A stretch of DNA of 64,000 nt from Kaistia algarum. Lineage in GTDB: Bacteria > Pseudomonadota > Alphaproteobacteria > Rhizobiales > Kaistiaceae. This document shows, one piece after another, positions 1-64,000 of this stretch. The position numbers and the translations under genes are program-made. The stretch lies in NCBI RefSeq assembly GCF_026343945.1, contig NZ_JAPKNJ010000001.1, positions 620,001 through 684,000 of the forward strand, in the 5' to 3' direction. The notes under the pieces are model-generated. The model ran no database searches and had not been told where the DNA came from. It worked only from the letters and a program-made list of their open reading frames with translations. Position 1 is the first letter of the stretch; each line of letters opens with the position of its first letter.

Positions 1-29
1 AGGCGGGGTCATGGGAACGAGACGCTCTC

Positions 30-211
30 CCTTCCCTCTCCCTCTGGGAGAGGGCTTTCGGCCTTGGCCTCGCAGGACGCGAAGCGGCCGAGAGGCTTAG
101 GCCGGAAGGGTGAGGGTCTTGGCGCATTTCGGTGAAGGGAAAGACCCTCACCCTTCGCACCTAAGCTCGCTACGCTCGCCAAGGTGCGAAGCCCTCTCCC
201 GGAGGGAGAGG
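30..211. repeat. Intergenic inverted-repeat element
   Basis: A compact, internally palindromic stretch sits just beyond the 3' end of the first gene. A perfect 15-bp inverted repeat lies at 106-120 and 141-155 with a 20-bp spacer. Two further small palindromes built on gggagaggg/ccctctccc lie at about 35-53 and 190-211. The look is that of the dispersed intergenic palindromic elements common in Hyphomicrobiales genomes. No coding function is credible: the short open frames here are by-products of the GC-rich repeat. It could also act as a transcription end for the minus-strand gene at 249-1043. Copy number elsewhere cannot be seen from this window. Confidence 0.6.
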
Positions 212-248
212 GGGAGCCAGGTTCTGCAAGATTGGGCGTCAAGAGAAG

Positions 249-1043
249 CTACTGCCCGGCGCGATATTCGTAGAACCATTTCTGGTTCAGCTTGTCGAAG
301 GTGCCGTCGGCCTTCATCGAGGCGATCGCGGCGTTGATGGGTTCGACCAGGTCGGAGCCGGGCTTCAGGATGAAGCCAAACTCCTCGGTGCCGAGCGGAC
401 CGCCGACAATCTTGAACGAGCCCGGCGAGGCGCCGATGTAGCCATTGGCCGAGGTCTGGTCCATCAGAACCGTGTCGACATCGCCGCCTTTCAGTGCCTG
501 TACCGAAGCGCCGAAGGTTTCGAACAGCTTGACGCGCGGGTTTTTTTCGTCGCCGTCGAGCACGCTGTAGATCGCGACATAGAAATTGGTCGTGCCGGCC
601 TGCGCGCCGACGAGGAGATCCTTGTTCGCGCCGAAGGACTTCGCATCGGTGAAGCGGTTCTCGCCGTCGCGCACCAGCATATATTGCTGCGAGACCATGT
701 AGGGGTCGGAGAAGGCGACCTGCTTCTTGCGCTCGTCATTGATCGTGATGCCGTCCATGCCGACATCGAACTGGCCGTCGCGCACGGCCTGGATCATCGT
801 ATCCCAGCTCGCGAGCTTCCAATCGACCTTGGCGTTCAGCCGCTTGGCGATCTCGTTGAAGGCGTCATATTCCCAGCCGATGCCTTGCCCCGTCTTGGGA
901 TCAACGAAATTGAGCGGGGTATAGGCATTCTCGGTCACCGCGACGATGGTGCGGCCCTTGAGGTCCGGCAGGTCAGCGGCGAAGGAGGCCGTGGCGGCAA
1001 TCACGGCGAGGCCCGCAAAGGCCAGGGTCTTCAAAAGGCGCAT
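249..1043 (-). CDS. Amino-acid ABC transporter substrate-binding protein (family 3)
   Basis: Periplasmic solute-binding protein of 264 residues, belonging to the family 3 amino-acid (PBPb) group. Residues 1-22 form a signal peptide (basic start, hydrophobic core, ending ASFAA). The mature part opens with the family pattern ..[19 protein letters not shown] and continues with [16 protein letters not shown], the usual ligand-pocket segment. The later motif [23 protein letters not shown] is characteristic. The C-terminus ([13 protein letters not shown]) is complete. No permease or ATPase gene adjoins it, so it either serves a transporter encoded elsewhere or the rest of its operon lies to the left. 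Substrate is unknown; a polar or basic amino acid is the family default. Confidence 0.9.
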
Positions 1044-1150
1044 GGTTCAGGTCCCAGCGTTGAGCGACAAGGCAGCGATCCGCCCCGCCAGGGCGGCGGA
1101 GCGGTTCTTCGCATGTTGTAGCCGCTCGCGTAGCGGATGACGACTCACGC

Positions 1151-4100
1151 CTATTCGCCAGCTCCTTGAGGCAACGCCGCATGCGGAGATGGCGTCGCCT
1201 CACTCCCCGTCGCCGGCCGACGGCGCAAACGGCCGAGGAAAGCGCTGAAGCGTTCCATCTCGACATAGATGACCGGCGTGATGAACAGCGTCAGCAATTG
1301 CGAGACGACGAGGCCGCCGACGACGGCGATGCCGAGCGGCTGGCGCAATTCGGCGCTGGCGCCGCTGCCGAGCGCAATCGGCAGCGCGCCGAGGAGCGCC
1401 GCGAAGGTCGTCATCATGATCGGGCGGAACCGGCGCACGGCGGCGAGATGGATCGCCTCGGCCGCGTTTCGCCCCTCGTCGCGCTGCTCGGAGATCGCGA
1501 CATCGACCATCATGATCGCGTTCTTCTTCACGATGCCGATCAGCATCAGGATGCCGATGAGCGCGATCACCGAAAGGTCGAGCCCGAACAGGCGCAGCGC
1601 CAAGAGTGCGCCGAGCGCGGCGGATGGCAGGCCCGAAAGGATGGTCAGCGGATGGATGAAGCTCTCATAGAGCATGCCGAGTACGACATAGATGGTCAGC
1701 ACCGCCGCCAGGATCAGAATACCTTGCGTCGAGAGCGAATCCTGGAACACCTGCGCCGTGCCGGCATAGGACGTATAGATATTCGCCGGCACGCCGAGCT
1801 GGCCCTTCAGCGCAGTAACGGCGTCGGTTGCCTCGCCGAGCGCAACGCCGGCCGGCAGGTTGAACGAAATCGTCGCCGCCGGAAGCTGGCCGAGCTGGCT
1901 CACCGTCACCGGGCCCGAAACGCGCTCGACGCTGGCAAAGCTCGATAGCGGCACGAGAGTGCCGGTCGAGGAGCGAACACGGATCGTCGAAAGGCTCGCA
2001 TCCGACCAGGCGATGTCGGGGTCATATTCCAGGATGACGTCATAGCTCGACCCGGTCGACTGGATCGTCGTCGCGACGTCGGTGCCGAAACCGTCCTCCA
2101 GTGTGGTGCGCAAGGTCGCGGCGGAGATGCCGAGTGCGGCGGCCTTGTCGCGGTCGATGACGAGGCGCGCCTGCAGCGCATTGTTCTGCAGATTGTTGGC
2201 GACATCGACGAAACGAGGATCCGACCGCATCGCGTCCGTCAGCTTCGTCGTCCATTCGTCGAGGGACTTCTCGTCGAGCGACTGCACGACGAGTTGGTAG
2301 GTGCTGGCCGAATTCATGCCACCGATGCGCAAATTCTGGACCGGCACGATGTAGGAGCGGATGCCGGCGATCTTGCCGAGGTCGCGGCGAAGCGCGGCGG
2401 TGATGTCGGACAGCGGCGGCCGCTCGTCCTTCGGCTTCAGCTGGACGGAGAGCGAGCCGGAGTTCAGCGTCTGCGAACCCGGCCCGCCCCCGACGAACGT
2501 CGCGACATGCTCGACATAGGGCGAGGCGCGAAGGACGCTTTCCACTTGCCGCTGCAGGCCGACCATGGCGTCGAAGGAAATGTCCTGGCGCGCCTGCGTC
2601 GACACCGAAAGCTGGCTGATGTCCTCCTCCGGAAAGAAGCCCTTCGGCAGCGTCACGAACAGCCAGCCCGAGGTGGCGACCGTCGCCAGGAACACCGTCA
2701 GGATGACGAAGCGGTGGGCGATGCACCAGGCGACGCCGCGGCCATAGCCGCCCTCGACCTTGTTGAAGACGATTTCGAACCAGGCCGCCGGCCCGAAGCG
2801 TCCATGCCCGGCCGCCGAGCGTGGTAGTCTCGCGGCGAGCATCGGCGTCAGCGTCAGCGAGACGACGGCCGAGGCGGCGATCGCGAGCGTGACGACGACG
2901 CCGAACTCGTTGAAGAGACGGCCGACGACGCCGCCCATCAAAAGGATCGGCAGGAAGACGGCGACGAGCGACAGCGTCATGGAGACGATGGTCGCGCCGA
3001 CCTCGGCGCTGCCGTCGAGCGCGGCCTGGAACGGAGCCTTGCCCATCTCGATATGGCGCATGATGTTCTCGAGCATCACGATTGCATCATCGACGACGAG
3101 GCCCACGGCGAGCGTCAGTCCGAGCAGCGAGATATTGTCGATCGAGAAGCCGAGCCAGTACATGCCGCCGAAGGCCGCGACCAGCGATAGCGGCACGGCA
3201 AGAGCGGGGATGATGGTGGCCGACGCCTTGCCGAGGAAAAGATAGATCACCAGAACGACCAGCACGATGGTGATGCCGAGCGTGATCTCGACATCGCTGA
3301 TCGCCGCGCGGATCGAGGTCGAGCGATCGTTGAGGACGCTGATCGTCATGGCGCCCGGCATCGAGGCTTCGAGCTTGGGCAGCGCCGCCTTCACCGCGTC
3401 GACGACGGCCACGGTATTGGCGCTCGGCTGGCGCTGGATGGCGAGGATGATCGAGCGGCCGCCATCATACCATCCGGCCGTCTGCGCGTTCTCGACGGAA
3501 TCGACGACATTGGCGACGTCGGAGAGGCGAACAGGACTGCCGTTCGAATCGGCGATGATCAATTGGCGGAACTCGGCCGCGTTGGTCATCTGCGTCGGCG
3601 CATCGATGACGAAGGACTGGCTCTTGTTCTGCAGCGTGCCGACCGGCGTCTGGCTGTTGGCGTCCGACAGCGTGCTCGCCACCTGATCGAGGCCGATGCC
3701 GCGGGTCGCCAGCTTGTCCGGATCGACCTGGACACGGACGGCATAGGTCTGGCCGCCATAGACCGAAACCTGGGCCACGCCGGTCAGGGTCGACAGGGTC
3801 GGCGAGATGATGTTCTCGGCGAAGTCGTCGATGGTCGACATGGGCAGCGTCGGCCCGCGCACGGCCAGGAACAGCACCGGCGCGTCGGCCGGATTGACCT
3901 TCCGGTAGCTTGGCGGGTTCGTCATATTTGTCGGCAATTGCCGCTGCGCCCGGTCGATCGCCGCCTGAACGTCGCCGGCCGCCGCGTCGATATTCTGGCT
4001 CAGCGCGAATTGCAGCACGATCTGCGAGGAGCCGAGCGAGCTCGTGGCGCTGATCGTATCGATGCCGGAGATGGTCTCGAACTGCTTTATCAGCGGTGTC

Positions 4101-4291
4101 GCAACCGCCGTCGCCATGGTCTGCGGCGAGGCGCCGGGGAGCTGGGCCGAAACGCTGATGGTCGGGAAGCTCACCTCGGGCAGCGCCGCGACCGGCAATT
4201 GCTGATAGGCGAAGATGCCGGCCATGGCGATGCCGAGGAAGAACAACGTCGTGGCGACCGGGCGGCGGATGCACAGCTCGGAGATCTTCAC
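1151..4291 (-). CDS. RND efflux transporter, inner-membrane permease (HAE1 type)
   Basis: Proton-driven resistance-nodulation-division pump of 1046 residues, a typical full length for AcrB/MdtC-like proteins. It starts KISELCIRRPVATTLFF, the family N-terminal helix, followed by LPVAALPEVSFPTI as in MdtB/MdtC and MuxB/C proteins. The proton-relay Asp pair is present in GLVVDDAIVMLEN (about residue 407), and the second repeat begins around residue 530 (HRFVILTVFL). The start is GTG, and it overlaps the stop of the upstream adaptor gene by 4 bp (GTGA), so the two are translationally coupled. No TolC-type outer-membrane factor is present nearby. Substrates cannot be predicted from sequence; hydrophobic drugs or siderophores are typical. 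Confidence 0.95.
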   Translation of the reverse strand: MKISELCIRRPVATTLFFLGIAMAGIFAYQQLPVAALPEVSFPTISVSAQLPGASPQTMATAVATPLIKQFETISGIDTISATSSLGSSQIVLQFALSQNIDAAAGDVQAAIDRAQRQLPTNMTNPPSYRKVNPADAPVLFLAVRGPTLPMSTIDDFAENIISPTLSTLTGVAQVSVYGGQTYAVRVQVDPDKLATRGIGLDQVASTLSDANSQTPVGTLQNKSQSFVIDAPTQMTNAAEFRQLIIADSNGSPVRLSDVANVVDSVENAQTAGWYDGGRSIILAIQRQPSANTVAVVDAVKAALPKLEASMPGAMTISVLNDRSTSIRAAISDVEITLGITIVLVVLVIYLFLGKASATIIPALAVPLSLVAAFGGMYWLGFSIDNISLLGLTLAVGLVVDDAIVMLENIMRHIEMGKAPFQAALDGSAEVGATIVSMTLSLVAVFLPILLMGGVVGRLFNEFGVVVTLAIAASAVVSLTLTPMLAARLPRSAAGHGRFGPAAWFEIVFNKVEGGYGRGVAWCIAHRFVILTVFLATVATSGWLFVTLPKGFFPEEDISQLSVSTQARQDISFDAMVGLQRQVESVLRASPYVEHVATFVGGGPGSQTLNSGSLSVQLKPKDERPPLSDITAALRRDLGKIAGIRSYIVPVQNLRIGGMNSASTYQLVVQSLDEKSLDEWTTKLTDAMRSDPRFVDVANNLQNNALQARLVIDRDKAAALGISAATLRTTLEDGFGTDVATTIQSTGSSYDVILEYDPDIAWSDASLSTIRVRSSTGTLVPLSSFASVERVSGPVTVSQLGQLPAATISFNLPAGVALGEATDAVTALKGQLGVPANIYTSYAGTAQVFQDSLSTQGILILAAVLTIYVVLGMLYESFIHPLTILSGLPSAALGALLALRLFGLDLSVIALIGILMLIGIVKKNAIMMVDVAISEQRDEGRNAAEAIHLAAVRRFRPIMMTTFAALLGALPIALGSGASAELRQPLGIAVVGGLVVSQLLTLFITPVIYVEMERFSAFLGRLRRRPATGSEATPSPHAALPQGAGE

Positions 4292-5529
4292 GATGCATTC
4301 TCCGTGGCCGTGCCGGCGCCCGGACGGGACTTCTTGGACGCCGGATCGCCGCCGCTCCCGCCGGACGCGTCGCGCACCGTCACCTTCTGGCCGGCGGTGA
4401 GCGAGAGCTGGCCCTCGGTCACGACCTGCTCGCCCTTGGCGAGACCTTTGGCAATGCCGGCCTGGTCGCCGACGATGCCCGCGACCTCGACATTGCGGAC
4501 ATCGATCGTGCCGTCGGCCTTGACGACGAAGATCTCCGGCCCGTTCTGCCCCTGCTGCACGGCCACCGAGGGAACAAGCACGATGCCGCGATGGACCGAC
4601 AAATCCACATCGATGTTCACCGCCTCGCCCGGCCAGAACAGGCGCTTGTCATTGGCCAGCGAGGCGCGGGCCGCCATGGTACCGGAGCCCTGGACAATGG
4701 TGCTGTCGATGAAATCGACCGTGGCATCGAGCGCGGGAGCCCCGGCCCCTCCGCTGTCGGCGGAGCGCACATGCACCGGCACCGCTCCCTCAGCGAGCGA
4801 AGCCCGCAACAGGCCGGCATCGGCATCGGAGACCGTGAACACGGCTTCGATGTTGTCGACATCGGTGAGCGTCACGATGGCGCTGCCAGGCTGGACGAGG
4901 CTGCCGACCGTGACCGCGACCGCGCCGAGGCGGCCCGCATGCGGCGCACGGATCTTCATTTCGTCGACGACGACCTGATCGGCGGCGATATTGGCCTCGT
5001 CGAGCGAGATCACGGCCTTGGCGCTCGCCGCGGCGGCTGTCGAAACATCCAGTTGCTGGGCGGAATCGACCTGGCGTTTGACGAGGTCCTGAACCCGCTG
5101 CAGATCGGCCGTGGTCGACACGACCGTTGTCTGGTCCCGCGCCAGCGCGGCGTGATCGCGCGCCAGGGTCGCCTCAGCCGCGCGGTCGTCGAACTGGAGG
5201 ATCAGATCGCCGGTCTTGACCTCCTGGCCGTTCGCCACGGCAATCGATGTCACGATGCCCGTCTGCTGCGTGGTGATGGTCGTCGCCGCCTTGGACTGGA
5301 TCCAGCCGATGGTCGAACGGCGAACGGGCAGATCGCCCGTGGTTGCCGTCGCGACTTTCACCGGGGCCGCGCCGCCGCCTGCGTGCCGGCCGCCCTTTCC
5401 GCCCCCGCCCGAGGGCGCCTCCTGCGCGAGAGCCGTGCCGCTGGGCGGGATGGAAAAATGGAAATAGGCAGCGCCCGCGCCGAGTATGAGGAGAAGAGAC
5501 CCGACGCCGATAAGAACTCGTTTGCGCAT
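4288..5529 (-). CDS. RND efflux periplasmic adaptor (membrane fusion protein)
   Basis: Periplasmic adaptor of 413 residues that links the RND permease to an outer-membrane channel. An N-terminal membrane anchor (LLILGAGAAYFHF, residues 12-25) is followed by a Gly-rich linker. Then come the lipoyl/biotin-like half motifs (QTGIVTSIAVANGQEVKTGDLILQFD, about 87-113), a coiled-coil hairpin (residues 115-190), and the second lipoyl half plus beta-barrel (ALRAPHAGRLGAV-like segment at 193-205). It is first in a two-gene operon with the pump. Upstream, about 280 bp separates it from a divergent transporter gene; I see no regulator gene there. Confidence 0.93.
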   Translation of the reverse strand: MRKRVLIGVGSLLLILGAGAAYFHFSIPPSGTALAQEAPSGGGGKGGRHAGGGAAPVKVATATTGDLPVRRSTIGWIQSKAATTITTQQTGIVTSIAVANGQEVKTGDLILQFDDRAAEATLARDHAALARDQTTVVSTTADLQRVQDLVKRQVDSAQQLDVSTAAAASAKAVISLDEANIAADQVVVDEMKIRAPHAGRLGAVAVTVGSLVQPGSAIVTLTDVDNIEAVFTVSDADAGLLRASLAEGAVPVHVRSADSGGAGAPALDATVDFIDSTIVQGSGTMAARASLANDKRLFWPGEAVNIDVDLSVHRGIVLVPSVAVQQGQNGPEIFVVKADGTIDVRNVEVAGIVGDQAGIAKGLAKGEQVVTEGQLSLTAGQKVTVRDASGGSGGDPASKKSRPGAGTATENAS

Positions 5530-5808
5530 GACGGCCGCCTGTTGGAACCGATGGAGACTGCCAACTGAACGGAGCGAGCGAGGCTCTCCGTCGAGACAAA
5601 AAGCCGCGCCAGGAAGCGCCGGACAGGGCAGACATAGCGCCGGCCGTGGTTTCGGACCGGGTGATCACGCTTATGTGCTCAACTCCGTTGACGGATGGGA
5701 CGAAACGCCATCCATCAGCAGCGTTGCGACCGCGCTTCACGAGCTTTGATTGGACGGCGACCTGGCGCGAGAGCATAGCTCCCGTCGGCAACAGGAACCG
5801 AACCAGCG

Positions 5809-6741
5809 ATGCGCGCAGCCGAAGCTTCTCCCGCCGGGCGCACCGCTCTGCCTTTCACGCGGCCGATGCATGGCTTCGACTACGCCCTCTATGCGGTCGT
5901 GGTCTTCGCATGGTCGACGAGTTGGATTGCACTGAAGCTCCAGCTCGGCACGATCGCGCCCGAGGTCTCGCTGACCTGGCGGTTTGCCATCGCCGCGATC
6001 GTCACCTTCGCCGTCGCGATCGTCCGGCGGGAAAAGCTCTCCTTCGCCCCGTCGCTACATCTGCGCTTTGCCGGGCTCGGTGTCTTCCTGTTCTCGATGA
6101 ATTTCGTGCAGTTCTATCATGGCGGTGGGGCGCTGCCCTCGGGGCTGCTCGCCGTGATCTTCTCGCTCGCCTCGGTCTTCAACATGCTGCTGGCGGCGAT
6201 CTTCCTGCGCCAACCGGTCGAGCGGCGGACGCTGATCGGCGCGGTATTCGGCTTCACAGGGGTGGCGCTGATGTTCCGGCCGCAGATCGCGGGTACCGAT
6301 TTCGACGCCCATGCCGCGATCGGCCTCGCGCTCTGCGTCGGCGGCACGCTGACCTTCTGCATCGGCAACATGCTGTCGGCTTCGACCCAACGCCGTGGCG
6401 TCTCGGTCGTCGGCGCCAATGCCTTCGGCATGGCCTATGGCGCGCTGCTGCTGGCCGGGATGGCGATCGTCAATGGCGAGACCTTCGCCTTCGACTGGAG
6501 CGTCACCTATGTCGCCTCGCTGCTCTGGCTGGCGATCGTGTCCTCGGTGATCGCTTTCCTCGCCTATCTGACGCTGCTCGGCCGGATCGGCTCCGGCCGG
6601 GCAGGCTTTTCGACGGTGATGTTCCCCGTCTTCGCGCTGGCGATCTCGACAATCTTCGAGGGCTATCATTGGACGATCCTGGCCATCACCGGCCTCGTGC
6701 TGGTGATGGCCGGCAACTGGATCGTACTTGGGAAGCGTTAG
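5809..6741 (+). CDS. DMT-family (EamA) transporter
   Basis: Inner-membrane drug/metabolite transporter of 310 residues with two EamA repeats and about ten predicted membrane segments. Examples are YALYAVVVFAWSTSWIALKLQLG in repeat 1 and AIGLALCVGGTLTFCIGNMLSAS at the start of repeat 2. Residues 1-19 are polar and possibly not translated: the Met at residue 20 (ATG at 5866) also fits the family start, whereas the ATG at 5809 has an AGGAA about 12 bases upstream. Its stop codon overlaps the stop of the convergent gene on the other strand (6738-6741). Substrate unknown; family members export amino acids, purines or other metabolites. Confidence 0.9.
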   Translation: MRAAEASPAGRTALPFTRPMHGFDYALYAVVVFAWSTSWIALKLQLGTIAPEVSLTWRFAIAAIVTFAVAIVRREKLSFAPSLHLRFAGLGVFLFSMNFVQFYHGGGALPSGLLAVIFSLASVFNMLLAAIFLRQPVERRTLIGAVFGFTGVALMFRPQIAGTDFDAHAAIGLALCVGGTLTFCIGNMLSASTQRRGVSVVGANAFGMAYGALLLAGMAIVNGETFAFDWSVTYVASLLWLAIVSSVIAFLAYLTLLGRIGSGRAGFSTVMFPVFALAISTIFEGYHWTILAITGLVLVMAGNWIVLGKR

Positions 6742-7112
6742 CCGCGCCGATCGACGTTGACGACCTCGCCGCTGCGGGCGCTGATCACGACGCGAAGGTC
6801 ACGGCCTCGGCGATCCTCACCGCGCACGATCCAGACACCGCCACGACGGCCGACATCATAGGTCTGCGCCATGCCGGCGGAACGGGCGATCCGCCGCGCC
6901 TCGCGCGGGCCGATCTCGTCATTCTCACCATAACGCTGTTGATCCCGATCATAGCCGCGCGGCGGAGGCGGCGGCGGGCCGCGATCGAAGCCCGGCGGCA
7001 CGATCTGCACGCCGTCCGGGCCGATCATGACGCCCTGGGCCGAGGCTCCGGGAGCGACGGCAAAGAGGCCTGCCGCAAGGGCGGCGCCGGCGAGGAAAAT
7101 TCTGTTCTTCAT
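6738..7112 (-). CDS. Small exported protein, PepSY-like C-terminus, function unknown
   Basis: Protein of 124 residues with a clear signal peptide (residues 1-25, ending GASAQG). A Pro/Gly/Arg-rich linker follows (GPPPPPPRGYDRDQ), then a C-terminal block of about 60 residues: ARRIARSAGMAQ, GGVWIVRGEDRRGRDLRVVISARSGEVVNV. That block resembles a single PepSY-type repeat, as in many small periplasmic proteins of Hyphomicrobiales. A good ribosome site (ggagaag) precedes the ATG. It is probably periplasmic; PepSY domains have been linked to protease inhibition or ligand binding, but no role can be assigned here. It converges on and overlaps the DMT transporter stop. Confidence 0.7.
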   Translation of the reverse strand: MKNRIFLAGAALAAGLFAVAPGASAQGVMIGPDGVQIVPPGFDRGPPPPPPRGYDRDQQRYGENDEIGPREARRIARSAGMAQTYDVGRRGGVWIVRGEDRRGRDLRVVISARSGEVVNVDRRG

Positions 7113-7210
7113 GGCGCTTCTCCTGTTGTTAGGGACGGCAATCGGGCCATCCCGTCAGGAGAGGAACGCGCCTTGAAGCGGATTGGTTCCTCTTGTTGGT
7201 TCCTCTTGGC

Positions 7211-7957
7211 TCAGACCACGCGCATGCTCATGCCGCCGTCCACGACCAGCGTTTCGCCAGTGATGAAGGGGTTGGTGAGCAGTTCTATCGAGGCGGTGGC
7301 GACGTTCTCCGCCGTACCGAAGCGATGCAGCGGGATGCGGTTTTCGAGATTGTTCTTGCGCGCTTCCGGCGTCATCGCGGCGTGGAATCGGGTCTCGATG
7401 ATGCCGGGGCATATGATATTGACGCGGATGTTCTCGCCGGCATGATCGCGCGCCAGCGTGCGGCCTAGTTGCAGCAACGCGCCCTTGACGGTTGCATAAG
7501 CTACCGCGCCCGGAACGCCGCGAAGGCCGGCAACCGAGGAAACCAGCAGTACCGATCCGCCGCGCACCGCGAGCGCTTCATGGGCGGCGCGGAAAAGATG
7601 GAACGGCGCATGGACGTGGACGCGGAACGCATCCTCCCAGGCTTGCGGCGTCACGGTCAGCGCGGTTCCAGGCACGCCGCCGCCCGCCGCCGGCACCAGA
7701 TAATCGATCCGCCCGAAGCGCTGCATAGCGGCGTCGACCAGAATTGGCGCGGTCGCCGGATCGCCGGCATCGCCCGCGACGAACTCGACGGATGTCTGAT
7801 TGCCAAGTTCGGCCAGCAGGCTCTCGACCTCCGAATCGCGATTTCGGCCAAAAAGCACGAGATCGGTGTCGCGAGCCGCTAGCGCCCGCGCCAGCGCCGC
7901 GCCGATGCCGCGCGTCCCCCCGGTAATGACGGCGACGTTCCTCGATGACCCGGTCAT
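7211..7957 (-). CDS. SDR-family oxidoreductase
   Basis: Cytoplasmic short-chain dehydrogenase/reductase of 248 residues, the normal length of classical SDRs. The NAD(P)-binding motif TGGTRGIG lies at about residues 12-19, followed by the NxxG-type strand. Catalytic Ser is in LLVSSVAG (about 145) and the YxxxK active site is YATVK (about 158-162). The C-terminal segment FITGETLVVDGGMSMRVV is typical of FabG-like members. A strong ribosome site (gggagga) precedes the ATG. Gene context is uninformative, so the substrate is unknown; 3-oxoacyl or sugar/alcohol substrates are possible. Confidence 0.9.
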   Translation of the reverse strand: MTGSSRNVAVITGGTRGIGAALARALAARDTDLVLFGRNRDSEVESLLAELGNQTSVEFVAGDAGDPATAPILVDAAMQRFGRIDYLVPAAGGGVPGTALTVTPQAWEDAFRVHVHAPFHLFRAAHEALAVRGGSVLLVSSVAGLRGVPGAVAYATVKGALLQLGRTLARDHAGENIRVNIICPGIIETRFHAAMTPEARKNNLENRIPLHRFGTAENVATASIELLTNPFITGETLVVDGGMSMRVV

Positions 7958-8019
7958 GGCGTTCCTCCCGATTTTGTTAAGCGGGCTATCCGTGCATGGA
8001 TTCGGGGGGAAGGTCTACT

Positions 8020-8544
8020 TCAAGCGGATGCCTCTTCGCTCCGCGAATGGGATTGTTGGACGGTGTCCAACGAGGCACGATGCCCGGCGGTGCGCAAACC
8101 GTGAAATCTCACGACCAGTTCGTGTTCGATCTCCAGGTCCAATTTTGCCAGTCGACGCTGTCCACAACGCACGTCGAGGATCGCGAGAGCGCGGATCAGC
8201 GGATGAGGACTCGCGAGCATGTCGTCAATAGTTTGATTGAGAGATTCCGACATCCCGGCGATGAGTTCGTGTTGAGACCAGATACCCCTCGCAAGCAAAT
8301 CGTCGTCATCCTCTTCCATCGGTTTCCAATTCTTGAGGTTCGGGGAATTGAACGCGTTTCCGTATTTTTCTGCGAAATAGTTCCAGTCCGACGCGCCATA
8401 TGTTTTCGTTCCGTCGAGAGTGACGAACAGCTCGCCTTCCCGATCGTTAGCCCTGTGATAGCGGGTTACATGTACCTCGACCCGACCGACGGCTTCGGGA
8501 GCGAAGCGCTCTTCAACCCGCTGCTTAAGCTTCGACCATCTCAT
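8020..8544 (-). CDS. Hypothetical protein, SF0329-like
   Basis: Protein of 174 residues when started at MRWSKLKQRVEERFAP, a start that resembles a family of small proteins (SF0329-like) recognised only by this conserved N-terminus (MRWSKLK, then GRVEVHVTRYHRANDREGELFVTLDG). That family assignment is from memory and no biochemical role is known. The gene begins 7 bp after the stop of its upstream neighbour. An upstream alternative ATG at 8604, preceded by gggag, would overlap that neighbour by about 50 bp. The C-terminus is Arg/Ser rich and lacks structure clues. The pair 8020-9016 is visibly AT-richer than its surroundings, suggesting acquisition by transfer. Confidence 0.6.
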   Translation of the reverse strand: MRWSKLKQRVEERFAPEAVGRVEVHVTRYHRANDREGELFVTLDGTKTYGASDWNYFAEKYGNAFNSPNLKNWKPMEEDDDDLLARGIWSQHELIAGMSESLNQTIDDMLASPHPLIRALAILDVRCGQRRLAKLDLEIEHELVVRFHGLRTAGHRASLDTVQQSHSRSEEASA

Positions 8545-8551
8545 TGCGTCA

Positions 8552-9016
8552 TTATCTATAACGAGGAATTCCGAGTTCGAACATCTTCGAGCTATATTGC
8601 TCATCGCTCCCATAGTAGCCCCAGTCGACCAGACAATCGACGAAATCTGCACCGGAGCCCAACGATTCTGGATTGATAAACGAAATAAATGCCCGCATCT
8701 TATTCGCGATAGATCTCCTATAGGTCAAATCCATCACATTCATTTCCGGAAAAAAATCGACAAAAGCGCCGTTTTTGCTTCCAAAATCTGGAATATATGC
8801 GCAAAACTCGACCAAACCGTGCAGGTTATTATTTATGCTATACGGTGCGATGTATCGAACTCCAAATTCAACACAGTGAGACCGGAGCAATTTGGTCAAA
8901 TTTTCTCGATCACTACTATACTTATCTATCATAGCTTCGTAGACGCCCTGGGCCATTGTCTCTGCGGCAGTTTCAACTAAAGGCTTGTGCCACGAATTTC
9001 TCCAGTTCGGCCTCAT
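8552..9016 (-). CDS. Hypothetical protein in AT-rich gene pair
   Basis: Protein of 154 residues starting MRPNWRNSWHKPLVETAAETM. It is rich in Tyr, Phe and Asn (for example RYIAPYSINNNLHGLVEFCAYI and FVDFFPEMNVMDLTY), has no signal peptide or membrane segment, and no motif I recognise. The mixed alpha/beta composition and pairing with a second small gene recall immunity- or antitoxin-type proteins, but that is only a guess. It is the first gene of a two-gene unit. Base composition is clearly lower in GC than the flanking gshA and SDR genes. Four tandem copies of a 7-bp unit lie 18 bp upstream of its start. Confidence 0.6.
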   Translation of the reverse strand: MRPNWRNSWHKPLVETAAETMAQGVYEAMIDKYSSDRENLTKLLRSHCVEFGVRYIAPYSINNNLHGLVEFCAYIPDFGSKNGAFVDFFPEMNVMDLTYRRSIANKMRAFISFINPESLGSGADFVDCLVDWGYYGSDEQYSSKMFELGIPRYR

Positions 9017-9034
9017 GACGGAGCGCCTTGTTAC

Positions 9035-9062
9035 CTGTTCGCTGTTCGCTGTTCGCTGTTCG
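9035..9062. repeat. Tandem heptanucleotide repeat (CTGTTCG x4)
   Basis: Four perfect head-to-tail copies of CTGTTCG lie in the short divergent spacer between the unknown gene starting at 9016 (minus strand) and gshA at 9137. A 7-bp unit is not a multiple of three and the minus-strand frame is open across it, so copy-number change could alter either the spacing of a promoter or an N-terminal extension. This is a structural observation; no variation can be seen in one sequence. Confidence 0.75.
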
Positions 9063-9136
9063 CCGTCCTCCCCTTCCTTGCCGTTCCCCCGGCCCCCCGC
9101 TAATGTGCCGCGCCGTTTCTGCCTTCCGGAGTTTTC

Positions 9137-10507
9137 ATGGCCCGCGACGCTTCCGATTCCTCGATCGTCGAATCGCGCGATCAGCTCATTGCCGAGATCG
9201 CGTCGGGTTCGAAGCCCGAATCGGCCTTCCGGATCGGGACCGAGCACGAGAAGTTTGGCTTCAACATCGCCGATCTCTCGCCCGTCCCCTATGAGGGCCC
9301 GCGCGGGATCGAGCGTATTCTCCGACTGATGGAAGGCCTGCTTGGTTGGCAGCCGATCGAGGATCGCGGGTTGATCATCGGCCTGGTCGATCCGGTCGGC
9401 GGGGGTGCCATCTCGCTGGAGCCCGGCGGCCAGTTCGAATTGTCCGGCGCGCCGCTCGAGACGATCCACCAGACCTGCCGCGAGATCCATGCGCATCTGG
9501 CGCAGGTTCGCGAATGCGCCGAGCCGCTCGGCGTCGGCTTTCTCGGCCTCGGCGCCTCGCCGATCTGGTCGCTCGCCGAAACCCCGGTTATGCCGAAATC
9601 GCGCTACGAGATCATGTCGCGCTACATGCCGAAGGTCGGCACGCGCGGGCTCGACATGATGTTCCGCACCTGCACCGTGCAGGTGAACCTCGATTTCTCG
9701 AGCGAAGCGGACATGGTCAAGAAGATGCGCGTCTCGCTGGCGCTGCAGCCGGTCGCAACCGCGCTGTTCGCCAATTCGCCTTTCCTCGACAATCGCGCCA
9801 ACGGCCTGCTGGACAATCGCGCCGAGATCTGGCGCGACACGGACAACCAGCGTTCCGGGCTCATTCCGTTCGTGTTCGACGAGGGCTTCGGCTTCGAGGC
9901 CTATGTCGACTGGGCGCTCGATGTGCCGATGTATTTCGTCAAGCGCGGCGGCATGTATCACGACGTCGCTGGCCAGTCGTTCCGCGACCTCCTCGCCGGC
10001 AGGTTGCTGGGACTGCCGGGCGAGCGTGCGACGCTTTCCGACTGGAACAACCATCTGACCACGCTGTTCCCCGATGTGCGGCTCAAGAAATATATCGAGA
10101 TGCGCGGCGCCGATGCCGGGCCGTGGCGGACACTGACCGCCCTGCCCGCGGTCTGGGTCGGCCTGCTCTATGATGGCAGCGCGCTCGACGCCGCCTGGGA
10201 CCTCGTCAAGGACTGGACGGCCGAGGAGCGGCAGGCGCTGCGCGACGGCGTGCCGAAGACAGCGCTGGCGACGCCTTTCCGCGGTGGCACGGTGCGCGAT
10301 ATCGCCCGCCAGATGGTCGAGATTGCACGGTCCGGCCTTGTGGCGCGGGCTCGGCTGAACGCCGACGGCCATGATGAGAGCGTCTATCTGGAGCCGCTGC
10401 GGGAAATCGTCGCCAGCGGCCGGACGCCGGCCGAGCGGTTGCTTGGCGAATACGAGACGAGTTGGAATCGCGACATTGGCGAAGTCTTCCGCCGATACGC
10501 ATATTGA
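9137..10507 (+). CDS. gshA: Glutamate-cysteine ligase
   Basis: First and rate-limiting enzyme of glutathione synthesis: L-Glu + L-Cys + ATP gives gamma-glutamylcysteine. At 456 residues it matches the plant/alphaproteobacterial GCS2-like type. Diagnostic parts are the N-terminal RIGTEHEKFGF (glutamate and ATP binding, about residues 33-43), ISLEPGGQFELSGAPLETIHQT (about 92-113), and the central RTCTVQVNLDFSSE block. The motif VLFVF-like GLIPFVFDEGFGFEAYVDWALDVPMYF follows at about 250-276. The C-terminal half is complete to a TGA. It starts at ATG with ggag 6 bases upstream. A universal stress protein gene follows 48 bp downstream on the same strand, which fits a stress-protection role. Confidence 0.95.
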   Translation: MARDASDSSIVESRDQLIAEIASGSKPESAFRIGTEHEKFGFNIADLSPVPYEGPRGIERILRLMEGLLGWQPIEDRGLIIGLVDPVGGGAISLEPGGQFELSGAPLETIHQTCREIHAHLAQVRECAEPLGVGFLGLGASPIWSLAETPVMPKSRYEIMSRYMPKVGTRGLDMMFRTCTVQVNLDFSSEADMVKKMRVSLALQPVATALFANSPFLDNRANGLLDNRAEIWRDTDNQRSGLIPFVFDEGFGFEAYVDWALDVPMYFVKRGGMYHDVAGQSFRDLLAGRLLGLPGERATLSDWNNHLTTLFPDVRLKKYIEMRGADAGPWRTLTALPAVWVGLLYDGSALDAAWDLVKDWTAEERQALRDGVPKTALATPFRGGTVRDIARQMVEIARSGLVARARLNADGHDESVYLEPLREIVASGRTPAERLLGEYETSWNRDIGEVFRRYAY

Positions 10508-10555
10508 GGGAGGCTCGCGCGCGGGTATTCGCGGCGCGGCCAGAGAGGGGCTATC

Positions 10556-11380
10556 ATGGACATCAAGGACATCAGCGTCGTCATCGACCTTGCCGGCGAG
10601 CGGCGCGCGGCGTCGGCGGCGATCGGTCTTGCCAGCCAGCTCGGCGCACATCTGACCGGCCTCACGCTGGCCTATGATCCCGTCGTTCCGGGCTATGCGG
10701 TCACGCCGGTTCCCGTCGACTTCATGATCAGCGCCCGCAACCAGGCCATTGCCGATGCCAAGGTCGCCGAAGCCGACTTTTCGGCGAAGGCGCAGGCGGC
10801 TGGCATCTCGTTCGAATCGCATGTCGTCGAGGTCATGTCCGGCGGCGGTATGGACGACATCATCCATGAGGTCCGGCTCGCCGATCTCGTCGTCATCGGC
10901 GAGGACGACCCCGACCGGCCCGAACCCGTGCGCGAGGCGCTGATCGAGGCGGTGTTGTTCCATGCTGGCGCGCCGCTGCTGGTGCTGCCGCGCAAGGCTG
11001 CCGCGACGATCGATCCGCGCCATGTCGTCATCGCCTGGGACGGCTCCATCACCGCCTCGCGCGCCGTGCGCTCGGCCCTGCCGCTGCTGCAGGCGGCGGC
11101 GACCGTTGACGTCGTCATCGTCGACGACGGCAAGGAGCTGCCGACGGGAAACCGAGTCTCCGCCTATCTGAAGCGCCACGGCATCGCAGTGACGGTGAAG
11201 ACGCTCCCGAACCCGGGCAAGGACGTCGCCAAGACGCTGCGCGCCCATGCCACCGAATCGGGCGCCGGCCTCGTCGTGATGGGCGCCTATGGTCATAGCC
11301 GGCTGCTCGAATGGATCCTCGGCGGCGCCACGCGCGGCATGCTGAAGAACCTCACCATTCCGGTCGTGATGGCCCATTGA
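10556..11380 (+). CDS. Universal stress protein, tandem UspA domains
   Basis: Cytoplasmic stress protein of 274 residues with two Usp folds, residues 4-145 and about 150-274. The second domain retains the ATP-binding signature GAYGHSRLLEWILGGATRGML (Gly-x2-Gly-x9-Gly-Ala/Ser/Thr), while the first domain lacks a full copy (VVIGEDDPDRPEPVREAL). Such half-degenerate tandem proteins are common in alphaproteobacteria. A strong purine-rich ribosome site (gagagggg) precedes the ATG. It follows gshA closely and may be co-transcribed with it. The role is inferred from the family: survival under starvation or oxidative stress. Confidence 0.92.
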   Translation: MDIKDISVVIDLAGERRAASAAIGLASQLGAHLTGLTLAYDPVVPGYAVTPVPVDFMISARNQAIADAKVAEADFSAKAQAAGISFESHVVEVMSGGGMDDIIHEVRLADLVVIGEDDPDRPEPVREALIEAVLFHAGAPLLVLPRKAAATIDPRHVVIAWDGSITASRAVRSALPLLQAAATVDVVIVDDGKELPTGNRVSAYLKRHGIAVTVKTLPNPGKDVAKTLRAHATESGAGLVVMGAYGHSRLLEWILGGATRGMLKNLTIPVVMAH

Positions 11381-11467
11381 GGCCATCGACGGATCCGCTC
11401 GGCGGAGCGGCGATTTGACGTGGACGCGCACACGCCCGATCATCGGGAAACAAGGGTGGAGTGCGCG

Positions 11468-12157
11468 ATGACAAACTTCTTCGACATGATGCAGGATGCG
11501 CAGCGGAACGCCATGGCGGCGCTCGCCTCCAGTAATTTCGGGCTGCCGGCCGATCAGCAGGCCAAGGCGCTGGAAGCGATGACGCCGGCCTTCTGGCTGG
11601 GCTTGAAGAAGAACACGTCCGATCCGTTCGGCGTCACAGCCTTCTGGCAGCAACTCGCTGGCGGGCAGTACAAATCCTATTTCGAAAATCCGCTCTCGGC
11701 CGTCACGCCGTCCGGCATGGCCGACGGCAACAAGCTCGTCGAGGCTATGTTCGGCTCGCCCGAGGTCTCGCGCGCTGTCGCCTTGCAGGTGGAAGCGGCG
11801 ACCGGCATCGCGCAGGACGTCGTCCGGCGCATGATGCCCGTCTATGCCAATGTGATGATGGGCGGCCTGCAGCGTCAGTCCGAGAGCTTTGGCAATCCGT
11901 TCACGAAGTTCATGCAGGAGATGACGCAGCCGAAGGCCAGTGCGCCAAAGCCCGCCGATTTCCCCTTCGTCACGATGATGGAAGCCTTCCTCGGCAAGGA
12001 GCCGGAGAAGGCGCCCGAGCCGAAGCCGGACGAACCAATGTCGCAGGAAGAAGTCATCGACCGCATGTTCGACGCCGGCCGCTCGATGCAGGATAATTAC
12101 TGGAAGTCGATGGAACGGATCTTCGACCAGTTCGGCGGCGGCAAGAAGCAGGGCTGA
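11468..12157 (+). CDS. DUF937-like / PhaM-like hypothetical protein
   Basis: Protein of 229 residues starting MTNFFDMMQDAQRNAMAAL; the ribosome site gggtggag lies just upstream of this ATG, so the longer in-frame start at 11420 is not preferred. The N-terminal 100 residues (LPADQQAKALEAMTPAFWLGLKKN) resemble DUF937-type helical proteins. The central stretch ends in a Pro/Lys-rich linker (KEPEKAPEPKPDEP), followed by EEVIDRMFDAGRSMQDNYWKSMERIFDQFGGG. This amphipathic helical layout and the presence of two phasins 7 kb away suggest a polyhydroxyalkanoate-granule association, but that is inference. No catalytic motif is visible. Confidence 0.75.
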   Translation: MTNFFDMMQDAQRNAMAALASSNFGLPADQQAKALEAMTPAFWLGLKKNTSDPFGVTAFWQQLAGGQYKSYFENPLSAVTPSGMADGNKLVEAMFGSPEVSRAVALQVEAATGIAQDVVRRMMPVYANVMMGGLQRQSESFGNPFTKFMQEMTQPKASAPKPADFPFVTMMEAFLGKEPEKAPEPKPDEPMSQEEVIDRMFDAGRSMQDNYWKSMERIFDQFGGGKKQG

Positions 12158-12175
12158 CCGGGGCCCTCGCCAAAC

Positions 12176-12204
12176 AAAAAGGCCCGCCGTAGGGACGGCG
12201 GGCC
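12176..12204 (-). terminator. Rho-independent terminator
   Basis: Perfect 10-bp stem ggcccgccgt/acggcgggcc with an AGGG loop. The five A residues on its left read as a T-run on the minus strand, so it terminates the minus-strand DUF1127 gene. The convergent plus-strand gene may share the stem. Confidence 0.8.
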
Positions 12205-12283
12205 AAGTGCGGAATCCCCAGGGGATCAGGGGAATTCCGGCTGCAGGGGTCTCGATGCCGGCGGCGGCCGGCACCGGAAGGTG

Positions 12284-12616
12284 TCAGCGGTGGCGAGCGC
12301 GCAGCTCGGCGGCGCGGGAGAGCCGGTCGCGAACCTGGGCCTGATGGGCGAAGCGCCGCTCCATGGCGAACATGGAAAGCTGCACGGACGGGTCTTCATC
12401 GACGCGAGCCGCCATGGCGCAATAGACGTCGCCTTGGGTCAGGCCGATATCGCTGAGCATATGAGCGTCCCACTCAAGCAGGCGCGCCACGTCGCGACGA
12501 TTTTTCCACGCGCGGATACGCGTCACGACGGCTGCGCCGGCAGCGGCAACGATCGCAAGGATCGTGCGGGCTCGCGGCGCGCGGGTCTCGGTGGAATAGG
12601 TCTCGAACGTGGTCAT
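12284..12616 (-). CDS. DUF1127 domain protein
   Basis: Small protein of 110 residues. A membrane-like or hydrophobic stretch (TILAIVAAAGAAVV, residues 18-31) precedes the Arg-rich DUF1127 core: RAWKNRRDVARLLEWDAHMLSDIGLTQGDV. The core matches the YjiS-like pattern of short Arg-rich proteins that often bind RNA or influence phosphate and carbon regulation in alphaproteobacteria. The chosen ATG has ggagg at ideal spacing; longer in-frame starts do not. A strong terminator follows. The divergent LysR gene starts 294 bp away, so the spacer probably holds both promoters. Confidence 0.8.
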   Translation of the reverse strand: MTTFETYSTETRAPRARTILAIVAAAGAAVVTRIRAWKNRRDVARLLEWDAHMLSDIGLTQGDVYCAMAARVDEDPSVQLSMFAMERRFAHQAQVRDRLSRAAELRARHR

Positions 12617-12910
12617 GGCAGCCTCCATCGGCAGGCGCGTCGGGGTCCTTCCATCATGCGGAAGGGGTTGCTCGAATGCGCGACTTGGGAACAATCGAAC
12701 ATTCGCCCATTCTGATTGATCATTCCAACGAATGTTTCTAATATCAGCCATCGGAAATGATGATGCATGGGCGAAAGCGTCTGGTCCCGACACTGGACCG
12801 TCTTTGCCCCGTCCCACCACCCGTTTCCTGCGCTTTGAGCTGGCAAATCTTCCGGCATGCGAAGAAAAGCGCGGAATGCCTGGCGGAACGACCAATGTGA
12901 GGTTTCGAAC

Positions 12911-13792
12911 ATGGCCCATTTGCTCGATCTCGATCAGCTGCGCACCTTTGTGGCGATTGCCGACTCCGGCAGTTTCACGCGCGCGGCTGACACCGTGCAC
13001 AAGACGCAGTCGGCCGTATCGATGCAGATGCGCCGGCTGGAGGAGCGGATCGGCAAGCCGATCTTCGGCCGCGACGGCCGCAGCGCCAAGCTCACGGAAC
13101 ATGGCGAGAGGCTGCTCGGCTATGCGCGCCGCATGGTGCGTCTCTCCGACGAAACGGTCGCCGCCTTCGACGATGAAGAGCTATCCGGTCGTGTCCGCCT
13201 TGGGACCCCGGACGATTATGCCGACCGCTTCCTACCCGAGATTCTCGCCCGGTTTTCGCGCTCCAACCCGCGCGTCGAGGTGACGGTGGTCTGCGAACCG
13301 ACAGTCCAGCTGGTCGAGGCGCTGCGCGCCGGCGAGCTTGACCTTGGCATCATCACCAATATCAAGGAGACGCCGACCGCCGAGGTCGTGCGTCAGGAGC
13401 CGCTGCTCTGGGTGGTCTCCAACCATCACAGCCTTGAGGAAGAAGAGACGCTGCCGCTGGCGCTCGGCCGCGACACTTGCTGCTGGCGACGCACAGCGAT
13501 CGAGGCGCTCGGCACCACCAACCGCCGCTACCGCCTGCTCTATGCGAGCAATAACTCGACGGCTCTCGCCGCCGCCGTCCTCGCCGGCCTCGCCATATCG
13601 GTGCAGCCGGAATCGGCGCTGCGGCCGGGCATGCGCGTTCTCGGCGAGGCGGAAGGCTTTCCGCGCCTCGCGCCCTGCGAGATCGGGTTGATGCGCGCGC
13701 CGAACCGCCCCTCGACCCCGATCATGGACGCGCTGGCCGAGCACATCGTCTCCTCGCTCGACAATCTGTCGATGCGGGCGGCGGCGGAGTGA
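12911..13792 (+). CDS. LysR-family transcriptional regulator
   Basis: DNA-binding regulator of 293 residues. The N-terminal winged HTH is intact: LDLDQLRTFVAIADSGSFTRAADTVHKTQSAVSMQMRRLEERIG (residues 5-48). The effector-binding domain opens with GRVRLGTPDDYADRFLPEIL at about residue 94. A signature FGRDGRSAKLTEHG separates the two. The start used has gagg 9 bases upstream, and the protein begins at the normal distance before the HTH. Its stop overlaps the start of the next gene by 4 bp, so the two are one transcript. Target genes are unknown; the divergent DUF1127 gene is the obvious local candidate. Confidence 0.92.
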   Translation: MAHLLDLDQLRTFVAIADSGSFTRAADTVHKTQSAVSMQMRRLEERIGKPIFGRDGRSAKLTEHGERLLGYARRMVRLSDETVAAFDDEELSGRVRLGTPDDYADRFLPEILARFSRSNPRVEVTVVCEPTVQLVEALRAGELDLGIITNIKETPTAEVVRQEPLLWVVSNHHSLEEEETLPLALGRDTCCWRRTAIEALGTTNRRYRLLYASNNSTALAAAVLAGLAISVQPESALRPGMRVLGEAEGFPRLAPCEIGLMRAPNRPSTPIMDALAEHIVSSLDNLSMRAAAE

Positions 13793-14421
13793 CCTCGCCT
13801 GGGCGAATCGTCGTCCTGAACGGCGCCCCTCGATCCGGTAAATCCTCGATCGTCGCCGCGCTGCAGGCCGATCCGAGCGGCATCTGGATCAATCTCGGCG
13901 TCGACATGCATATGGAGCGGATGCTGCCGCCGCGACTGCTGCCGGGGATCGGGCTGCGGCCGGGCGGGGAACGGCCCGACCTGGAACCGCTGCTGCCGTC
14001 GCTCTTTGCTGCGCTCTACGAATCGATTGCCGCCCATAGCCGGCTCGGTCTCGACGTCGTCGCCGATGTCGGCCATCACGACGCCTATGCGCAGCCGCTC
14101 GGAATGCAGGTCGACGCGGCGCATAGGCTCGCCGGCCTGCCGGCGCTGCTCGTCGGCGTCCGCTGCCCGCTGGACATCATCATGCAGCGGAGAAGGTCTG
14201 ACGTCTCGGGCCGGAACTATGTGTCGCCGGGGACGGGCGATGAAGTGCCGCCGCCGGTGCGACGCTGGCAGGAGGCCGTCCACGAGCCCGGGGTCTACGA
14301 TCTGGAGATCGACACATCGGTCGCCTCCCCCGAGGAATGCGCCGCCGCCATTCTCGCTGGGTTCGACGCGGGCTTGAGGAAGCCATCCGCCTTGGAGCGG
14401 ATCGCCGCACGGTGCGGGTGA
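13789..14421 (+). CDS. Chloramphenicol-phosphotransferase-like P-loop kinase
   Basis: Cytoplasmic P-loop protein of 210 residues. The Walker A motif GAPRSGKSS sits at residues 12-20 after the first strand RIVVLN, and VGVRCPLDIIMQRRRSD at about 122-138 resembles the Arg-rich lid of CPT-type kinases. Family members phosphorylate chloramphenicol or unknown small molecules. The GTG start overlaps the LysR stop (GTGA), so translation is coupled, suggesting that the regulator controls it. Whether it confers resistance cannot be told from sequence; many homologues are uncharacterised kinases. Confidence 0.8.
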   Translation: MTSPGRIVVLNGAPRSGKSSIVAALQADPSGIWINLGVDMHMERMLPPRLLPGIGLRPGGERPDLEPLLPSLFAALYESIAAHSRLGLDVVADVGHHDAYAQPLGMQVDAAHRLAGLPALLVGVRCPLDIIMQRRRSDVSGRNYVSPGTGDEVPPPVRRWQEAVHEPGVYDLEIDTSVASPEECAAAILAGFDAGLRKPSALERIAARCG

Positions 14422-14433
14422 GGAAGCGCGCTG

Positions 14434-14811
14434 TTACGTCGCGTAGGCCGCGGAAATCAGCAATCCACCCATGATGGCGATGTTGGTCTGCCAGATCTGG
14501 CGCGCCGTCTTGCGGGGTTCGCCCTTGAGATCCCAGAAATTCAGCATCAGGATCGACGCGACGAGCGTGAAGGCGACGAGGCCGAGCGAGGAGGCCAGGA
14601 CGTAGAAGCCGAACATTAGGCCGAGGCCGGCGACAATCTGAAAGCCGGTACCGATGACGAGGATCAGTTGCGGCAGGGGAACGCGACGTTCGGCGAGCTG
14701 CCGCGTGAGCAGATCGAAATCGAAGAAGTGCTGCAATCCTGCGGTGACGAACAAGCCACCCATCAGGATACGGCCGACGATCAGCAGCCAGATCTCCACG
14801 ACTCCGTTCAT
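14434..14811 (-). CDS. DoxX-family membrane protein
   Basis: Inner-membrane protein of 125 residues with four predicted helices: WLLIVGRILMGGLFVTAGLQHF, LPQLILVIGTGFQIVAGLGLMFG, VLASSLGLVAFTLVASILMLNFWD and IWQTNIAIMGGLLISAAY. This is the DoxX/YphA pattern, including the Gly-rich first helix. DoxX proteins are linked to thiosulfate:quinone oxidation in archaea and to oxidative-stress membrane complexes in mycobacteria; no specific function follows here. It converges on the kinase gene. Confidence 0.85.
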   Translation of the reverse strand: MNGVVEIWLLIVGRILMGGLFVTAGLQHFFDFDLLTRQLAERRVPLPQLILVIGTGFQIVAGLGLMFGFYVLASSLGLVAFTLVASILMLNFWDLKGEPRKTARQIWQTNIAIMGGLLISAAYAT

Positions 14812-14944
14812 ATGCCCTCACGAGTTGCGGCCCGACTCCCGACACGACCAGTTCAGGGATTCCGGGCAAGGATGAATTGATCCAGGTCACGCCGCCGTCG
14901 CAATTCGTCCCGCCAGCCCGATTATACTCCGCAAAACAGCCGCG

Positions 14945-15874
14945 TCAGGGCGCGAAGATCGACCAGTCCATCGCCTTGGCGAGGCGCTCCAGCGCCAGCG
15001 AACCCAGCAGCGAATTGCCGACCTTGTTGAGGCCCGGCGACCACACCGCGATCGAAGCCTTGCCGGGCACGACGGCGAGGATGCCGCCGCCGACGCCGCT
15101 CTTGCCCGGAATGCCAACCTTGAAGGCGAATTCGCCCGAGCCGTCATAATGGCCGCAGGTCAGCATCACCGCATTGATGCGGCGCGCGCGCTCGGGCGAG
15201 ACGATCCGGTTTCCCGTCAGCGGATGGCGGCCCTCTCCGGAGAGAAAGCTGCCGGCGACGGCGAGCTGGCGACAGCTCATGGCGATGGCGCATTGATGGA
15301 AATAGACGCCGGTCGTCATCTCGACCGGATGGCGGATATTGCCGAACGCCTTCATGTAATTGGCAAGCGCCCGGTTGCCGAATCCGGTCTCGTCTTCCGA
15401 GCGCGCTACGGCATGGTCGATATAGACGCTGTCGTCGTCGGCGAGACCGCGCATGAAGGAAAGGATGAGGCCAATCGCCTCGCGCGGTTTGTAGCCGGAG
15501 AGGATCACGTCGGTGACGACCAGCGCGCCGGCATTGATCAGCGGGTTGCGCGGAATGCCGTGCTCATATTCGAGCTGGACGATCGAGTTGAACGGATTGC
15601 CCGAGGGCTCGCGCCCGACACGATTCCAGAGCGTATCGCCGATCTGGCCGAGCGCCAGCGTCAGCGTGAACACCTTGGAGACACTCTGGATCGAGAAGGG
15701 TTCATCGGCATCGCCGGCGCTGTGGACGACGCCGTCCGGCGTCAGGACGGCGATGCCGAAGCGCTGGGGATCGACCTTGGCGAGCTCGGGGATATAGCGG
15801 GCAACGGCGCCCCGATCGCTGGCGGCGGCCATGCGCCCGGCAATCTCGTCAAGGACGGTCTGGAGTTCGGGCAT
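14945..15874 (-). CDS. glsA: Glutaminase
   Basis: Cytoplasmic L-glutamine amidohydrolase (Gln + H2O gives Glu + NH3), 309 residues, the normal size of the serine-dependent beta-lactamase-like glutaminase family. The catalytic SxxK motif is S64-V-S-K67 within [13 protein letters not shown]. Other family blocks are [29 protein letters not shown] (about 100-128) and the YMKAFGNI stretch. The C-terminal [25 protein letters not shown] is also typical. The start [11 protein letters not shown] is chosen over an upstream in-frame Met because it matches the family N-terminus. It supplies glutamate and may help in acid tolerance. Confidence 0.95.
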
Positions 15875-15980
15875 AGGGTACGGGCGTTCTTCCGCGCGAA
15901 ATGGACAAAGCTCCGCGTTGGGGAACGCGGCCCACCTCACGGATAGAGCCATTCATCGATTCAGGAAATGGCAACCTGCC

Positions 15981-18926
15981 CTATTGCGCGAGCACGCGGG
16001 TTGCCGGGAAGGTGACGCGCACCAGCGTGCCCTGGCCGACGGTCGAATCCATGGCGAAGGCGGCACGATTGGCTTCGACCAGCGCCTTGGTCAGCGGCAG
16101 GCCGAGACCGGTGCCATCGGAGCGGCGCGCCCGCGAGGTCGAGAGCTGGCGGAACGGCTTCAGCGCGGTCTCGATGTCGCTGGCCGACATGCCGACACCA
16201 GTATCGCGGATGCGCAGCGTCACCTCGCCATGCGGCTCCATCACCGTCGAGACGATGACCTGCCCGCCGGCCAGCGTGAACTTGATGGCATTCGAGACGA
16301 GGTTCAGCACGATCTGCCGGATCGAGCGGGCATCAGCGACGATGTTCGGCACCTCGCTCGACAGCGAGGTGCGGATAATGATGCGCTCGCGGTTCGCCTG
16401 CGGCTGCATGACGGCGACGCATTCCATGACGATCTCGTTGAGCGCCACGGCCTGGAAAGAGAGGTCGAGCTTGCCGGCCTCGATTTTGGAAAGATCGAGC
16501 AGGTCGTTGAGCAGGCTCATCAGATGCGCGCCGGAGACGTTGATGTCGCGCAGATATTCCTTGTAGCGTTCGGTGCCGATCGGGCCGAACCGCTCCTCCA
16601 TCATGACTTCCGAGAAGCCGATGATGGCGTTGAGCGGCGTGCGGATCTCGTGGCTGACCTTGGCGAGGAAATCGGATTTCTGCATCGACGCGCTCTCGGC
16701 GGCGCGCTTGGCATTGATCAGTTCCTCTTCCGCGTTCTTCCACTGCGTGATGTCGCGCAGCACGGCGCAGAACCGCGCCGTCGCCGGCAGGCGGCCCATG
16801 GTCATGAACAGCGGGATCAGTCCGCCCTGCGGCACGCGGCCGATCACCTCGCGCCCGTCATTCAGCACGCTGGCGACGCCGTTCCGCGCGAGGCCGTCGA
16901 GATAGTCGAGCGCCGATTTGCGGCTCTCCTCGGCCAGAAGCTCCGTGAAGGGCCGGCCGGCGACGGACGCCGCCTCGATGCCGAACAGGGCCTCGGCGCT
17001 GCGGTTGAGGCGCTCGATCAGGCCCTCCTCGTCGACGACGAGGATACCATCGGTCGCCGTATCGAGCATGGCCTCGAGCTCGAGAATGCGCTGCTCGGCA
17101 TCGCCCAGAAGATCGAGCCCGTCATCCGCGACGTCCGAAGCCGCGGCTTCTGCCGGCGTTTCGTCGATCGCCGGCTCCGGCGATGCCGGAACGGCCGCCG
17201 CGGTCGCCGATGCGGGGACATCCAGCTCCGCGCGATCCGGGGGAGAAGCCTCCGACACGACAGACCGGGCCTCGGCCCTCTCGGGCTCCGCCACGATCGC
17301 CGGCTCGGTGATCTCTGCCTCTTTGGCGCCGTCGACATCCCCGGCGACGGGCGCTGGCTTCTCGGAGCGCCGGGTCGCTTCCTCGACGCCCAGAGCGGCG
17401 GCGATACGGCGGAAGGCGTCCTGTTCCGGCGGCGACAGGCGTTCCGTATCGCCAGAGGTCGTCGCCGCGCGCGGCAGACGCACGACATTACTGGCCGGCG
17501 GCTCGCCGTTTTCGGCGATCACCGGCTTGTCGCGGCGGGACTCCAGCGGGCGGATGACGCCAAAACCGCGATAGCCCTCGAAACGGCGTTCACGCGAGAA
17601 GGCCGGCAGCGCGGCAAGATCGACCGCGACGCGCGCGTCCGACCCATCGACCGGCCACTCCAGCGTGACGCCGCTCCACGTGTCGCGGCGCGCCAGCACG
17701 GCGGCGAGCGCGGCACTATCGAGGCCGCGCGCAGCAGCGACATCCATCCATTTCACGCCGACCATGTCGGACGCCTGCGGCCCGACCACGGCGGCGAGAT
17801 CGGGCGAGACGAAGGTGAAGCGGGTCTCGGCATCCATCTGAAACACGAACCGGATCGGGCCGCCAGGCTGCACAAAGCGGAAGGCGGGCTCACTCTGAGC
17901 CGGAACTTCGGCGGGGGACGATGGTTCCGGTTCGGCGGATCCGTCGACGGGCTCCGGGCCATCCACGGGTTCATCGGCTACTTCGTCTTCCCGGATCGCC
18001 GCTACAGGCTCTGTCCATTCCGGCACGGCGGCGGATTCATCGAGAGCGGGTTGCGCGGTCGTGAGATCGGAGGACGACGATGCGCCGACAGCTTCGTCTT
18101 CGCTTGTCAGCGAGGACGGCTGGACCGTTTCGTTGGGCGACGCCTCGGCGGGCTTCGTATCCTTCGGTGTCGCGAGCGCCACGGCGCCGGCCGGCTCAGC
18201 CGGGACGTCTGGAAAAGACGGCCTCTCCACCCCAACCGGCGCGACAGGCTCGATCTCGATGCGCTCCCCCGGGCCGAGCACCATCAGATAATAGGGGATG
18301 CCATCGCTCTCGAAGCGGACCATGCCGGCGGGCCGACGCATCGCATCGACGCGCACCACGCGCTTGACCAGGCGGTCGCCCGATTTGCGCATCGCGCCGA
18401 CGAGTTGCTCGATCGCCGCTTCGCCGGCGGCCATCTGCTCGAATTCGCCGATGATCGTCAGCGGCTGGCCTTCCGCGTCGGCAATGCCGACCAGACACTC
18501 CTCCGCGGCGAGCGCCTCGGCCAGGCGGCGGGCGCGCTCGGCGACCGGCGGCGCGCCGGATTGGGCGGCGAGCGAGACCAGAACGGCGGTGTCGCCGCCC
18601 GGCAAGGCCAGATGGGTGCAATGGGCGGCGATATTTACGAGACCGCCGCTGCGCGAAAAACGGATGCGCTCCAGCCGCGCGGCGCCGATCGGGACGGAGC
18701 GGGCAAAACGGGCGATTGCGTCGGTTGCTGGCAGCGCTGCGGAAAGACGCCGCTCCAGAAGCGCCCCGATCGAAGTCTCGCCGGAGAAGGCCGCGCCGGC
18801 CGCATTGGCAAACAGCACGCGCCGGCCGTCGGCAGCATAGAGCAATGCCGGCGCCTCGGAGAGCAGCGCCGGGCCGACCGCCGGCAGGGCGGCCAGATCG
18901 AGAAAGGCGTGGTTGCGACCGCTCAT
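15981..18926 (-). CDS. PAS sensor histidine kinase, PdhS/PleC-like
   Basis: Large sensor kinase of 981 residues without clear membrane segments, so probably cytoplasmic. Residues 1-230 form a PAS-like N-terminal part (ALLYAADGRRVLFANAAGAAFSG). A long Pro/Glu/Ala-rich linker (about 240-330) follows, then further PAS-like segments near 340-450 and a second low-complexity linker. A PAS domain lies at about 610-735 (DTATDGILVVDEEGLIERLNRSAEALFG). The kinase core has the H-box FLAKVSHEIRTPLNAIIGFS (His near residue 762), N-box NLVSNAIKF, G1 DTGVGM and G2 GTGLGL. The H-box neighbourhood is very close to PdhS and PleC/DivJ kinases that act on DivK in the alphaproteobacterial cell cycle. Exact orthology is inferred. 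Confidence 0.85.
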   Translation of the reverse strand: MSGRNHAFLDLAALPAVGPALLSEAPALLYAADGRRVLFANAAGAAFSGETSIGALLERRLSAALPATDAIARFARSVPIGAARLERIRFSRSGGLVNIAAHCTHLALPGGDTAVLVSLAAQSGAPPVAERARRLAEALAAEECLVGIADAEGQPLTIIGEFEQMAAGEAAIEQLVGAMRKSGDRLVKRVVRVDAMRRPAGMVRFESDGIPYYLMVLGPGERIEIEPVAPVGVERPSFPDVPAEPAGAVALATPKDTKPAEASPNETVQPSSLTSEDEAVGASSSSDLTTAQPALDESAAVPEWTEPVAAIREDEVADEPVDGPEPVDGSAEPEPSSPAEVPAQSEPAFRFVQPGGPIRFVFQMDAETRFTFVSPDLAAVVGPQASDMVGVKWMDVAAARGLDSAALAAVLARRDTWSGVTLEWPVDGSDARVAVDLAALPAFSRERRFEGYRGFGVIRPLESRRDKPVIAENGEPPASNVVRLPRAATTSGDTERLSPPEQDAFRRIAAALGVEEATRRSEKPAPVAGDVDGAKEAEITEPAIVAEPERAEARSVVSEASPPDRAELDVPASATAAAVPASPEPAIDETPAEAAASDVADDGLDLLGDAEQRILELEAMLDTATDGILVVDEEGLIERLNRSAEALFGIEAASVAGRPFTELLAEESRKSALDYLDGLARNGVASVLNDGREVIGRVPQGGLIPLFMTMGRLPATARFCAVLRDITQWKNAEEELINAKRAAESASMQKSDFLAKVSHEIRTPLNAIIGFSEVMMEERFGPIGTERYKEYLRDINVSGAHLMSLLNDLLDLSKIEAGKLDLSFQAVALNEIVMECVAVMQPQANRERIIIRTSLSSEVPNIVADARSIRQIVLNLVSNAIKFTLAGGQVIVSTVMEPHGEVTLRIRDTGVGMSASDIETALKPFRQLSTSRARRSDGTGLGLPLTKALVEANRAAFAMDSTVGQGTLVRVTFPATRVLAQ

Positions 18927-19153
18927 TCGGTCTCACTTCTCCGCAAGGACACCCGGACGGCCGACAGAAACACCCGTCGGCATGAACCAGCCCAATTCCT
19001 TAATGATATCCTAATAAAGCCAACGCGAACCGCGGTCCACGCGCGTCCTTCTCTTACGCCCGTCTTCCGCAGTGCTTGGTTAACCCGGCGCGGCCGTCTT
19101 CCGGTTGTCGACGCACCGCTATATGATCGCCACTCGACAGCGAGGAGGACGAA

Positions 19154-19534
19154 ATGGCCGACAAGACCGCGTTCGAGATTCCCGAGCCCATGCGCGCTTT
19201 CGCCGACAAGAGCGTCGACCAGGCCAGGAAGGCCTTCGACGACTTCATGACGGCGACCGTGAAGGCGATCGACAAGGCCGAGACGTCCACGAAATCGCTG
19301 CAGAGCGGCACGCAGGACCTGAACCGCCAGGCCATCGGATTCGTCGAGGAGAATGTCGCCGCGACCTTCGAACTCGCGCAGAAGATGGTTCGCGCCAAGA
19401 CCCTCGAGGAACTTGGCGAACTGCAGAAGGAATTCCTGGCCAAGCAGACCGAAGCGGTGCGCAGCCACTCCAAGACTTTCTCCGACATGGTCGGCCGCGT
19501 CGCCAGCGACGCCGCCAGCAAGGCCAAGAGCTGA
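19154..19534 (+). CDS. Phasin
   Basis: Helical granule-coat protein of 126 residues starting MADKTAFEIPEPMRAFADKSVDQARKAFDDFM, the standard opening of alphaproteobacterial phasins. The whole protein is predicted amphipathic helix with no Cys or Trp, and contains the block NRQAIGFVEENVAATFELAQKMVRAKTLEELGELQKEFLAKQ. It binds polyhydroxyalkanoate granules. The ribosome site gcgaggagg is strong. A second, longer phasin follows 386 bp downstream with its own spacer, and the divergent neighbour is the sensor kinase. Confidence 0.92.
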   Translation: MADKTAFEIPEPMRAFADKSVDQARKAFDDFMTATVKAIDKAETSTKSLQSGTQDLNRQAIGFVEENVAATFELAQKMVRAKTLEELGELQKEFLAKQTEAVRSHSKTFSDMVGRVASDAASKAKS

Positions 19535-19920
19535 ATCGCGGCCGAGCCAAATTCCAAGCCATATCTGGAGCAGGAGCCGGTGTACCGGCGCTCGTCGGCG
19601 CCAGCCGATCTGACGACGGCTCGTGGTGCGCGTGGTCGCCGGCTGAACGTTTGCCCTGCCAGGAATAGCGGCCCGCTTTGCCTTCGTGTTCAGCACGGCG
19701 CTGCGTTTTGCATCGCGCCGGCAAATTATGTCCGCGCCCTGAATTTGATCCAAAGCGCTTCGAACAACCTAGCTCTTTGAAATCCTTCTATTTTTGTGCG
19801 TCGCAACATTTTGTTGCAATGCACCATGGCCTGCGCTATATAGACGTCATCGATCGGAGCGTCGGGTTGCCGGGAGGCGGCAATCCAAGAAATGGCTCCG
19901 AACAGCCAAGGAGCGCTCCG
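19535..19920. promoter_or_regulatory. Inter-phasin spacer with perfect palindrome
   Basis: This 386-bp spacer has no credible gene. At 19803-19817 it holds a perfect palindrome, GCAACA-TTT-TGTTGC, about 100 bp upstream of the second phasin start and close to an AT-rich stretch (19780-19800) that could be a promoter. TGCA/GCAA-rich palindromes are the kind of site recognised by PhaR, the phasin repressor in alphaproteobacteria. That link is inference, since no phaR gene is in the window. Confidence 0.4.
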
Positions 19921-20427
19921 ATGTCCGATACGCCTGCCACCCCCGCCAAGGCCGTGAAGGCTACTGCTGCCAAGGTCACGAAGGCGTTCGAATCGCCCTT
20001 CGAGGCATTCAGCTTCTCCGTGCCGTCGAACGAAGTGCCGGCCGCCTTCCGCGACTTCGCCGAGAAGGCGCTGTCGGGAAGCAAGGAGGCCTACGCCAAG
20101 ATCAAGACGGCGGCCGAAGAGGCCACCGAGGCCTTCGAGGACAGCGTCGAGACCGCTCGCTCGGGCGCGCTGGAATTCAGCCACAAGTCGCTCGACGCCG
20201 CCAAGACCAATACCGACGCGACCTTCGCTTATTTCAGGGACATCCTGACGGTGAAGACCTTCGCCGAGGCGCTTGAGCTGCAGACGAGCTTCGCCAAGAA
20301 GCAGGCTGAAGTGCTCGCCGCCCAGTTCAAGGACTTCCAGGAGCTCTCGCAGAAGTTTGCGACCGAGGCGTCCCGCCCCCTGAAGGCGAGCTATGACAAG
20401 GCCGTCAAGAGCGCCAAGATCAACTAA
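19921..20427 (+). CDS. Phasin (TIGR01985-like)
   Basis: Second phasin, 168 residues. A lysine/alanine-rich N-terminus (TPATPAKAVKATAAKVTKAFESPFEAFSF, histone-like) precedes the phasin core VPAAFRDFAEKALSGSKEAYAKIKTAAEEATEAFEDS. It ends LKASYDKAVKSAKIN. A consensus AAGGAG precedes the ATG. The Ala/Lys-rich head is typical of phasins that may also contact DNA, as PhaM-type proteins do, but that is inference. A strong terminator ends the transcript. With the neighbour at 19154 it makes a two-phasin locus, so this organism very probably stores polyhydroxyalkanoate. Confidence 0.92.
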   Translation: MSDTPATPAKAVKATAAKVTKAFESPFEAFSFSVPSNEVPAAFRDFAEKALSGSKEAYAKIKTAAEEATEAFEDSVETARSGALEFSHKSLDAAKTNTDATFAYFRDILTVKTFAEALELQTSFAKKQAEVLAAQFKDFQELSQKFATEASRPLKASYDKAVKSAKIN

Positions 20428-20467
20428 GATGGACGTCGCGGCCCTGCCGCTCGCCGTTGGAGATCAG

Positions 20468-20499
20468 GCGGCCCGGATTTTCCGGGCCGCTTTTATTTT
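20468..20499 (+). terminator. Rho-independent terminator of phasin gene
   Basis: Perfect 10-bp stem gcggcccgga/tccgggccgc with a TTT loop, followed by TTTTATTTT. It lies 41 bp after the phasin stop codon. Confidence 0.9.
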
Positions 20500-20712
20500 G
20501 GGCACTTCCCCGCGCCGGTCGCCGCATGGAGGTCCGCGCCCTATGGAAGACATCGGCCGCTACCTTGCGCGTCGACGCCGGCTACGGAACAAAGCACATT
20601 CCTGTGGGCGACGGCGGCATTTTCGAGACCGACCAACGGCCTCGGCCCCAATCGCCGAATTCGCGCTTGAATCGCGCGTCCATTGCTTCTAGGTTCCGCT
20701 CGCTTTGAATAG

Positions 20713-20789
20713 GCAGCTGTAGCTCAGTTGGTTAGAGCGTCGGATTGTGGCTCCGGAGGTCGGTGGTTCGAGACCACCCAGCTGTACCA
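20713..20789 (+). tRNA. tRNA-His (anticodon GTG)
   Basis: A 77-nt cloverleaf with encoded CCA. The anticodon GTG is at 20747-20749 in loop TTGTGGC, the D-arm is GCTCAGTTGGTTAGAGC, the T-arm is ggtgg-ttcgaga-ccacc, and the acceptor stem pairs 20713-20719 with 20779-20785. Position 1-72 is a G-U pair and the discriminator base is A73 (20786). This is the alphaproteobacterial tRNA-His type in which the otherwise universal extra G(-1):C73 identity pair has been lost and HisRS reads other elements. The base before G1 is also a G (20712), but with A73 it cannot form the canonical G-C pair. The tRNA marks the left edge of the accessory block. Confidence 0.93.
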
Positions 20790-20827
20790 AAGCAAAGTCA
20801 CAAAAAATCAATAACTTGATTATGGAA

Positions 20828-20848
20828 GCCCGGCAGCGCCGGGCCTTT
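20828..20848 (+). terminator. Possible terminator after tRNA-His
   Basis: 7-bp GC stem gcccggc/gccgggc with loop AGC, followed by a short CTTT. It lies 39 bp beyond the tRNA end. The T-run is weak, so this is only a candidate. Confidence 0.4.
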
Positions 20849-21070
20849 CCATGCCGCATCCGTGTTGCAAACAGAAACCGCAGAGTTCCAACGGTTTCCG
20901 CGATGGCGCGGCGGCGCCATGCGACATGAAACGCTACATGTCGAGGACGAATGCAGAGCATCCTTGCGTGCAGCGGTCGCGTCCCATCGCGTGGAGTAGC
21001 TGAGGGTGGTCATCGGCGATTGCCGGTTAGGTTTGGGTTGCGACGCCAACCCTGAACCGAGAGGTCCCCG

Positions 21071-22053
21071 ATGACCGACGAGATGATAATTTACGCAGGC
21101 TGCTGGAGAAGAGCCCCGACGCCGATCTTCTGCACGAGATGATCGGCTTTGCCGCGCAGCGCCTGATGGAGTTGGAGGTCGGCGGCCTGACCGGCGCCGG
21201 TTTTGGCGAGAAGAGCCCGGAGCGCTTGGCCCAGCGCAACGGCTATCGCGAGCGCGACTGGGAGACCCGCGCCGGCACGTTCGCGTTGCGCATCGCCAAG
21301 CTGAGGAAGGGCAGCTACTTCCCCGGCTTCCTCGAGCCGCGCCGGATGGCGGAGAAGGCGCTCACCGCCGTGATCCAGGAAGCCTACATCCAGGGCATCT
21401 CGACCCGCTCGCTCGACGATCTGGTCAAGGCGATGGGCCTGAGCGGCATCTCCAAGAGCCAGGTCTCACGGCTCTGCGAAGAGATCGACGAGAGGGTCCA
21501 GGCCTTCCTCGACCGGCCGATCTAGGGCGACTGGCCTTACCTCTGGATCGATGCGACCTATGTGAAGGTGCGCCAGGCCGGCCGGATCGTCTCGGTCGCG
21601 GTCATCGTCGCCGTCGGCGTCAACAGCGACGGAAGGCGCGAGGTGCTGGGCATGGATATCGGCCCTTCCGAGGCCGAGACCTTCTGGACCGCGTTCCTGC
21701 GCAAGCTCGCGCGGCGTGGCCTGCGCGGCGTCAAGCTCGTCATCTCCAACAGCCATGAAGGCATCAAGGCCGCCGTCTCGAAGGTGCTGACCGCGACCTG
21801 GCAGCGCTGCCGGGTTCACTTCATGCGCAATGCCCTGGCTCATGCGGGTCGTTCCGGACGTCGGGTGGTCTCGGCCTTCATCGCCACCGCCTTCGCCCAG
21901 GACGACGCCGCTGCCGCCAGCCAGCAATGGCGCAAGGTCGCCGACCAGCTCAGGCCGACGATCCCCAAGCTCGCCGCCCTGATGGACACAGCCGAGACCG
22001 ACGTGCTCGCTTACACGACCTTCCCGACGCAGCATCGCGCCAAGCTGCGCGCG
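21071..22053 (+). pseudogene. IS256-family transposase, decayed
   Basis: The reading frame encodes an IS256-type DDE transposase ([46 protein letters not shown]..., then YLWIDATYVKV and GRRVVSAFIATAFAQDD) but carries four lesions. The natural start at 21071 (MTDEM) is out of frame with the body by one base. An in-frame amber TAG stands at 21523-21525 in RPI-stop-GDWPYLW. The second catalytic Asp, normally SDSHEG, is Asn (codon AAC at 21748-21750). Homology stops near 22053 after TFPTQHRAKL, before the NPLERLN segment that carries the catalytic Glu. It cannot be active. The left end is probably near 21000; I could not define terminal inverted repeats, and the 200 bp beyond 22053 are of unknown origin. 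Confidence 0.9.
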
Positions 22054-22254
22054 TCCGAAAACTTCGATGCCTTCATCGTCTTCCGCTCCTCCCAGCCAAG
22101 GGACTCTGGCGCGGAAAACTCCAGCTTTAAACGGTCCAGCTTTCGGGCTCAGATCACGGTCGCAACTACCGCCGCGCCAAAGACAATGTCGGCCGACCGT
22201 CGCGACTTCTGAGCGTCTCTTCCGCGAGCCAGGCGACCCATACGGACGCTGGCC

Positions 22255-23271
22255 TCAGCAGCGCTCGAGCCAGAGGGCCCCTCCCGGATTGCGCAGGAAC
22301 CGAGGATATGTCGCTTCGATCATCGGACGCTCGAAATGGACCAGATAGTCGCTGAACCACGCAATGCGCCAGCTTGCGTTCTCCGTCAGAAAGGCTCGCA
22401 CGGCGTAAGCCTCGTTCCAGGATCTGTTTTCGTCGACCGCCCAAGCCCGGGGATATTCGAACGGCCAAAACATATCATGGATGTGCACCAATACTCCCGG
22501 ACGAATGATTGGAAATATCTCGAAGAGCTCATAGCAAACGTCGCTGCCGGTACGAAGAACATGAGTGGAATCGATAAAAAGTATATCGCCGGCTTCCAAT
22601 TCCTTGAAAACGTCGACCTGTACTTCCTGGACCGGCTCTTCGATAAACCGGACCTGTCCAGGGTAGTCGCCGATCAGGTCCCGCACGAGCGCCGCATAGG
22701 GCTCTATAAAGGTGAGCGAGCAGGCCCCGCCAAGATAGTGTTCCACCGTGTCGGCGGCGCAAGCGGAAGACCAGCCTGAGCCGATCTCGATGATCCGCCG
22801 GGGGCGATGATGACGGATCATCGCGTGAAGAACGCTGCCATCCCCCCATGAATAGGCCGAGTTTTCGAAGGCATACCGGTATTTCGATCCCTTCATCTCC
22901 GGAAATGGATTGCTCGTCATGAACGGCAACAGCGAGTGCCACGTATTGATCATCGATTCGGGGTCGAGCCCGATACCCGGCAATGTGCTCGGCACGCCAT
23001 CTGTGGCCATTCTCGCAAGATGCCGGCTTGCTTCCATGGGATCGACGATCGGCGAATAGAAATGTCCAGGCCGGACGAATAGCTTCACCGCGTTCCCAGA
23101 TCCGGCTTCTTCGCTATTCATGAATTCTTCCGTGATCGCGGCGGGCGACCGTCCGGATCCGAGCTGATCGGCGTAGTATGTCAAGCCGGCGGGGTCGGGC
23201 TCGCGGTGCAGAACAATCCGATAGAGCGCCGACACGAATCGCTGCGCTTCTTCCTCTGCAGTGGTCGGCAT
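22255..23271 (-). CDS. DUF4214-linked class I SAM methyltransferase
   Basis: Protein of 338 residues. Residues 9-55 are a DUF4214 repeat (RFVSALYRIVLHREPDPAGLTYYADQLGSGRSPAAITEEFMNSEE), a module often attached to glycosyltransferases and surface-polysaccharide enzymes. From about residue 120 follows a Methyltransf_24-type domain: RRIIEIGSGWSSACAADTVEHYLGG carries the SAM-binding Gly-rich loop, and ILFIDSTHVLRTGSDVCYELFEIFPIIRPGVLVHIHDMFWPF is the typical post-motif region. Probably a cytoplasmic methyltransferase modifying a sugar, polysaccharide or related small molecule. It is divergent from the large glycosyltransferase at 23650, with which it probably works. Confidence 0.85.
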   Translation of the reverse strand: MPTTAEEEAQRFVSALYRIVLHREPDPAGLTYYADQLGSGRSPAAITEEFMNSEEAGSGNAVKLFVRPGHFYSPIVDPMEASRHLARMATDGVPSTLPGIGLDPESMINTWHSLLPFMTSNPFPEMKGSKYRYAFENSAYSWGDGSVLHAMIRHHRPRRIIEIGSGWSSACAADTVEHYLGGACSLTFIEPYAALVRDLIGDYPGQVRFIEEPVQEVQVDVFKELEAGDILFIDSTHVLRTGSDVCYELFEIFPIIRPGVLVHIHDMFWPFEYPRAWAVDENRSWNEAYAVRAFLTENASWRIAWFSDYLVHFERPMIEATYPRFLRNPGGALWLERC

Positions 23272-23649
23272 GCCCGCCTCGTTCGAAAAGTCGCCCGGCT
23301 GAACCGGCGCAAGGATCTGCCCAGCAACCTACCCGTTTGAGACAGGCTATAGAAAGTTCGAATCCCTTGTCCGCGTCCGATATGGTCGATGCAGCCCGTT
23401 GCGAGACGCGGTCGAGCGGCGAGACAGCATATGTTCGGTCCATAAGGACCGTCGACGTCCCGACAGTTTAATCATCCGATAATGCCGGACAGGGCTGCCT
23501 GCGATGGGCATGCTGGACAGACAATAGTGTGATCGCGATCACATGAAGCCCGCTCAGCCTGAGAGCGGCGACCTCAACGCAATTGACAGCGACTTAATCA
23601 GCAAGGCAAAGATTCTGTTTAGATGGGACATGCTGTCGGGTAGAGGCGA
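23272..23649. other. Divergent spacer in the glycosyl-modification block
   Basis: This 378-bp spacer separates the methyltransferase from the large glycosyltransferase, so it should contain two divergent promoters. TTGACA occurs at 23583-23588 on the plus strand but without a good -10 at the right distance. AT content rises toward 23560-23640. I see no gene and no clear operator. Confidence 0.4.
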
Positions 23650-26631
23650 ATGCACTCAATCGAACAATGGCCGGTGATGTCAGTCGCCGGCGCAGCGTCC
23701 TGGACCGAGTTTGACGCTCGCTGGTATCGAGAAACCTATAGCAGAACGATCGACAAAACACTTAAGACCGACGCGGAAACGCTTCGGTATTATCTAGAGC
23801 GTGGCAGGACAATCGGGCATTCGCCGAACCCGTTCTTTGATGAGTCGTGGTACCTCCGCACTTATCCCGACGTCGCCCGTGCCATCAAATCCGGCAAGTT
23901 TCGGTCGGCATTCGAGCACTACACCAAGAACGCCCAGGAAGCCCGACAGCCGCATTGGTTCTTCGATGCCAAATTCTATCGGGCGGAATACCGGAATCTG
24001 ACGTCGGAGGGGCTCCAGAGCGCGGGGTTCATCAACCACTACGACCATTTTCTTCGAAGAGGTGACGAAGAAGGGCGTAGCCCGAGCCCGTTCTTCAGTC
24101 CGGGATTCTACCTATCGGAACTCGATATCTACGAAACCAAGAAGGCCGCAACCGAGGGCGCCCTCCGACATTTTCTGCGGCGGTTTCGTATCAGCTTGCC
24201 CGAGATGCAAGTCAGCCCTTATTTCGATCCTGTTTGGTATTTGAGGCGATATCCAGCCGTTGCGGGCGAGGTGTCGCGCGGAATTTGGCGGAGCGCGCTG
24301 GATCACTTCTTGTCCAACTCCACGCCTCAGGCCTTCGATCCGCTGCCGGTCTTCTCCGAGGCCTACTATGCCCAGCATAATCTCGACATCGCTGGCTCGA
24401 TCAATTCGGGGAAGCTGCGTTCCGGATATGAACACTTCATCCAATTCGGCATCGCCGAGATGCGGCGCTTCCATCCTCAGATCGACCTGCGGCGCTATCT
24501 TCATAACCACCCGTCCGTACTGGTCGATCTGGAGCAAAATCGGGCTCCGAATGTGTTCGTTCACTTCCTGACGATGGGGACTATCCACGATCTGACAGCG
24601 CGCTCGTCGAATGGCCGCTCGTCTTTGCCAGCCGAAGACGAAGCCAAGCTTCTATTCCGCTTGCAGGCTGCGAACGCATCCCTGCTGTATAGTCATCAGT
24701 CCATCGACTTTTCCTATTCAGGCAAACCGATACTCAGCGTCATCATCGTACTGCATAATCAGTTCTCACTGACGCTGGCCACATTGTCGTCCCTCAGAAG
24801 CAATTATCCCGGCGCCCTACAGGTAATTGTGGTTGATTCAGGCTCCGCGGATCACACCGCCCATATCGACCGATTTATCCAGGGAGCGAGGATAATTCGG
24901 TTCAAGACAAACGTGAACTTCGTACTCGCCTGCAACGCGGCCTTGACCGAGGTCGAGGCGGACGCGGTCCTTTATCTCAACAATGATGTTCTTCTGGCGC
25001 CCGGTGCGATCGAGCAGGCGCTTCGACGCATCCACTCCGCCCCGGATATTGGTGCCGTCGGCGGCAAGGTCGTTCGGACGCACGGATTGCTGCAGGAAGC
25101 GGGCAACATCATCTGGCGAGACGGCTACACAACGGGCTACCAGAGGGAGGCTTCCCCGCTGGCACCTGAAGCCAATTTTGCCCGCGATGTAGACTTCTGT
25201 TCGGGTGTCTTCCTGATGGTGCATACAGAACTAGCCAGGAAACTGGGCGGCTTCGATGTCGACTATGCCCCAGCCTATTTCGAAGAGACCGACTTTTGCG
25301 TGCGGGCCCGTCAGGCCGGCTTTCGGGTGGTCTATGACCCCGCCATCGGCGTGCAACATCTGGAATATGGAAGCTCGGCGTCATCCGAGGCCGCGCGGGC
25401 GCAGATGGCGCGCAGCCATGCCGTATTCGTCCGCAAGCACGGTGCATGGCTGCTTGGTCAGCCGGCGAAGGAACTGCACAGCAGCGTCAGCGCGCGCTCT
25501 CCGCGACGTTCGCTGCGCATCCTGTTCATCGAGGACAATATCCCCGTCCGGTTCGCCGGATCGGGATTTGTGCGCTCCAACGACATCGTCGGTCTCATGG
25601 CCGAGATGGGGTTCGACGTTACCGTGTTCCCCATCAATCGCCCTGATTTCGAGATCGTCGCGATGTATGCCGATTTCCCCGATACGGTCGAGGTGATGCA
25701 CAACCAGGCTGCCGGAAATCTGAATGAATTCCTCGCTGCGCGGAGCGACTACTACGACATCCTCTGGGTGGGCCGAACCCATAATCTCGAGCACCTGAAG
25801 AGCGCCCTGTCCAAGCTTCGATCCGCGCGACAGGTTCGGGTCATTCTCGACACGGAGTCAATTTCCGCAATCCGCCATCAGCAAAGGGCGACGCTCGCCG
25901 ACGATGGTCTGCCCTTCGATCTAAAGACGGCCCTTCAGGCGGAGTTCAAGAACGCGGGCCTCTGCGATGCGATCCTCGCGGTGAGCGAACGCGAAGCACA
26001 AACGCTGCGCGGAATCGGGCTAGGCGCAGTGTCGGTCCTCGGCCATATGCGCGAAGTCCAGCTCACCCGGCGCGAATTTGACGAGCGGCACGGCCTTCTC
26101 TTCGTCGGTGCCATGCATGGTGAGAACTCGCCGAACTACGATTCGCTATGCTGGTTCGTGGACCATGTGCTGGATTTGGTGGAGCAGCAGATCGGCTCCG
26201 ATGCGCATCTCACCATAATCGGCCATACCGCTGGCGATGCCAGCCTGGCGCGCTTCAAGGATGATGCGCGGATCACCCTGCTCGGCTCGGTTGCAGACAT
26301 CGAACCTCATTTTGACCAGCATAGGATCTTCGTTGCGCCCACCCGCATCGCAGCCGGCCTCCCGTATAAAATCCACGAGGCCGCGTCCCTTGGCCTGCCG
26401 GTGGTGGCTTCCACCCTCTTGATGAAACAGACAGGCTGGCGAAACGGCAAGGAACTACTGGCCGCCGACACGACCGATCCGGCCATGTTTGCGCGCCAGA
26501 TCATCGAATTGTACCGATCAAAGAGCTTGTGGCAGCGTTTGCGGCAGGGAGCCGCGAACCGCATTTCGTCCGAGCATCATCGCGCGCGCTATCGGGAGAC
26601 GCTGAGAGCGGTGCTGGTTCCTGCCGATTGA
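23650..26631 (+). CDS. Multidomain glycosyltransferase (repeat region + GT2 + GT4-like)
   Basis: 993 residues in three parts. Residues about 15-330 hold at least five degenerate repeats of 45-60 residues of the form FFDxxWYLRxYPDVAxxIxxGxxRSAxxHYxxxGxxExRxP, a repeat seen N-terminal to glycosyltransferases in surface-polysaccharide loci. Residues about 358-600 are a GT2 domain: PILSVIIVLHNQFSLTLATLSSL, then VIVVDSGSADHT and LYLNNDVLLAPGA (metal-binding DxD-like). Residues about 620-990 are a GT4-like domain: LRILFIEDNIPVRFAGSGFVRSNDIV, then LLFVGAMHGENSPNYDSLCWFVDHV and KIHEAASLGLPVVAS. It probably adds two sugar types in glycan assembly. The start has tagaggcg upstream. It converges on the ATP-grasp gene. 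Confidence 0.88.
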   Translation: MHSIEQWPVMSVAGAASWTEFDARWYRETYSRTIDKTLKTDAETLRYYLERGRTIGHSPNPFFDESWYLRTYPDVARAIKSGKFRSAFEHYTKNAQEARQPHWFFDAKFYRAEYRNLTSEGLQSAGFINHYDHFLRRGDEEGRSPSPFFSPGFYLSELDIYETKKAATEGALRHFLRRFRISLPEMQVSPYFDPVWYLRRYPAVAGEVSRGIWRSALDHFLSNSTPQAFDPLPVFSEAYYAQHNLDIAGSINSGKLRSGYEHFIQFGIAEMRRFHPQIDLRRYLHNHPSVLVDLEQNRAPNVFVHFLTMGTIHDLTARSSNGRSSLPAEDEAKLLFRLQAANASLLYSHQSIDFSYSGKPILSVIIVLHNQFSLTLATLSSLRSNYPGALQVIVVDSGSADHTAHIDRFIQGARIIRFKTNVNFVLACNAALTEVEADAVLYLNNDVLLAPGAIEQALRRIHSAPDIGAVGGKVVRTHGLLQEAGNIIWRDGYTTGYQREASPLAPEANFARDVDFCSGVFLMVHTELARKLGGFDVDYAPAYFEETDFCVRARQAGFRVVYDPAIGVQHLEYGSSASSEAARAQMARSHAVFVRKHGAWLLGQPAKELHSSVSARSPRRSLRILFIEDNIPVRFAGSGFVRSNDIVGLMAEMGFDVTVFPINRPDFEIVAMYADFPDTVEVMHNQAAGNLNEFLAARSDYYDILWVGRTHNLEHLKSALSKLRSARQVRVILDTESISAIRHQQRATLADDGLPFDLKTALQAEFKNAGLCDAILAVSEREAQTLRGIGLGAVSVLGHMREVQLTRREFDERHGLLFVGAMHGENSPNYDSLCWFVDHVLDLVEQQIGSDAHLTIIGHTAGDASLARFKDDARITLLGSVADIEPHFDQHRIFVAPTRIAAGLPYKIHEAASLGLPVVASTLLMKQTGWRNGKELLAADTTDPAMFARQIIELYRSKSLWQRLRQGAANRISSEHHRARYRETLRAVLVPAD

Positions 26632-26638
26632 TGTCGCG

Positions 26639-27571
26639 TCAGACCGCCTCAGCACGGGTCTTCTCGATCAACATGCGCGCGCACGTCTCGAACGCATCAA
26701 ACTCAGTGGTCAAGTCGTCGACGCCGAGTCTCGTTTTGTACCCTGGTGCCGAGCGGCTTGAGAACATCCAGGTTCCGCCGCCGGGGTTGATTTCCAGCAG
26801 GTAGAGCTCGCCAGTCTTGGCGCGCAGGATATCGCAGGCTTGCAGGGCGATTTCCGGCATGGCCCGGTATGCGGCGGCAGCAAGCGCGAGAATGTTCGGA
26901 TCATGGGTGACATAGGCAACCGAATCGGGAGGCGCCGGCATGAATTGCGCCTGCTGGTACGGCTCTGTTGCCTCGTCCAACGCCAGATCCCGAGTCGATT
27001 CCCGGCAATAAGTGAAGATCGGCGTGCCGAAAAGAGTGAGCACGCGGCAGGTCATGGCGCGCCCGCAATCGATGAACTTCTGCGCCACCATTGGACCGCG
27101 TCGCCCGGGATGATCGGTTGGATAGTCCGTCGGTGACTGAAATCGGACATTCTCCCGCCGCCTCAATTCCACGCCCTGTCCCCAGGACGCGAACTCGAAA
27201 GCGGGTTTGATGATCACGTAGTTGCCATAGGTCTCCGGCGAAAGGTCGACGCCCGGTTCGATTACCTGATAGGCGGGGACGGGCAAACCGGCGGCGGATA
27301 GACGACCCATTTCCGTCAACTTCGACATGGATTGTCCGGCGTAGATCTTACCGCGAAGCGGAGTGAAGCTCGCCAGTCGAATAGGCGAAAATATCAGTGA
27401 GGGTCGGCTTGCCGCCTTCTTGCGGGTATAGGAGGACCTTGCATCGTTATCGACAATGAAGACTTCGATATCCGCTGCCATATCTTCGACATAGGCTCTG
27501 ATCACCTCAAAGTCGTTTATGTCCTGCCATTCTCTCGAATGGACGAGAACCAGATTTCGGCTCGGCTCCAC
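26639..27571 (-). CDS. ATP-grasp enzyme of the candidate peptide-modification cluster
   Basis: Protein of 310 residues with a GTG start. The ATP-grasp fold is visible: MSKLTEMGRLSAAGLPVPAYQVI (substrate-domain entry, about 80-103), YVIIKPAFEFASWGQGVELR (nucleotide-binding Lys, about 120-139), and PMVAQKFIDCGRAMTCRVLTLFG (hinge). The metal-binding end is ACDILRAKTGELYLLEINPGGGTW (about 250-273). ATP-grasp ligases join a carboxylate to an amine or hydroxyl via an acyl phosphate, and in RiPP systems they form lactone, lactam or amide bonds on precursor peptides. It starts 3 bp after the GT2 stop, so it is coupled to the same transcript. The substrate is unknown. A role on the 57-residue peptide (28795-28968) is inferred from context; a sugar or amino acid ligase is the alternative. 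Confidence 0.8.
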   Translation of the reverse strand: MEPSRNLVLVHSREWQDINDFEVIRAYVEDMAADIEVFIVDNDARSSYTRKKAASRPSLIFSPIRLASFTPLRGKIYAGQSMSKLTEMGRLSAAGLPVPAYQVIEPGVDLSPETYGNYVIIKPAFEFASWGQGVELRRRENVRFQSPTDYPTDHPGRRGPMVAQKFIDCGRAMTCRVLTLFGTPIFTYCRESTRDLALDEATEPYQQAQFMPAPPDSVAYVTHDPNILALAAAAYRAMPEIALQACDILRAKTGELYLLEINPGGGTWMFSSRSAPGYKTRLGVDDLTTEFDAFETCARMLIEKTRAEAV

Positions 27572-27574
27572 GGC

Positions 27575-28693
27575 TCAATCCCGGAATGATACTGGGCGGG
27601 CGGCTCGGTCGTCGCCGAGAGCGATGGCCCGGATGCGATAGCTAGGATCGTGCGGCGCCAACCGGGATGCCATCAGGAAATGATCGGCGGCGCCCTGTCG
27701 GTCACCCAGTTGAAAACAGGCAAGCGCGGCGAGTTCGCAAGCCTTCTCGCCAAAAATGGCGCGATCGAAGGCTAGCAAGCCATCACCAAGGGCGTCAGGG
27801 TCGACTGCGCGCAACGCTATCGCAATCTCCAGAGCCTCTATCGGGCGACGGCTCTCAATAAGCATCCTCCCATGCAGAAACCGCAGCGCATGGTCTTCGG
27901 GGAAGCGTTTCAAGGCAAGCGCGATCATGTCCGTGACATCGTTGCCCTGCTCGAGCATGACGCGCGCCAGATATTGGTGGATGAGGCTGGCTGCGCCGCG
28001 CTGCTGCTCGGAATCAAGTCTTTCAGTGCTGGCGATGCCGGCATTTGCCGCCGCGATTCCCTCTTCGCGCCGGCCAATAGCATCCAACGTCTCTGCCAGA
28101 TGATACCAGCAATAGGCGCGGTCAGGGTCTGCACGGACCGAGGCCTGCAACAGCGCCAGATTGCGGGCATGCTTGTGCGACTGATCGCCTTCATAGCCGA
28201 GATGATTGATTTCGACGGCCGTCCTCGCAACCGTCCTCCCGTCCAATGCTTCCAGCGCCCGGATCGCTGGAACGACAGTCTCGTGGATCCGCCCGCTGAA
28301 CCGGATGCGGGGGTCGCTTCGAAACAGTCGGAGCTCTCGATAGCGTGTGTAGCCTAGCCTTGGTTGAAACCGAACATAGGCAGCGACTGCTGTCGGATCG
28401 ATATAATCCTCCAGGGCGCCTCCAGCCGGCAAGCCCAGGCGCTCATCGGCGTCGATATAGAGAACCCAATCACAGGAGACCGCGTCCAACGCGACGTTGC
28501 GCGCTGCAGCAAAGTCTCCCTGCCAGTCAAAATGAAGAAGATATCCGCCCGCTCCGACGGCAATGTCCACCGTGGCATCAGACGATCCCGTATCGACGAT
28601 GACGATCTCATCAACGCGATCGCGCAACGAGGCAAGACAATCGACCAAGAACGCCGCCTCATCGCGGACAATCATCGCCGCTGCGATCGTCAT
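27575..28693 (-). CDS. GT2 glycosyltransferase with TPR-like C-terminus
   Basis: Cytoplasmic glycosyltransferase of 372 residues from ATG 28693 (378 from an in-frame TTG at 28711; neither has a strong ribosome site). The GT2 start IAAAMIVRDEAAFLVDCLASLRDRVDEIVIVDTGSSDATVDIA is followed by the metal-binding WVLYIDADERLGL (about residues 80-92) and a FSGRIHETVVPAI segment. The C-terminal half (about 180-370) is helical and repetitive (AWCWYHLAETLDAIGRREEGIAAANAGIA-like blocks), consistent with TPRs. This is the architecture of the TPR-containing glycosyltransferase subfamily. It lies between the small peptide gene and the ATP-grasp gene. Confidence 0.85.
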   Translation of the reverse strand: MTIAAAMIVRDEAAFLVDCLASLRDRVDEIVIVDTGSSDATVDIAVGAGGYLLHFDWQGDFAAARNVALDAVSCDWVLYIDADERLGLPAGGALEDYIDPTAVAAYVRFQPRLGYTRYRELRLFRSDPRIRFSGRIHETVVPAIRALEALDGRTVARTAVEINHLGYEGDQSHKHARNLALLQASVRADPDRAYCWYHLAETLDAIGRREEGIAAANAGIASTERLDSEQQRGAASLIHQYLARVMLEQGNDVTDMIALALKRFPEDHALRFLHGRMLIESRRPIEALEIAIALRAVDPDALGDGLLAFDRAIFGEKACELAALACFQLGDRQGAADHFLMASRLAPHDPSYRIRAIALGDDRAARPVSFRD

Positions 28694-28794
28694 CGGATTG
28701 GTCGCGGGCAAAAAACAGACGTTCCGGCACCTATAAGGGCCAGCCTCCGAATAAGAACCATTCGATACACCATCGAACAGCCTAGCCTGCTCTT

Positions 28795-28968
28795 CTATTG
28801 ATTTCCCATATAAGCCGGCCGGAAAGACTTCTTGCCGCCGAGCGGGTAGGAAATGACCTGTGGCGCCTCGTAACTGGTCTTAGCCGTGAGGGCATTCACT
28901 TTGTTCTGGGTGTCGAGCGACACTTTGCTCTCTAGCTCACGCCTTCTCTTGAGAGAATTTACCGCCAT
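28795..28968 (-). CDS. Short peptide, candidate RiPP precursor with YxxPxV motif
   Basis: A 57-residue open frame starts MAVNSLKRRRELESKV and ends PAYMGNQ. Its ATG has an excellent ribosome site (gaggga, 5 bases before), and a promoter lies at 29026-29054. The first 30 residues are polar and Lys/Arg/Glu rich. Residues 33-38 are Y-E-A-P-Q-V, followed by ISYPLGGKKSF. The pattern YxxPx(L/V) with a following Gly is the leader motif recognised by PqqD-like RiPP recognition elements in lasso-type leaders. The last 14 or so residues (GGKKSF plus RPAYMGNQ) could be the core. It sits between a PqqD-like gene and GT2/ATP-grasp genes. It is too short for most automatic gene callers. No homologue family is recognised. 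Confidence 0.65.
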   Translation of the reverse strand: MAVNSLKRRRELESKVSLDTQNKVNALTAKTSYEAPQVISYPLGGKKSFRPAYMGNQ

Positions 28969-29025
28969 CAAAGTCCCTCGATCCTGTGTGCGAAGAAGGT
29001 AAGCACCTCACCACCAAGCGTTATT

Positions 29026-29054
29026 CAGATATTCCGATCGCGCAATCCTGTCAA
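29026..29054 (-). promoter_or_regulatory. Sigma-70-type promoter of the short-peptide gene
   Basis: On the minus strand TTGACA (29054-29049, perfect -35) is followed by a 17-bp spacer and TATCTG (29031-29026). Transcription would begin near 29019, giving a 5' leader of about 50 nt before the ATG at 28968. It lies in the gap after the PqqD gene, so the peptide gene and its two downstream genes can be transcribed separately from the upstream part. Confidence 0.55.
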
Positions 29055-29179
29055 TATGCCTATTCTTTGGGCAAGCCTTATCAGCAGACCGCAGCAAACT
29101 TGTCGAAGATGGCTTCGGTAGCCGCCAGCGAATTCGTTTGCGTTACACAAGTTCTATTTGCGTGATTCGGCAGGGATCT

Positions 29180-29449
29180 TTACTCGATAAGATGTTGCGA
29201 CAGCAACGAGTCGAGGCACAGGCCAACATCCTGCACGGGCGCCGACGCAAGACCGAATGCCCTTTGCAAAACCTCGGCGATTTCGTCGTCGTCACATCGA
29301 CCGTCGCACAACTCCAAAACGGCAGCAGCTGTCAGGTTGAGATAGTGAACCTGGGCTCGGCGATCATCGTAGATCACATAACCATCCGGCACCTCGCTGC
29401 ATTCAAGGCCACCGACCCGGCGGTAGATCCGAGGCTTGCCGTCAGTCAT
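29180..29449 (-). CDS. PqqD-like RiPP recognition element protein
   Basis: Small protein of 89 residues with the PqqD/RRE signature: RIYRRVGGLECSEVPDGYVIYDDRRAQVHYLNLTAAAVLELCDGRCDDDEIAEVLQRAFGL. The key features are a beta-hairpin, then LNxTAAxVLELCDG and a helix that ends in a C-terminal LLSQHL. Such domains bind leader peptides of ribosomally made, post-translationally modified peptides and present them to modifying enzymes. It overlaps the GT4 stop by 8 bp and has ggag upstream, so it is coupled to that gene. In other alphaproteobacterial loci similar proteins sit near polysaccharide genes, so the context is also consistent with a glycan-linked role. Confidence 0.88.
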   Translation of the reverse strand: MTDGKPRIYRRVGGLECSEVPDGYVIYDDRRAQVHYLNLTAAAVLELCDGRCDDDEIAEVLQRAFGLASAPVQDVGLCLDSLLSQHLIE

Positions 29450-30650
29450 ATCGGAACTCCATAGGAATTAAGTCTGCCGTTCCCGTTGGAATGCTCATCA
29501 GCGACCGAGAAATCTGATCGATTACATTCTCCCTCGCATGGTGCTTACGAACCCAACGCCATGCGCTTAAGGCGCGCCGTCTTCTTTCTACCGGATTGTC
29601 CAGAGCCTCGCAGCACGCCTCGGCAAAACCATCGCTGCTAGCGCCAAGCCAGCCATGACGATTATTTTTCCAGTCAAGCCCATTTGCAGCGATCGGCGTA
29701 GCGACGGTTGCGACGCCATGGGCCGCCGCTTCGAGCAGTTTGATCCGTGTTCCGCCGCCAGATCTTAGCGGCGCAATCGCTATCGTCGACCGTTGATAGA
29801 GTCCGGCCAAATTCGTCACATAGCCGAGCACCGAGATCTGGGGGTGGCGGCCGAGTGCAAGCACCGGAGCAGGCGGCCGCGCACCGGCGATCAGAAGCCG
29901 GAAAGGCTTCGAGGATCGAGCCCGCATCTTCGGCAATATTTCCCTCGCGAACCAGAGGAGTCCTTCGACATTCGGAGAATAAGAGAGCGACCCAACGAAT
30001 GTCATCGTCGCCCCGTCGTCGCAAGCGGCGGCAGGGGGCAGGACATCAACCGCATTTTCGGCCAGTTCCAGGTCCAGGGCCGGGTGGCGGCTTCGCAGTT
30101 GCTGCAATTCCTGCCGGCTGGCTACAAAAGCGCGTTGAAAGCGAGGCCCATAGCGCGAAATCAGGTTGACGCAAGCTAAGCCTTCCTGAAGCAACCAATC
30201 GGCATCCTCTCCAGCGCCATGAACGCGAGCCAGCCGCGCGTGCGACGAATATGCCGATAGATCGTCCTCATCCAGATCGACTGTCGCCGTCGTTTCCGGA
30301 GGCAGCGCATGGATGCAAGGTGAGAGATAGGAGCGGCTGATATGAACGAGATCAGGCGCGCAAACGGTCAATATCCCTGCAATATCCCGCATAACCGGAC
30401 CAGAGAGGAAGCTGGCAAGACTTGGCTTTCCATAGTCGCGAAAGGCTGCAATGCGGGTTTGTTGGTCGTGGATCCGTGAAAGCAACACGAAGGGCGTTTC
30501 ATTCCGGTCCGCTATCGGTATGACGTTGAGGCCTGCTCCAATCTCCTGAAGCAGAGGCGTCCTCTCGGTTGAACCGCCGGCGACAGGTACAACGATTACA
30601 TCGAGCTGCGCAAAGCGGGACAATGCGGCCGCGAACATGCCTACCCGCAT
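29442..30650 (-). CDS. GT4-family glycosyltransferase (start uncertain)
   Basis: Glycosyltransferase of 402 residues from ATG 30650. The C-terminal half is a canonical GT-B donor domain: TMTFVGSLSYSPNVEGLLWFAREILPKM, then FRLLIAGARPPAPVLALGRHPQISVLGYV, SGGGTRIKLLEAAAHGVATVATPIAANGLDW. The N-terminal acceptor domain has a problem. The frame is open 69 bases and more upstream of this ATG and reads AVIICPIVPSRSGNGLAMRVGMF, which looks like the first strand and Gly-rich loop expected of a GT4 enzyme, yet no ATG, GTG or TTG precedes it. Either the true start is an unusual codon (CTG at 30719 is possible), or the N-terminus is truncated by a lesion, or translation continues from the small frame at 30862. 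Confidence 0.8.
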   Translation of the reverse strand: MRVGMFAAALSRFAQLDVIVVPVAGGSTERTPLLQEIGAGLNVIPIADRNETPFVLLSRIHDQQTRIAAFRDYGKPSLASFLSGPVMRDIAGILTVCAPDLVHISRSYLSPCIHALPPETTATVDLDEDDLSAYSSHARLARVHGAGEDADWLLQEGLACVNLISRYGPRFQRAFVASRQELQQLRSRHPALDLELAENAVDVLPPAAACDDGATMTFVGSLSYSPNVEGLLWFAREILPKMRARSSKPFRLLIAGARPPAPVLALGRHPQISVLGYVTNLAGLYQRSTIAIAPLRSGGGTRIKLLEAAAHGVATVATPIAANGLDWKNNRHGWLGASSDGFAEACCEALDNPVERRRRALSAWRWVRKHHARENVIDQISRSLMSIPTGTADLIPMEFRYD

Positions 30651-30715
30651 CGCGAGGCCGTTTCCCGACCGCGACGGGACGATGGGGCAAATAATGACGG
30701 CCTTCCGAGATTTAG

Positions 30716-30862
30716 TCAGGACTTTGCTCGCTTGGCATGCTGGGGGGAGCGGTTCTGCACGAGACGGAGACGATCGGCCACATCGATTGCTTCGGCTCGC
30801 GCTCGTGCGAGCGGCCTAAACACAACGTCCGCAGCCAAACGACGCTTCTGATCAACAACCAT
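30716..30862 (-). CDS. Small open frame upstream of the GT4 gene
   Basis: A 48-residue frame beginning MVVDQKRRLAADVVFRPLAR and ending AKRAKS with a TGA. A purine-rich site (aaaggag) lies only two bases from its ATG, which is closer than usual. Its stop overlaps the region where the GT4 frame begins, so it could be a translationally coupled leader peptide, a spurious frame, or the first part of a GT4 protein broken by a one-base lesion. It is Arg-rich and has no recognisable domain. Confidence is low, but it may explain the missing GT4 start. Confidence 0.35.
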   Translation of the reverse strand: MVVDQKRRLAADVVFRPLARARAEAIDVADRLRLVQNRSPQHAKRAKS

Positions 30863-31289
30863 GGCTCCTTTGGTGGCAATGGACGCAAGATCCAGTCATC
30901 GAGCCTAACGGGCAGTCGGCACCTGTACGGTCACCACCACCGGCCGTTGCGGTGACGTTCCAGCCGCGACGTCCCCCGTCGCTGCACCAAGCCGTAAGCG
31001 CCGCGTAAGATATCACCTTGGACGATACCGAATAGTCAACTCCAACCGTCAGAGCGAACTTGGCGATGGGCAGATGTCGCCAAGGTCGCCGGATATCTTA
31101 GCTCGACACTGTCGTTTTGTGGCGCTTCCGTCACGATTCTCTAAAAACGAACCGGCTGTCGTGCCACCCTCCAACTCGGCTTTGACTATGCGTGGCCAAT
31201 TCCTGTAGCTATTCGTGTGCTTATTGGTTTGCTCGCATTGGCCGACAGCGGTCGATATCAATGGCCCAAGTAGCTAAAGGTCGATTCAG
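30863..31289. other. Divergent gap with no gene
   Basis: A 427-bp spacer between the candidate peptide cluster and the outer-membrane protein gene. No credible coding frame is seen. Weak TTGACT elements occur at about 31182 (plus strand) and 31039 (minus strand) without convincing -10 boxes. Local AT content is higher than in the flanks. Confidence 0.4.
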
Positions 31290-32021
31290 ATGAGAACGCT
31301 TCTTCTAGCGACCACCGCATTGACTTTAGTCTTTTTGGCGAAATCGGCCTCTGCCGCTGATCTCGATGTTTCCATACCTGCGCCCGCACCTGCCGCGGTT
31401 CCTTACCAGGTTCCGTTCGACTGGAGCGGTGGCTATGCCGGCTTGCACGCTGGCTGGGGCTGGGGCAAGGAGACCGATAATTGCTCCCAGAGCGAGAACG
31501 GCCCGTGCACGATCGGAAGCGGCTTGGGCTTAGGCTTAGGTCAGAGCGCGGATAGCTTCAATCTCAATGGTTTCGTCGGTGGCGCGCATATCGGCTACAA
31601 TTATATGCTGCAGCAACGGTTCATGTTCGGCGTCGAAGGTGATTTTGACTACGCCAACCTCAACGGAAGTCATGCTTTCGGAGCGGTCGGGTCTCTCGGG
31701 ACACTTGAGTTGAACACCAATTGGGAAGGTTCCGTCAGGCTGCGAGCAGGTTACGCGGTCGACAGGTTCATGTTCTTTGCAACTGGCGGTGTTGCGTTCG
31801 CCGATGCAGACCTCGCTTTCAATGGCGTCACCGATAGCAATATTCATGTCGGTTGGACGGCCGGCGGTGGTGTCGAGTATGCACTGACCCCGAATTTGCT
31901 CGGTCGATTTGAAATGCGCTACAGCGACTTCAACTCCATGACGTATCAGACACCACTCGGGCCCGTGGACGCTGGGTTTGACCAGACAGTTGCCACCGTC
32001 GGCCTGAGTTACAAGTTCTGA
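31290..32021 (+). CDS. Outer-membrane beta-barrel protein (Omp25/31-like)
   Basis: 243 residues with a signal peptide (1-22, ending KSASAAD) and a compact Gly/aromatic-rich barrel: FDWSGGYAGLHAGWGWG, GFVGGAHIGYNYML, RFMFGVEGDFDYANLN, SVRLRAGYAVDRFMFFATGGVAFADADLAF, GWTAGGGVEYALTPN. It ends SYKF, a terminal Phe as required for BAM-mediated insertion. This is the Omp25/31 (OMP_b-brl) family common in Hyphomicrobiales, with no known enzymatic activity; it contributes to outer-membrane integrity. It is a single gene with its own promoter region. Confidence 0.9.
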   Translation: MRTLLLATTALTLVFLAKSASAADLDVSIPAPAPAAVPYQVPFDWSGGYAGLHAGWGWGKETDNCSQSENGPCTIGSGLGLGLGQSADSFNLNGFVGGAHIGYNYMLQQRFMFGVEGDFDYANLNGSHAFGAVGSLGTLELNTNWEGSVRLRAGYAVDRFMFFATGGVAFADADLAFNGVTDSNIHVGWTAGGGVEYALTPNLLGRFEMRYSDFNSMTYQTPLGPVDAGFDQTVATVGLSYKF

Positions 32022-32330
32022 GCCTTATTCTGGAAGCTGACTATCGCGCTCCACACCGTTACGGTTGACCAAACTATTGCGCAATTCTTCATCTCTGAAT
32101 GAATTTGAGCCTTCGCCTGGGGCAAAGGTATCGAGACGGCCGGCGACGCAATCCCCCCACTCTGCGTCCATCAAATCAGTCTAGTATCCAAAGTCTCCGC
32201 AGCTATGCTCGCGAGTGACCGGGTCCACATGATGCCTCCAGCTCGATGTTCTTGACCGGCCGGAACCATTTGGAAGCCGACTCTTGCCAGATTTAGAAGC
32301 GACCTCTAGGCCCTCAGATCGGAAGACAAT
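32022..32330. other. Spacer without recognisable feature
   Basis: 309 bp between the outer-membrane protein and the MscS-type channel gene. No gene, repeat or clear terminator is seen. Confidence 0.4.
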
Positions 32331-34022
32331 TTGACCGGCTTGAAGTGCCTGAGACTGTTCTGCCGCGCGTTGATTCTGTGGGTCCTGGTTCTTGGCAGCA
32401 CATCAGCCGCTTTGGCCGAGGCTATTCCGCCTGGCGCGATCGACGAATCTTTCCCGCTGCGCGCTGCTGACACGTCCAGTCCGCGCGACACCTTGACGAC
32501 CTTTCTTCGGGACTTCCGCAACAGTGCTGAAGCCTGGCGGAGCGGCAAGAGCCGTGACGTGATCGACCGGGCGCTGGCGCGCGCCCGCGATACCATCGAC
32601 TTCAGCGAGATTCCCGCCCTCGGCTACGATGCCGCGACGCTCATCGACATGGCCCTCCTGAGCGAGGTGCTGGACCGGGTCGCACTCCCGCCTTTGGAGG
32701 AGATTCCCGGCGACGCCGATCTCGCGGCCGGCAAGGACGACGAGCTCACGCGCTGGGTGGTCCCCAATACCCGACTCGAGATCGAGAGGATGACCAACGG
32801 GCCGCGCGCCGGCGAATATCTGTTCTCGAAGGAAACGGTCGCGGCGCTTCGCACCTACTATGATCTCGCCAAGGACGTGCCCTACCGGCCCAACGCTCTC
32901 GTCGGCATCTATGAGGATGTGTTGTCGAGTCCTGGCGACTGGGTGCCCGAGCGTTTCCGCGACACCCTGCCCGCATGGGCGAAATTCGTCGCCGCCGGCC
33001 ATGCCATCTGGCAGTGGATCGCCCTTGCGATGTTGGTGGCGGTGGGCTTGCCGCTCGTCTCCCTCATCGTGCTGGCTGGAATCAATTGGGACAGCAAACG
33101 ACTGGCAGCCAGCCCATGGCTTCGCTTCGCAACGCCGGTCGCGTTAATCCTCGTTGTCGCCCTGGCCGAGTTGTTCGAAAACCTCGCCGAGAAAGTCGTC
33201 GGGCTTCTCGAACTGCCTATGGAGATCATTAGCCTGATGGTCCTCGCCGTTCAGGCGGTGGGCCTCGCCTGGTTCGTATTCTTGCTGTCGAACAGGCTCG
33301 CCGACGCCATCGGCGGGCTGAGGGCCGGAGCCGACGGAAACCCTCACCTCGACGCGGCGATGACAAGGATGGTGTTCCGGCTTATCAGCCTTGTCATCAT
33401 GATCCTTCTCGTCGCTGCTGCGGCCAGCAGGATCGGCATTCCGATCGCGCCGCTGGTGGCAGGTCTCGGCGCGGGCGGGCTAGCCATCGCGCTGGCGGTC
33501 CGACCTACGCTGGAAAACATAATCGGCGGGCTGACGCTTTTTGCCGACCGGCCCGTGCGGGTCGGCGACTTCTGCCGCTACGGAGACGATATCGGCACGG
33601 TCGAGCAGATCGGGCTACGCTCCACGCGCATTCGCACGCTGGAGCAGAGCCTGGTAACCGTTCCCAACAGCGAATTCTCTCAAATGCATCTCGACAATTT
33701 CACGGCGCGCAGTACGCGCCTTTTGCAGACCGTGCTGCATATCCGCCATGGGACCACTCCTGAGCAGATGCGGCTCCTGCTCACCCAGATCCGCGATCTC
33801 CTGTCGGCCAATCCTCTGGTTGTGCCCGATTCCTCCTATGTCCGCTTCGTCGGCTATGGCGCTCACTCCAAAGATATCGAGGTCTTTGCCTATTTGCGCT
33901 GCGAGGACGAACACGCCTTCCTGGCGGCCCGGGAGGAGGTTCTTCTCAGCATCGAGGAAATCGTCCAGCACGTCGATGCGGGTTTTGCTGGATCGGGCGG
34001 AGCGACATCGATCTCTTGGTAG
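32331..34022 (+). CDS. MscS-family mechanosensitive channel
   Basis: 563 residues with a TTG start and a signal-like N-terminus (LFCRALILWVLVLGSTSAALAEA). A long periplasmic stretch follows to about residue 215. Then come membrane segments: WQWIALAMLVAVGLPLVSLIVLAG, FATPVALILVVALAELF, IISLMVLAVQAVGLAWFVFLLS, and the MscS pore helix near ISLVIMILLVAAAASRIGIPIAPLVAGLGAGGLAIALAVRPTLENIIGG. The soluble domain LFADRPVRVGDFCRYGDDIGTVEQIGLRSTRIRTLEQSLVTVPNSEF closes the core. It opens on membrane tension to release solutes. The larger N-terminal periplasmic domain groups it with MscS-like proteins having extra sensory regions rather than minimal MscS. Confidence 0.9.
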   Translation: MTGLKCLRLFCRALILWVLVLGSTSAALAEAIPPGAIDESFPLRAADTSSPRDTLTTFLRDFRNSAEAWRSGKSRDVIDRALARARDTIDFSEIPALGYDAATLIDMALLSEVLDRVALPPLEEIPGDADLAAGKDDELTRWVVPNTRLEIERMTNGPRAGEYLFSKETVAALRTYYDLAKDVPYRPNALVGIYEDVLSSPGDWVPERFRDTLPAWAKFVAAGHAIWQWIALAMLVAVGLPLVSLIVLAGINWDSKRLAASPWLRFATPVALILVVALAELFENLAEKVVGLLELPMEIISLMVLAVQAVGLAWFVFLLSNRLADAIGGLRAGADGNPHLDAAMTRMVFRLISLVIMILLVAAAASRIGIPIAPLVAGLGAGGLAIALAVRPTLENIIGGLTLFADRPVRVGDFCRYGDDIGTVEQIGLRSTRIRTLEQSLVTVPNSEFSQMHLDNFTARSTRLLQTVLHIRHGTTPEQMRLLLTQIRDLLSANPLVVPDSSYVRFVGYGAHSKDIEVFAYLRCEDEHAFLAAREEVLLSIEEIVQHVDAGFAGSGGATSISW

Positions 34023-34765
34023 CTCGAAGGATATGTCCAATTTACCAGCGTCGGCAGAATCATGCGCTGAGATTTCTGATGGGGCCCATTAATGGCGCAG
34101 CCTCTTCGCGTGCATGGAAGGAGACTCTGTTGGCCGACGTTCGCAATCGGACTCAGACGACAGAAGCGATCCACCCAGCCACAACAATATCGAAGAAACC
34201 TGCCGCGTCCGCCATGTCATGCTTGAGGTTCGGAAGGCGATAGCCGTCGTATTGGACAAGCGCAACCCTTGCCGAAATGCGCGACATAAGCGGAACGGAA
34301 GACCTGGCACTGCTGGAAACGGACTGAACTTCGGCGACATTCATGGCCGGTCCATCGCCGCCTCGATGCAAGGGCGGCCTGCCAAATCCTGCAAAGACAG
34401 CTGACGGCGCCGTCGCGACCGAAGAAACGGTAACATTATCGGCAGGGTCCGAACCGTCGCAGGCGCCGACCGTGGCGCACCATCTCGGCAGCCCAACAAT
34501 CGCCGCCGCCTCTCCCCTTCCCGGTTCGAGCAAGATCGGCTCGAACGCGCAGCGCCGCGTGTCTGAGTTTAGTTCCGGACACGTCCGAGCACGACGAAAA
34601 TTACGCCAATCATCGGCGTCGCACCGAACCAGAAAACCCAAAACACCACTTTGAAAAGTCTATAAATTCTATTGAATTAAAAGATTCATCATGGAAGCCT
34701 TCGACATCTGCCGGGCCATCAACGGAGGCCTGAGCCAGTCACCCGCAACAATTTGGAAGTTGATA
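34023..34765. other. Gene-poor 743-bp gap
   Basis: No credible coding frame is found. Short frames on both strands lack ribosome sites and protein-like composition. The sequence becomes AT-rich just before 34700. The promoter of the following ABC operon must lie in its right part. The gap could be the residue of a decayed gene, but nothing identifies it. Confidence 0.4.
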
Positions 34766-36337
34766 ATGGTTGCTAGTCGCGGTTTTTCGGCGTCACGCCG
34801 TGAGGTTCTGCTCGGCGCTGCCGCCCTTGGTGGAGCTGCGGCGCTGGGCGGCGCTGCGATCCTTGGATCGCCAGGCAGCGCTCTCGCTTCGGACGTCAAA
34901 ACGCTGCGCGTTGCTACCGGCGAAACGGACGGCGTGAAGGGTACGCTCGATCCAGCCTATGGCAACAACGACAACGACGCCGCAAGGGCGAGCCTCGTCT
35001 ATGAACGCCTGGTCGTTCCAGACGAGGCCTTCGCCCCGCAACCGCAGCTGGCGCTCAGCTGGAAGCCGGATGCGACGGGCCAGGTCTGGACCTTCGCCCT
35101 CCGCCCCGACGTGAAATTCCAGGACGGGACGCCGTTCACGGCCAAGGATGTCGTCTACACCTTCCAGCGCCTCATCGATCCGAAGACGGCTTCGGCAGCC
35201 GCAGCGATCCTCGGTCAGATCGACCCGAACGGTATCCGCGCGGTCGACGACCACACCGTCGAATTCACGCTGCATGCGCCCGTCGTCGAATTCCCGCTGC
35301 TGATCGCCAATCGCTTTACCTATATAGTTCGCGCCGGCCAGACCTCCGAGGAACTGCGCACGGCGGGCATCGGCACCGGCCCCTTCAAGGTCGAGAAATT
35401 CGTGCCCGGCGAAGAGCCGACGATTTTCCTTCGCAACGAGCACTACTGGCAGCCGGGCAAGCCCCATGTCGACCGCGTTGAGCTCCGGGCGATCGCCGAG
35501 CCCTCCTCGCGCATCGCCGCGCTGCTCGCCAACCAGGTCGACATCGTCACAGAGCTACCGGCACTCGGCCTGCAACGCCTGGAGAGCAGTCCGGACGTCA
35601 AGGTCCAGTCGGCCAGGACCTCGTTCTGGCACGGTCTCGCCGCCTTCACCGATACGCCACCCTTCGACGATGTCCGCGTGCGCAAGGCGCTCAAACTGGT
35701 GGTCAATCGCGAGCAATATCTGAAGGCCATCGTCGGCGATCGAGGCAGCGTCGCCTATGACACGCCCGTTCCGCCATGGCAGACCTACGGCCTGCCCGAG
35801 GCACCTTTCAAGCCGGACATCGCCGCCGCCAAAAAGCTTCTGGCCGAGGCGGGACACCCCAATGGCATCGATATCGACCTCTACACATCGGCCGCCGATG
35901 TCGGCCTCATTCAGATCGCGACGCTGTTCAAGGCCCAAGCCGCCGTTGCCGATATCCGCGTCAATATCATTCAGGCGCCCGCAGCCGACTATTGGAGCAA
36001 CATCTGGCTCAAGAAGCCCTTCGTCGCGACCGGATGGAATGCCCGATCGGCCGACGAGGCCCTTTCGCTCGAATTCCTGTCAACGGCCGCCTGGAACGAA
36101 ACCCATTGGCACAACAAGGAGTTCGACGAACTCGTCTTCGAAGCCCGCAAGACGCTGGACGAATCCAAGCGCACCGAACTCTATCGGAAGGCCCAGCGGG
36201 TGATCCAGGACGATGGTGGCGCTCTCATCCTGATCTATGCCGATACGGTGGGCGCCACGCGCGCCAATGTCCACGGATACAAGGTCCACCCGCAGAAGAT
36301 CACGCACGACTTCTCCGACGTTTCCATCCAAACCTGA
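34766..36337 (+). CDS. Peptide-type ABC transporter substrate-binding protein
   Basis: Periplasmic binding protein, SBP_bac_5 family, 523 residues. The N-terminus MVASRGFSASRREVLLGAAALGG is a twin-arginine-type signal (SRREVLLG), and the mature part starts near residue 47. The ATG has ggaag upstream; a longer in-frame start at 34691 lacks one. Family features are VYERLVVPDEAFAPQPQLALSWKPDATGQVWTFALRPDVKFQDGTPFTAKDVVYTFQRL, and the C-terminal TELYRKAQRVIQDDGGALILIYAD. It is first in a seven-gene plus-strand operon with two permeases, two ATPases, a flavin monooxygenase and a DMSP-lyase-like cupin. The ligand is unknown; the context suggests an organosulfur or peptide compound. Confidence 0.93.
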   Translation: MVASRGFSASRREVLLGAAALGGAAALGGAAILGSPGSALASDVKTLRVATGETDGVKGTLDPAYGNNDNDAARASLVYERLVVPDEAFAPQPQLALSWKPDATGQVWTFALRPDVKFQDGTPFTAKDVVYTFQRLIDPKTASAAAAILGQIDPNGIRAVDDHTVEFTLHAPVVEFPLLIANRFTYIVRAGQTSEELRTAGIGTGPFKVEKFVPGEEPTIFLRNEHYWQPGKPHVDRVELRAIAEPSSRIAALLANQVDIVTELPALGLQRLESSPDVKVQSARTSFWHGLAAFTDTPPFDDVRVRKALKLVVNREQYLKAIVGDRGSVAYDTPVPPWQTYGLPEAPFKPDIAAAKKLLAEAGHPNGIDIDLYTSAADVGLIQIATLFKAQAAVADIRVNIIQAPAADYWSNIWLKKPFVATGWNARSADEALSLEFLSTAAWNETHWHNKEFDELVFEARKTLDESKRTELYRKAQRVIQDDGGALILIYADTVGATRANVHGYKVHPQKITHDFSDVSIQT

Positions 36338-36347
36338 CGTTAAGCCC

Positions 36348-37328
36348 GTGTCTCTTTTGCTTCCTCCGGGCCCCATCAGCCGTCTCATTGCGAGACGGCT
36401 GATCTTTGCAGTCCTGTCACTGTTCGTCGTCGCAACGATCGTGTTCTGGGCGATCGAGTGGCTACCTGGCGACGCCGCGCAGCGCATATTGGGCCGCGAC
36501 GCAACGCCCGAGGCGCTCGAGGCCTTGCGGGTACGGCTGCATCTCTACGACCCGGCTCTGACGCGCTATCTCCATTGGCTCGCCGGACTGCCACGAGGCG
36601 ACTTCGGCATGTCGCTTGCGGCGGAGCGGCCTGTGCTGCCCTATGTTGGCGTCTTTCTGGCGAACACCCTGCTGCTGGCCGCCGCGGCGCTTGCCGTCCA
36701 TATTCCGCTCAGCATCGGCCTTGGTCTCGTCAGCGCCGCCTCGAAACGAGATGGCGGGGTCGATACACTCGTGTCGGTCACGGTGCTGCTGGGCATGTCG
36801 ATCCCTGAATTCGTGGTCGGCATCGGCCTTGTCGCCTGGCTGTCAACCGCCTGGAACTGGTTTCCGCCGCTGGCACTGATCGATCAGGCCCAATCGGCCG
36901 GCCAGTTCGCACTCCTGCTGACGCTTCCTGTCCTCACGCTGAATTTCGTTATGACGGCCTATGTCGTCCGGCAGACGCGAACGTCGATGATCGAGACCAT
37001 GCAGTCGGATTTCGTGCGCTCGGCAACGCTCCGGGGTTTACCGCGCAGCCGGGTTCTGCTCCGCCATGCCTTGCCCAGCGCCATCGGCCCGGCGATCAAT
37101 GCGATCGCGCTGAACGCGGGATGGCTCATCGGCGGAATCGTCGTCGTCGAGGCCGTCTTCAATTATCCCGGTCTCGGCCGCCTCCTCGTCGAGTCGATCA
37201 GCAATCATGACGTGCCGATGGTTCAGGGAGCAGCCATTGCCCTGTCGGGGGCCTATATCGCGGTGAACCTCATAGCGGACATCGTCACCATCCTGGTGAA
37301 CCCGAAGCTCCGGACGACGCTCCAATGA
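36348..37328 (+). CDS. ABC transporter permease (DppB-like)
   Basis: Inner-membrane permease of 326 residues from a GTG start 10 bases after the SBP stop. It begins SRLIARRLIFAVLSLFVVATIVFWAIEWLPGDAAQRILGR, the DppB/OppB N-terminal helix and periplasmic loop. The EAA-type cytoplasmic loop (RQTRTSMIETMQSDFVRSATLRGLPRSRVLLRHALPSA) lies at about residues 215-250, and WLIGGIVVVEAVFNYPGLG follows. The two permease genes overlap by 4 bp. It forms the channel with the next gene. Confidence 0.93.
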   Translation: MSLLLPPGPISRLIARRLIFAVLSLFVVATIVFWAIEWLPGDAAQRILGRDATPEALEALRVRLHLYDPALTRYLHWLAGLPRGDFGMSLAAERPVLPYVGVFLANTLLLAAAALAVHIPLSIGLGLVSAASKRDGGVDTLVSVTVLLGMSIPEFVVGIGLVAWLSTAWNWFPPLALIDQAQSAGQFALLLTLPVLTLNFVMTAYVVRQTRTSMIETMQSDFVRSATLRGLPRSRVLLRHALPSAIGPAINAIALNAGWLIGGIVVVEAVFNYPGLGRLLVESISNHDVPMVQGAAIALSGAYIAVNLIADIVTILVNPKLRTTLQ

Positions 37329-38215
37329 CCTCGCTGACCGACGCGTCGACCCATCCGCCGGCGAATCCACGCAAGGCCGGCGGGCTTTGGAATGGAAATC
37401 TGCCTTGGACAGGCTATCTCGGCCTCGGCATCCTGCTGGCCTATGTCGCGCTGGCGGCAGCGGCGCCACTCCTCACCCCTAATTCGCCGACTGACGTCTT
37501 CGTTTCCGGCCCGCTCGAAGCACCATCGGCGGAGCTGTGGCTCGGGACGGACAACCTCGGCCGCGACGTCTGGAGCCGGTTCGTCTTTGGCGGGGGGACG
37601 GTGCTGTCTACGGCGGCCGGCGCGGCTGCCATCTCGACCGTACTCGGCGGCCTGATCGGCATCTTGCTTGGGTTTCGTGGCGGCCTCGTCGATGAAGTCG
37701 CGATGCGGTCGCTCGAGATCATCATGAGCATCCCCTCGATCATCATCGCCCTCCTGGTCGTCGGCATGGCCGGCTCGGATCGCCTGACGGTGATCCTGAC
37801 CGTCGGCGTTCTCTCCGTCCCAAACGTTGCCCGCGTGATCCGGGCCGCGACCCTCGCCTTTGTGGCCGAGGATTTCATCGAGGTGGCGCGTGCGCGGGGC
37901 GAGGGCGCACTCTCGATCGGCGTCCGCGAGCTTCTGCCGAACGTCTACGGGACGCTACTGGTCGAGTTCTCGATCCGCACCGGCTTTGCGGTTCTCTTCA
38001 TCAGCGGCCTCGGCTTTCTCGGCTTCGGCACTGCGCCGCCATCGCCCGATTGGGGGTTGATGATCAATGAAGGGCGCTCGTCGCTTGATTCGGCGATCTG
38101 GCCGGTGGCGGCGCCGGCGCTCGGCATTGCCATCCTCGTGACCAGCGTCAACCTCCTGACCGATGCTCTGCTGCAGAGCTTCGGCACGCCCGCAAGCCGG
38201 GGATCGGCAGCATGA
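37325..38215 (+). CDS. ABC transporter permease (DppC-like)
   Basis: Second permease, 296 residues. LGTDNLGRDVWSRFVFGG near residue 75 is the DppC/OppC signature, and ATLAFVAEDFIEVARARGEGALSIGVRELLPNVYGTLLVEFS is the EAA loop. Several helices are evident (GYLGLGILLAYVALAAAAPLLT, STVLGGLIGILLGF). It overlaps its neighbours by 4 bp on both sides, so all are translationally coupled. Confidence 0.93.
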   Translation: MTSLTDASTHPPANPRKAGGLWNGNLPWTGYLGLGILLAYVALAAAAPLLTPNSPTDVFVSGPLEAPSAELWLGTDNLGRDVWSRFVFGGGTVLSTAAGAAAISTVLGGLIGILLGFRGGLVDEVAMRSLEIIMSIPSIIIALLVVGMAGSDRLTVILTVGVLSVPNVARVIRAATLAFVAEDFIEVARARGEGALSIGVRELLPNVYGTLLVEFSIRTGFAVLFISGLGFLGFGTAPPSPDWGLMINEGRSSLDSAIWPVAAPALGIAILVTSVNLLTDALLQSFGTPASRGSAA

Positions 38216-39117
38216 GCGGCTCACATGAAACGCTTTTGCAGATCCATTCGCTTGGCGCCGATTACCGGCGGGGCCGCGACTGGCGACCCGTTCTGCACGA
38301 CATCGACCTCCAACTCGCGGCGGGAGAGTTCATCGGACTTGTCGGGGAATCAGGGAGCGGCAAGTCGACGCTCGCCGCGCTGCTTCTGGGCGAGCGTCGC
38401 GACGATCGCCGCATCGCATCCGGCCAGGTGACCTTCAAGGGCATCGATTTATTCGCCGCATCAAGGCGCGTGGTTCACAGTCTTCGCGGCTCGCAGATCG
38501 CATTCGTGCCGCAGAATTGCGGGGCATCGCTGACGCCGACCCTGCGCATCGGCGCGCTGTTCGCCGAAACCTTGCGGCGGCATCAGCCGAACCTCGATAA
38601 GTCAGCGGCACGCAAGGTTACGCTGGACTTGCTCCGGGAGGTCGAGCTCGGCCAGGGAGAAGCCGCACTCAGCCGCTATCCGCACGAATTCAGCGGCGGG
38701 CAACAGCAGCGCATCGCCCTTGCCCTCGCGGTCAGTTGCAGGCCCGAGCTGCTCGTCCTCGACGAACCGACGACGGGGCTCGATCCGATCCTCCGGCGCT
38801 CCATAACCGGCCTGCTGCGCCGACTCTGCCGCGAGCATGGCGTCGCGATGATCTTCGTTTCGCATGACCTGGCCACCGTGGCCGAGCTTTGCGAGCGGAT
38901 CATCGTAATCAACGCGGGACGGATCGTCGAAACCGGTTCCGCAGCCGCGATCTTCGGGGCGCCGCGCCATGAATACACAAGGACGCTGATCCGAGCGATG
39001 CCGCAACTGGACCGGCCCAGCGAGTCACCAAGGGTTTCTCGCGCAACGGGCGAGGACAAATCTCCGTCACTGGCGACAGGTTGGGCACCCCTTCACCTGC
39101 GGGAGGCGATCGGATGA
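38212..39117 (+). CDS. ABC transporter ATP-binding protein (DppD-like)
   Basis: ATPase of 301 residues. Walker [14 protein letters not shown] is at about residue 43, the signature SGGQQQRIALALAVS at about 162, and Walker B LLVLDEPTTGLD at about 182, followed by the switch His in FVSHDLATVAELC. The protein drives import by the permease pair. The C-terminal 30 residues lack the typical Cys-rich oligopeptide cap that would be expected in full-length DppD, and the tail ends shortly after ESPRVSRATGEDKSP. It shares an ATGA overlap with the next gene. Confidence 0.92.
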   Translation: MSGSHETLLQIHSLGADYRRGRDWRPVLHDIDLQLAAGEFIGLVGESGSGKSTLAALLLGERRDDRRIASGQVTFKGIDLFAASRRVVHSLRGSQIAFVPQNCGASLTPTLRIGALFAETLRRHQPNLDKSAARKVTLDLLREVELGQGEAALSRYPHEFSGGQQQRIALALAVSCRPELLVLDEPTTGLDPILRRSITGLLRRLCREHGVAMIFVSHDLATVAELCERIIVINAGRIVETGSAAAIFGAPRHEYTRTLIRAMPQLDRPSESPRVSRATGEDKSPSLATGWAPLHLREAIG

Positions 39118-39980
39118 TGGTTCCGGCCCCAATCCATGCCGCCGGTCCACCGCTGCTGGCGCTTCAGGATGTCTCCTACAGCTATCGCAGCCGCCATTCG
39201 GCTAGTCTGGCGCTCGACGCAGTGACCTTCGACATTGCCCCCGGCGAAACGCTGGCGGTCATCGGCGAGAGCGGCAGCGGCAAGTCGACGCTGGCTCGCA
39301 TTCTTGCCGGATTGCTGCCAGCCAGCGCCGGACGGATTGTATTTCACGGCGCCGAACTTGGCCCGACAGTGGCGGAGCGATCGTCGGACAGCCTCCGCCA
39401 GATCCAGATCGTTTTCCAGAATCCAGACGGCTCGCTCAATCCGCGCCACAGGATCGCGACAATCCTCGGGCGTCCACTGCAGCGCTTCTTCGGTCTGCGC
39501 GGAGCGGCACTCAGGGACCGCATCGAGGCGCTCCTCGCCGACGTCCTTCTGCCCGCGCACTATGCCGATCGATATCCCTCGGAACTGAGCGGCGGCGAGC
39601 GACAGCGCGTCGCCGTTGCAAGAGCCCTCGCTGCCGAGCCAGTCCTGCTCATCTGCGACGAGATCACTTCCGCCCTGGACGTCTCCGTCCAGGCATCGCT
39701 GCTGGCGCTGTTAAAGGACATTCAGGCCCGCACGAGCGTTTCGATCCTTTTCATCACCCATGATCTCGCGCTGACGCGATGGTTCGCGGACCGCGCGGTG
39801 GTCTTTCTCCGCGGCAAGCTCTGCGAGAACACCCAAATCCCCGAACTCTACCAGCGGCCGCGCCATCCCTATACGGCCAGCCTCATTGAGGCAGTCCCGC
39901 GCATCGGGGCATGGGACATCCCGCCAGATGCATCGCCCTCCGGCGTGGATCCAATCGAAACGTCGGGGGCGCCAACATGA
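39114..39980 (+). CDS. ABC transporter ATP-binding protein (DppF-like)
   Basis: Second ATPase, 288 residues, starting at ATG 39114 with gggagg upstream (a longer in-frame TTG at 39081 would overlap the upstream gene by 37 bp and is not preferred). Walker [14 protein letters not shown], signature LSGGERQRVAVARALAAE and Walker B LLICDEITSALDVSVQ are intact, and the switch is FITHDLALTRWFA. The C-terminal FYQRPRHPYTASLIEAVPR-like block is the oligopeptide-ATPase tail. It pairs with the previous ATPase as DppD/F do. Confidence 0.92.
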   Translation: MMVPAPIHAAGPPLLALQDVSYSYRSRHSASLALDAVTFDIAPGETLAVIGESGSGKSTLARILAGLLPASAGRIVFHGAELGPTVAERSSDSLRQIQIVFQNPDGSLNPRHRIATILGRPLQRFFGLRGAALRDRIEALLADVLLPAHYADRYPSELSGGERQRVAVARALAAEPVLLICDEITSALDVSVQASLLALLKDIQARTSVSILFITHDLALTRWFADRAVVFLRGKLCENTQIPELYQRPRHPYTASLIEAVPRIGAWDIPPDASPSGVDPIETSGAPT

Positions 39981-40062
39981 TCCATTCCGCCTTCCAGCTT
40001 TAGCCGGCCACCGACAGCCGGCCGATTTCGCCTTTCTGTTCCAAAACCACTGTCCGAATCCG

Positions 40063-41403
40063 ATGACCCCATATCGCCGCCTGAAGCTTGGCCTCTCTTT
40101 CTATCCGTCCGGCTATCACGTCGCCGGATGGCGCTTTCCCGGCGCGATCCCCGATGGCGGCATCAATCTCCAGCATCATGTCGATGTGGCGAGGGCGGCG
40201 GAGGCGGCCTGCTTTGACTTCTTCTTCCTGGCCGACACGAACGCGATCTGGGATCCTGATCTCGAAGCCGTATCGCAGACAAGTTGGGGCGCCAAGTTCG
40301 AGCCGCTGACGATCCTGTCGGCGCTGGCGATGGTGACGAACCGCATCGGCCTCGTGGGCACGGCCAGCACGACCTATAATGATCCGTTCAGCCTCGCCCG
40401 GCGCTTCGCCTCGCTCGACCATATCAGCGCCGGCCGGGCGGGCTGGAACCTCGTGACATCGGCGTCCGCCGCCGAGGCCGGAAATTTCTCGCTGGACCAG
40501 CATCCCCGTCATGGCGATCGATATGTCCGGGCGCGGGAATTCGTCGAGGTCGTTACCGGTCTCTGGGATGGCTATGAGGACGACGCCTACCGGTTCGATC
40601 CGGAGAGCGGCATCGCCTTCGATCCCGCAAAGGTCCGCGCGCTCGACCATCGCGGACCCAATTTCCAAGTGAAGGGTCCCCTGAATCTGCCACGTCCGGT
40701 GCAGGGTCATCCCGTCATGGTGCAGGCGGGACTGTCGGAGGCCGGGCGGGAACTGGCCGCCGAGACCGGGGAGGTACTGTTCACCGCCCAATCGGAACTC
40801 GCCCCGGCCAAGGCCTTCTATGACGACGTCAAGGCGCGCGTCATGCGCTTTGGCCGCTCGGCAGACCATCTCAGCATCATGCCCGGCGCCGTGACCGTGG
40901 TTGCCGGAAGCCGGAGCGAGGCCGAGGACCAGATCGCGGCGCTCGACAAGCTTCTTCCGCCATCGGCTGGCCTTGCCTTCCTGTCAGGCCTGATCGGCGA
41001 TACCGACCTCTCGGGCTTCAGCCTGGACGATCCGCTGCCGCCGCTCCCGCCAACCGAGGGCCCCAAGGGGCGCCAGCAGGTCGTACTGGAAAAGGCCCGG
41101 CGCGAGGGCAAGACGCTGCGCGATCTCTATCGCTCGATCGCGCTTACCAGCGGGCACCGCCTCGTCTATGGCGCTCCGTCCGAGGTCGCCGACCAGCTCG
41201 AAGACTGGTACCAGGCGGGGGCCTGCGACGGCTACAACATCGCGCCCGCGCACCTGCCGGGCGGTTTCGAGGCATTCGCCAACGGTGTCGTGCCCGAACT
41301 GCAGCGGCGCGGGCTCGTGCAGCGCGGCTATGCCGCCACGACGCTGCGCGCCAATCTCGGACTCCCGCACCCGCCGATCCGATACGCAAGACCAGCCCGC
41401 TAA
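40063..41403 (+). CDS. LLM-class flavin-dependent monooxygenase (NtaA/SnaA/DszA type)
   Basis: FMNH2-dependent monooxygenase of 446 residues. The N-terminus LGLSFYPSGYHVAGWRFPGA starts the TIM-barrel, and family blocks include EAACFDFFFLADTNAIWD, RRFASLDHISAGRAGWNLVTSASAAEAGNFSL and QVKGPLNLPRPVQGHPVMVQAG. Relatives cleave C-S or C-N bonds in aminopolycarboxylates, dibenzothiophene sulfone or dimethyl sulfide (DmoA). A separate flavin reductase would be needed and is not in the window. It follows the ABC genes after 82 bp and precedes a DMSP-lyase-like cupin by 27 bp, so an organosulfur role is a reasonable inference. Confidence 0.9.
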   Translation: MTPYRRLKLGLSFYPSGYHVAGWRFPGAIPDGGINLQHHVDVARAAEAACFDFFFLADTNAIWDPDLEAVSQTSWGAKFEPLTILSALAMVTNRIGLVGTASTTYNDPFSLARRFASLDHISAGRAGWNLVTSASAAEAGNFSLDQHPRHGDRYVRAREFVEVVTGLWDGYEDDAYRFDPESGIAFDPAKVRALDHRGPNFQVKGPLNLPRPVQGHPVMVQAGLSEAGRELAAETGEVLFTAQSELAPAKAFYDDVKARVMRFGRSADHLSIMPGAVTVVAGSRSEAEDQIAALDKLLPPSAGLAFLSGLIGDTDLSGFSLDDPLPPLPPTEGPKGRQQVVLEKARREGKTLRDLYRSIALTSGHRLVYGAPSEVADQLEDWYQAGACDGYNIAPAHLPGGFEAFANGVVPELQRRGLVQRGYAATTLRANLGLPHPPIRYARPAR

Positions 41404-41430
41404 ATCACTCCAAAGGCTCGAAGGAAGACC

Positions 41431-42063
41431 ATGAGCGAGTTCCAGTACGCTTCCGAGCGCTTCGTGGCTCAACTCAAGCATAGCCTCGCCAGCCGCGCCG
41501 GCTCTCCGGCGGAGCTGGCCGCCGCAGTCGCGACTATACTGGGCGCCTTGCCTGCGGAGGATACGCCCGCGTCGCGCGGCTCGCACGGCGCCGATCGGTT
41601 CGCTCCCGCGGCGGCCGACTGGCTAGCTCCGGCCCTCTCCGCTGCACGGTCAGGGCCGGAGAGGGAACTCGCCGGCACGATCGCCATCCTGGCGGACGAA
41701 CTACGCTGGACCTTCGGCTATGCGCCCGATCCCCGCCGCCCGACGCTCAGTGATGCAATCGGCTTCGCCGATATCCTCGGCAAATCGAGCCTCCTTCCCG
41801 CATCTGGGATCGTAGCGGGGCTCACCCTCATCGCGCCGCACACCTATTATCCGCTGCACATCCACCCGGCCGTGGAACTCTATCTTGTGCTGTCAGGCAC
41901 GGCGGAATGGACGGCGGGCAGCACCATTGCCGCGCAGCCGCCCGGAACGCTGATCCTGCACCCCTCCGATCTGCCGCATGCCATGAGGACGGGGCACGAG
42001 CCGCTGCTGGCGCTGTTCACCTGGAGCGGGGACATCGTCACGCCGTCCCGGTTCATCGAATAG
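41431..42063 (+). CDS. DMSP-lyase-like cupin protein
   Basis: 210 residues. The C-terminal cupin (about 120-205) carries IAPHTYYPLHIHPAVELYLVLSGTAEW, which matches the metal-binding HxHxxxxE-type motif and Tyr of the dimethylsulfoniopropionate lyase-like (DLL) family, and a later HPSDLPHAM supplies the further His. The N-terminal 110 residues are helical as in DddL-like proteins. DddL-type enzymes split DMSP to acrylate and dimethyl sulfide. Other DLL members are not DMSP lyases, so activity is unproven. It is the last gene of the transporter operon, following the monooxygenase. Confidence 0.75.
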   Translation: MSEFQYASERFVAQLKHSLASRAGSPAELAAAVATILGALPAEDTPASRGSHGADRFAPAAADWLAPALSAARSGPERELAGTIAILADELRWTFGYAPDPRRPTLSDAIGFADILGKSSLLPASGIVAGLTLIAPHTYYPLHIHPAVELYLVLSGTAEWTAGSTIAAQPPGTLILHPSDLPHAMRTGHEPLLALFTWSGDIVTPSRFIE

Positions 42064-42172
42064 CCCTCTCGCGAAGTCGAGATCGATGCCGATCCTCCTG
42101 GCGATACCCACTCGGCAAGAAATCAGTACCTTAGTGATTGGTGACCCTCACGATCAGGTCTGATCATTTCGT

Positions 42173-42204
42173 GGATTCGCGGCAGCTTGGATTCGCGGCA
42201 GCTT
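42173..42204. repeat. 16-bp tandem duplication
   Basis: Two perfect head-to-tail copies of GGATTCGCGGCAGCTT, at 42173-42188 and 42189-42204, lie about 65 bp upstream of the CobT-like gene start. Possibly a recent local duplication; a longer gene start at TTG 42203 would begin in the repeat. Confidence 0.85.
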
Positions 42205-42268
42205 GGCTTGGCTGATTTCTGCCGGGCTCGATCAACGCGCATCGACTCCGCGTGAGTTGGGGCACGAC

Positions 42269-43333
42269 ATGGGATCGACGCGCCTCTTCAAAAGAGGATC
42301 CCTTGCGATCCAAGCTGAAGCCGTTGCATGCTTAATGCGTCATCTCGAGGAAGATAGGCGACAACGATGTTGCAGCAACCGCCCTGAAATCGGCGCCTGT
42401 GTTGCGCTGTTTCGCGATCTTGCCGACCAGCGATTGAACTCAGGGTGGATTGGACAGGGGCCTTTTTCTTTGAGCGACTATCGAGTTTTCACGCGCCGGT
42501 TCGATCGGGTAGTGGATGCTAAAACGCTTCCCGTATCCAACACCACTCGCCGTGCCTGGCAGACATTTGCCGAGCGAACCGTCGAGAGGCGAATTGCGTG
42601 GGAGCTGCTGGGTCTCGAGTACGCCGCGAAGATCATTTCGGCCACCTCGGCGGAGCGGTTGAACGGTACGCATATCACTCTGCTCGTCGACCATTCGGGA
42701 TCCATGCGGGGCCAGCGCATGCTGCTCGCGGCAACGGCCGTCGATGTTGCGCAGGCTTTCTTGGCTCACCTTGGGGTCAGCGTCGAAATTCTTGGATTCA
42801 CGACGCGATCCTGGCGGGGCGGATGGTCCCGGCGGCTGTGGCGATGGTCCGGCAAACGATGGCGGCCGGGACGGCTCTGCGACCTGCTCCATATCGTCTA
42901 CCTGACGCCGGATCGACGCCGCGCGCCGATAACGGGACTGCAGTCGTTGGTTCATATGCTCGATACCAACCTGCTCAAGGAAAACGTGGACGGAGAGGCG
43001 CTGCTTTGGGCTGCGTCTCGGCAAGACTCCTATGGTTGCCCGCGGAACGCTATCGTACTCATTTCCGACGGCGCGCCCGTTGATGATTCAACGCTCTCCG
43101 CGAACGGTTTGCACTATCTGATGGACCATTTGCGGGAAGTGGTAACTCAGCTGGGTGAGACCCGTGTAGTAGCTCAACTGCAAATCGGCGACGATTGGGA
43201 GAGCGTTTTTCCTTTGATTGCAAAGGTTAAGACCTTGGACGATCTCGGCGACGGGCTGTTCGGTCTACTGGCTGCGATCTTGATTAATGATCCGAAACCT
43301 GAGCCTCTCATCGGACCTTGGTCCATTTCCTGA
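42269..43333 (+). CDS. Orphan CobT-like VWA-domain protein
   Basis: 354 residues. After an unusual N-terminus, SLSDYRVFTRRFDRVVDA (about 72-90) matches the region before the VWA domain in cobaltochelatase CobT. The VWA fold follows: ITLLVDHSGSMRGQRMLLAATAVDVAQAFLAHLGVSVEILGFTTRSW has the MIDAS DxSxS motif, and KENVDGEALLWAASRQ plus IVLISDGAPVDDSTLSANGLHYLMDHLREV complete it. CobT works with CobN and CobS to insert cobalt into hydrogenobyrinate. Here it is about half CobT length and no cobS/cobN is near. It is therefore a divergent paralogue, possibly a chaperone of another AAA-type machine. Base composition is lower in GC than the neighbours. Confidence 0.8.
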   Translation: MGSTRLFKRGSLAIQAEAVACLMRHLEEDRRQRCCSNRPEIGACVALFRDLADQRLNSGWIGQGPFSLSDYRVFTRRFDRVVDAKTLPVSNTTRRAWQTFAERTVERRIAWELLGLEYAAKIISATSAERLNGTHITLLVDHSGSMRGQRMLLAATAVDVAQAFLAHLGVSVEILGFTTRSWRGGWSRRLWRWSGKRWRPGRLCDLLHIVYLTPDRRRAPITGLQSLVHMLDTNLLKENVDGEALLWAASRQDSYGCPRNAIVLISDGAPVDDSTLSANGLHYLMDHLREVVTQLGETRVVAQLQIGDDWESVFPLIAKVKTLDDLGDGLFGLLAAILINDPKPEPLIGPWSIS

Positions 43334-43447
43334 CACCGTCGAAGTTCCCTTCCTCGGATTTTGGTGTCCCCTTTTCGCCTGAATCACATACCAATCCCCA
43401 ATGAACAGGCCCCAAGCCTGAGAGCGGTCGAAGCGAAAGGTCGAAGA

Positions 43448-43768
43448 ATGGATCTACTCGAGCAATTGGGCGCGCTGCATCATGCGCTGCACCAGCACAT
43501 CACCTTCGCCGACCCGGAAGCCTGGCGGGCGGCGCTCGATGGCATCGCGGTGGCACTGGAAGCCGAGCCCGGCACCGACCGCTTCGATCGTGAGACGCTG
43601 ACCGTCGCCCGGCAGAAGATCGATGCTCTGATCGCGGAGCTCGAAGGCGGCGTGGCGGAGCCGGATTTCAAGCCGGCCCGCACCTGGGTGGCGGCGCTGG
43701 GCGCCGCCGTGCATCGCCGCCGAGAGGCCGCCCGTCCGTCGGACAGCGCTCCCGGGCAAACCCACTAA
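43448..43768 (+). CDS. Hypothetical helical protein
   Basis: 106 residues starting MDLLEQLGALHHALHQHITFADPEAWRAALDGIAVALEAEP. It is predicted all-helical, without signal peptide, Cys or known motif, and ends Pro/Ser rich. aaagg lies 10 bases before the ATG. It is likely a real small gene because composition and codon use match the genome and a strong hairpin follows its stop. Function unknown. Confidence 0.6.
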   Translation: MDLLEQLGALHHALHQHITFADPEAWRAALDGIAVALEAEPGTDRFDRETLTVARQKIDALIAELEGGVAEPDFKPARTWVAALGAAVHRRREAARPSDSAPGQTH

Positions 43769-43818
43769 GATCGCCATGCGTCCTTCCGGACGCAGAGGTG
43801 GCGATCTATCATTTTGTT
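43768..43818 (+). terminator. Hairpin terminator
   Basis: A two-part stem starts on the last base of the stop codon: agatcgcca/tggcgatct (43768-43776 with 43799-43807) and tgcgtcc/ggacgca (43777-43783 with 43788-43794), loop TTCC, with a four-base bulge on the right arm. It is followed by ATCATTTTGTTTT. The T-rich tail makes a plus-strand terminator likely, and it also lies at the end of the convergent minus-strand operon. Confidence 0.7.
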
Positions 43819-43873
43819 TTCGCATCGGATTTCCGAAAACCGGATTCCACTTTTCGGTCCAATGCTCTGATCC

Positions 43874-45022
43874 TCACTCGACGACGAGCAGGTCCTGGAA
43901 GCCGTTGGTCAGCTTCTCGCCCCCCTCCGGCCGGACGACGATGCAATCCTCGACGCGGGCGCTGAAACTGCCGTCCTGCAGGATGCTCGGCTCCACGGTG
44001 AAGATCATACCTTCCTGGACCACTGTATCGCTGCCCTTGGTCAGGAAGGGTGGCTCGTGCACGTCGGAGCCGATGGAATGGCCGAGGCGGTGGCGGAACG
44101 CCTTGTCGTAGCTGGCGCTCGCGATGACGTCGCGCGCCGCCTTGTCGACCGCCGCGCAGGTAGCCTGCCCTGCCCTCAGGGCGGCGATGCCGGCGGCCTG
44201 CGAATCCATGATGAGACGATGGACCTTGATCTGCTCGGCACTCGGCGCGCCGAAGGATACGGTGCGGCCGTAGTCATAGCACATGCCGTCATGCACGGCG
44301 CCGAAGTCGAGCAGCACGGAGACCGGCGGGTTCAGCTTGCGCGGCCAGGTCTTCAGCGGCTGGCCCAGCACCATCGGATGGCTTGGGCCGGTATTATAGA
44401 GCGAGGTGGTGAAGGACGGGCCGAGCGAGCCGTGCCGCTTCATCTGGTAGTCCAGCTCCGAGACGACATCGAGTTCGGTCATGCCGAGCTTGAACGTCGC
44501 GATGGCGTCGGTGAGCGCGGCTTCCGTGATGACGCCCGCAGCGCGCATGGTCGCGATCTCTTCGGCATCCTTGATGACGCGCAGCTTGCGGAGCAAAGCC
44601 GTGGCCGAGACGAAGCGCGCATCGGGGATCAAATGCTGGATCTGGATCAGCGATTCCGCCTCGGCGTTTTCGCTGACCGCGATGCGCGGCGAAGGTGGCA
44701 GCTTCATCTGCGCGATGATGCCCTTCGCCATCGCAGCCGGGTCATCCCAATCCCCAAGGACACGGATTTCGAAGCCCTCGATGCCACCCTTGCCGCCCAG
44801 TTCCGCGGTCATACGCGGCAGGGTGAGGATCGGCGCCTGCTCGGCGGAGAGCCAGGCGCCCTCCAGCCAGGCGCCCGGATGCAGGACGCGGCCATAGTTC
44901 GGGATATCGCGATGGATGCCGGCCAGATAGTCGAGATCGGTGCCGATATGGAAGAAGACGAGGTCGGCGGCGTCGGCGATCAGGCTCTGAAAGCGCTGCA
45001 TGCGCTGCTGGTACTTGGTCAT
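43874..45022 (-). CDS. M24-family (Xaa-Pro-type) metallopeptidase
   Basis: 382 residues. The creatinase-like N-domain (1-150) is followed by the pita-bread domain. Metal ligands are visible in VLLDFGAVHDGMCYDYGRTVSFG (two Asp), HRLGHSIGSDVHEPPFL (His), FTVEPSILQDG and VEDCIVV (Glu). Related enzymes are Xaa-Pro aminopeptidases, prolidases and DMSP/ectoine-type hydrolases. The ATG has gagga upstream. It is the last gene of the Dpp-type operon starting at 50514, so it probably splits the imported peptides in the cytoplasm. Confidence 0.92.
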   Translation of the reverse strand: MTKYQQRMQRFQSLIADAADLVFFHIGTDLDYLAGIHRDIPNYGRVLHPGAWLEGAWLSAEQAPILTLPRMTAELGGKGGIEGFEIRVLGDWDDPAAMAKGIIAQMKLPPSPRIAVSENAEAESLIQIQHLIPDARFVSATALLRKLRVIKDAEEIATMRAAGVITEAALTDAIATFKLGMTELDVVSELDYQMKRHGSLGPSFTTSLYNTGPSHPMVLGQPLKTWPRKLNPPVSVLLDFGAVHDGMCYDYGRTVSFGAPSAEQIKVHRLIMDSQAAGIAALRAGQATCAAVDKAARDVIASASYDKAFRHRLGHSIGSDVHEPPFLTKGSDTVVQEGMIFTVEPSILQDGSFSARVEDCIVVRPEGGEKLTNGFQDLLVVE

Positions 45023-45051
45023 GTCCGTTTCCTCGGATAGCGGCTTGGTAT

Positions 45052-45999
45052 TCAGGGGGCAAAGGCCCCGGCGAGATGGCAGGCAGCCGTTCGGCCATGC
45101 CCGAGCGGACGACGTAACGGTTCCTCGACGGCGCAACGTTCGATCGCGACCGGGCAGCGCGGATGAAAGCGGCAGCCGGCCGGCGGGGCAGCGGGATCGG
45201 GCACGTCGCCGGGCAGATCGTCCGGAAGCCGTCCCTCGCCGTCGGGCTCGGTGATGGCGCCGATCAAACCGGCCGAATAGGGATGGGCCGGCTGCTGCCA
45301 GAGCGGCTCGCTCGGCGCCGTCTCGACGATCTTGCCGAGATACATGACCGTCGTCACGTCGGCGATGCGGCGCACGATCGAAAGGTCATGCGAAATGAAG
45401 AGCAGGCCGACCTGCAGTTCCGCGACGAGATCGACGAGCAGATTGGCGATCGAGGCCTGCGCCGAAGCGTCGAGCGCCGAGATCGGCTCGTCGGCGACGA
45501 TGCAGCGCGGCTCGGCGGCGAGCGCACGCGCAATGGCGATGCGCTGGCGCTGCCCGCCGGAAAACTGATGCGGGAAGCGATCGGCGATGCCAGCCGAAAG
45601 GCCGACCCGCTCCAGGCATTCGCCGACCGTGCGAAGGCGGCCGCCATGGCCCGCCGCGACGCGGATGCCATCGGCGATGAGATCGCCGATGCTGCGGCGC
45701 GGATTGAGCGAGGAGAACGGGTCCTGGAACACCATCTGCAATCGCCGCTGCGCGAGCGGGCGGGCGCGGCGGCCGAGCGGAACCACCGGCTCGCCATCGA
45801 AGCTGACCGTGCCGCCAGCCGGATGGATCAGGCCCACGGCCGCCTTGCCGAGCGAGGATTTGCCGCAACCCGATTCACCGACGAGCGCGACGATCTGGCC
45901 TTGCTCGACATCGATATCGCAGCCGGCGACCGCCGTGACCGGCACACCGGAATGGCCGCGATAGCGCACGACGAGATCGCGGACGGTGAGCAGGCTCAT
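45052..45999 (-). CDS. ABC transporter ATP-binding protein (DppF-like)
   Basis: 315 residues. Walker [14 protein letters not shown], signature [18 protein letters not shown], Walker B [14 protein letters not shown] and switch [14 protein letters not shown] are intact. The C-terminal [29 protein letters not shown] carries the Cys-rich oligopeptide cap. It overlaps the previous gene by 4 bp. With the next ATPase it energises the 43.8-50.5 kb peptide importer. Confidence 0.93.
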   Translation of the reverse strand: [315 protein letters not shown]

Positions 46000-46985
46000 G
46001 CCGGCACCGCCGCGAGCGGATCGACGGGACAGGCAATGGCGGAGCCGGCGCCGACATCGAGCAGATCGGGAATATCGGCGCGGCAGACATCCTGCGCGAA
46101 GCCGCAACGCGGGTGGAATGCGCAGCCGGACGGAAAGCGACCGATCGCGGGCGGGGCGCCGGGCAAAGCGCTCAGCGGATGATCCGCCGGACTGCCATGC
46201 GGCAGCGCGTCGAGCAGGCCGCGCGTATAGGGGTGGCGCGGCCGGGCCAGCACGTCGGCGCGCGATCCGCGCTCCACGACGCGGCCGGCATAGAGGACAT
46301 AGACGCGATCAGCCAGCGCCGACATGACGCCGAGATCATGCGTGATCAAGAGAACGGAGAGCTTCAGCTCGCGCCGGAGGCTCTCGATCAGCCGCAGGAT
46401 GCCGGCCTGCACGGTGACGTCGAGCGCCGTGGTCGGCTCGTCGGCGATCAGGAGCTTCGGACCGGCGGCCAGCGCCGAGGCAATGGCGATGCGCTGGCGC
46501 ATGCCGCCGGAGAACTGGTGCGGATAGCGCTTCATCGCCGCGCGCGGATTGGGAATGCGCACCCGCTCCAGCATCGCGACCGCGGTCGCGTCAGCTTCCG
46601 CCTGGCCGATGCGGCGATGGAAGACGAGATGCTCCGTCATCTGGCGGCCAACCGACAGCATGGGATGCAACGCCGTCATCGGATCCTGGAATACCATCGC
46701 GACATCGCGCCCGCGCACCGCCGCGGCGCCCTGCCCGCCTTCGGCCGTGAGGTCACGGCCGTCGAACCGGATCTGGCCGCCGATCGAAGCGCCGGCCGGC
46801 AGCAGCCCCAGCACGGCGAGCGCCGACAATGTCTTGCCGCTGCCGCTTTCGCCCGCGAGCCCGACGATCTCGCCCTCACCGATCGAAAGATCGACACCGC
46901 GGACCGCAAACGCCCGGCCCCCCTCGGCGGTGGGCAGAGCGATGGTCAGGCCCTTGACGGCAAGGAGAGGCGCGCTGTCCATCAT
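45996..46985 (-). CDS. ABC transporter ATP-binding protein (DppD-like)
   Basis: 329 residues. Walker A LAGESGSGKTLSALAVLG, signature FSGGMRQRIAIASALAAG, Walker B LLIADEPTTALDVTVQ and switch LLITHDLGVMSALAD are present. The C-terminal IGRFPSGCAFHPRCGFAQDVC is the family cap with conserved Cys. The ATG overlaps the stop of the preceding permease by one base. Start Met-Met pair is ambiguous by one codon (46985 or 46982). Confidence 0.93.
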   Translation of the reverse strand: MMDSAPLLAVKGLTIALPTAEGGRAFAVRGVDLSIGEGEIVGLAGESGSGKTLSALAVLGLLPAGASIGGQIRFDGRDLTAEGGQGAAAVRGRDVAMVFQDPMTALHPMLSVGRQMTEHLVFHRRIGQAEADATAVAMLERVRIPNPRAAMKRYPHQFSGGMRQRIAIASALAAGPKLLIADEPTTALDVTVQAGILRLIESLRRELKLSVLLITHDLGVMSALADRVYVLYAGRVVERGSRADVLARPRHPYTRGLLDALPHGSPADHPLSALPGAPPAIGRFPSGCAFHPRCGFAQDVCRADIPDLLDVGAGSAIACPVDPLAAVPA

Positions 46986-47866
46986 CAACGAAACGCCTTC
47001 GCCGTTCGCGGATCGAGCGCGTCGCGCAGTGTATCGCCAAGGAAGTTCGCAGCGAGCACGACCAGCAGGATGGCGAGGCCGGGGAAAACGGAGAGCCACC
47101 ATTTGTCGAAATATTTAGAGCCGTCCGAGACCATCGAGCCCCATTCGGGCGCCGGCGGCTGGGCGCCGAGACCGAGGAAGGAAAGCCCGGCCAGGATCAG
47201 CACCGCGTGGCCGAACTCCAGCGCCGAAAGAACGACAAGCGGACCGACCACATTGGGCCGAACATCAACCCAGAGCGCGCGCATCGCCGAAACGCCAAGC
47301 AGCCGGCTCGACTGGACGTAGGGTTCGTCGCGGATGGTGAGCAGCATGGAGCGCACGACGCGGGCATAGATCGGCCAGCTCACCACCACCACGGCCAGCA
47401 CCGCGTTGAACAGGCCGGGCCCGAGCGCCGCCACGACGGCCATGGCGAGGATGATGTCCGGGAACGCCATCACCAGGTCGGCGGCGCGCATGATGACGCC
47501 GTCGATCCAGCCGCCGAAATAGCCGGCGATGGCGCCGAGCAGCGTGCCGATGACGCTCGCCATCACCACCAATTGCAGCGCATAGGGCAGCGATACGCGG
47601 GCGCCATAGATGACGCGGGCGAAGACGTCGCGGCCGAGCTGGTCGGTTCCGAACCAGTGTTCCGCCGACGGCGCCAGGAACCGCTTCGCGCCCTGGTCGA
47701 TCGGCCCCTGCGCTGTCAGCCATGGCGCGAAGATCGCCATCAGCACGATCGCGACCAGCAGGGCGGCGCCGATGAGGCCGAGCGGCTGCGTCCAGACCGA
47801 ACGGCGCATCCAGCGACGGCGCGGCGTCGGAACGGGCGGGAATATGGGGGTGCCGACGTCGCTCAT
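46985..47866 (-). CDS. ABC transporter permease (DppC-like)
   Basis: 293 residues. MRRSVWTQPLGLIGAALLVAIVLMAIFAPWLT is the first helix, HWFGTDQLGRDVFARVIYGARVSL the family motif (about 70-95), and the EAA loop is SMLLTIRDEPYVQSSRLLGVSAMRALWVDVRPNVVGPLVVL. The start overlaps the upstream permease stop by 4 bp. Works with the next permease to form the channel. Confidence 0.93.
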   Translation of the reverse strand: MSDVGTPIFPPVPTPRRRWMRRSVWTQPLGLIGAALLVAIVLMAIFAPWLTAQGPIDQGAKRFLAPSAEHWFGTDQLGRDVFARVIYGARVSLPYALQLVVMASVIGTLLGAIAGYFGGWIDGVIMRAADLVMAFPDIILAMAVVAALGPGLFNAVLAVVVVSWPIYARVVRSMLLTIRDEPYVQSSRLLGVSAMRALWVDVRPNVVGPLVVLSALEFGHAVLILAGLSFLGLGAQPPAPEWGSMVSDGSKYFDKWWLSVFPGLAILLVVLAANFLGDTLRDALDPRTAKAFR

Positions 47867-48915
47867 CCCAGCCGGATCCTCGGGTCGATCAGGGCGTAGA
47901 CGATATCCACCGCCATGTTGACGAGGATATAGATGACGGCGACGGCGAGGCTGACGCCCATGATGGCCCGCAGGTCCAGCGCCAGTGCGCTCTTGTAGGC
48001 ATATTGGCCGATGCCGGGCCAGGAGAACACGGATTCGACCAGCACCGTGCCCGACAGCATGCGCCCGAAGGCCATGCCGGCGACGGTAACGATCGCCGCG
48101 AGCGCCGGTCGCAGCGCATGGCGCAGAATAACGGTGCGCTCCGGCAACCCTTTGGCGCGGGCAGCGCGGACATAGTCCTGGCTGAGGGATTCGAGCATGG
48201 CCGCCCGCGTGAACCGCGTGATCGAACCGATCGTGTAGATCGCGAGCACGGTTGCCGGCAGCACGATATGGCTGAGCGCCGTGCCGAGCGTTCCCCATTG
48301 TCCTGTCAGCAGCGCGTCGATGGTGAACATGTTGGTTATGGACGGCGGCGCCTTGCCACCCGGATTGAGTCGTCCAACCCCCGGCGCGATGCCGAGCTTG
48401 AAGAAGAAAATATAGAAGGTGACGAGCGCCAGCCAGAAGGTCGGGATGGACACGCCCGCGAGCGAGACGACGCGGATGATCTGGTCCGGCCAGCGATCTC
48501 GCGACACCGCCGCCACGACCCCGAGCGAGACACCGAGGACGAGGGCGAGGATCATGGCCGCCGTGGCGAGTTCGATCGTCGCTGGCAGATATTGCGCCAG
48601 ATCCGTCGTGACCGGACGGTGGGTCTGCTGCGATTCCCCGAGATCGCCGTGAAAGAGCCGCTCCACATACAGCAGATATTGCTGGGGAATGGGCTTATCC
48701 AGCCCGTAGCGGGCGCGGAAGGCGGCGACGATCTCGGGATCGCTGGCGGCGCGGTCGCCGAGATTGGCCGAGACCGGGTCGCCGGGCACCACCTGCGTCA
48801 GCGCGAAGGAGACGAAGGTGATGCCGAGGCACAGGAGTGCGCCGACCAGCAGCCGGCGCACCAGAAAGCGGACGAGGTTCGGCAACGCGTACCAGGCGGA
48901 GCGCAAGATTGTCAT
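47863..48915 (-). CDS. ABC transporter permease (DppB-like)
   Basis: 350 residues. NLVRFLVRRLLVGALLCLGITFVSFALTQVVPGDPVSANLG is the DppB start, followed by GLDKPIPQQYLLYVERLFHGDLGES, the loop typical of the family. The EAA loop is MLESLSQDYVRAARAKGLPERTVILRHALRPALAA and the final helix ends at IDPRIRLG. It begins 19 bp after the SBP stop. Confidence 0.93.
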   Translation of the reverse strand: MTILRSAWYALPNLVRFLVRRLLVGALLCLGITFVSFALTQVVPGDPVSANLGDRAASDPEIVAAFRARYGLDKPIPQQYLLYVERLFHGDLGESQQTHRPVTTDLAQYLPATIELATAAMILALVLGVSLGVVAAVSRDRWPDQIIRVVSLAGVSIPTFWLALVTFYIFFFKLGIAPGVGRLNPGGKAPPSITNMFTIDALLTGQWGTLGTALSHIVLPATVLAIYTIGSITRFTRAAMLESLSQDYVRAARAKGLPERTVILRHALRPALAAIVTVAGMAFGRMLSGTVLVESVFSWPGIGQYAYKSALALDLRAIMGVSLAVAVIYILVNMAVDIVYALIDPRIRLG

Positions 48916-48933
48916 TGCCGGACCGAAGATCCG

Positions 48934-50514
48934 TTACTTCTTGGCGGGCGAGATCGCCGTCAGATCGATCGTCCACATCGCATTGTATTCAACCGGCTCG
49001 AGCGTCTTGGAACTCGCCATCGAGAAAGCGGGCTGGAACAGGCCGGTGAACGGGCCCTCGGCATTCAGCTTCTTCTGCCATTCGTCATAGAGCTTGGTGC
49101 GCGTCGTCTGGTCGATCTCGACCGCGGCCTTCTTGGCGATTTCGGTGATCTCGGGCGACGAGCCGGCCTTCCAGCCAGCGCGCAGACCGACCTTTTCGCC
49201 GGGTCCGAACAGGAGATAGTCGCTCGGATCGGGGAAGTCCGGGCCCCACCAGACGATGGTGAAGGGCAGCGTGCCGGCGCGGTAGTCGTCGAGGAAAGTG
49301 GAGACCGGTGACGGCTTCAAGGTGGCGGTGATGCCGACTTCCTTCAGATCAGCCTGCATCTTGGCGGCGACATCGGCGAAGGAAACGCCGTTCTTCGTGA
49401 TATCCGAGACGTAGGTAAGCTCGATGGTCGGATCTTTGATGCCGCTCTTGGCGAGCGCGGCCTTGGCGCCCTCGACATCGCGCTTGGGCCCTTCCGAGGT
49501 CGGCAGCGAACCCGCGAACATGGTCGGGATAATCGAGCCCGGCCGAACCGCGCCCTCGCCCGCTATGTTGAGGATGCCATCATAGTCGATGGCGAGCCGA
49601 ACCGCGGTCTGGAAATCCGGATTGGCCGCGACGGATGAGACCTCGGCATTCGCGTTGGTGAACATGAACACGACGTCGGCGCTGGGGACCGAGATCGTGT
49701 AGGCGGCATCCTTGATAGCGTCGAGCTGGTCGGGGCGCAGGTCGAGCGCGATCTGGCTGTCGCCACGCATGACGTTCATCTGCTGCGCGCTGGTCTCGAC
49801 ATTGCGCACGACGATCTGGTCGTATTTCGGCTTCTCGCCCCAATAGGCGTCGTTCTTCTTCAGCACGACCTCGGCGGCCATGTCGAATTTCTCGAGCACA
49901 TAGGGACCCGAACCGGCCGATGTCGTGGCGAGGAAGCTGTCGGCGCGGTCCGTCTTGTCGGCCCCTTCGTCGGCGGAGCCCTGGTTCGCCTTGACCACCT
50001 TGGCATTGACGATGCCCACCGCCGGATTGGCGAGCTTGAACGGCAGTCCGGGATCGGGCGCCTCGGTCGTCAGCACGATTTCGCCGTCCTTGGCACCCTT
50101 CGCAATCGTGACGCCGTCGAGCAGGAAGGAAGGGCTGCCCTTTACGTTTTTCACGCGGTTGAGCGAGAAGATCACGTCGTCGACCGTGACCGGCGACCCG
50201 TCGCTAAACTTGGCGGCCGGGTTGAGCGCGAAGGTGAAGCTCTTTGCGTCGGGCGTGACGACCGGCAGCGCCGAGAGCGACGGGACGACCTTGGTCAGGT
50301 CGGTGCCCGTGAAGGTGACCAGCGTCTCATAGACCGGGTGCAGCACCAGATTGGCGGTCGGCTCGAATTCGCGCGCGGGGTCGGCCGTCTTCAGCTGGAA
50401 AGCTGTGTCCACGACCAGCGTCGCCGTCTCCTGGGCCCAGACGCCGGCGGTCGATGCCATGGCCGCGGCCATGGCCAGCGGCAGGACACCCAACATTCGT
50501 CTCGTGATGATCAT
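48934..50514 (-). CDS. Peptide-type ABC transporter substrate-binding protein
   Basis: 526 residues of the SBP_bac_5 family. The N-terminal TRRMLGVLPLAMAAAMASTAGVWAQ is a signal peptide, cleaved after about residue 27. The mature part has EFEPTANLVLHPVYETLVTFTG, TFALNPAAKFSDGSPVTVDDVIFSLNRVK and further family blocks. The ATG is preceded by gaggga; the upstream in-frame Met at 50544 is not favoured. It leads the minus-strand operon down to the M24 peptidase at 43874. Ligand unknown; the peptidase suggests Pro-containing or acylated amino-acid compounds. Confidence 0.93.
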   Translation of the reverse strand: MIITRRMLGVLPLAMAAAMASTAGVWAQETATLVVDTAFQLKTADPAREFEPTANLVLHPVYETLVTFTGTDLTKVVPSLSALPVVTPDAKSFTFALNPAAKFSDGSPVTVDDVIFSLNRVKNVKGSPSFLLDGVTIAKGAKDGEIVLTTEAPDPGLPFKLANPAVGIVNAKVVKANQGSADEGADKTDRADSFLATTSAGSGPYVLEKFDMAAEVVLKKNDAYWGEKPKYDQIVVRNVETSAQQMNVMRGDSQIALDLRPDQLDAIKDAAYTISVPSADVVFMFTNANAEVSSVAANPDFQTAVRLAIDYDGILNIAGEGAVRPGSIIPTMFAGSLPTSEGPKRDVEGAKAALAKSGIKDPTIELTYVSDITKNGVSFADVAAKMQADLKEVGITATLKPSPVSTFLDDYRAGTLPFTIVWWGPDFPDPSDYLLFGPGEKVGLRAGWKAGSSPEITEIAKKAAVEIDQTTRTKLYDEWQKKLNAEGPFTGLFQPAFSMASSKTLEPVEYNAMWTIDLTAISPAKK

Positions 50515-50532
50515 CGCTTCCCTCTCTTTGTT

Positions 50533-50570
50533 GATTATGTGCACGGTTGCCCGATTATGAGCACGGTCGC
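50533..50570. promoter_or_regulatory. Direct repeats in the promoter region, candidate operator
   Basis: Two near-identical 18-bp copies of GATTATGNGCACGGTNGC begin at 50533 and 50553, exactly 20 bp (two helical turns) apart, 19 bp upstream of the SBP start. In each copy the core is centred on a (partly) palindromic GTGCAC. This is the arrangement expected for a repressor dimer pair, and the divergent GntR/FCD regulator at 51085 is the natural candidate. It is inference from spacing and position only. Confidence 0.4.
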
Positions 50571-51084
50571 GAATTCAACAACAGCCATTGGCTGCCTGTC
50601 CCCCGACATTGGATCGAGCCGACGGTTCCAAGCTCTGGCTCCGTATTCCCCCGATAGCCGTCGCAGCTCGAACTGCGGCTATCCTTGATTGTGGCAACCA
50701 CCGGACCTGCTTATGCTGTTTTCTGGCGGGTGCGAATTCTCCCAGCGCAGGATCGGCAGCGCCGGGCTGCCGTCCGGCAAGGCCGCTGAACAATCCCAGC
50801 TGTACACAATGGAAGAACACGGCAAAAGCAGACTATCCGCAAGCCGAATTTGTCACCAGTGACCGCCGCAGCTTCAGGCACACAGAATTATCCTTGTAAA
50901 TCATGGGCCTCATTCGACGCCGTTCGGAGAGGCGCCACAACCGGGAGATGTTTCGAGTTCGGAAAGCCCGCTTGTGTCCGTCGGATTTCCGATAGCGTCT
51001 ATGAAGACGGCTGATATATTCGCTTGTAGCGAGCGTGGTGCCATGCGCCGCGAGTCGTCGTCCCTATCTTTGGATTCGACCTGT
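50571..51084. other. Divergent promoter region between SBP operon and GntR gene
   Basis: About 510 bp without a credible gene. An AT-rich tract near 50890-50910 could hold the regulator promoter. The base sequence shows no strong inverted repeats. In-frame Met codons at 51001 and 51043 extend the regulator N-terminus but lack ribosome sites. Confidence 0.4.
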
Positions 51085-51762
51085 ATGTCGCTCAGGAACG
51101 AGAAGCCGGCTCAAGGGGATGGCGACGCACCGCCGGCCACGCGCAACCTCGCCCAGCATGCCTACCAGGCGATATCGCGAATGATTCGCGAGCGGGAACT
51201 CCGAAGCGGCGATCCGATCGTCGAACAGCATCTCGCCGAACGACTTGGCGTGTCCCGAACGCCGCTGCGCGAGGCATTGCAGCGGCTCGAAGGCGAGGAG
51301 CTGCTGAAGAAGCATCCTGGCCGCTCCTACGAAGTGCGCCGGGTCGAACTGAGGGAATATCTGCAAAGCCTCAAGGTACGCGAGGTGCTCGAGCCGGAAG
51401 CGGCGGCGCTGGCGATCCCGCGCATCGGCGCCGAGGCGATCGAGGCCGTCCGCGCCGAGGCCCGCAAAGTCGAGCTGACTGTCCCTTACGACAAGATCGA
51501 GCATTGGCGGGCCGATGATCTTGTGCACAGCCTTTTTATCCGGAACTGCGCCAACGATGTGATGGCGCAAACGCTGGTGTCGCTGCGCGTGACGACGCAA
51601 CTCTTTGAGATCGAGCGTCTGGCGGATCGGCTCGGGCCCGATTCGCGCGAGCATGAGGCCATCCTCGACGCGCTGGCGGCGCGCGATGCCAAGGCGACGC
51701 GCAAGGCGGTTGCCACCCATATCCGATCGCTGGTGCGATTCGCGGTGAAAGCAGTGTCCTGA
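51085..51762 (+). CDS. GntR/FCD-family transcriptional regulator
   Basis: 225 residues from MSLRNEKPAQG. The winged HTH spans about residues 20-82: LAQHAYQAISRMIRERELRSGDPIVEQHLAERLGVSRTPLREALQRLEGEELLKKHPGRSYEVR. The FCD ligand domain follows, with VREVLEPEAAALAI, DDLVHSLFIRNCANDVM and REHEAILDALAARDAKATRKAVATHIRSLVRF, including Asp and His residues for the usual metal site. Start codon choice is uncertain (51001, 51043 or 51085). It lies divergent to the Dpp-type operon with a 570-bp spacer and convergent to a DUF1989 gene, and probably controls peptide or amino-acid catabolism. Confidence 0.88.
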   Translation: MSLRNEKPAQGDGDAPPATRNLAQHAYQAISRMIRERELRSGDPIVEQHLAERLGVSRTPLREALQRLEGEELLKKHPGRSYEVRRVELREYLQSLKVREVLEPEAAALAIPRIGAEAIEAVRAEARKVELTVPYDKIEHWRADDLVHSLFIRNCANDVMAQTLVSLRVTTQLFEIERLADRLGPDSREHEAILDALAARDAKATRKAVATHIRSLVRFAVKAVS

Positions 51763-51790
51763 GTGTCCGGCAGTCGGCCTTCTTCGCGGC

Positions 51791-52570
51791 CTATGGCTGG
51801 AGCGGATCGACATAGTCGGGCAAGAACCGCCCGGTGTTGAAGATCTCGATGCCGAGCGGGCGTGTCGGCTCCAGTTGCTCCGCATAGGTGTAGCGCCCGG
51901 ATGCGCTCGGGCAGATCGAGACGGCCACGAGACAGTCCATCTCGGCATAGAACTCGACATAGTCGCCCTGCTTGACGTCGGTGATCTCCCAGGGATGCAG
52001 GCCGCTATCGCTGTCGACGAAGCATTTCATGAACAGATTGACGTTGTCATGCAGGTCCCGGGCCTGAAGCCCATAGGGCTGGATCGCCCGCGTCAGATTG
52101 CAGTAGCAATTGTCATGCGTCACGAGCGGGTGGTTGCGGTCGCCCGTGACCCAGTACCAGACATGCGGATTGCAATGGGCGCCGAACAGGTAGTGATGCC
52201 GCGCGCCCGGATGGATCGGCTTGTTGACGACGGTGTCCTCGATCACCGTCATCATCGGGCGCAGATGCGGCAGGCTGCTCCATAGACGCATGTCGCGCGC
52301 GAGCCAGATGCCCTCGCGCGTCAGGGTATATTCGTTGGCAAAGCGCTCGCTGGTGTCATGCGCATTCCAGATGCACAGATCGGCGATCTGCGGACCTGCC
52401 TCGCAGATGATCCGGAACGTCTGGCCACGCTTGACGACAAAGGCGCTGGCCTTCTCTTCGACGGTGATGGTGAATTTCCGGTCACGTTCGAAGGTTCCCC
52501 GATGCTCGTGCAAGGCGTCGAAGAACGCCTTCGGAAAGGGCGGACGCGGAACATACCACTCGGCTTTCAT
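51791..52570 (-). CDS. DUF1989 (urea carboxylase-associated-like) protein
   Basis: 259 residues beginning MKAEWYVPRPPFPKAFFDAL. The family core has VKRGQTFRIICEAGPQIADLCIWNA, RLWSSLPHLRPMMTVIEDTV, HPGARHHYLFGAHCNPHVWYWVTG, HDNCYCNLTRAIQPYGL and VNLFMKCFVD, with several conserved His and Cys that could bind metal. The proteins in this family occur next to urea carboxylase and amino-acid transport genes; enzymatic role is not established. Its ATG start follows a weak ribosome site. It converges with the regulator gene. Confidence 0.88.
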   Translation of the reverse strand: MKAEWYVPRPPFPKAFFDALHEHRGTFERDRKFTITVEEKASAFVVKRGQTFRIICEAGPQIADLCIWNAHDTSERFANEYTLTREGIWLARDMRLWSSLPHLRPMMTVIEDTVVNKPIHPGARHHYLFGAHCNPHVWYWVTGDRNHPLVTHDNCYCNLTRAIQPYGLQARDLHDNVNLFMKCFVDSDSGLHPWEITDVKQGDYVEFYAEMDCLVAVSICPSASGRYTYAEQLEPTRPLGIEIFNTGRFLPDYVDPLQP

Positions 52571-52956
52571 GGTCGGAATTCCCTGTTGGCCGGAACGCCA
52601 ACGGCGGCGCTGGCTGGTCCTGGTGGTGGTGGCGAGCGGCGTGCCTGAATTGGCGTCATCTGGTGCACACTCTGCCTTGGATATCGCCACAAGGCGATGG
52701 CGGTAATCGAATAAGCCACCGGCTTTCGGATCGATATCGGCATTGCGACGGACAAGCTGAAGACCGACTCCGAACGATAGTCCTTCATTATCATGTAGTT
52801 GTCTCTCTCCGCCCACCGGGCCGCGCAGGCTTCGAGCCAGGCACTGCCGCCATTTGGCATTCCGATTGCATTGTCATTGTATACCGACTGTGTTCTGTAG
52901 CGGTCAAAGACAATCGCGCTAGCAGTCGTGGCGCCGGACTTTGAAGGGCATTATCG
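52571..52956. promoter_or_regulatory. Divergent spacer with possible GntR-type site
   Basis: 386-bp spacer between the DUF1989 gene and the M20-like gene. TTGTATACC occurs at 52877-52885. TTGTATACAA-type palindromes are common operators of FCD-type GntR proteins, so this half-matching site may be bound by the nearby regulator. No gene is seen. Confidence 0.35.
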
Positions 52957-54279
52957 ATGGATTCGGCCACGCAGGCGGCGCTCAACGGCATCGACAACGA
53001 CCCTGACGGCGTCATCGGCTTCCTGCAGACGCTAATCCGCCTGCAGCCGCAGGGCGAAGCTGCCGTGCAGGCCGCCGTCGCCGCCCGGCTGGCCGCCCTC
53101 GGCGCGCGCGTCGACGAGCTGCATTACGAGCCGTCGCAGGTTCCGGTTGTGCAGGAATTCGCATCGGAAAGCACGATCGTCCATGGCGAGCGCACCAGCG
53201 TCGTCGGAACGTTTGAGGGAGTCTCGACCGGGCGCAGCCTGATCCTGTTTGCCCATCCCGACGGAGAGCCCATCGGCGACGTATCAACATGGCAGCATGA
53301 CCCGTTCGCCGGCGCAATCGATGGCGGGCGCCTCCATGGCTGGGGCGTGGCCGACGATCTGGCCGGGGTGGCCGCCGGCATCTCGGCGATGGAGGCGATC
53401 CGCAAGGCCGGAATCGCCCTCTCCGGCGACGTGGTGATCGCCAGCACGCCCAGCAAGCGCCATGCCCGCGGCGTGGCGGCAGTGCTGCATCATGGCTGGG
53501 GCGCGGATGGCGCGATCTATCTGCATCCGGCCGAGTCGGGCGTTGGTATGCAGGAGATCAAGGCGCTGGCATCCGGGCAGTTGATCTTCACGGTCGACGT
53601 GATGGGACGCTCGCCCGACACGACCGAGCCGGGCCATACGGCCTTCGCCCATCTGGCCATCCATCCCTTCGGTAAGGCCAAGTTGCTGATCGATGCGCTG
53701 CGGGCGCTCGACGCCGAGCGCGCGACCCGCATCCGCCACCCGCTGCTCGACGCCGCCGTCGGTCGCTCCACCAATATCCTCATCTCCGCCCTGAAATTCG
53801 GCGAGCCGGGTGAATCGACGCGGGTGCCGACCCGGCTGAGCTTCACCGGAGCGATCTCGTTTCCGCCGCCCGAGACGCTCGACGCCGTCCAGGCCGAGGT
53901 CGAGGCCGCGCTCGAAGCGGTCATCGCGGCGGATCCGTTCTTGCGCGAGAACCGCCCAACCCTGCGCTGGCTGTCGGGGGTTACCGGCACCGAAGTTCCC
54001 GCCACCCATCCGCTCTATGTCAGCGTGAGCGCCGCGATCCAAGCCGTTTCCGGCACCACGCCGCATGTCAATGCGATGCACACATCGAGCGACATCCGCA
54101 ATCCGCTCGTCCAGAAAGGCATTCCCACCGTCGGCCTCGGCCCGCTCTGCGGCGACCTTACCCAGACGGGCCGGCACGACGAATGGGTCGATGTCGAGGA
54201 CTATCTCCGCACCGTCAAGGTGACGGCGGCCAGCATCATCGCCTGGTGCGGAGCCGGTCCGACCGATCCCCCGAAATGA
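52957..54279 (+). CDS. M20-family peptidase-like protein, atypical active site
   Basis: 440 residues. The M20 fold is visible: LILFAHPDGEPIGDVSTWQHDPFAGAIDGGRLHGWGVADDLAGVAAGISAMEAIRKAGIAL contains the HxD (His-Pro-Asp) and the Asp-Asp of the metal site. In normal M20 enzymes the next block is ..TxxEExGG, which provides the catalytic base and a metal ligand. Here it reads STPSKRHARGVAAVL, so both Glu are absent. MHTSSDIRNPLVQKGIPTVGLGPLCG at the end fits the last His region. It may be a non-peptidase hydrolase or an inactive binding protein. It starts the plus-strand catabolic run. Confidence 0.8.
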   Translation: MDSATQAALNGIDNDPDGVIGFLQTLIRLQPQGEAAVQAAVAARLAALGARVDELHYEPSQVPVVQEFASESTIVHGERTSVVGTFEGVSTGRSLILFAHPDGEPIGDVSTWQHDPFAGAIDGGRLHGWGVADDLAGVAAGISAMEAIRKAGIALSGDVVIASTPSKRHARGVAAVLHHGWGADGAIYLHPAESGVGMQEIKALASGQLIFTVDVMGRSPDTTEPGHTAFAHLAIHPFGKAKLLIDALRALDAERATRIRHPLLDAAVGRSTNILISALKFGEPGESTRVPTRLSFTGAISFPPPETLDAVQAEVEAALEAVIAADPFLRENRPTLRWLSGVTGTEVPATHPLYVSVSAAIQAVSGTTPHVNAMHTSSDIRNPLVQKGIPTVGLGPLCGDLTQTGRHDEWVDVEDYLRTVKVTAASIIAWCGAGPTDPPK

Positions 54280-54331
54280 CCCCGCATAGCCATTGATCCA
54301 GCCTATCCCATCGGCAACAGGAGTTCCCAGC

Positions 54332-55195
54332 ATGACGAAACCGACCCTGAGGAAGCTAGCGTTCGGCGCTATTGCGTCGTTCGGCACGCTGCTGGCCGCG
54401 GCCTTGCCGTCGCTAGCGCAAGCGGCCGACTGTCCGTCGGGCCTGCCCTTGTCACAGCCCGGCAAGCTGGTGATGTCGATCAACGCCACCATCCCGCCGA
54501 CCCAATATGTCGACAAGGACGGCAAGCTCGTGGGCCTCAATGTCGATCTCGGCAACGAGATCGCGAAGCGGCTTTGCCTCGAGCCGGTGTTCCAGAATGT
54601 GAGCTTCGAGGTGCAGATCCCCGGCCTGCAGACCAAGCGCTGGGACATGATCAATACCGGCCTCTATTACAACGAGGACCGGGTCAAGATCATGCAGCTG
54701 GTGCCCTATCAGGTCGATGCGCTGGCACTCATCGTCGCCGACGGCAACCCGCTCGGCGTCAAGTCGGCCGAGGACCTGGCCGGCAAGGTGGTCGGCGTCG
54801 AGATCGGCGGCTTCGAGGAAAAGAAGCTGCGCGAGATCAACGACGAGCAGGTGAAGGCCGGCAAGCCGGCCATGGATATCCGCGTCTTCAACACCTATGG
54901 CGACACGTTCCTCGCTCTGGGCGCAGGCCAGATCGCGGCGGTATTCGCGGGTGACTCGGTCGGCAAATATTACCAGGAGCAGGGCAAGTTCACGATGGCG
55001 GTCACCGGCCTCTATCCAGGCAGCCCGGGCGCCTTCGCCACCATCGAGCCGGCATTGGCCGAGGCGGTTGTCGGCGCGCTGAACGCCATGCTGGCGGACG
55101 GTACCTACGCGAAGCTGATGGACAAGACGGGCGCGACCAAGATCGACGCCTGGCCGCAGTGGAAGGGCACGTTCGCCTATTACTTCAAGCCCTGA
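54332..55195 (+). CDS. Amino-acid ABC transporter substrate-binding protein
   Basis: 287 residues. The ATG at 54332 has a gagg-type ribosome site; the signal peptide (LAFGAIASFGTLLAAALPSLAQA) ends near residue 31. The family 3 binding fold shows LVMSINATIPPTQYVDKDGKLVGLNVDLGNEIAKRLCLEP, then WDMINTGLYYNEDRVKIMQLVPYQVDALALIVADGNPL and later LADGTYAKLMDKTGATKI. It precedes its permease and ATPase. A strong terminator-like hairpin sits after its stop, so it may be made in excess over the permease. Substrate unknown. Confidence 0.93.
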   Translation: MTKPTLRKLAFGAIASFGTLLAAALPSLAQAADCPSGLPLSQPGKLVMSINATIPPTQYVDKDGKLVGLNVDLGNEIAKRLCLEPVFQNVSFEVQIPGLQTKRWDMINTGLYYNEDRVKIMQLVPYQVDALALIVADGNPLGVKSAEDLAGKVVGVEIGGFEEKKLREINDEQVKAGKPAMDIRVFNTYGDTFLALGAGQIAAVFAGDSVGKYYQEQGKFTMAVTGLYPGSPGAFATIEPALAEAVVGALNAMLADGTYAKLMDKTGATKIDAWPQWKGTFAYYFKP

Positions 55196-55210
55196 CGGCT
55201 TTCGTTTCCC

Positions 55211-55259
55211 CGGCGCGCGGGCCGATCAACCCGGCTCGCGCGCCGCTCCCCCCTTTTTT
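55211..55259 (+). terminator. Intra-operon terminator/attenuator
   Basis: Perfect 9-bp GC stem cggcgcgcg/cgcgcgccg (55211-55219 with 55237-55245) followed by CTCCCCCC and a run of six T. It lies 16 bp after the binding-protein stop and 13 bp before the permease start, so it probably lets the binding protein be produced in excess with partial read-through. Confidence 0.8.
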
Positions 55260-55271
55260 GCGTGATCGGAG

Positions 55272-56015
55272 ATGGCGACGTTGGCATGGAGCTGGAGCGC
55301 ATTCTTCGAGTTCCTCGTAAGCCCCTATCTGCTCGAGGGTGCCTGGACGACCGTCTGGCTCAGCGTCGTTTCGATGGCGATCGGCATCGGGCTCGGGCTT
55401 GGCGCCGCGCTCATGAAGATGTCGCGGCACCGAGCGCTGCGCGCGATCGCACAGTTCTACATCTGGTTGTGGCGCGGCACGCCGCTTCTAGTCCAACTGG
55501 TGATCATCTATGCGGGACTGCCGCAGATCGGCATCCGCTTCAGCGTCGTCGAATCGGCCATCATCGGACTGGCGCTGAATGAGGGGGCCTATTTCGCCGA
55601 GATCATGCGGGCGGGCATCCTCTCCGTCGACCGCGGCCAGAACGATGCAGCGCGCGCCCTCGGCATGACGTTCTGGAAGATGATGCGGATCGTGATCATG
55701 CCGCAGGCGACGCGGATCATCATTCCGCCGCTCGGCAATCAGTTTCTCGGCATGCTCAAGACATCGTCCCTGGTATCGGTCATCTCGATGGAGGAGTTGC
55801 TCCGACACGCCCAGCAACTGGCGCAGATCGAGTTCCGCGTGCTGGAAGTCTATATTGTCGCGGCGATCTACTATCTCCTGATGACATCGGCCTGGGGGCT
55901 CGTGCAAAAGCGTATCGAAGCGCAATACGAGAAGCCGTTCGGCGCCGCGATGGCCCCGCCTGCGACCGGTGCTGCCGCGCTGGACGGCGAGATGACGGGA
56001 GGGCCGGCGCGATGA
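55272..56015 (+). CDS. Amino-acid ABC transporter permease (HisM/GlnP type)
   Basis: 247 residues. EGAWTTVWLSVVSMAIGIGLGLGAALMK, FYIWLWRGTPLLVQLVIIYAGLPQI (the family RGTPLLVQL motif), EGAYFAEIMRAGILSVDRGQNDAARALGMTFWKMMRIVIMPQATRIIIPPLGNQF (the EAA loop) and TSSLVSVISMEELL all fit the HisM/GlnP family. ATG start overlaps none. Its stop overlaps the ATPase start by 4 bp. Confidence 0.93.
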   Translation: MATLAWSWSAFFEFLVSPYLLEGAWTTVWLSVVSMAIGIGLGLGAALMKMSRHRALRAIAQFYIWLWRGTPLLVQLVIIYAGLPQIGIRFSVVESAIIGLALNEGAYFAEIMRAGILSVDRGQNDAARALGMTFWKMMRIVIMPQATRIIIPPLGNQFLGMLKTSSLVSVISMEELLRHAQQLAQIEFRVLEVYIVAAIYYLLMTSAWGLVQKRIEAQYEKPFGAAMAPPATGAAALDGEMTGGPAR

Positions 56016-56806
56016 CACCGACCCCAGCCGACATGACCGGCGGCGATGGCCTGATCCGGGTCGAGAACGTCCGCAAATCCTTCCATGGCAATCCGGTGCT
56101 GCGCGATATCTCCTTGACCGTCGGGGCGGGAGAGGTCGTCGTCATCGCCGGCCGCTCCGGCAGCGGCAAGAGCACGCTGCTGCGCTGCATGAACAATCTC
56201 GAGACCATAGATGCCGGTCGCATCTATGCCGATGGCGAATTGATCGGCTATCGGGAGGTGGCGGGCAGGCTGATTCCACTCAAGGAAGCGGAAGTTGCCC
56301 GTCAACGCCGGGATCTCGGCATGGTCTTCCAGCAGTTCAATCTCTTCCCGCACCTGACGGTACTCGACAACATCACGGCCGCGCCGATCCATGTCCGCGG
56401 CGAGGCGCGCGCCGGGGCCGTCGCCTATGCGCGGGAGTTGCTGCAGCGGGTTGGATTGCCGGAGAAGGAGAGTGCCTATCCGCGCCAACTTTCGGGCGGC
56501 CAGCAGCAGCGCGTCGCCATCGCGCGGGCGCTGGCGATGCGACCGAAGGCGCTTCTGTTCGACGAGCCGACCTCGGCGCTCGATCCCGAGATGATCCGCG
56601 AGGTGCTCAACGTGATGACGGACCTGTCGGAAAACGGCATGACCATGATCGTCGTGACGCATGAACTGGGCTTCGCCCGGGCCGCCGCCGACCGGATCGT
56701 GTTGATGCACGAAGGCGAGATCGTCGAGAACGCCACGCCTGACCTGTTCTTCAATGCCCCGAAGAGCGAGGCCGCCCGGCAATTCCTGTCCAAGGTGCTG
56801 CCATGA
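56012..56806 (+). CDS. Amino-acid ABC transporter ATP-binding protein
   Basis: 264 residues. Walker [22 protein letters not shown], signature [18 protein letters not shown], Walker [14 protein letters not shown] and switch [14 protein letters not shown] are intact. The characteristic [16 protein letters not shown] lies at about 108. It is coupled to the permease (4-bp overlap) and to the phosphotriesterase-like gene (4-bp overlap). Confidence 0.94.
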
Positions 56807-57870
56807 ACCCGGCAAGCGACGGCGAGCCGACTGGCCGCGTCCGAACGGTGCGCGGTGACATGGCGGCGGCGGCGATCGGCCGCGTCGCTTTCCACGAGCA
56901 TCTATTGTTCGACCTGGTGCTCCCGGCGAACCGTGGCAGCGTCACCGACCCGCCGATCACGCCGGAGAACCGCTGGCAGATCGACTATCGCTCCAACGAA
57001 AATCGGAACAATGCCCGTCAGACCGATCCCGGCGTCGCCGCGGCGGAGCTGATCGCCTTTCGTGCCGATGGCGGCGACCTTCTGGTCGATCAGTCGACCG
57101 GCGGTCTCGCGCGCGATCCGGAAGGCCTGAGACAGGCGTCGGATGCCTCCGGCGTGCACGTCGTCGCTTCCGCCGGCACCTATTGCGCCGACTATCTCGA
57201 CGAGGAGACGCTGAGTCTCGACCTCGCAGCGCTGACGGCGCGCTTCGTGCGCGAGGTCGAGGCCGGCCTCGACGGAACGACCGTGAGAGCCGGGCTCATT
57301 GGCGAGATCGGCTGCTCCTGGCCGCTGCGCCCGTTCGAGCGGCGCGCACTCCAGGCGGCGGCGCGGGCGAGCCGGATCACCGGGGCAGCCATCAGCGTCC
57401 ATCCCGGTCGCCATCCCGATGCGCCTTTCGAGATCGCGGCCATCCTCGCCGAGGCCGGAGCCGATCTTCGCCGCGTCGTCATCTGCCACATGGACCGGAC
57501 CTTTCCCGGCGGCGAGAGGGTGCGCGAATTGCTGGCGACGGGCGTCAACGTCGAATGGGACTTCTTCGGCATCGAGCAGTCGCATTACTGGTTCGGCGAC
57601 ATCGAACTTCCGACCGATCTGCAGCGCCTCGCCCTCATCCGCGACCTGACCGCCGAGGGCTTCGGCTCCCGCATCCTCGTCAGCCACGACGTCTGTACCT
57701 GCACGCGGATGACGCGCTGGGGCGGGCACGGTTATGGTCATCTTCTCAGAAACGGGCCCGCTCTCATGCGCCGGGCCGGCCTCGCCGAAACCGATATCGA
57801 CCAATTGCTCCGCCGCAATCCGCTGCGCCACCTCGCGTTCGCGGATCCGGCACCCTTACAGGAAAGCTAA
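56803..57870 (+). CDS. Phosphotriesterase-family (amidohydrolase superfamily) protein
   Basis: 355 residues. The TIM-barrel metal site includes [11 protein letters not shown] (HxH), [20 protein letters not shown] (Glu in place of the carboxylated Lys of PTE), [15 protein letters not shown] (His), [12 protein letters not shown] (His) and [25 protein letters not shown] (Asp, His). This is the PTE-like/phosphotriesterase-homology-protein pattern. Family members hydrolyse lactones or phosphoesters; the neighbouring genes suggest a role in breaking a ring or amide in the imported substrate. Confidence 0.88.
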
Positions 57871-57871
57871 G

Positions 57872-58768
57872 GTGACCAAAGAATTTCGTGGGACCTACAC
57901 CGTCATGATCACGCCCTTCGACACCGAGGGCAGGGTCGATCTCGCGGCGACGGCGAACTTTGTCGACTGGCAGATCACCGAGGGCATTCACGGCCTGGTG
58001 CCGCTCGGCTCGACGGGCGAGTTCCTCTCGATGACCGACGACGAGCGCGCCGCCGTCGCCGAAACCGTGATCCGCAAGGCCGCGGGCCGCGTGCCGGTCC
58101 TCATCGGCACCGGCGCGGAATCGACCGACGACGTGATCCGCTATTCGCGGCAGGCGGAGTCGCTTGGCGCCGACGGCGTGATGATCATCCCGCCCTTCTA
58201 TTCGACGCCGACCGAGGACGAGTTGTTCGAGCACTATCGGCGCATCGGCGCCGCGATCGGCTTGCCGATCATGATCTACAACAACCCCGCGACCGCCAAT
58301 GTCGACCTGACCCCGCGGATCGTCGAACGGCTGAGCCGGATCGACAATGTCCGCTACATCAAGGAATCGACGATGGATGTGACGCGCATCCGCGACATCC
58401 TCGAATTCTGCGGCGACCGCATGACCGTTTTCGGTGGCATCATGGGCTTCGAATCGTTCCTGGAGGGTGCGGCGGGCTGGATCGCGGTCGGCTCCAACAT
58501 CATGCCGAAGGAAATGGCGCAGCTGTTCTCGCTCTGGGCCGATCACCGGGACTATGACGGTGCGAAGGCGCTCTATCACCGGATGCTGCCTGTCATCCGC
58601 CTCGTCGCCGGCCATCGCTATGTCTCCGGCACCAAGGCGGCACTCGCCATGATGGGACGCTCCGTCGGCGACCCACGCCCCCCTCGCCTGCCGCTTCCCT
58701 CGGCGGAACTGCCGGTCGTCGCCGAGGCCCTGGCGAAAGCGGGCGTCGTGATCGGCAGGGCTACCTGA
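57872..58768 (+). CDS. DapA-family (dihydrodipicolinate synthase-like) lyase/deaminase
   Basis: 298 residues, GTG start with ggaaag upstream, 1 bp after the previous stop. The Schiff-base barrel is intact: GTYTVMITPFDTEGRVDL, GLVPLGSTGEFLSMTDDER, PIMIYNNPATANVDLTP (catalytic Tyr in YNNP) and NVRYIKESTMDVTRI (Lys at about 161). It is too similar to the superfamily as a whole to name the substrate. A 1-pyrroline-4-hydroxy-2-carboxylate deaminase as in hydroxyproline breakdown is one candidate, given the oxidoreductase that follows; KDG-type aldolase/dehydratase is another. Confidence 0.88.
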   Translation: MTKEFRGTYTVMITPFDTEGRVDLAATANFVDWQITEGIHGLVPLGSTGEFLSMTDDERAAVAETVIRKAAGRVPVLIGTGAESTDDVIRYSRQAESLGADGVMIIPPFYSTPTEDELFEHYRRIGAAIGLPIMIYNNPATANVDLTPRIVERLSRIDNVRYIKESTMDVTRIRDILEFCGDRMTVFGGIMGFESFLEGAAGWIAVGSNIMPKEMAQLFSLWADHRDYDGAKALYHRMLPVIRLVAGHRYVSGTKAALAMMGRSVGDPRPPRLPLPSAELPVVAEALAKAGVVIGRAT

Positions 58769-58770
58769 CC

Positions 58771-61740
58771 TTGGCCGAGGCGGCCAACCGGCGACTCGGC
58801 GGACCTGCCATCGAGCCGGCTGGCGAAACGATTGCGTTTAGATTTGAAGGCGCTGCCGTACCTGCAAGAGCCGGCGAGACAGTCGCCGCCGCATTGACGG
58901 CAGCGGGTGAGACGGGTCTTCGCCAGGCAGGTCCGGCCGAGCGGCGCGGCGTCTTCTGCGGCATGGGCGTGTGCCAGGAATGTCTGGTCGAGATCGACGG
59001 ACGCGGCGGCCAGCGCGCCTGCATGGTGAAGGTAGAGGCCGGCATGAATGTCCGCCGGCATGATCCGGCGACAGCGTCCTTGAGCGCGCTCGGCAGCCGG
59101 CCCGAGGCCGAAATGCCCGTTGAAACCTGCGACATCGTCATCATCGGTGCCGGTCCGGCGGGACTTTCGGCCGCGCGCCTGCTCGCCGGGAACGGTCTGC
59201 GCGCGATCCTGATCGACGAGCGCCCGCAGCCCGGCGGACAATATTTCAAGCCGCTGGCCCCGTCGCATCGCTTTCGACGCGGCGGCGAGGACGCTCAGTT
59301 TGCCGCCGGTCGCAGGCTCGTCCAGGAAGTCCTCGCCAGCGGCGCCGAGATCCGATCGGGTCAGACTGTCTGGCAGGCAACGACCACCCCCGACGGCGTT
59401 GAACTCGGCATCCAAGCGCCCGGAGGGGCCTATGTGCTGCGGGCGAACGCCATTCTGGTCGCGACGGGCGCCTACGAGCGACCCTGGCCGGTACCCGGAT
59501 GGACGCTGCCGGGGGTGATGACCACCGGCGCGGCGCAGACGCTCGCCCGAGCCTATCGCGTGGCACCGGGAACGCGCGTTCTGGTCGCCGGCAACGGGCC
59601 GCTCAACTGGCAGCTCGCGCTGGAGATCGCGCGGGGCGGCGGCCATGTCGTCGCCGTGCTGGAGAGCGGGACACCATCGAGCCCGCGACGAGCCGCGGCC
59701 CTGCTCGGCATGATGGCCGCCGATCCTCGGCTCGCTTTGGCCGGGGCGCGGCTGCGCCTGGGGCTCGCGAAAGCAGGCATCGCGCTGCATCAGGGCACGC
59801 GCATCGTCGCGCTGGAGGGCGAGGTACAAGTGGCGCGAGCCATCGCGGCGCCCACGGGCGCCATGCCGGGCGCAACGGATGATCCGACCCGCATGTTTGA
59901 TGTCGACGCCGTCTGCCTCGGTTATGGCTTTCTGCCGTCGACGGGTCTGCTGCGCATGCTCGGCTGCCCCGTCACGGTCGACGCGCGCACAGGCTTTGCC
60001 ACCCCCGTTCTTGCCGAAGACGGGCGGGCCGGCACCGGCAACCTATGGGTCGCCGGCGATGCCGGCGGCATTGGCGGCAGCGTCATCGCCGAGGCTGCGG
60101 GTATCGTCGCGGCCGCTGCCATCCTTAAGGCGGCGGGGCGTTCCGATGGCAGTAGCGCCGCCGCGGCGGCGGCCGCGCGTCATCGCCGGGCGCGGGCGGT
60201 TCGCTTCCAGCACCATCTCTGGCGGCTGTTCGAAGCGCCGTCGGCACCGGCACCAGGGGATGCGACTCTCGTCTGCCGCTGCGAAAATGTCACCGCCGGC
60301 ACGATCCGCGGCCTCCGGGACAGCGGCGTGACCGATCTCGGCAGCCTGAAGCGACAGACCCGCCTCGGCATGGGCGGCTGCCAGGGCCGGTACTGCGCTG
60401 GCGCGGCCTTGAAGCTGCTGCGCGGCGGCAATCTTTCCGATGATGCGACCGCCGCCGATCTCTTCGCGCCACAGGCGCCGGAAAAGCCGGTGCCGGCCAT
60501 TCTTCTCGAACGCGAAAAAGCGGAATGGGGCGGTCATCGCGAGGTCGAGACGCGGCTTGCGCCGTCACACATGCCGCCGCCCGATCCGATTCCGCGCGAA
60601 ATCGACCTGCTCGTCATCGGCGCTGGCATCATCGGCACGTCGACAGCCCTGTTCGCAGCGGAAGCGGGCATCGAAACGGTCGTAATCGACCGCGCCGCGC
60701 CGAACAGCCAGGCGTCCGGCGGCAATGCTGGCAGCCTGCATGTGCAGTTGCTCTCCTGGGACTTCGGCCGGAAGGCCATGGCCGGCGGCAGCCCGGCGCT
60801 GCGCACGATCCCGCTGCAACGGGATGCCGTGGCGCTCTGGAAGACGCTTGAGAGCGAACTTGGCGGCGATTTCGAGATTGCCACAACCGGCGGCCTGATG
60901 GTCGCTGAGAACAGCGATCAGACTGCGTTTCTGCGCCAGAAGGTCGAAGCCGAGAGGAGCATGGGCATCGAGGTCGAGGTGATCGGCCGCTCGGAGATCG
61001 AAGCACTGGCGCCGCAGATTTCTGACTGCATGGTCGTCGCGTCCTACTGTCCCCAGGAAGGCAAGATAAACCCGATGAAGGCGACGCCGGCCCTCGTCGC
61101 GGAAGCACAGCGCCGGGGCGTGCGCTTCGCGGCTGGCCAGAACGTAGTCGCGATCCAGCCTGAAGCGGGCGCCTACGCTGTCACCACGAACGACACAACA
61201 ATCCGTGCGCGCCGTGTCGTGATAGCCGCCGGCGGCTGGTCCCGTCATCTCGGGCGCATGGTCGGCGTCGAACTGCCCATCTCCGGTGCGCCGCTGCAGA
61301 TGCTGGTGACCGAGCCGACGCGGCCGATCCTGAAGCAGCTCGTCGCCCATGCCGATCGGCATCTGACCATGAAGCAGTCGACGAATGGCAATTTGATCAT
61401 CGGCGGCGCCTGGACAGCGGGCACGGATCCAGCCACCGGCTATGCGCGCATCTTCCGCTCAAGCATCGAGGGCAATCTGTGGGTGGCGGAACGCACGGTG
61501 CCCAGCCTCGCCGGGTTGCATCTCCTGAGGAGCTGGGCGGCCATGAATGTCAATATCGACGGCGCGCCGCTTCTTGGGGAGGTGCCTGGCATGCCGGGCC
61601 TGTTCATAGCCGCCTCGGCCAATGGCTATACGCTTGGACCGTTGCTGGGTCAGATCACGGCGGACTGCGTGCTGGGCAGGCCGGGGAGACAGGCGATCGA
61701 TGGATTCACGCTGGCGCGGTTTCAGACGGCGCCGGCATGA
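58771..61740 (+). CDS. Fused 2Fe-2S/FAD/DAO oxidoreductase (HcnABC or hydroxyproline-dehydrogenase type)
   Basis: 989 residues starting at TTG two bases after the previous stop. Residues 15-105: plant-type [2Fe-2S] domain (CGMGVCQEC, Cys at 63, 68, 71, 84). Residues 118-490: FAD/NAD-type oxidoreductase (CDIVIIGAGPAGLSAARLLAG; later GTGNLWVAGDAGGIGG). Residues about 500-545: BFD-like Fe-S binding (VCRCENVTAGTIR ... GMGGCQGRYCAG). Residues about 610-980: a second FAD domain of D-amino-acid-oxidase type (EIDLLVIGAGIIGTSTALFAAEAG, GGWSRHLGRMVGVELP, LLRSWAAMNVNIDGAPLLGEVPGMPGLF). These are HcnA, HcnB and HcnC-like parts, normally separate subunits, joined in one chain. It oxidises a C-N bond in an amino or imino acid, electrons going to the chain. 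The context fits D-hydroxyproline or related. Confidence 0.88.
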   Translation: MAEAANRRLGGPAIEPAGETIAFRFEGAAVPARAGETVAAALTAAGETGLRQAGPAERRGVFCGMGVCQECLVEIDGRGGQRACMVKVEAGMNVRRHDPATASLSALGSRPEAEMPVETCDIVIIGAGPAGLSAARLLAGNGLRAILIDERPQPGGQYFKPLAPSHRFRRGGEDAQFAAGRRLVQEVLASGAEIRSGQTVWQATTTPDGVELGIQAPGGAYVLRANAILVATGAYERPWPVPGWTLPGVMTTGAAQTLARAYRVAPGTRVLVAGNGPLNWQLALEIARGGGHVVAVLESGTPSSPRRAAALLGMMAADPRLALAGARLRLGLAKAGIALHQGTRIVALEGEVQVARAIAAPTGAMPGATDDPTRMFDVDAVCLGYGFLPSTGLLRMLGCPVTVDARTGFATPVLAEDGRAGTGNLWVAGDAGGIGGSVIAEAAGIVAAAAILKAAGRSDGSSAAAAAAARHRRARAVRFQHHLWRLFEAPSAPAPGDATLVCRCENVTAGTIRGLRDSGVTDLGSLKRQTRLGMGGCQGRYCAGAALKLLRGGNLSDDATAADLFAPQAPEKPVPAILLEREKAEWGGHREVETRLAPSHMPPPDPIPREIDLLVIGAGIIGTSTALFAAEAGIETVVIDRAAPNSQASGGNAGSLHVQLLSWDFGRKAMAGGSPALRTIPLQRDAVALWKTLESELGGDFEIATTGGLMVAENSDQTAFLRQKVEAERSMGIEVEVIGRSEIEALAPQISDCMVVASYCPQEGKINPMKATPALVAEAQRRGVRFAAGQNVVAIQPEAGAYAVTTNDTTIRARRVVIAAGGWSRHLGRMVGVELPISGAPLQMLVTEPTRPILKQLVAHADRHLTMKQSTNGNLIIGGAWTAGTDPATGYARIFRSSIEGNLWVAERTVPSLAGLHLLRSWAAMNVNIDGAPLLGEVPGMPGLFIAASANGYTLGPLLGQITADCVLGRPGRQAIDGFTLARFQTAPA

Positions 61741-61870
61741 CTGTGGTGTCTCGTCGGATCCGCGTCAGCAAGATTTCCCGCACAGGCAGGCAGGATGCGA
61801 GGCTCGACGAGATATGGCGTGGCAGCTCCGTCTGCCCGCGCGAGGATAGAAACGATGAGGGTGGAGACCG

Positions 61871-63109
61871 ATGCCAAATCCTGATTATGCCCTGACCGGG
61901 GTCCATGTAGTCGACGTCGTCGCCGGCAGGATCCTGCGAGACCGGGCTGTGACCATCGGCAGCGGCAAGATCGTCGCCATCACCGAGGAAAGGCTGCTCG
62001 ATCCGGCGCTGAGGCGCATCCCGCTCGGCGGCCGCTACTTATCGCCCGGCCTGATCGACTGCCACGCGCACGTGTTCATCGGTCAGTTCAACGATGGGCG
62101 CACGATCCTGCCTTCCGAGATGACGGCCCGCGCGGGGCAGCATCTCATCGGCATGCTGCATCGCGGCTTCACGACCATTCGCGACGCGGGCGGCGCCGAC
62201 TATGGGCACAAGGCGGCCATCGAGAAGGGGCTGTTCCAAGGGCCACGCATGTTCGTCTCCGGCCGCATCCTGTCGCAGACCGGCGGGCATGGCGACCATC
62301 GCGGCCGTGCCGAAACCTGCAATTGCAGCGCCGCTCTAGGCGGAGTCGGCATCATCGCCGATGGTATCGATGAAGTGCGCAAGGCGGCGCGCGAGAACAT
62401 CCGCCAGGGCTGCGACCAGATCAAGATCATGGCCGGCGGCGGCGTCTCCTCCCCGGGCGACAAGCTGGTGCATCCGCAATATTCGCTGGAGGAGATCGCC
62501 GCGATCGCCGACGAGGCGGACCGTGCCGGACGCTATGTCATGGCCCATGTCTATAGCGACATCGGCATCCGCCGCGCCGTGGGCTCGGGCGTTCGATCGA
62601 TCGAGCATGGCAATTTCCTGACCGACGAGACCGCGAAGCTGATGCGCGACCGCGACGCCCATCTGGTGCCGACGCTCATCACCTATGAGGCGGACGCCAA
62701 ATACGGAATGGGCTTCGGCTGGTCGGAGGAGAACCAGGAAAAGAATGCGGAGGTAATGGCGAGCGGGCTCAAATCGCTGGAGGTCGCGCTCGGCAATCGC
62801 GTCAATGTCGGCTATGGCACAGATCTGTGCTGGTCGCCCAAGAGCTACCAAGCCGACGGATTGCTCATCCACCAAAAGGTGTGCGGGCCGGCCGAGGCGC
62901 TGCGCCATGCGACAATCAACAATGCGAAGATCGTGCGCATGGAGGGGCTGGTAGGCGAGATCGCGGCCGGCGCCCATGCCGATCTGATCGTCGTCGACGC
63001 CAACCCGCTCGATGGGCTGGAATGCTTCTCGCAGCATGCGAGCCGTGTCGCCGCAGTCCTGCAGGCCGGACGCGCCGTCCGGGACGACTACGGTCTTTTC
63101 GGCCACTGA
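61871..63109 (+). CDS. Metal-dependent amidohydrolase (prolidase-like)
   Basis: 412 residues. The amidohydrolase barrel is complete: YLSPGLIDCHAHVFIG (HxH), GCDQIKIMAGGGVSSPG (Lys), GRYVMAHVYSDIGIRRAVGSGVRSIEHGNFL (two His) and VGYGTDLCWSPKSY (Asp). It matches the imidazolonepropionase/prolidase-like subgroup that acts on N-acyl or X-Pro/X-Lys dipeptides (Sgx9260-type). The family identity is clear, the exact substrate is not. It follows the oxidoreductase by 130 bp and probably ends the catabolic run. Confidence 0.9.
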   Translation: MPNPDYALTGVHVVDVVAGRILRDRAVTIGSGKIVAITEERLLDPALRRIPLGGRYLSPGLIDCHAHVFIGQFNDGRTILPSEMTARAGQHLIGMLHRGFTTIRDAGGADYGHKAAIEKGLFQGPRMFVSGRILSQTGGHGDHRGRAETCNCSAALGGVGIIADGIDEVRKAARENIRQGCDQIKIMAGGGVSSPGDKLVHPQYSLEEIAAIADEADRAGRYVMAHVYSDIGIRRAVGSGVRSIEHGNFLTDETAKLMRDRDAHLVPTLITYEADAKYGMGFGWSEENQEKNAEVMASGLKSLEVALGNRVNVGYGTDLCWSPKSYQADGLLIHQKVCGPAEALRHATINNAKIVRMEGLVGEIAAGAHADLIVVDANPLDGLECFSQHASRVAAVLQAGRAVRDDYGLFGH

Positions 63110-63160
63110 GCCAGAAGCACGGCGGCGATCGCAGCGGCCGAGATCCTGCCAATTGGACCC

Positions 63161-63210
63161 GATGCGCCTCGTCCCTGTTCTGAAAAGGAACAGAACAGTT
63201 TTGGCGCATC
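63161..63210 (+). terminator. Long imperfect stem-loop after the amidohydrolase gene
   Basis: Outer arms gatgcgcc/ggcgcatc (63161-63168 with 63203-63210) and inner arms ctgttct/agaacag (63175-63181 with 63192-63198) can form a long bulged hairpin, 51 bp after the stop. No T-run follows, so it may be a transcript-stabilising or weak stop element. Confidence 0.45.
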
Positions 63211-63380
63211 AATGTTGCGGCGCGCTCGCGTGACTATTGTCCGGTTTGAATATCGAGTCCTTTCAAATTTCCAAAATCTCGCTTCAGAAAATTAAAGGCA
63301 TGCTGGTAGATTGAGGGTCCTTACTGTAACTGAAATCAACTTCAGACAATAAGTTCAAGAATCAGGGAGAAAAACGGATC

Positions 63381-64000
63381 ATGAAAATATATCGCGGCGG
63401 TCGGGCGTTGATAGTATCGACTCTATTGGCTTTCACCGCGCTTTCCGCTCCAACCGGCGCGTGGGCCCAGTCCGACGTTCCTGCCTATATGGACGTCATC
63501 GTCGGCGCTACCGTGCCGACGCCCGCCGATACCGCGAAGCAGAACGTTCTCGCGCTGAACACAGGCATGTTCACGCTCTATGACAGCGCCGGAAAGCTCG
63601 TGCAGTCGAGCATCCTCGCACAGCATCCGGTGATCCTCGGGCTCTTCTCCGGTGCCGGCGGACGCTTCATCCTCTACCGGCCGGGCCAGCCGCCGCTGGA
63701 GGGGCCGCCGGTTCCCGAAGTCTACCAGTTGCTGAAATCCGTCGGCCACAGCGTCATGGCGCTGGGCGTCGTCGTCGGGCCGCATATCGGCAAAGTCGGC
63801 GACACGTCCTGGCAGGCACCGGTCCTCGGCTATCGCGTCCAGCTGAAGGCCGCGCTCGACAGCCTCGATTCCACATCGATGCCCGAGGAATGGCGCGCCA
63901 ACAACCGCGCCCTGATCCAGGAGAATATCGACTTCATCGACAAGTCGATCGCCGCCAACGTCATCTCCTTCGCATCGGTGCAGGAATTCGCGCAGAAGCA
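63381..64000 (+). CDS. Exported protein of unknown function (partial, runs off the window)
   Basis: The visible part has 206 residues. A signal peptide with a hydrophobic core (ALIVSTLLAFTALSAPTGAWAQ) is cleaved near residue 30. The mature sequence starts SDVPAYMDVIVGATVPTPADTAKQNVLALN, includes LYDSAGKLVQSSILAQHPVILGLFSGAGGRFILYRPGQPP, and continues SVGHSVMALGVVVGPHIGKVGDTSWQAP. The ribosome site aggga is good. No family is recognised. The gene is cut by the window end, so its true length is unknown. Confidence 0.75.
   Translation, partial: MKIYRGGRALIVSTLLAFTALSAPTGAWAQSDVPAYMDVIVGATVPTPADTAKQNVLALNTGMFTLYDSAGKLVQSSILAQHPVILGLFSGAGGRFILYRPGQPPLEGPPVPEVYQLLKSVGHSVMALGVVVGPHIGKVGDTSWQAPVLGYRVQLKAALDSLDSTSMPEEWRANNRALIQENIDFIDKSIAANVISFASVQEFAQK

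Follow-up and report, generated by a model that had tools for sequence, protein, structure and literature searches.

A candidate RiPP-type locus in Kaistia algarum that combines a precursor-like peptide and a PqqD-like protein with glycosyltransferases and an ATP-grasp ligase

Introduction

The question raised by the locus described here is whether a short peptide, encoded between the genes for a PqqD-like protein and a glycosyltransferase, is the substrate of the enzymes that surround it. The DNA originates from Kaistia algarum (GCF_026343945.1, contig NZ_JAPKNJ010000001.1, positions 620,001 to 684,000 of the forward strand), and "the window" refers to this whole stretch of 64,000 nucleotides. 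A preliminary description had proposed that five genes in a row form a peptide-modification cluster. Based on the analysis presented here, we moderately favor the view that this is a RiPP-type peptide-modification locus, in which a peptide presented by a RiPP recognition element (RRE), a GT2 glycosyltransferase, an ATP-grasp ligase and a GT4 glycosyltransferase act together.

Results

The five minus-strand frames are all present with the positions and spacing described before. From right to left, they encode a GT4 glycosyltransferase (29442 to 30719), a PqqD-like discrete RRE of 89 aa (29180 to 29449) whose gene overlaps that of the GT4 by 8 bp, a precursor-like peptide of 57 aa (28795 to 28968), a GT2 glycosyltransferase of 378 aa with C-terminal TPR-like helices (27575 to 28711, with a TTG start at 28711) and, 3 bp downstream of the latter, an ATP-grasp ligase of 310 aa (26639 to 27571). 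The span from 26639 to 30862 that had been assigned to the cluster contains these five frames, but its right end is the start of a separate minus-strand frame of 48 aa without a Pfam match (30716 to 30862). Two other genes are possible accessories: a convergent plus-strand gene for a GT2-GT4 fusion glycosyltransferase of 993 aa (23650 to 26631; PF00535 and PF13692), and a minus-strand gene for a DUF4214 and methyltransferase protein (22255 to 23271; PF13578 and PF13946). Scanning of the region 26500-31300 for promoters and terminators gave a site count that was not above that of shuffles.

The GT4 protein matches PF13692 (83.2 bits, cut-off 27) and, below the cut-off, TIGR03087 (E 1.9e-37, 129 of 317 bits). 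Its frame is open to about 30815. Since it contains no ATG, GTG or TTG before the ATG at 30650, while six of the seven relatives included in an N-terminal comparison have an ATG 22-24 residues earlier, the gene probably starts at a rare codon, the CTG at 30719 suggested by homology, or is damaged there.

The GC content is 57-60% over 22-32 kb and 62-69% in most other 2-kb bins, and a fragment of a Mutator-family transposase is located at 21562-22212. Together with the absence of an ATP-grasp match in 13 congeners, these features suggest that the region has been acquired; plasmid records gave no ATP-grasp match. A GC content of 57% is, however, also found at 8-10 kb. We do not claim a genomic island, because a comparison with three congeners, in which only the mechanosensitive-channel gene and its upstream edge align, gave no empty site.

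The peptide consists of a leader, a recognition-type motif (YEAP-Q-V-I-S) and a G-N-Q end. A single-sequence search with the window peptide retrieved no relatives, which on its own could have been taken as a refutation; these emerged only once peptides were gathered at loci retrieved through the ATP-grasp, and a subsequent profile search recovered 39 protein clusters. The motif, in the form of a Y, F or D followed by xxP (YEAP in the window peptide), and an Asn near the C-terminus, far from the motif, are kept in all 58 distinct family members checked. In a trio of close orthologues, dN is far below dS, changes being mostly silent; the signal is weaker among peptides that are more distant from each other, with a dN/dS of 0.2-0.5. 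Because the peptide gene recurs beside the same genes in other genomes and the changes in the trio are mostly silent, it is more than a chance reading frame. It should be noted that few residues follow the motif, and that their conservation could in part be due to RRE binding only. No Pfam family was reached by any of seven peptides scanned, no NCBIfam family by any of eight, and none of the 39 database clusters has a Pfam domain.

Next to a close relative of the ATP-grasp, the peptide was found in 13 of 15 loci, a PqqD-like protein in 12, a GT2 in 14 and a GT4 in eight. As is typical of RiPPs, the precursor is thus encoded beside the modifying enzymes and conserved with them. The preliminary description had considered that the short frame might not be conserved, or that homologous PqqD/ATP-grasp pairs might consistently occur without it; instead, the close ATP-grasp/GT2 pair keeps the peptide in the 13 loci mentioned. 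A fixed order of five genes is not supported, given that only the eight loci contain a GT4. The peptide gene is directly upstream of the GT2 gene in 12 of the 13 peptide loci and directly upstream of the ATP-grasp gene in locus L020, and in L. okinawensis, the 14th genome, it lies about 48 kb away, beside genes for PqqD and GT10 proteins. Locus L014 has GT2 and ATP-grasp with neither peptide nor PqqD within 10 kb, and L024 has the ATP-grasp alone. Among 397 genomes of the order, the six with an ATP-grasp match at E<1e-150 are the same six with a peptide match at E<=5.7e-6; they belong to three families and hence represent about three independent cases. In a held-out check, a second-type peptide detected by profile in G104 was again located directly upstream of a GT2 gene, together with PqqD- and HprK-like genes. 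Across its entire family, the ATP-grasp is not linked to peptides, since 13 of 14 loci of distant paralogues have neither PqqD nor GT2; in locus L099, which has GT2, PqqD and ATP-grasp, no peptide was recognized. In a class-wide sample of 385 genomes, the only strong match was that in the genome of origin, so that the system looks rare; weak matches were found in three genomes of one genus (E 5.9e-5 to 0.004).

The PqqD-like protein is the genome's sole PF05402 match at E<=0.001 (35.7 bits, cut-off 23.4), and its family membership, together with the YxxP-type motif of the peptide, makes it a candidate leader binder. YxxP is known as the RRE motif of lasso peptides, and motifs of the W/Y/LxxP type accompany PqqD and other RRE groups (PMC12710340). 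The locus might be a known RiPP class in disguise, i.e., a lasso, graspetide or glycocin cluster in degenerate form. Lasso loci with a discrete PqqD-like B1 protein share the discrete PqqD-family RRE and the precursor YxxP with the window (PMC12710340), but the window peptide has only 21 residues beyond its motif proline. In agreement with the earlier statement that a lasso cyclase is lacking, a profile search of the window gave no match to the Asn-synthetase-like cyclase family PF00733, and we set the lasso assignment aside; the two PF00733 matches of the genome, on contigs C3 and C4 outside the window, are weak and partial. Graspetides would account for the ATP-grasp, and an Asp or Glu follows the motif proline in 51 of 58 peptides; however, such an acidic core donor is absent from the other seven, including the window peptide, and the graspetide assignment was set aside. 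Glycocins would account for the SunS-like GT2. Their core contains Cys for S-glycosylation or disulfides, whereas 55 of the 58 peptides, including that of the window, have no Cys after the motif, and the window locus adds a PqqD-like RRE and an ATP-grasp. We therefore regard a disguised known class as very improbable.

Other systems with PqqD-like proteins were also compared. The window protein does not reach the PqqD model of PQQ biosynthesis (TIGR03859, 26.0 of 46 bits). In mycofactocin loci (MftA-F), a short peptide and a PqqD-like RRE are combined with GT2-type glycosylation roles, and the window likewise has a short peptide, a PqqD-like RRE and a GT2, its fusion glycosyltransferase weakly resembling MftF (65 bits, cut-off 280). 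However, the radical SAM family of MftC (PF04055) has no match in the window, and a PQQ or mycofactocin locus was set aside on these grounds. The best NCBIfam match of the PqqD-like protein is PqqD_rel_X (TIGR04353; 31.5 bits, below the cut-off of 35), which belongs to the HPr-rel-A system (TIGR04353, TIGR04352). A sister group of loci encodes a kinase-like protein that matches HprK_rel_A below the cut-off (52 of 200 bits) and an NTP_transf_5 protein (99 bits, cut-off 31), whereas no HprK-like gene is among the five of the window. A search of open-licence papers for the names of this system retrieved no paper.

The GT2 protein (52.6 bits in Pfam, cut-off 23.3) is, by both sequence and fold, nearest to the peptide and protein glycosyltransferases SunS, ThuS and GmaR. 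SunS and ThuS have the same fold and are among its nearest solved relatives, although identity is 18-21% (21% to SunS) and the SunS NCBIfam model gives 57 of 350 bits. Because of this relationship, the glycosylation proposed in the preliminary description is better supported than its author could know.

These glycosyltransferases could also belong to a surface-polysaccharide locus, in which the GT2, the GT4 and the fusion protein build a glycan, the ATP-grasp links a sugar acid to an amino acid, and the PqqD-like protein and the peptide, itself unmodified, serve as a small regulator or scaffold. This view may be supported by the several glycosyltransferases and the methyltransferase around the locus, by the GT10, NodZ-like, Anp1 and Mannosyl_trans3 transferases and a Stealth protein in related loci, and by the best Pfam match of the ATP-grasp, "sugar-transfer associated ATP-grasp", which like its other Pfam matches is sub-threshold. 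However, the neighbors scanned, which are a part of all neighbors, include no polymerase, flippase or priming transferase, the GT2 is nearer to SunS, ThuS and GmaR than to GT2s of polysaccharide or teichoic-acid synthesis, and the invariant Asn of the peptide is kept far from the RRE-type motif. We consider a polysaccharide locus unlikely.

The AlphaFold model of the ATP-grasp aligns along its entire length with ATP-grasp enzymes, with LysX/ArgX/RimK as the nearest folds. LysX, RimK, PPIP5K2, synapsin and Ddl are within about 3 Z units of each other in the list, and hence the fold does not settle the reaction. In an alignment of 51 rows, D247 and E260 are invariant and N262 is nearly so. LysX/ArgX and RimK have the C-terminal end of small proteins as their site of action. 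The window enzyme is 14-17% identical to the LysX/ArgX-LysW and RimK-S6 ligases, and the peptide ends in G-N-x. The role that ATP-grasp enzymes have in described RiPP classes, which the preliminary description had invoked, is not supported, given this fold and a window core without Asp or Glu.

Relatives of the fusion glycosyltransferase adjoin the same cluster in loci L022 (65%) and L023 (47%), and L023 also contains a relative of the DUF4214 and methyltransferase protein (51%). One subtype of the peptide, defined by a Pro-to-Asn distance of 20, accompanies the fusion protein in three of three loci. These loci are split in the ATP-grasp tree and weakly grouped in the GT2 tree, and a single clade is not rejected in the former (AU test p 0.14), so that a link between subtype and fusion protein beyond descent is suggestive only.

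Discussion

The proposal that the peptide is the substrate of the PqqD-like element and the enzymes gains from its conservation and co-occurrence, and loses the fixed gene order and the ATP-grasp role of described classes. For the binding, the sites, the order of steps, the products and the fate of the peptide, we infer a scheme along the following lines. The discrete PqqD-like RRE would bind the peptide via its Y-E-A-P-x-V segment and present the C-terminal region. The GT2 would then add a first sugar, for which the most likely acceptor is the invariant Ser/Thr four positions past the proline of the motif, the alternative being the invariant Asn close to the C-terminus. The GT4, and perhaps also the convergent fusion protein, would extend this sugar. 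The ATP-grasp would activate a carboxylate with ATP, most likely that of the peptide C-terminus next to the invariant Asn, and subsequently join it to an amino acid or amine through an amide bond. A point against the scheme is that the neighbors scanned, which are a part of all neighbors, include no recognizable protease or exporter.

PqqD-peptide pairs also occur with GT10, NodZ-like, Anp1 and Mannosyl_trans3 transferases. As a tentative extension, which we hold to be possible rather than probable, the loci may constitute a new class of glycosylated RiPPs in which the peptide, presented by the RRE, serves as the scaffold of an entire oligosaccharide, i.e., ribosomal peptide-primed glycan assembly in bacteria. 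The SunS/GmaR-like GT2 would prime the peptide on Ser/Thr or the invariant Asn, interchangeable fucosyl-, mannosyl- and other transferases would extend the glycan, and the LysX/RimK-like ligase would cap or couple it, with the HprK-like protein and a nucleotidyltransferase taking its place in the sister group. A bolder form of our preferred explanation, which we find distinctly improbable, makes the peptide a primer or carrier for a complex oligosaccharide that the GT2 starts and the GT4 and others extend, the ATP-grasp coupling the glycopeptide to a further partner. The transferases listed above imply a larger number of sugars than one decoration would require, and the peptide subtype found with the fusion protein points in the same direction; however, the argument is one of co-location, and the subtype link could reflect common descent.

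Returning to the RiPP-type peptide-modification locus that we favor, the gene set was not found described in the open-licence papers searched, nor was the combination of an RRE, a SunS-like glycosyltransferase with a mostly Cys-less peptide and a LysX/RimK-like ligase. None of the 120 listed ATP-grasp relatives bears a name more specific than "ATP-grasp domain-containing" or "Ddl-like ATP-grasp", the others being called "hypothetical protein". Since these names are uninformative and the peptides belong to no Pfam or NCBIfam family among those scanned, the system could readily be missed by mining rules that rely on known RiPP enzymes. If verified, this view would offer a way, open to direct testing, of O- or N-glycosylating short peptides under the guidance of an RRE, and possibly a bacterial example of a glycan that is built on a ribosomal peptide.

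A conserved peptide family

Used as a single query, the 57-residue peptide (28795-28968, minus strand), an open frame without a Pfam match, gave zero matches in the protein database. The ATP-grasp protein (26639-27571, minus strand), an open frame with only sub-threshold Pfam matches, has 335 homologues, and a profile from 19 homologues led to 13 genome loci: three from Labrys, one each from Bradyrhizobium, Reyranella, Aestuariivirga, Taklimakanibacter and a record labelled Brucella sp., and five others (four MAGs). Together with the window and genome G076, these form a set of 15. Of the 15 loci, 13 encode a related peptide, whose gene lies immediately upstream of GT2 in 12 cases and of ATP-grasp in one (L020); it is absent from loci L014 and L024. 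In the L014 genome, L. okinawensis, a peptide lies about 48 kb from the locus, adjoining PqqD and GT10 genes. The preliminary description had taken the short peptide to be the substrate. The frame is conserved at these loci and in the 39 protein clusters matched by a 13-row peptide profile: the peptide gene is real. Among the close orthologues at L016, L017 and L021, peptide dS is 0.21-0.42 and dN 0.01-0.04, whereas three more distant pairs (dS 0.68-1.81, dN 0.29-0.61) are under weaker constraint.

The peptide set numbers 59, of which 58 are distinct: 20 come from the loci and window and 38 from the database, copies not all being included. Because this set was gathered by similarity, its motif and Asn counts are a description and not an independent test. 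All 58 contain [YFD]xxP-x-[VI]-x-[ST], with Y in 50. The residue before the Asn, assigned by the rule 'last Asn', is Gly in 51, Ala in five, Pro in one and Cys in one. Among the 51 Gly-preceded peptides, all but one show a Pro-to-Asn distance of 20 or 21; the exception is a second-type peptide that ends in GN by chance, its aligned Asn following Ala. Both Pro and Asn are invariant in a 36-row alignment.

Two Labrys species share a stretch FLC[VT]KLWESRDSKSKELPGVS upstream of GT2 (L015:8172-8393 and L014:8394-8741), which in L015 lies in a frame that carries a YSAPQL motif; it is a candidate for either an additional small gene or non-coding DNA that has been conserved.

Gene layout and company

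The five minus-strand frames and their spacing read as previously described. GT2 (27575-28711) lies 3 bp from ATP-grasp, and the PqqD-like gene (29180-29449) overlaps GT4 (29442-30650) by 8 bp; all three have accepted Pfam matches. A further short frame accounts for the right edge earlier drawn at 30862. GT4 has an open frame up to about 30815, its first standard start being at 30650; of the seven relatives compared, six carry an ATG 22-24 residues before that point. The GT4 start is likely a CTG at 30719; otherwise the gene would be damaged (29442-30815).

Across the 15 loci, GT2 occurs in 14, PqqD in 12 and GT4 in eight; a fixed five-gene order is not supported. At L024 (labelled Brucella sp. 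21LCYQ03), ATP-grasp (55%) occurs alone, the roughly 10 kb around it giving no match to GT2, PqqD or a peptide. At L052:9216-10141 (genome G219), a second family peptide adjoins PqqD and NodZ-like genes on a different contig of the genome.

In a sample of 397 genomes of the order (peptide and ATP-grasp samples being equated by size and handles), the peptide was matched at E<=5.7e-6 in six genomes, and ATP-grasp at E<1e-150 in the same six. As these fall in three families, four in one genus, they represent about three independent cases. In sixteen other genomes of the sample, ATP-grasp is represented by distant paralogues alone (best E 3.6e-115 to 2.9e-64; six such sequences were part of the profile), and none of the 16 has a strong peptide match. 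We inspected 14 paralogue loci, drawn from G265 and 12 of these 16 genomes (13 genomes in all), and 13 of the loci match neither PqqD nor GT2. At L099:5312-10859 (genome G158), a distant ATP-grasp (30%) accompanies GT2 (47%) and a PqqD-like gene; a peptide was looked for there and none recognised. It is thus the close ATP-grasp clade, and not the whole family, that is tied to the peptide.

A Mutator-family transposase fragment (21562-22212) adjoins a 10-kb lower-GC stretch (22000-32000), and none of 13 congeners has an ATP-grasp match. Judging from these features, the locus was possibly acquired; a comparison with three congeners showed no empty site. A cupin protein at 41431-42063 matches the Pfam DMSP lyase model (91 bits, cut-off 27).

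A sister group and a common core

A second peptide type, AAFA.PVVASFAMDGL...QVANGSG, came to light through weak matches. Genome G090 (L051:8615-10321) carries seven tandem copies upstream of GT2, with PqqD, HprK-like and mannosyltransferase-type genes; G182 has two copies by reading and three by profile, and G347 one. Their neighbours are GT2 (40-41% identity to that of the window), PqqD, kinase-like, Mannosyl_trans3-type and NTP_transf_5-type genes, and ATP-grasp is absent beside the peptides in all three genomes. The G090 kinase-like protein scores 52 bits against HprK_rel_A (cut-off 200), and its first-group relatives match it by BLAST or just faintly. The second-type profile found one further genome, G104, whose locus was left out of profile building; its peptide is directly upstream of GT2, with matches to PqqD, HprK-like, GT10, Anp1, Mannosyl_trans3 and NTP_transf_5 queries. 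Comparison of the two groups thus gives a common core of PqqD, peptide and GT2, around which ATP-grasp, the kinase-like protein and further glycosyltransferases are variable parts.

Proposed mechanism and relation to known systems

In lasso systems, YxxP is the motif bound by the RRE (PMC12710340). In the best-supported mechanism here, the PqqD-like protein is by analogy predicted to bind YEAPxV of the peptide, and the following residues would be presented to GT2. Two invariant positions are candidates for glycosylation: the Ser/Thr at P+4 (the sole Ser/Thr after the motif proline in two of 58 members) and the Asn. Since 55 of 58 members have no Cys after the motif, most cannot undergo a SunS-type reaction on Cys. 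The LysX/RimK fold modelled for ATP-grasp points to an amide bond being formed at the C-terminal end of the peptide. The sites, the order of steps, the partner and the fate are all inferred. In the subset of neighbours scanned, none was recognised as a protease or an exporter.

The locus lacks a tested feature of each of lasso peptides, glycocins and mycofactocin, and its PqqD-like protein scores below the cut-off of the HPr-rel-A PqqD model. The acidic residues of graspetides are absent from the window peptide but present in 51 of 58 relatives. By analogy, the locus would resemble several of these systems in its working parts, and we rate it as RiPP-like in kind. The open-licence literature searched yielded no description of this gene set. 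If the reading in which a glycan is placed on the peptide is true, these loci would constitute a new class.
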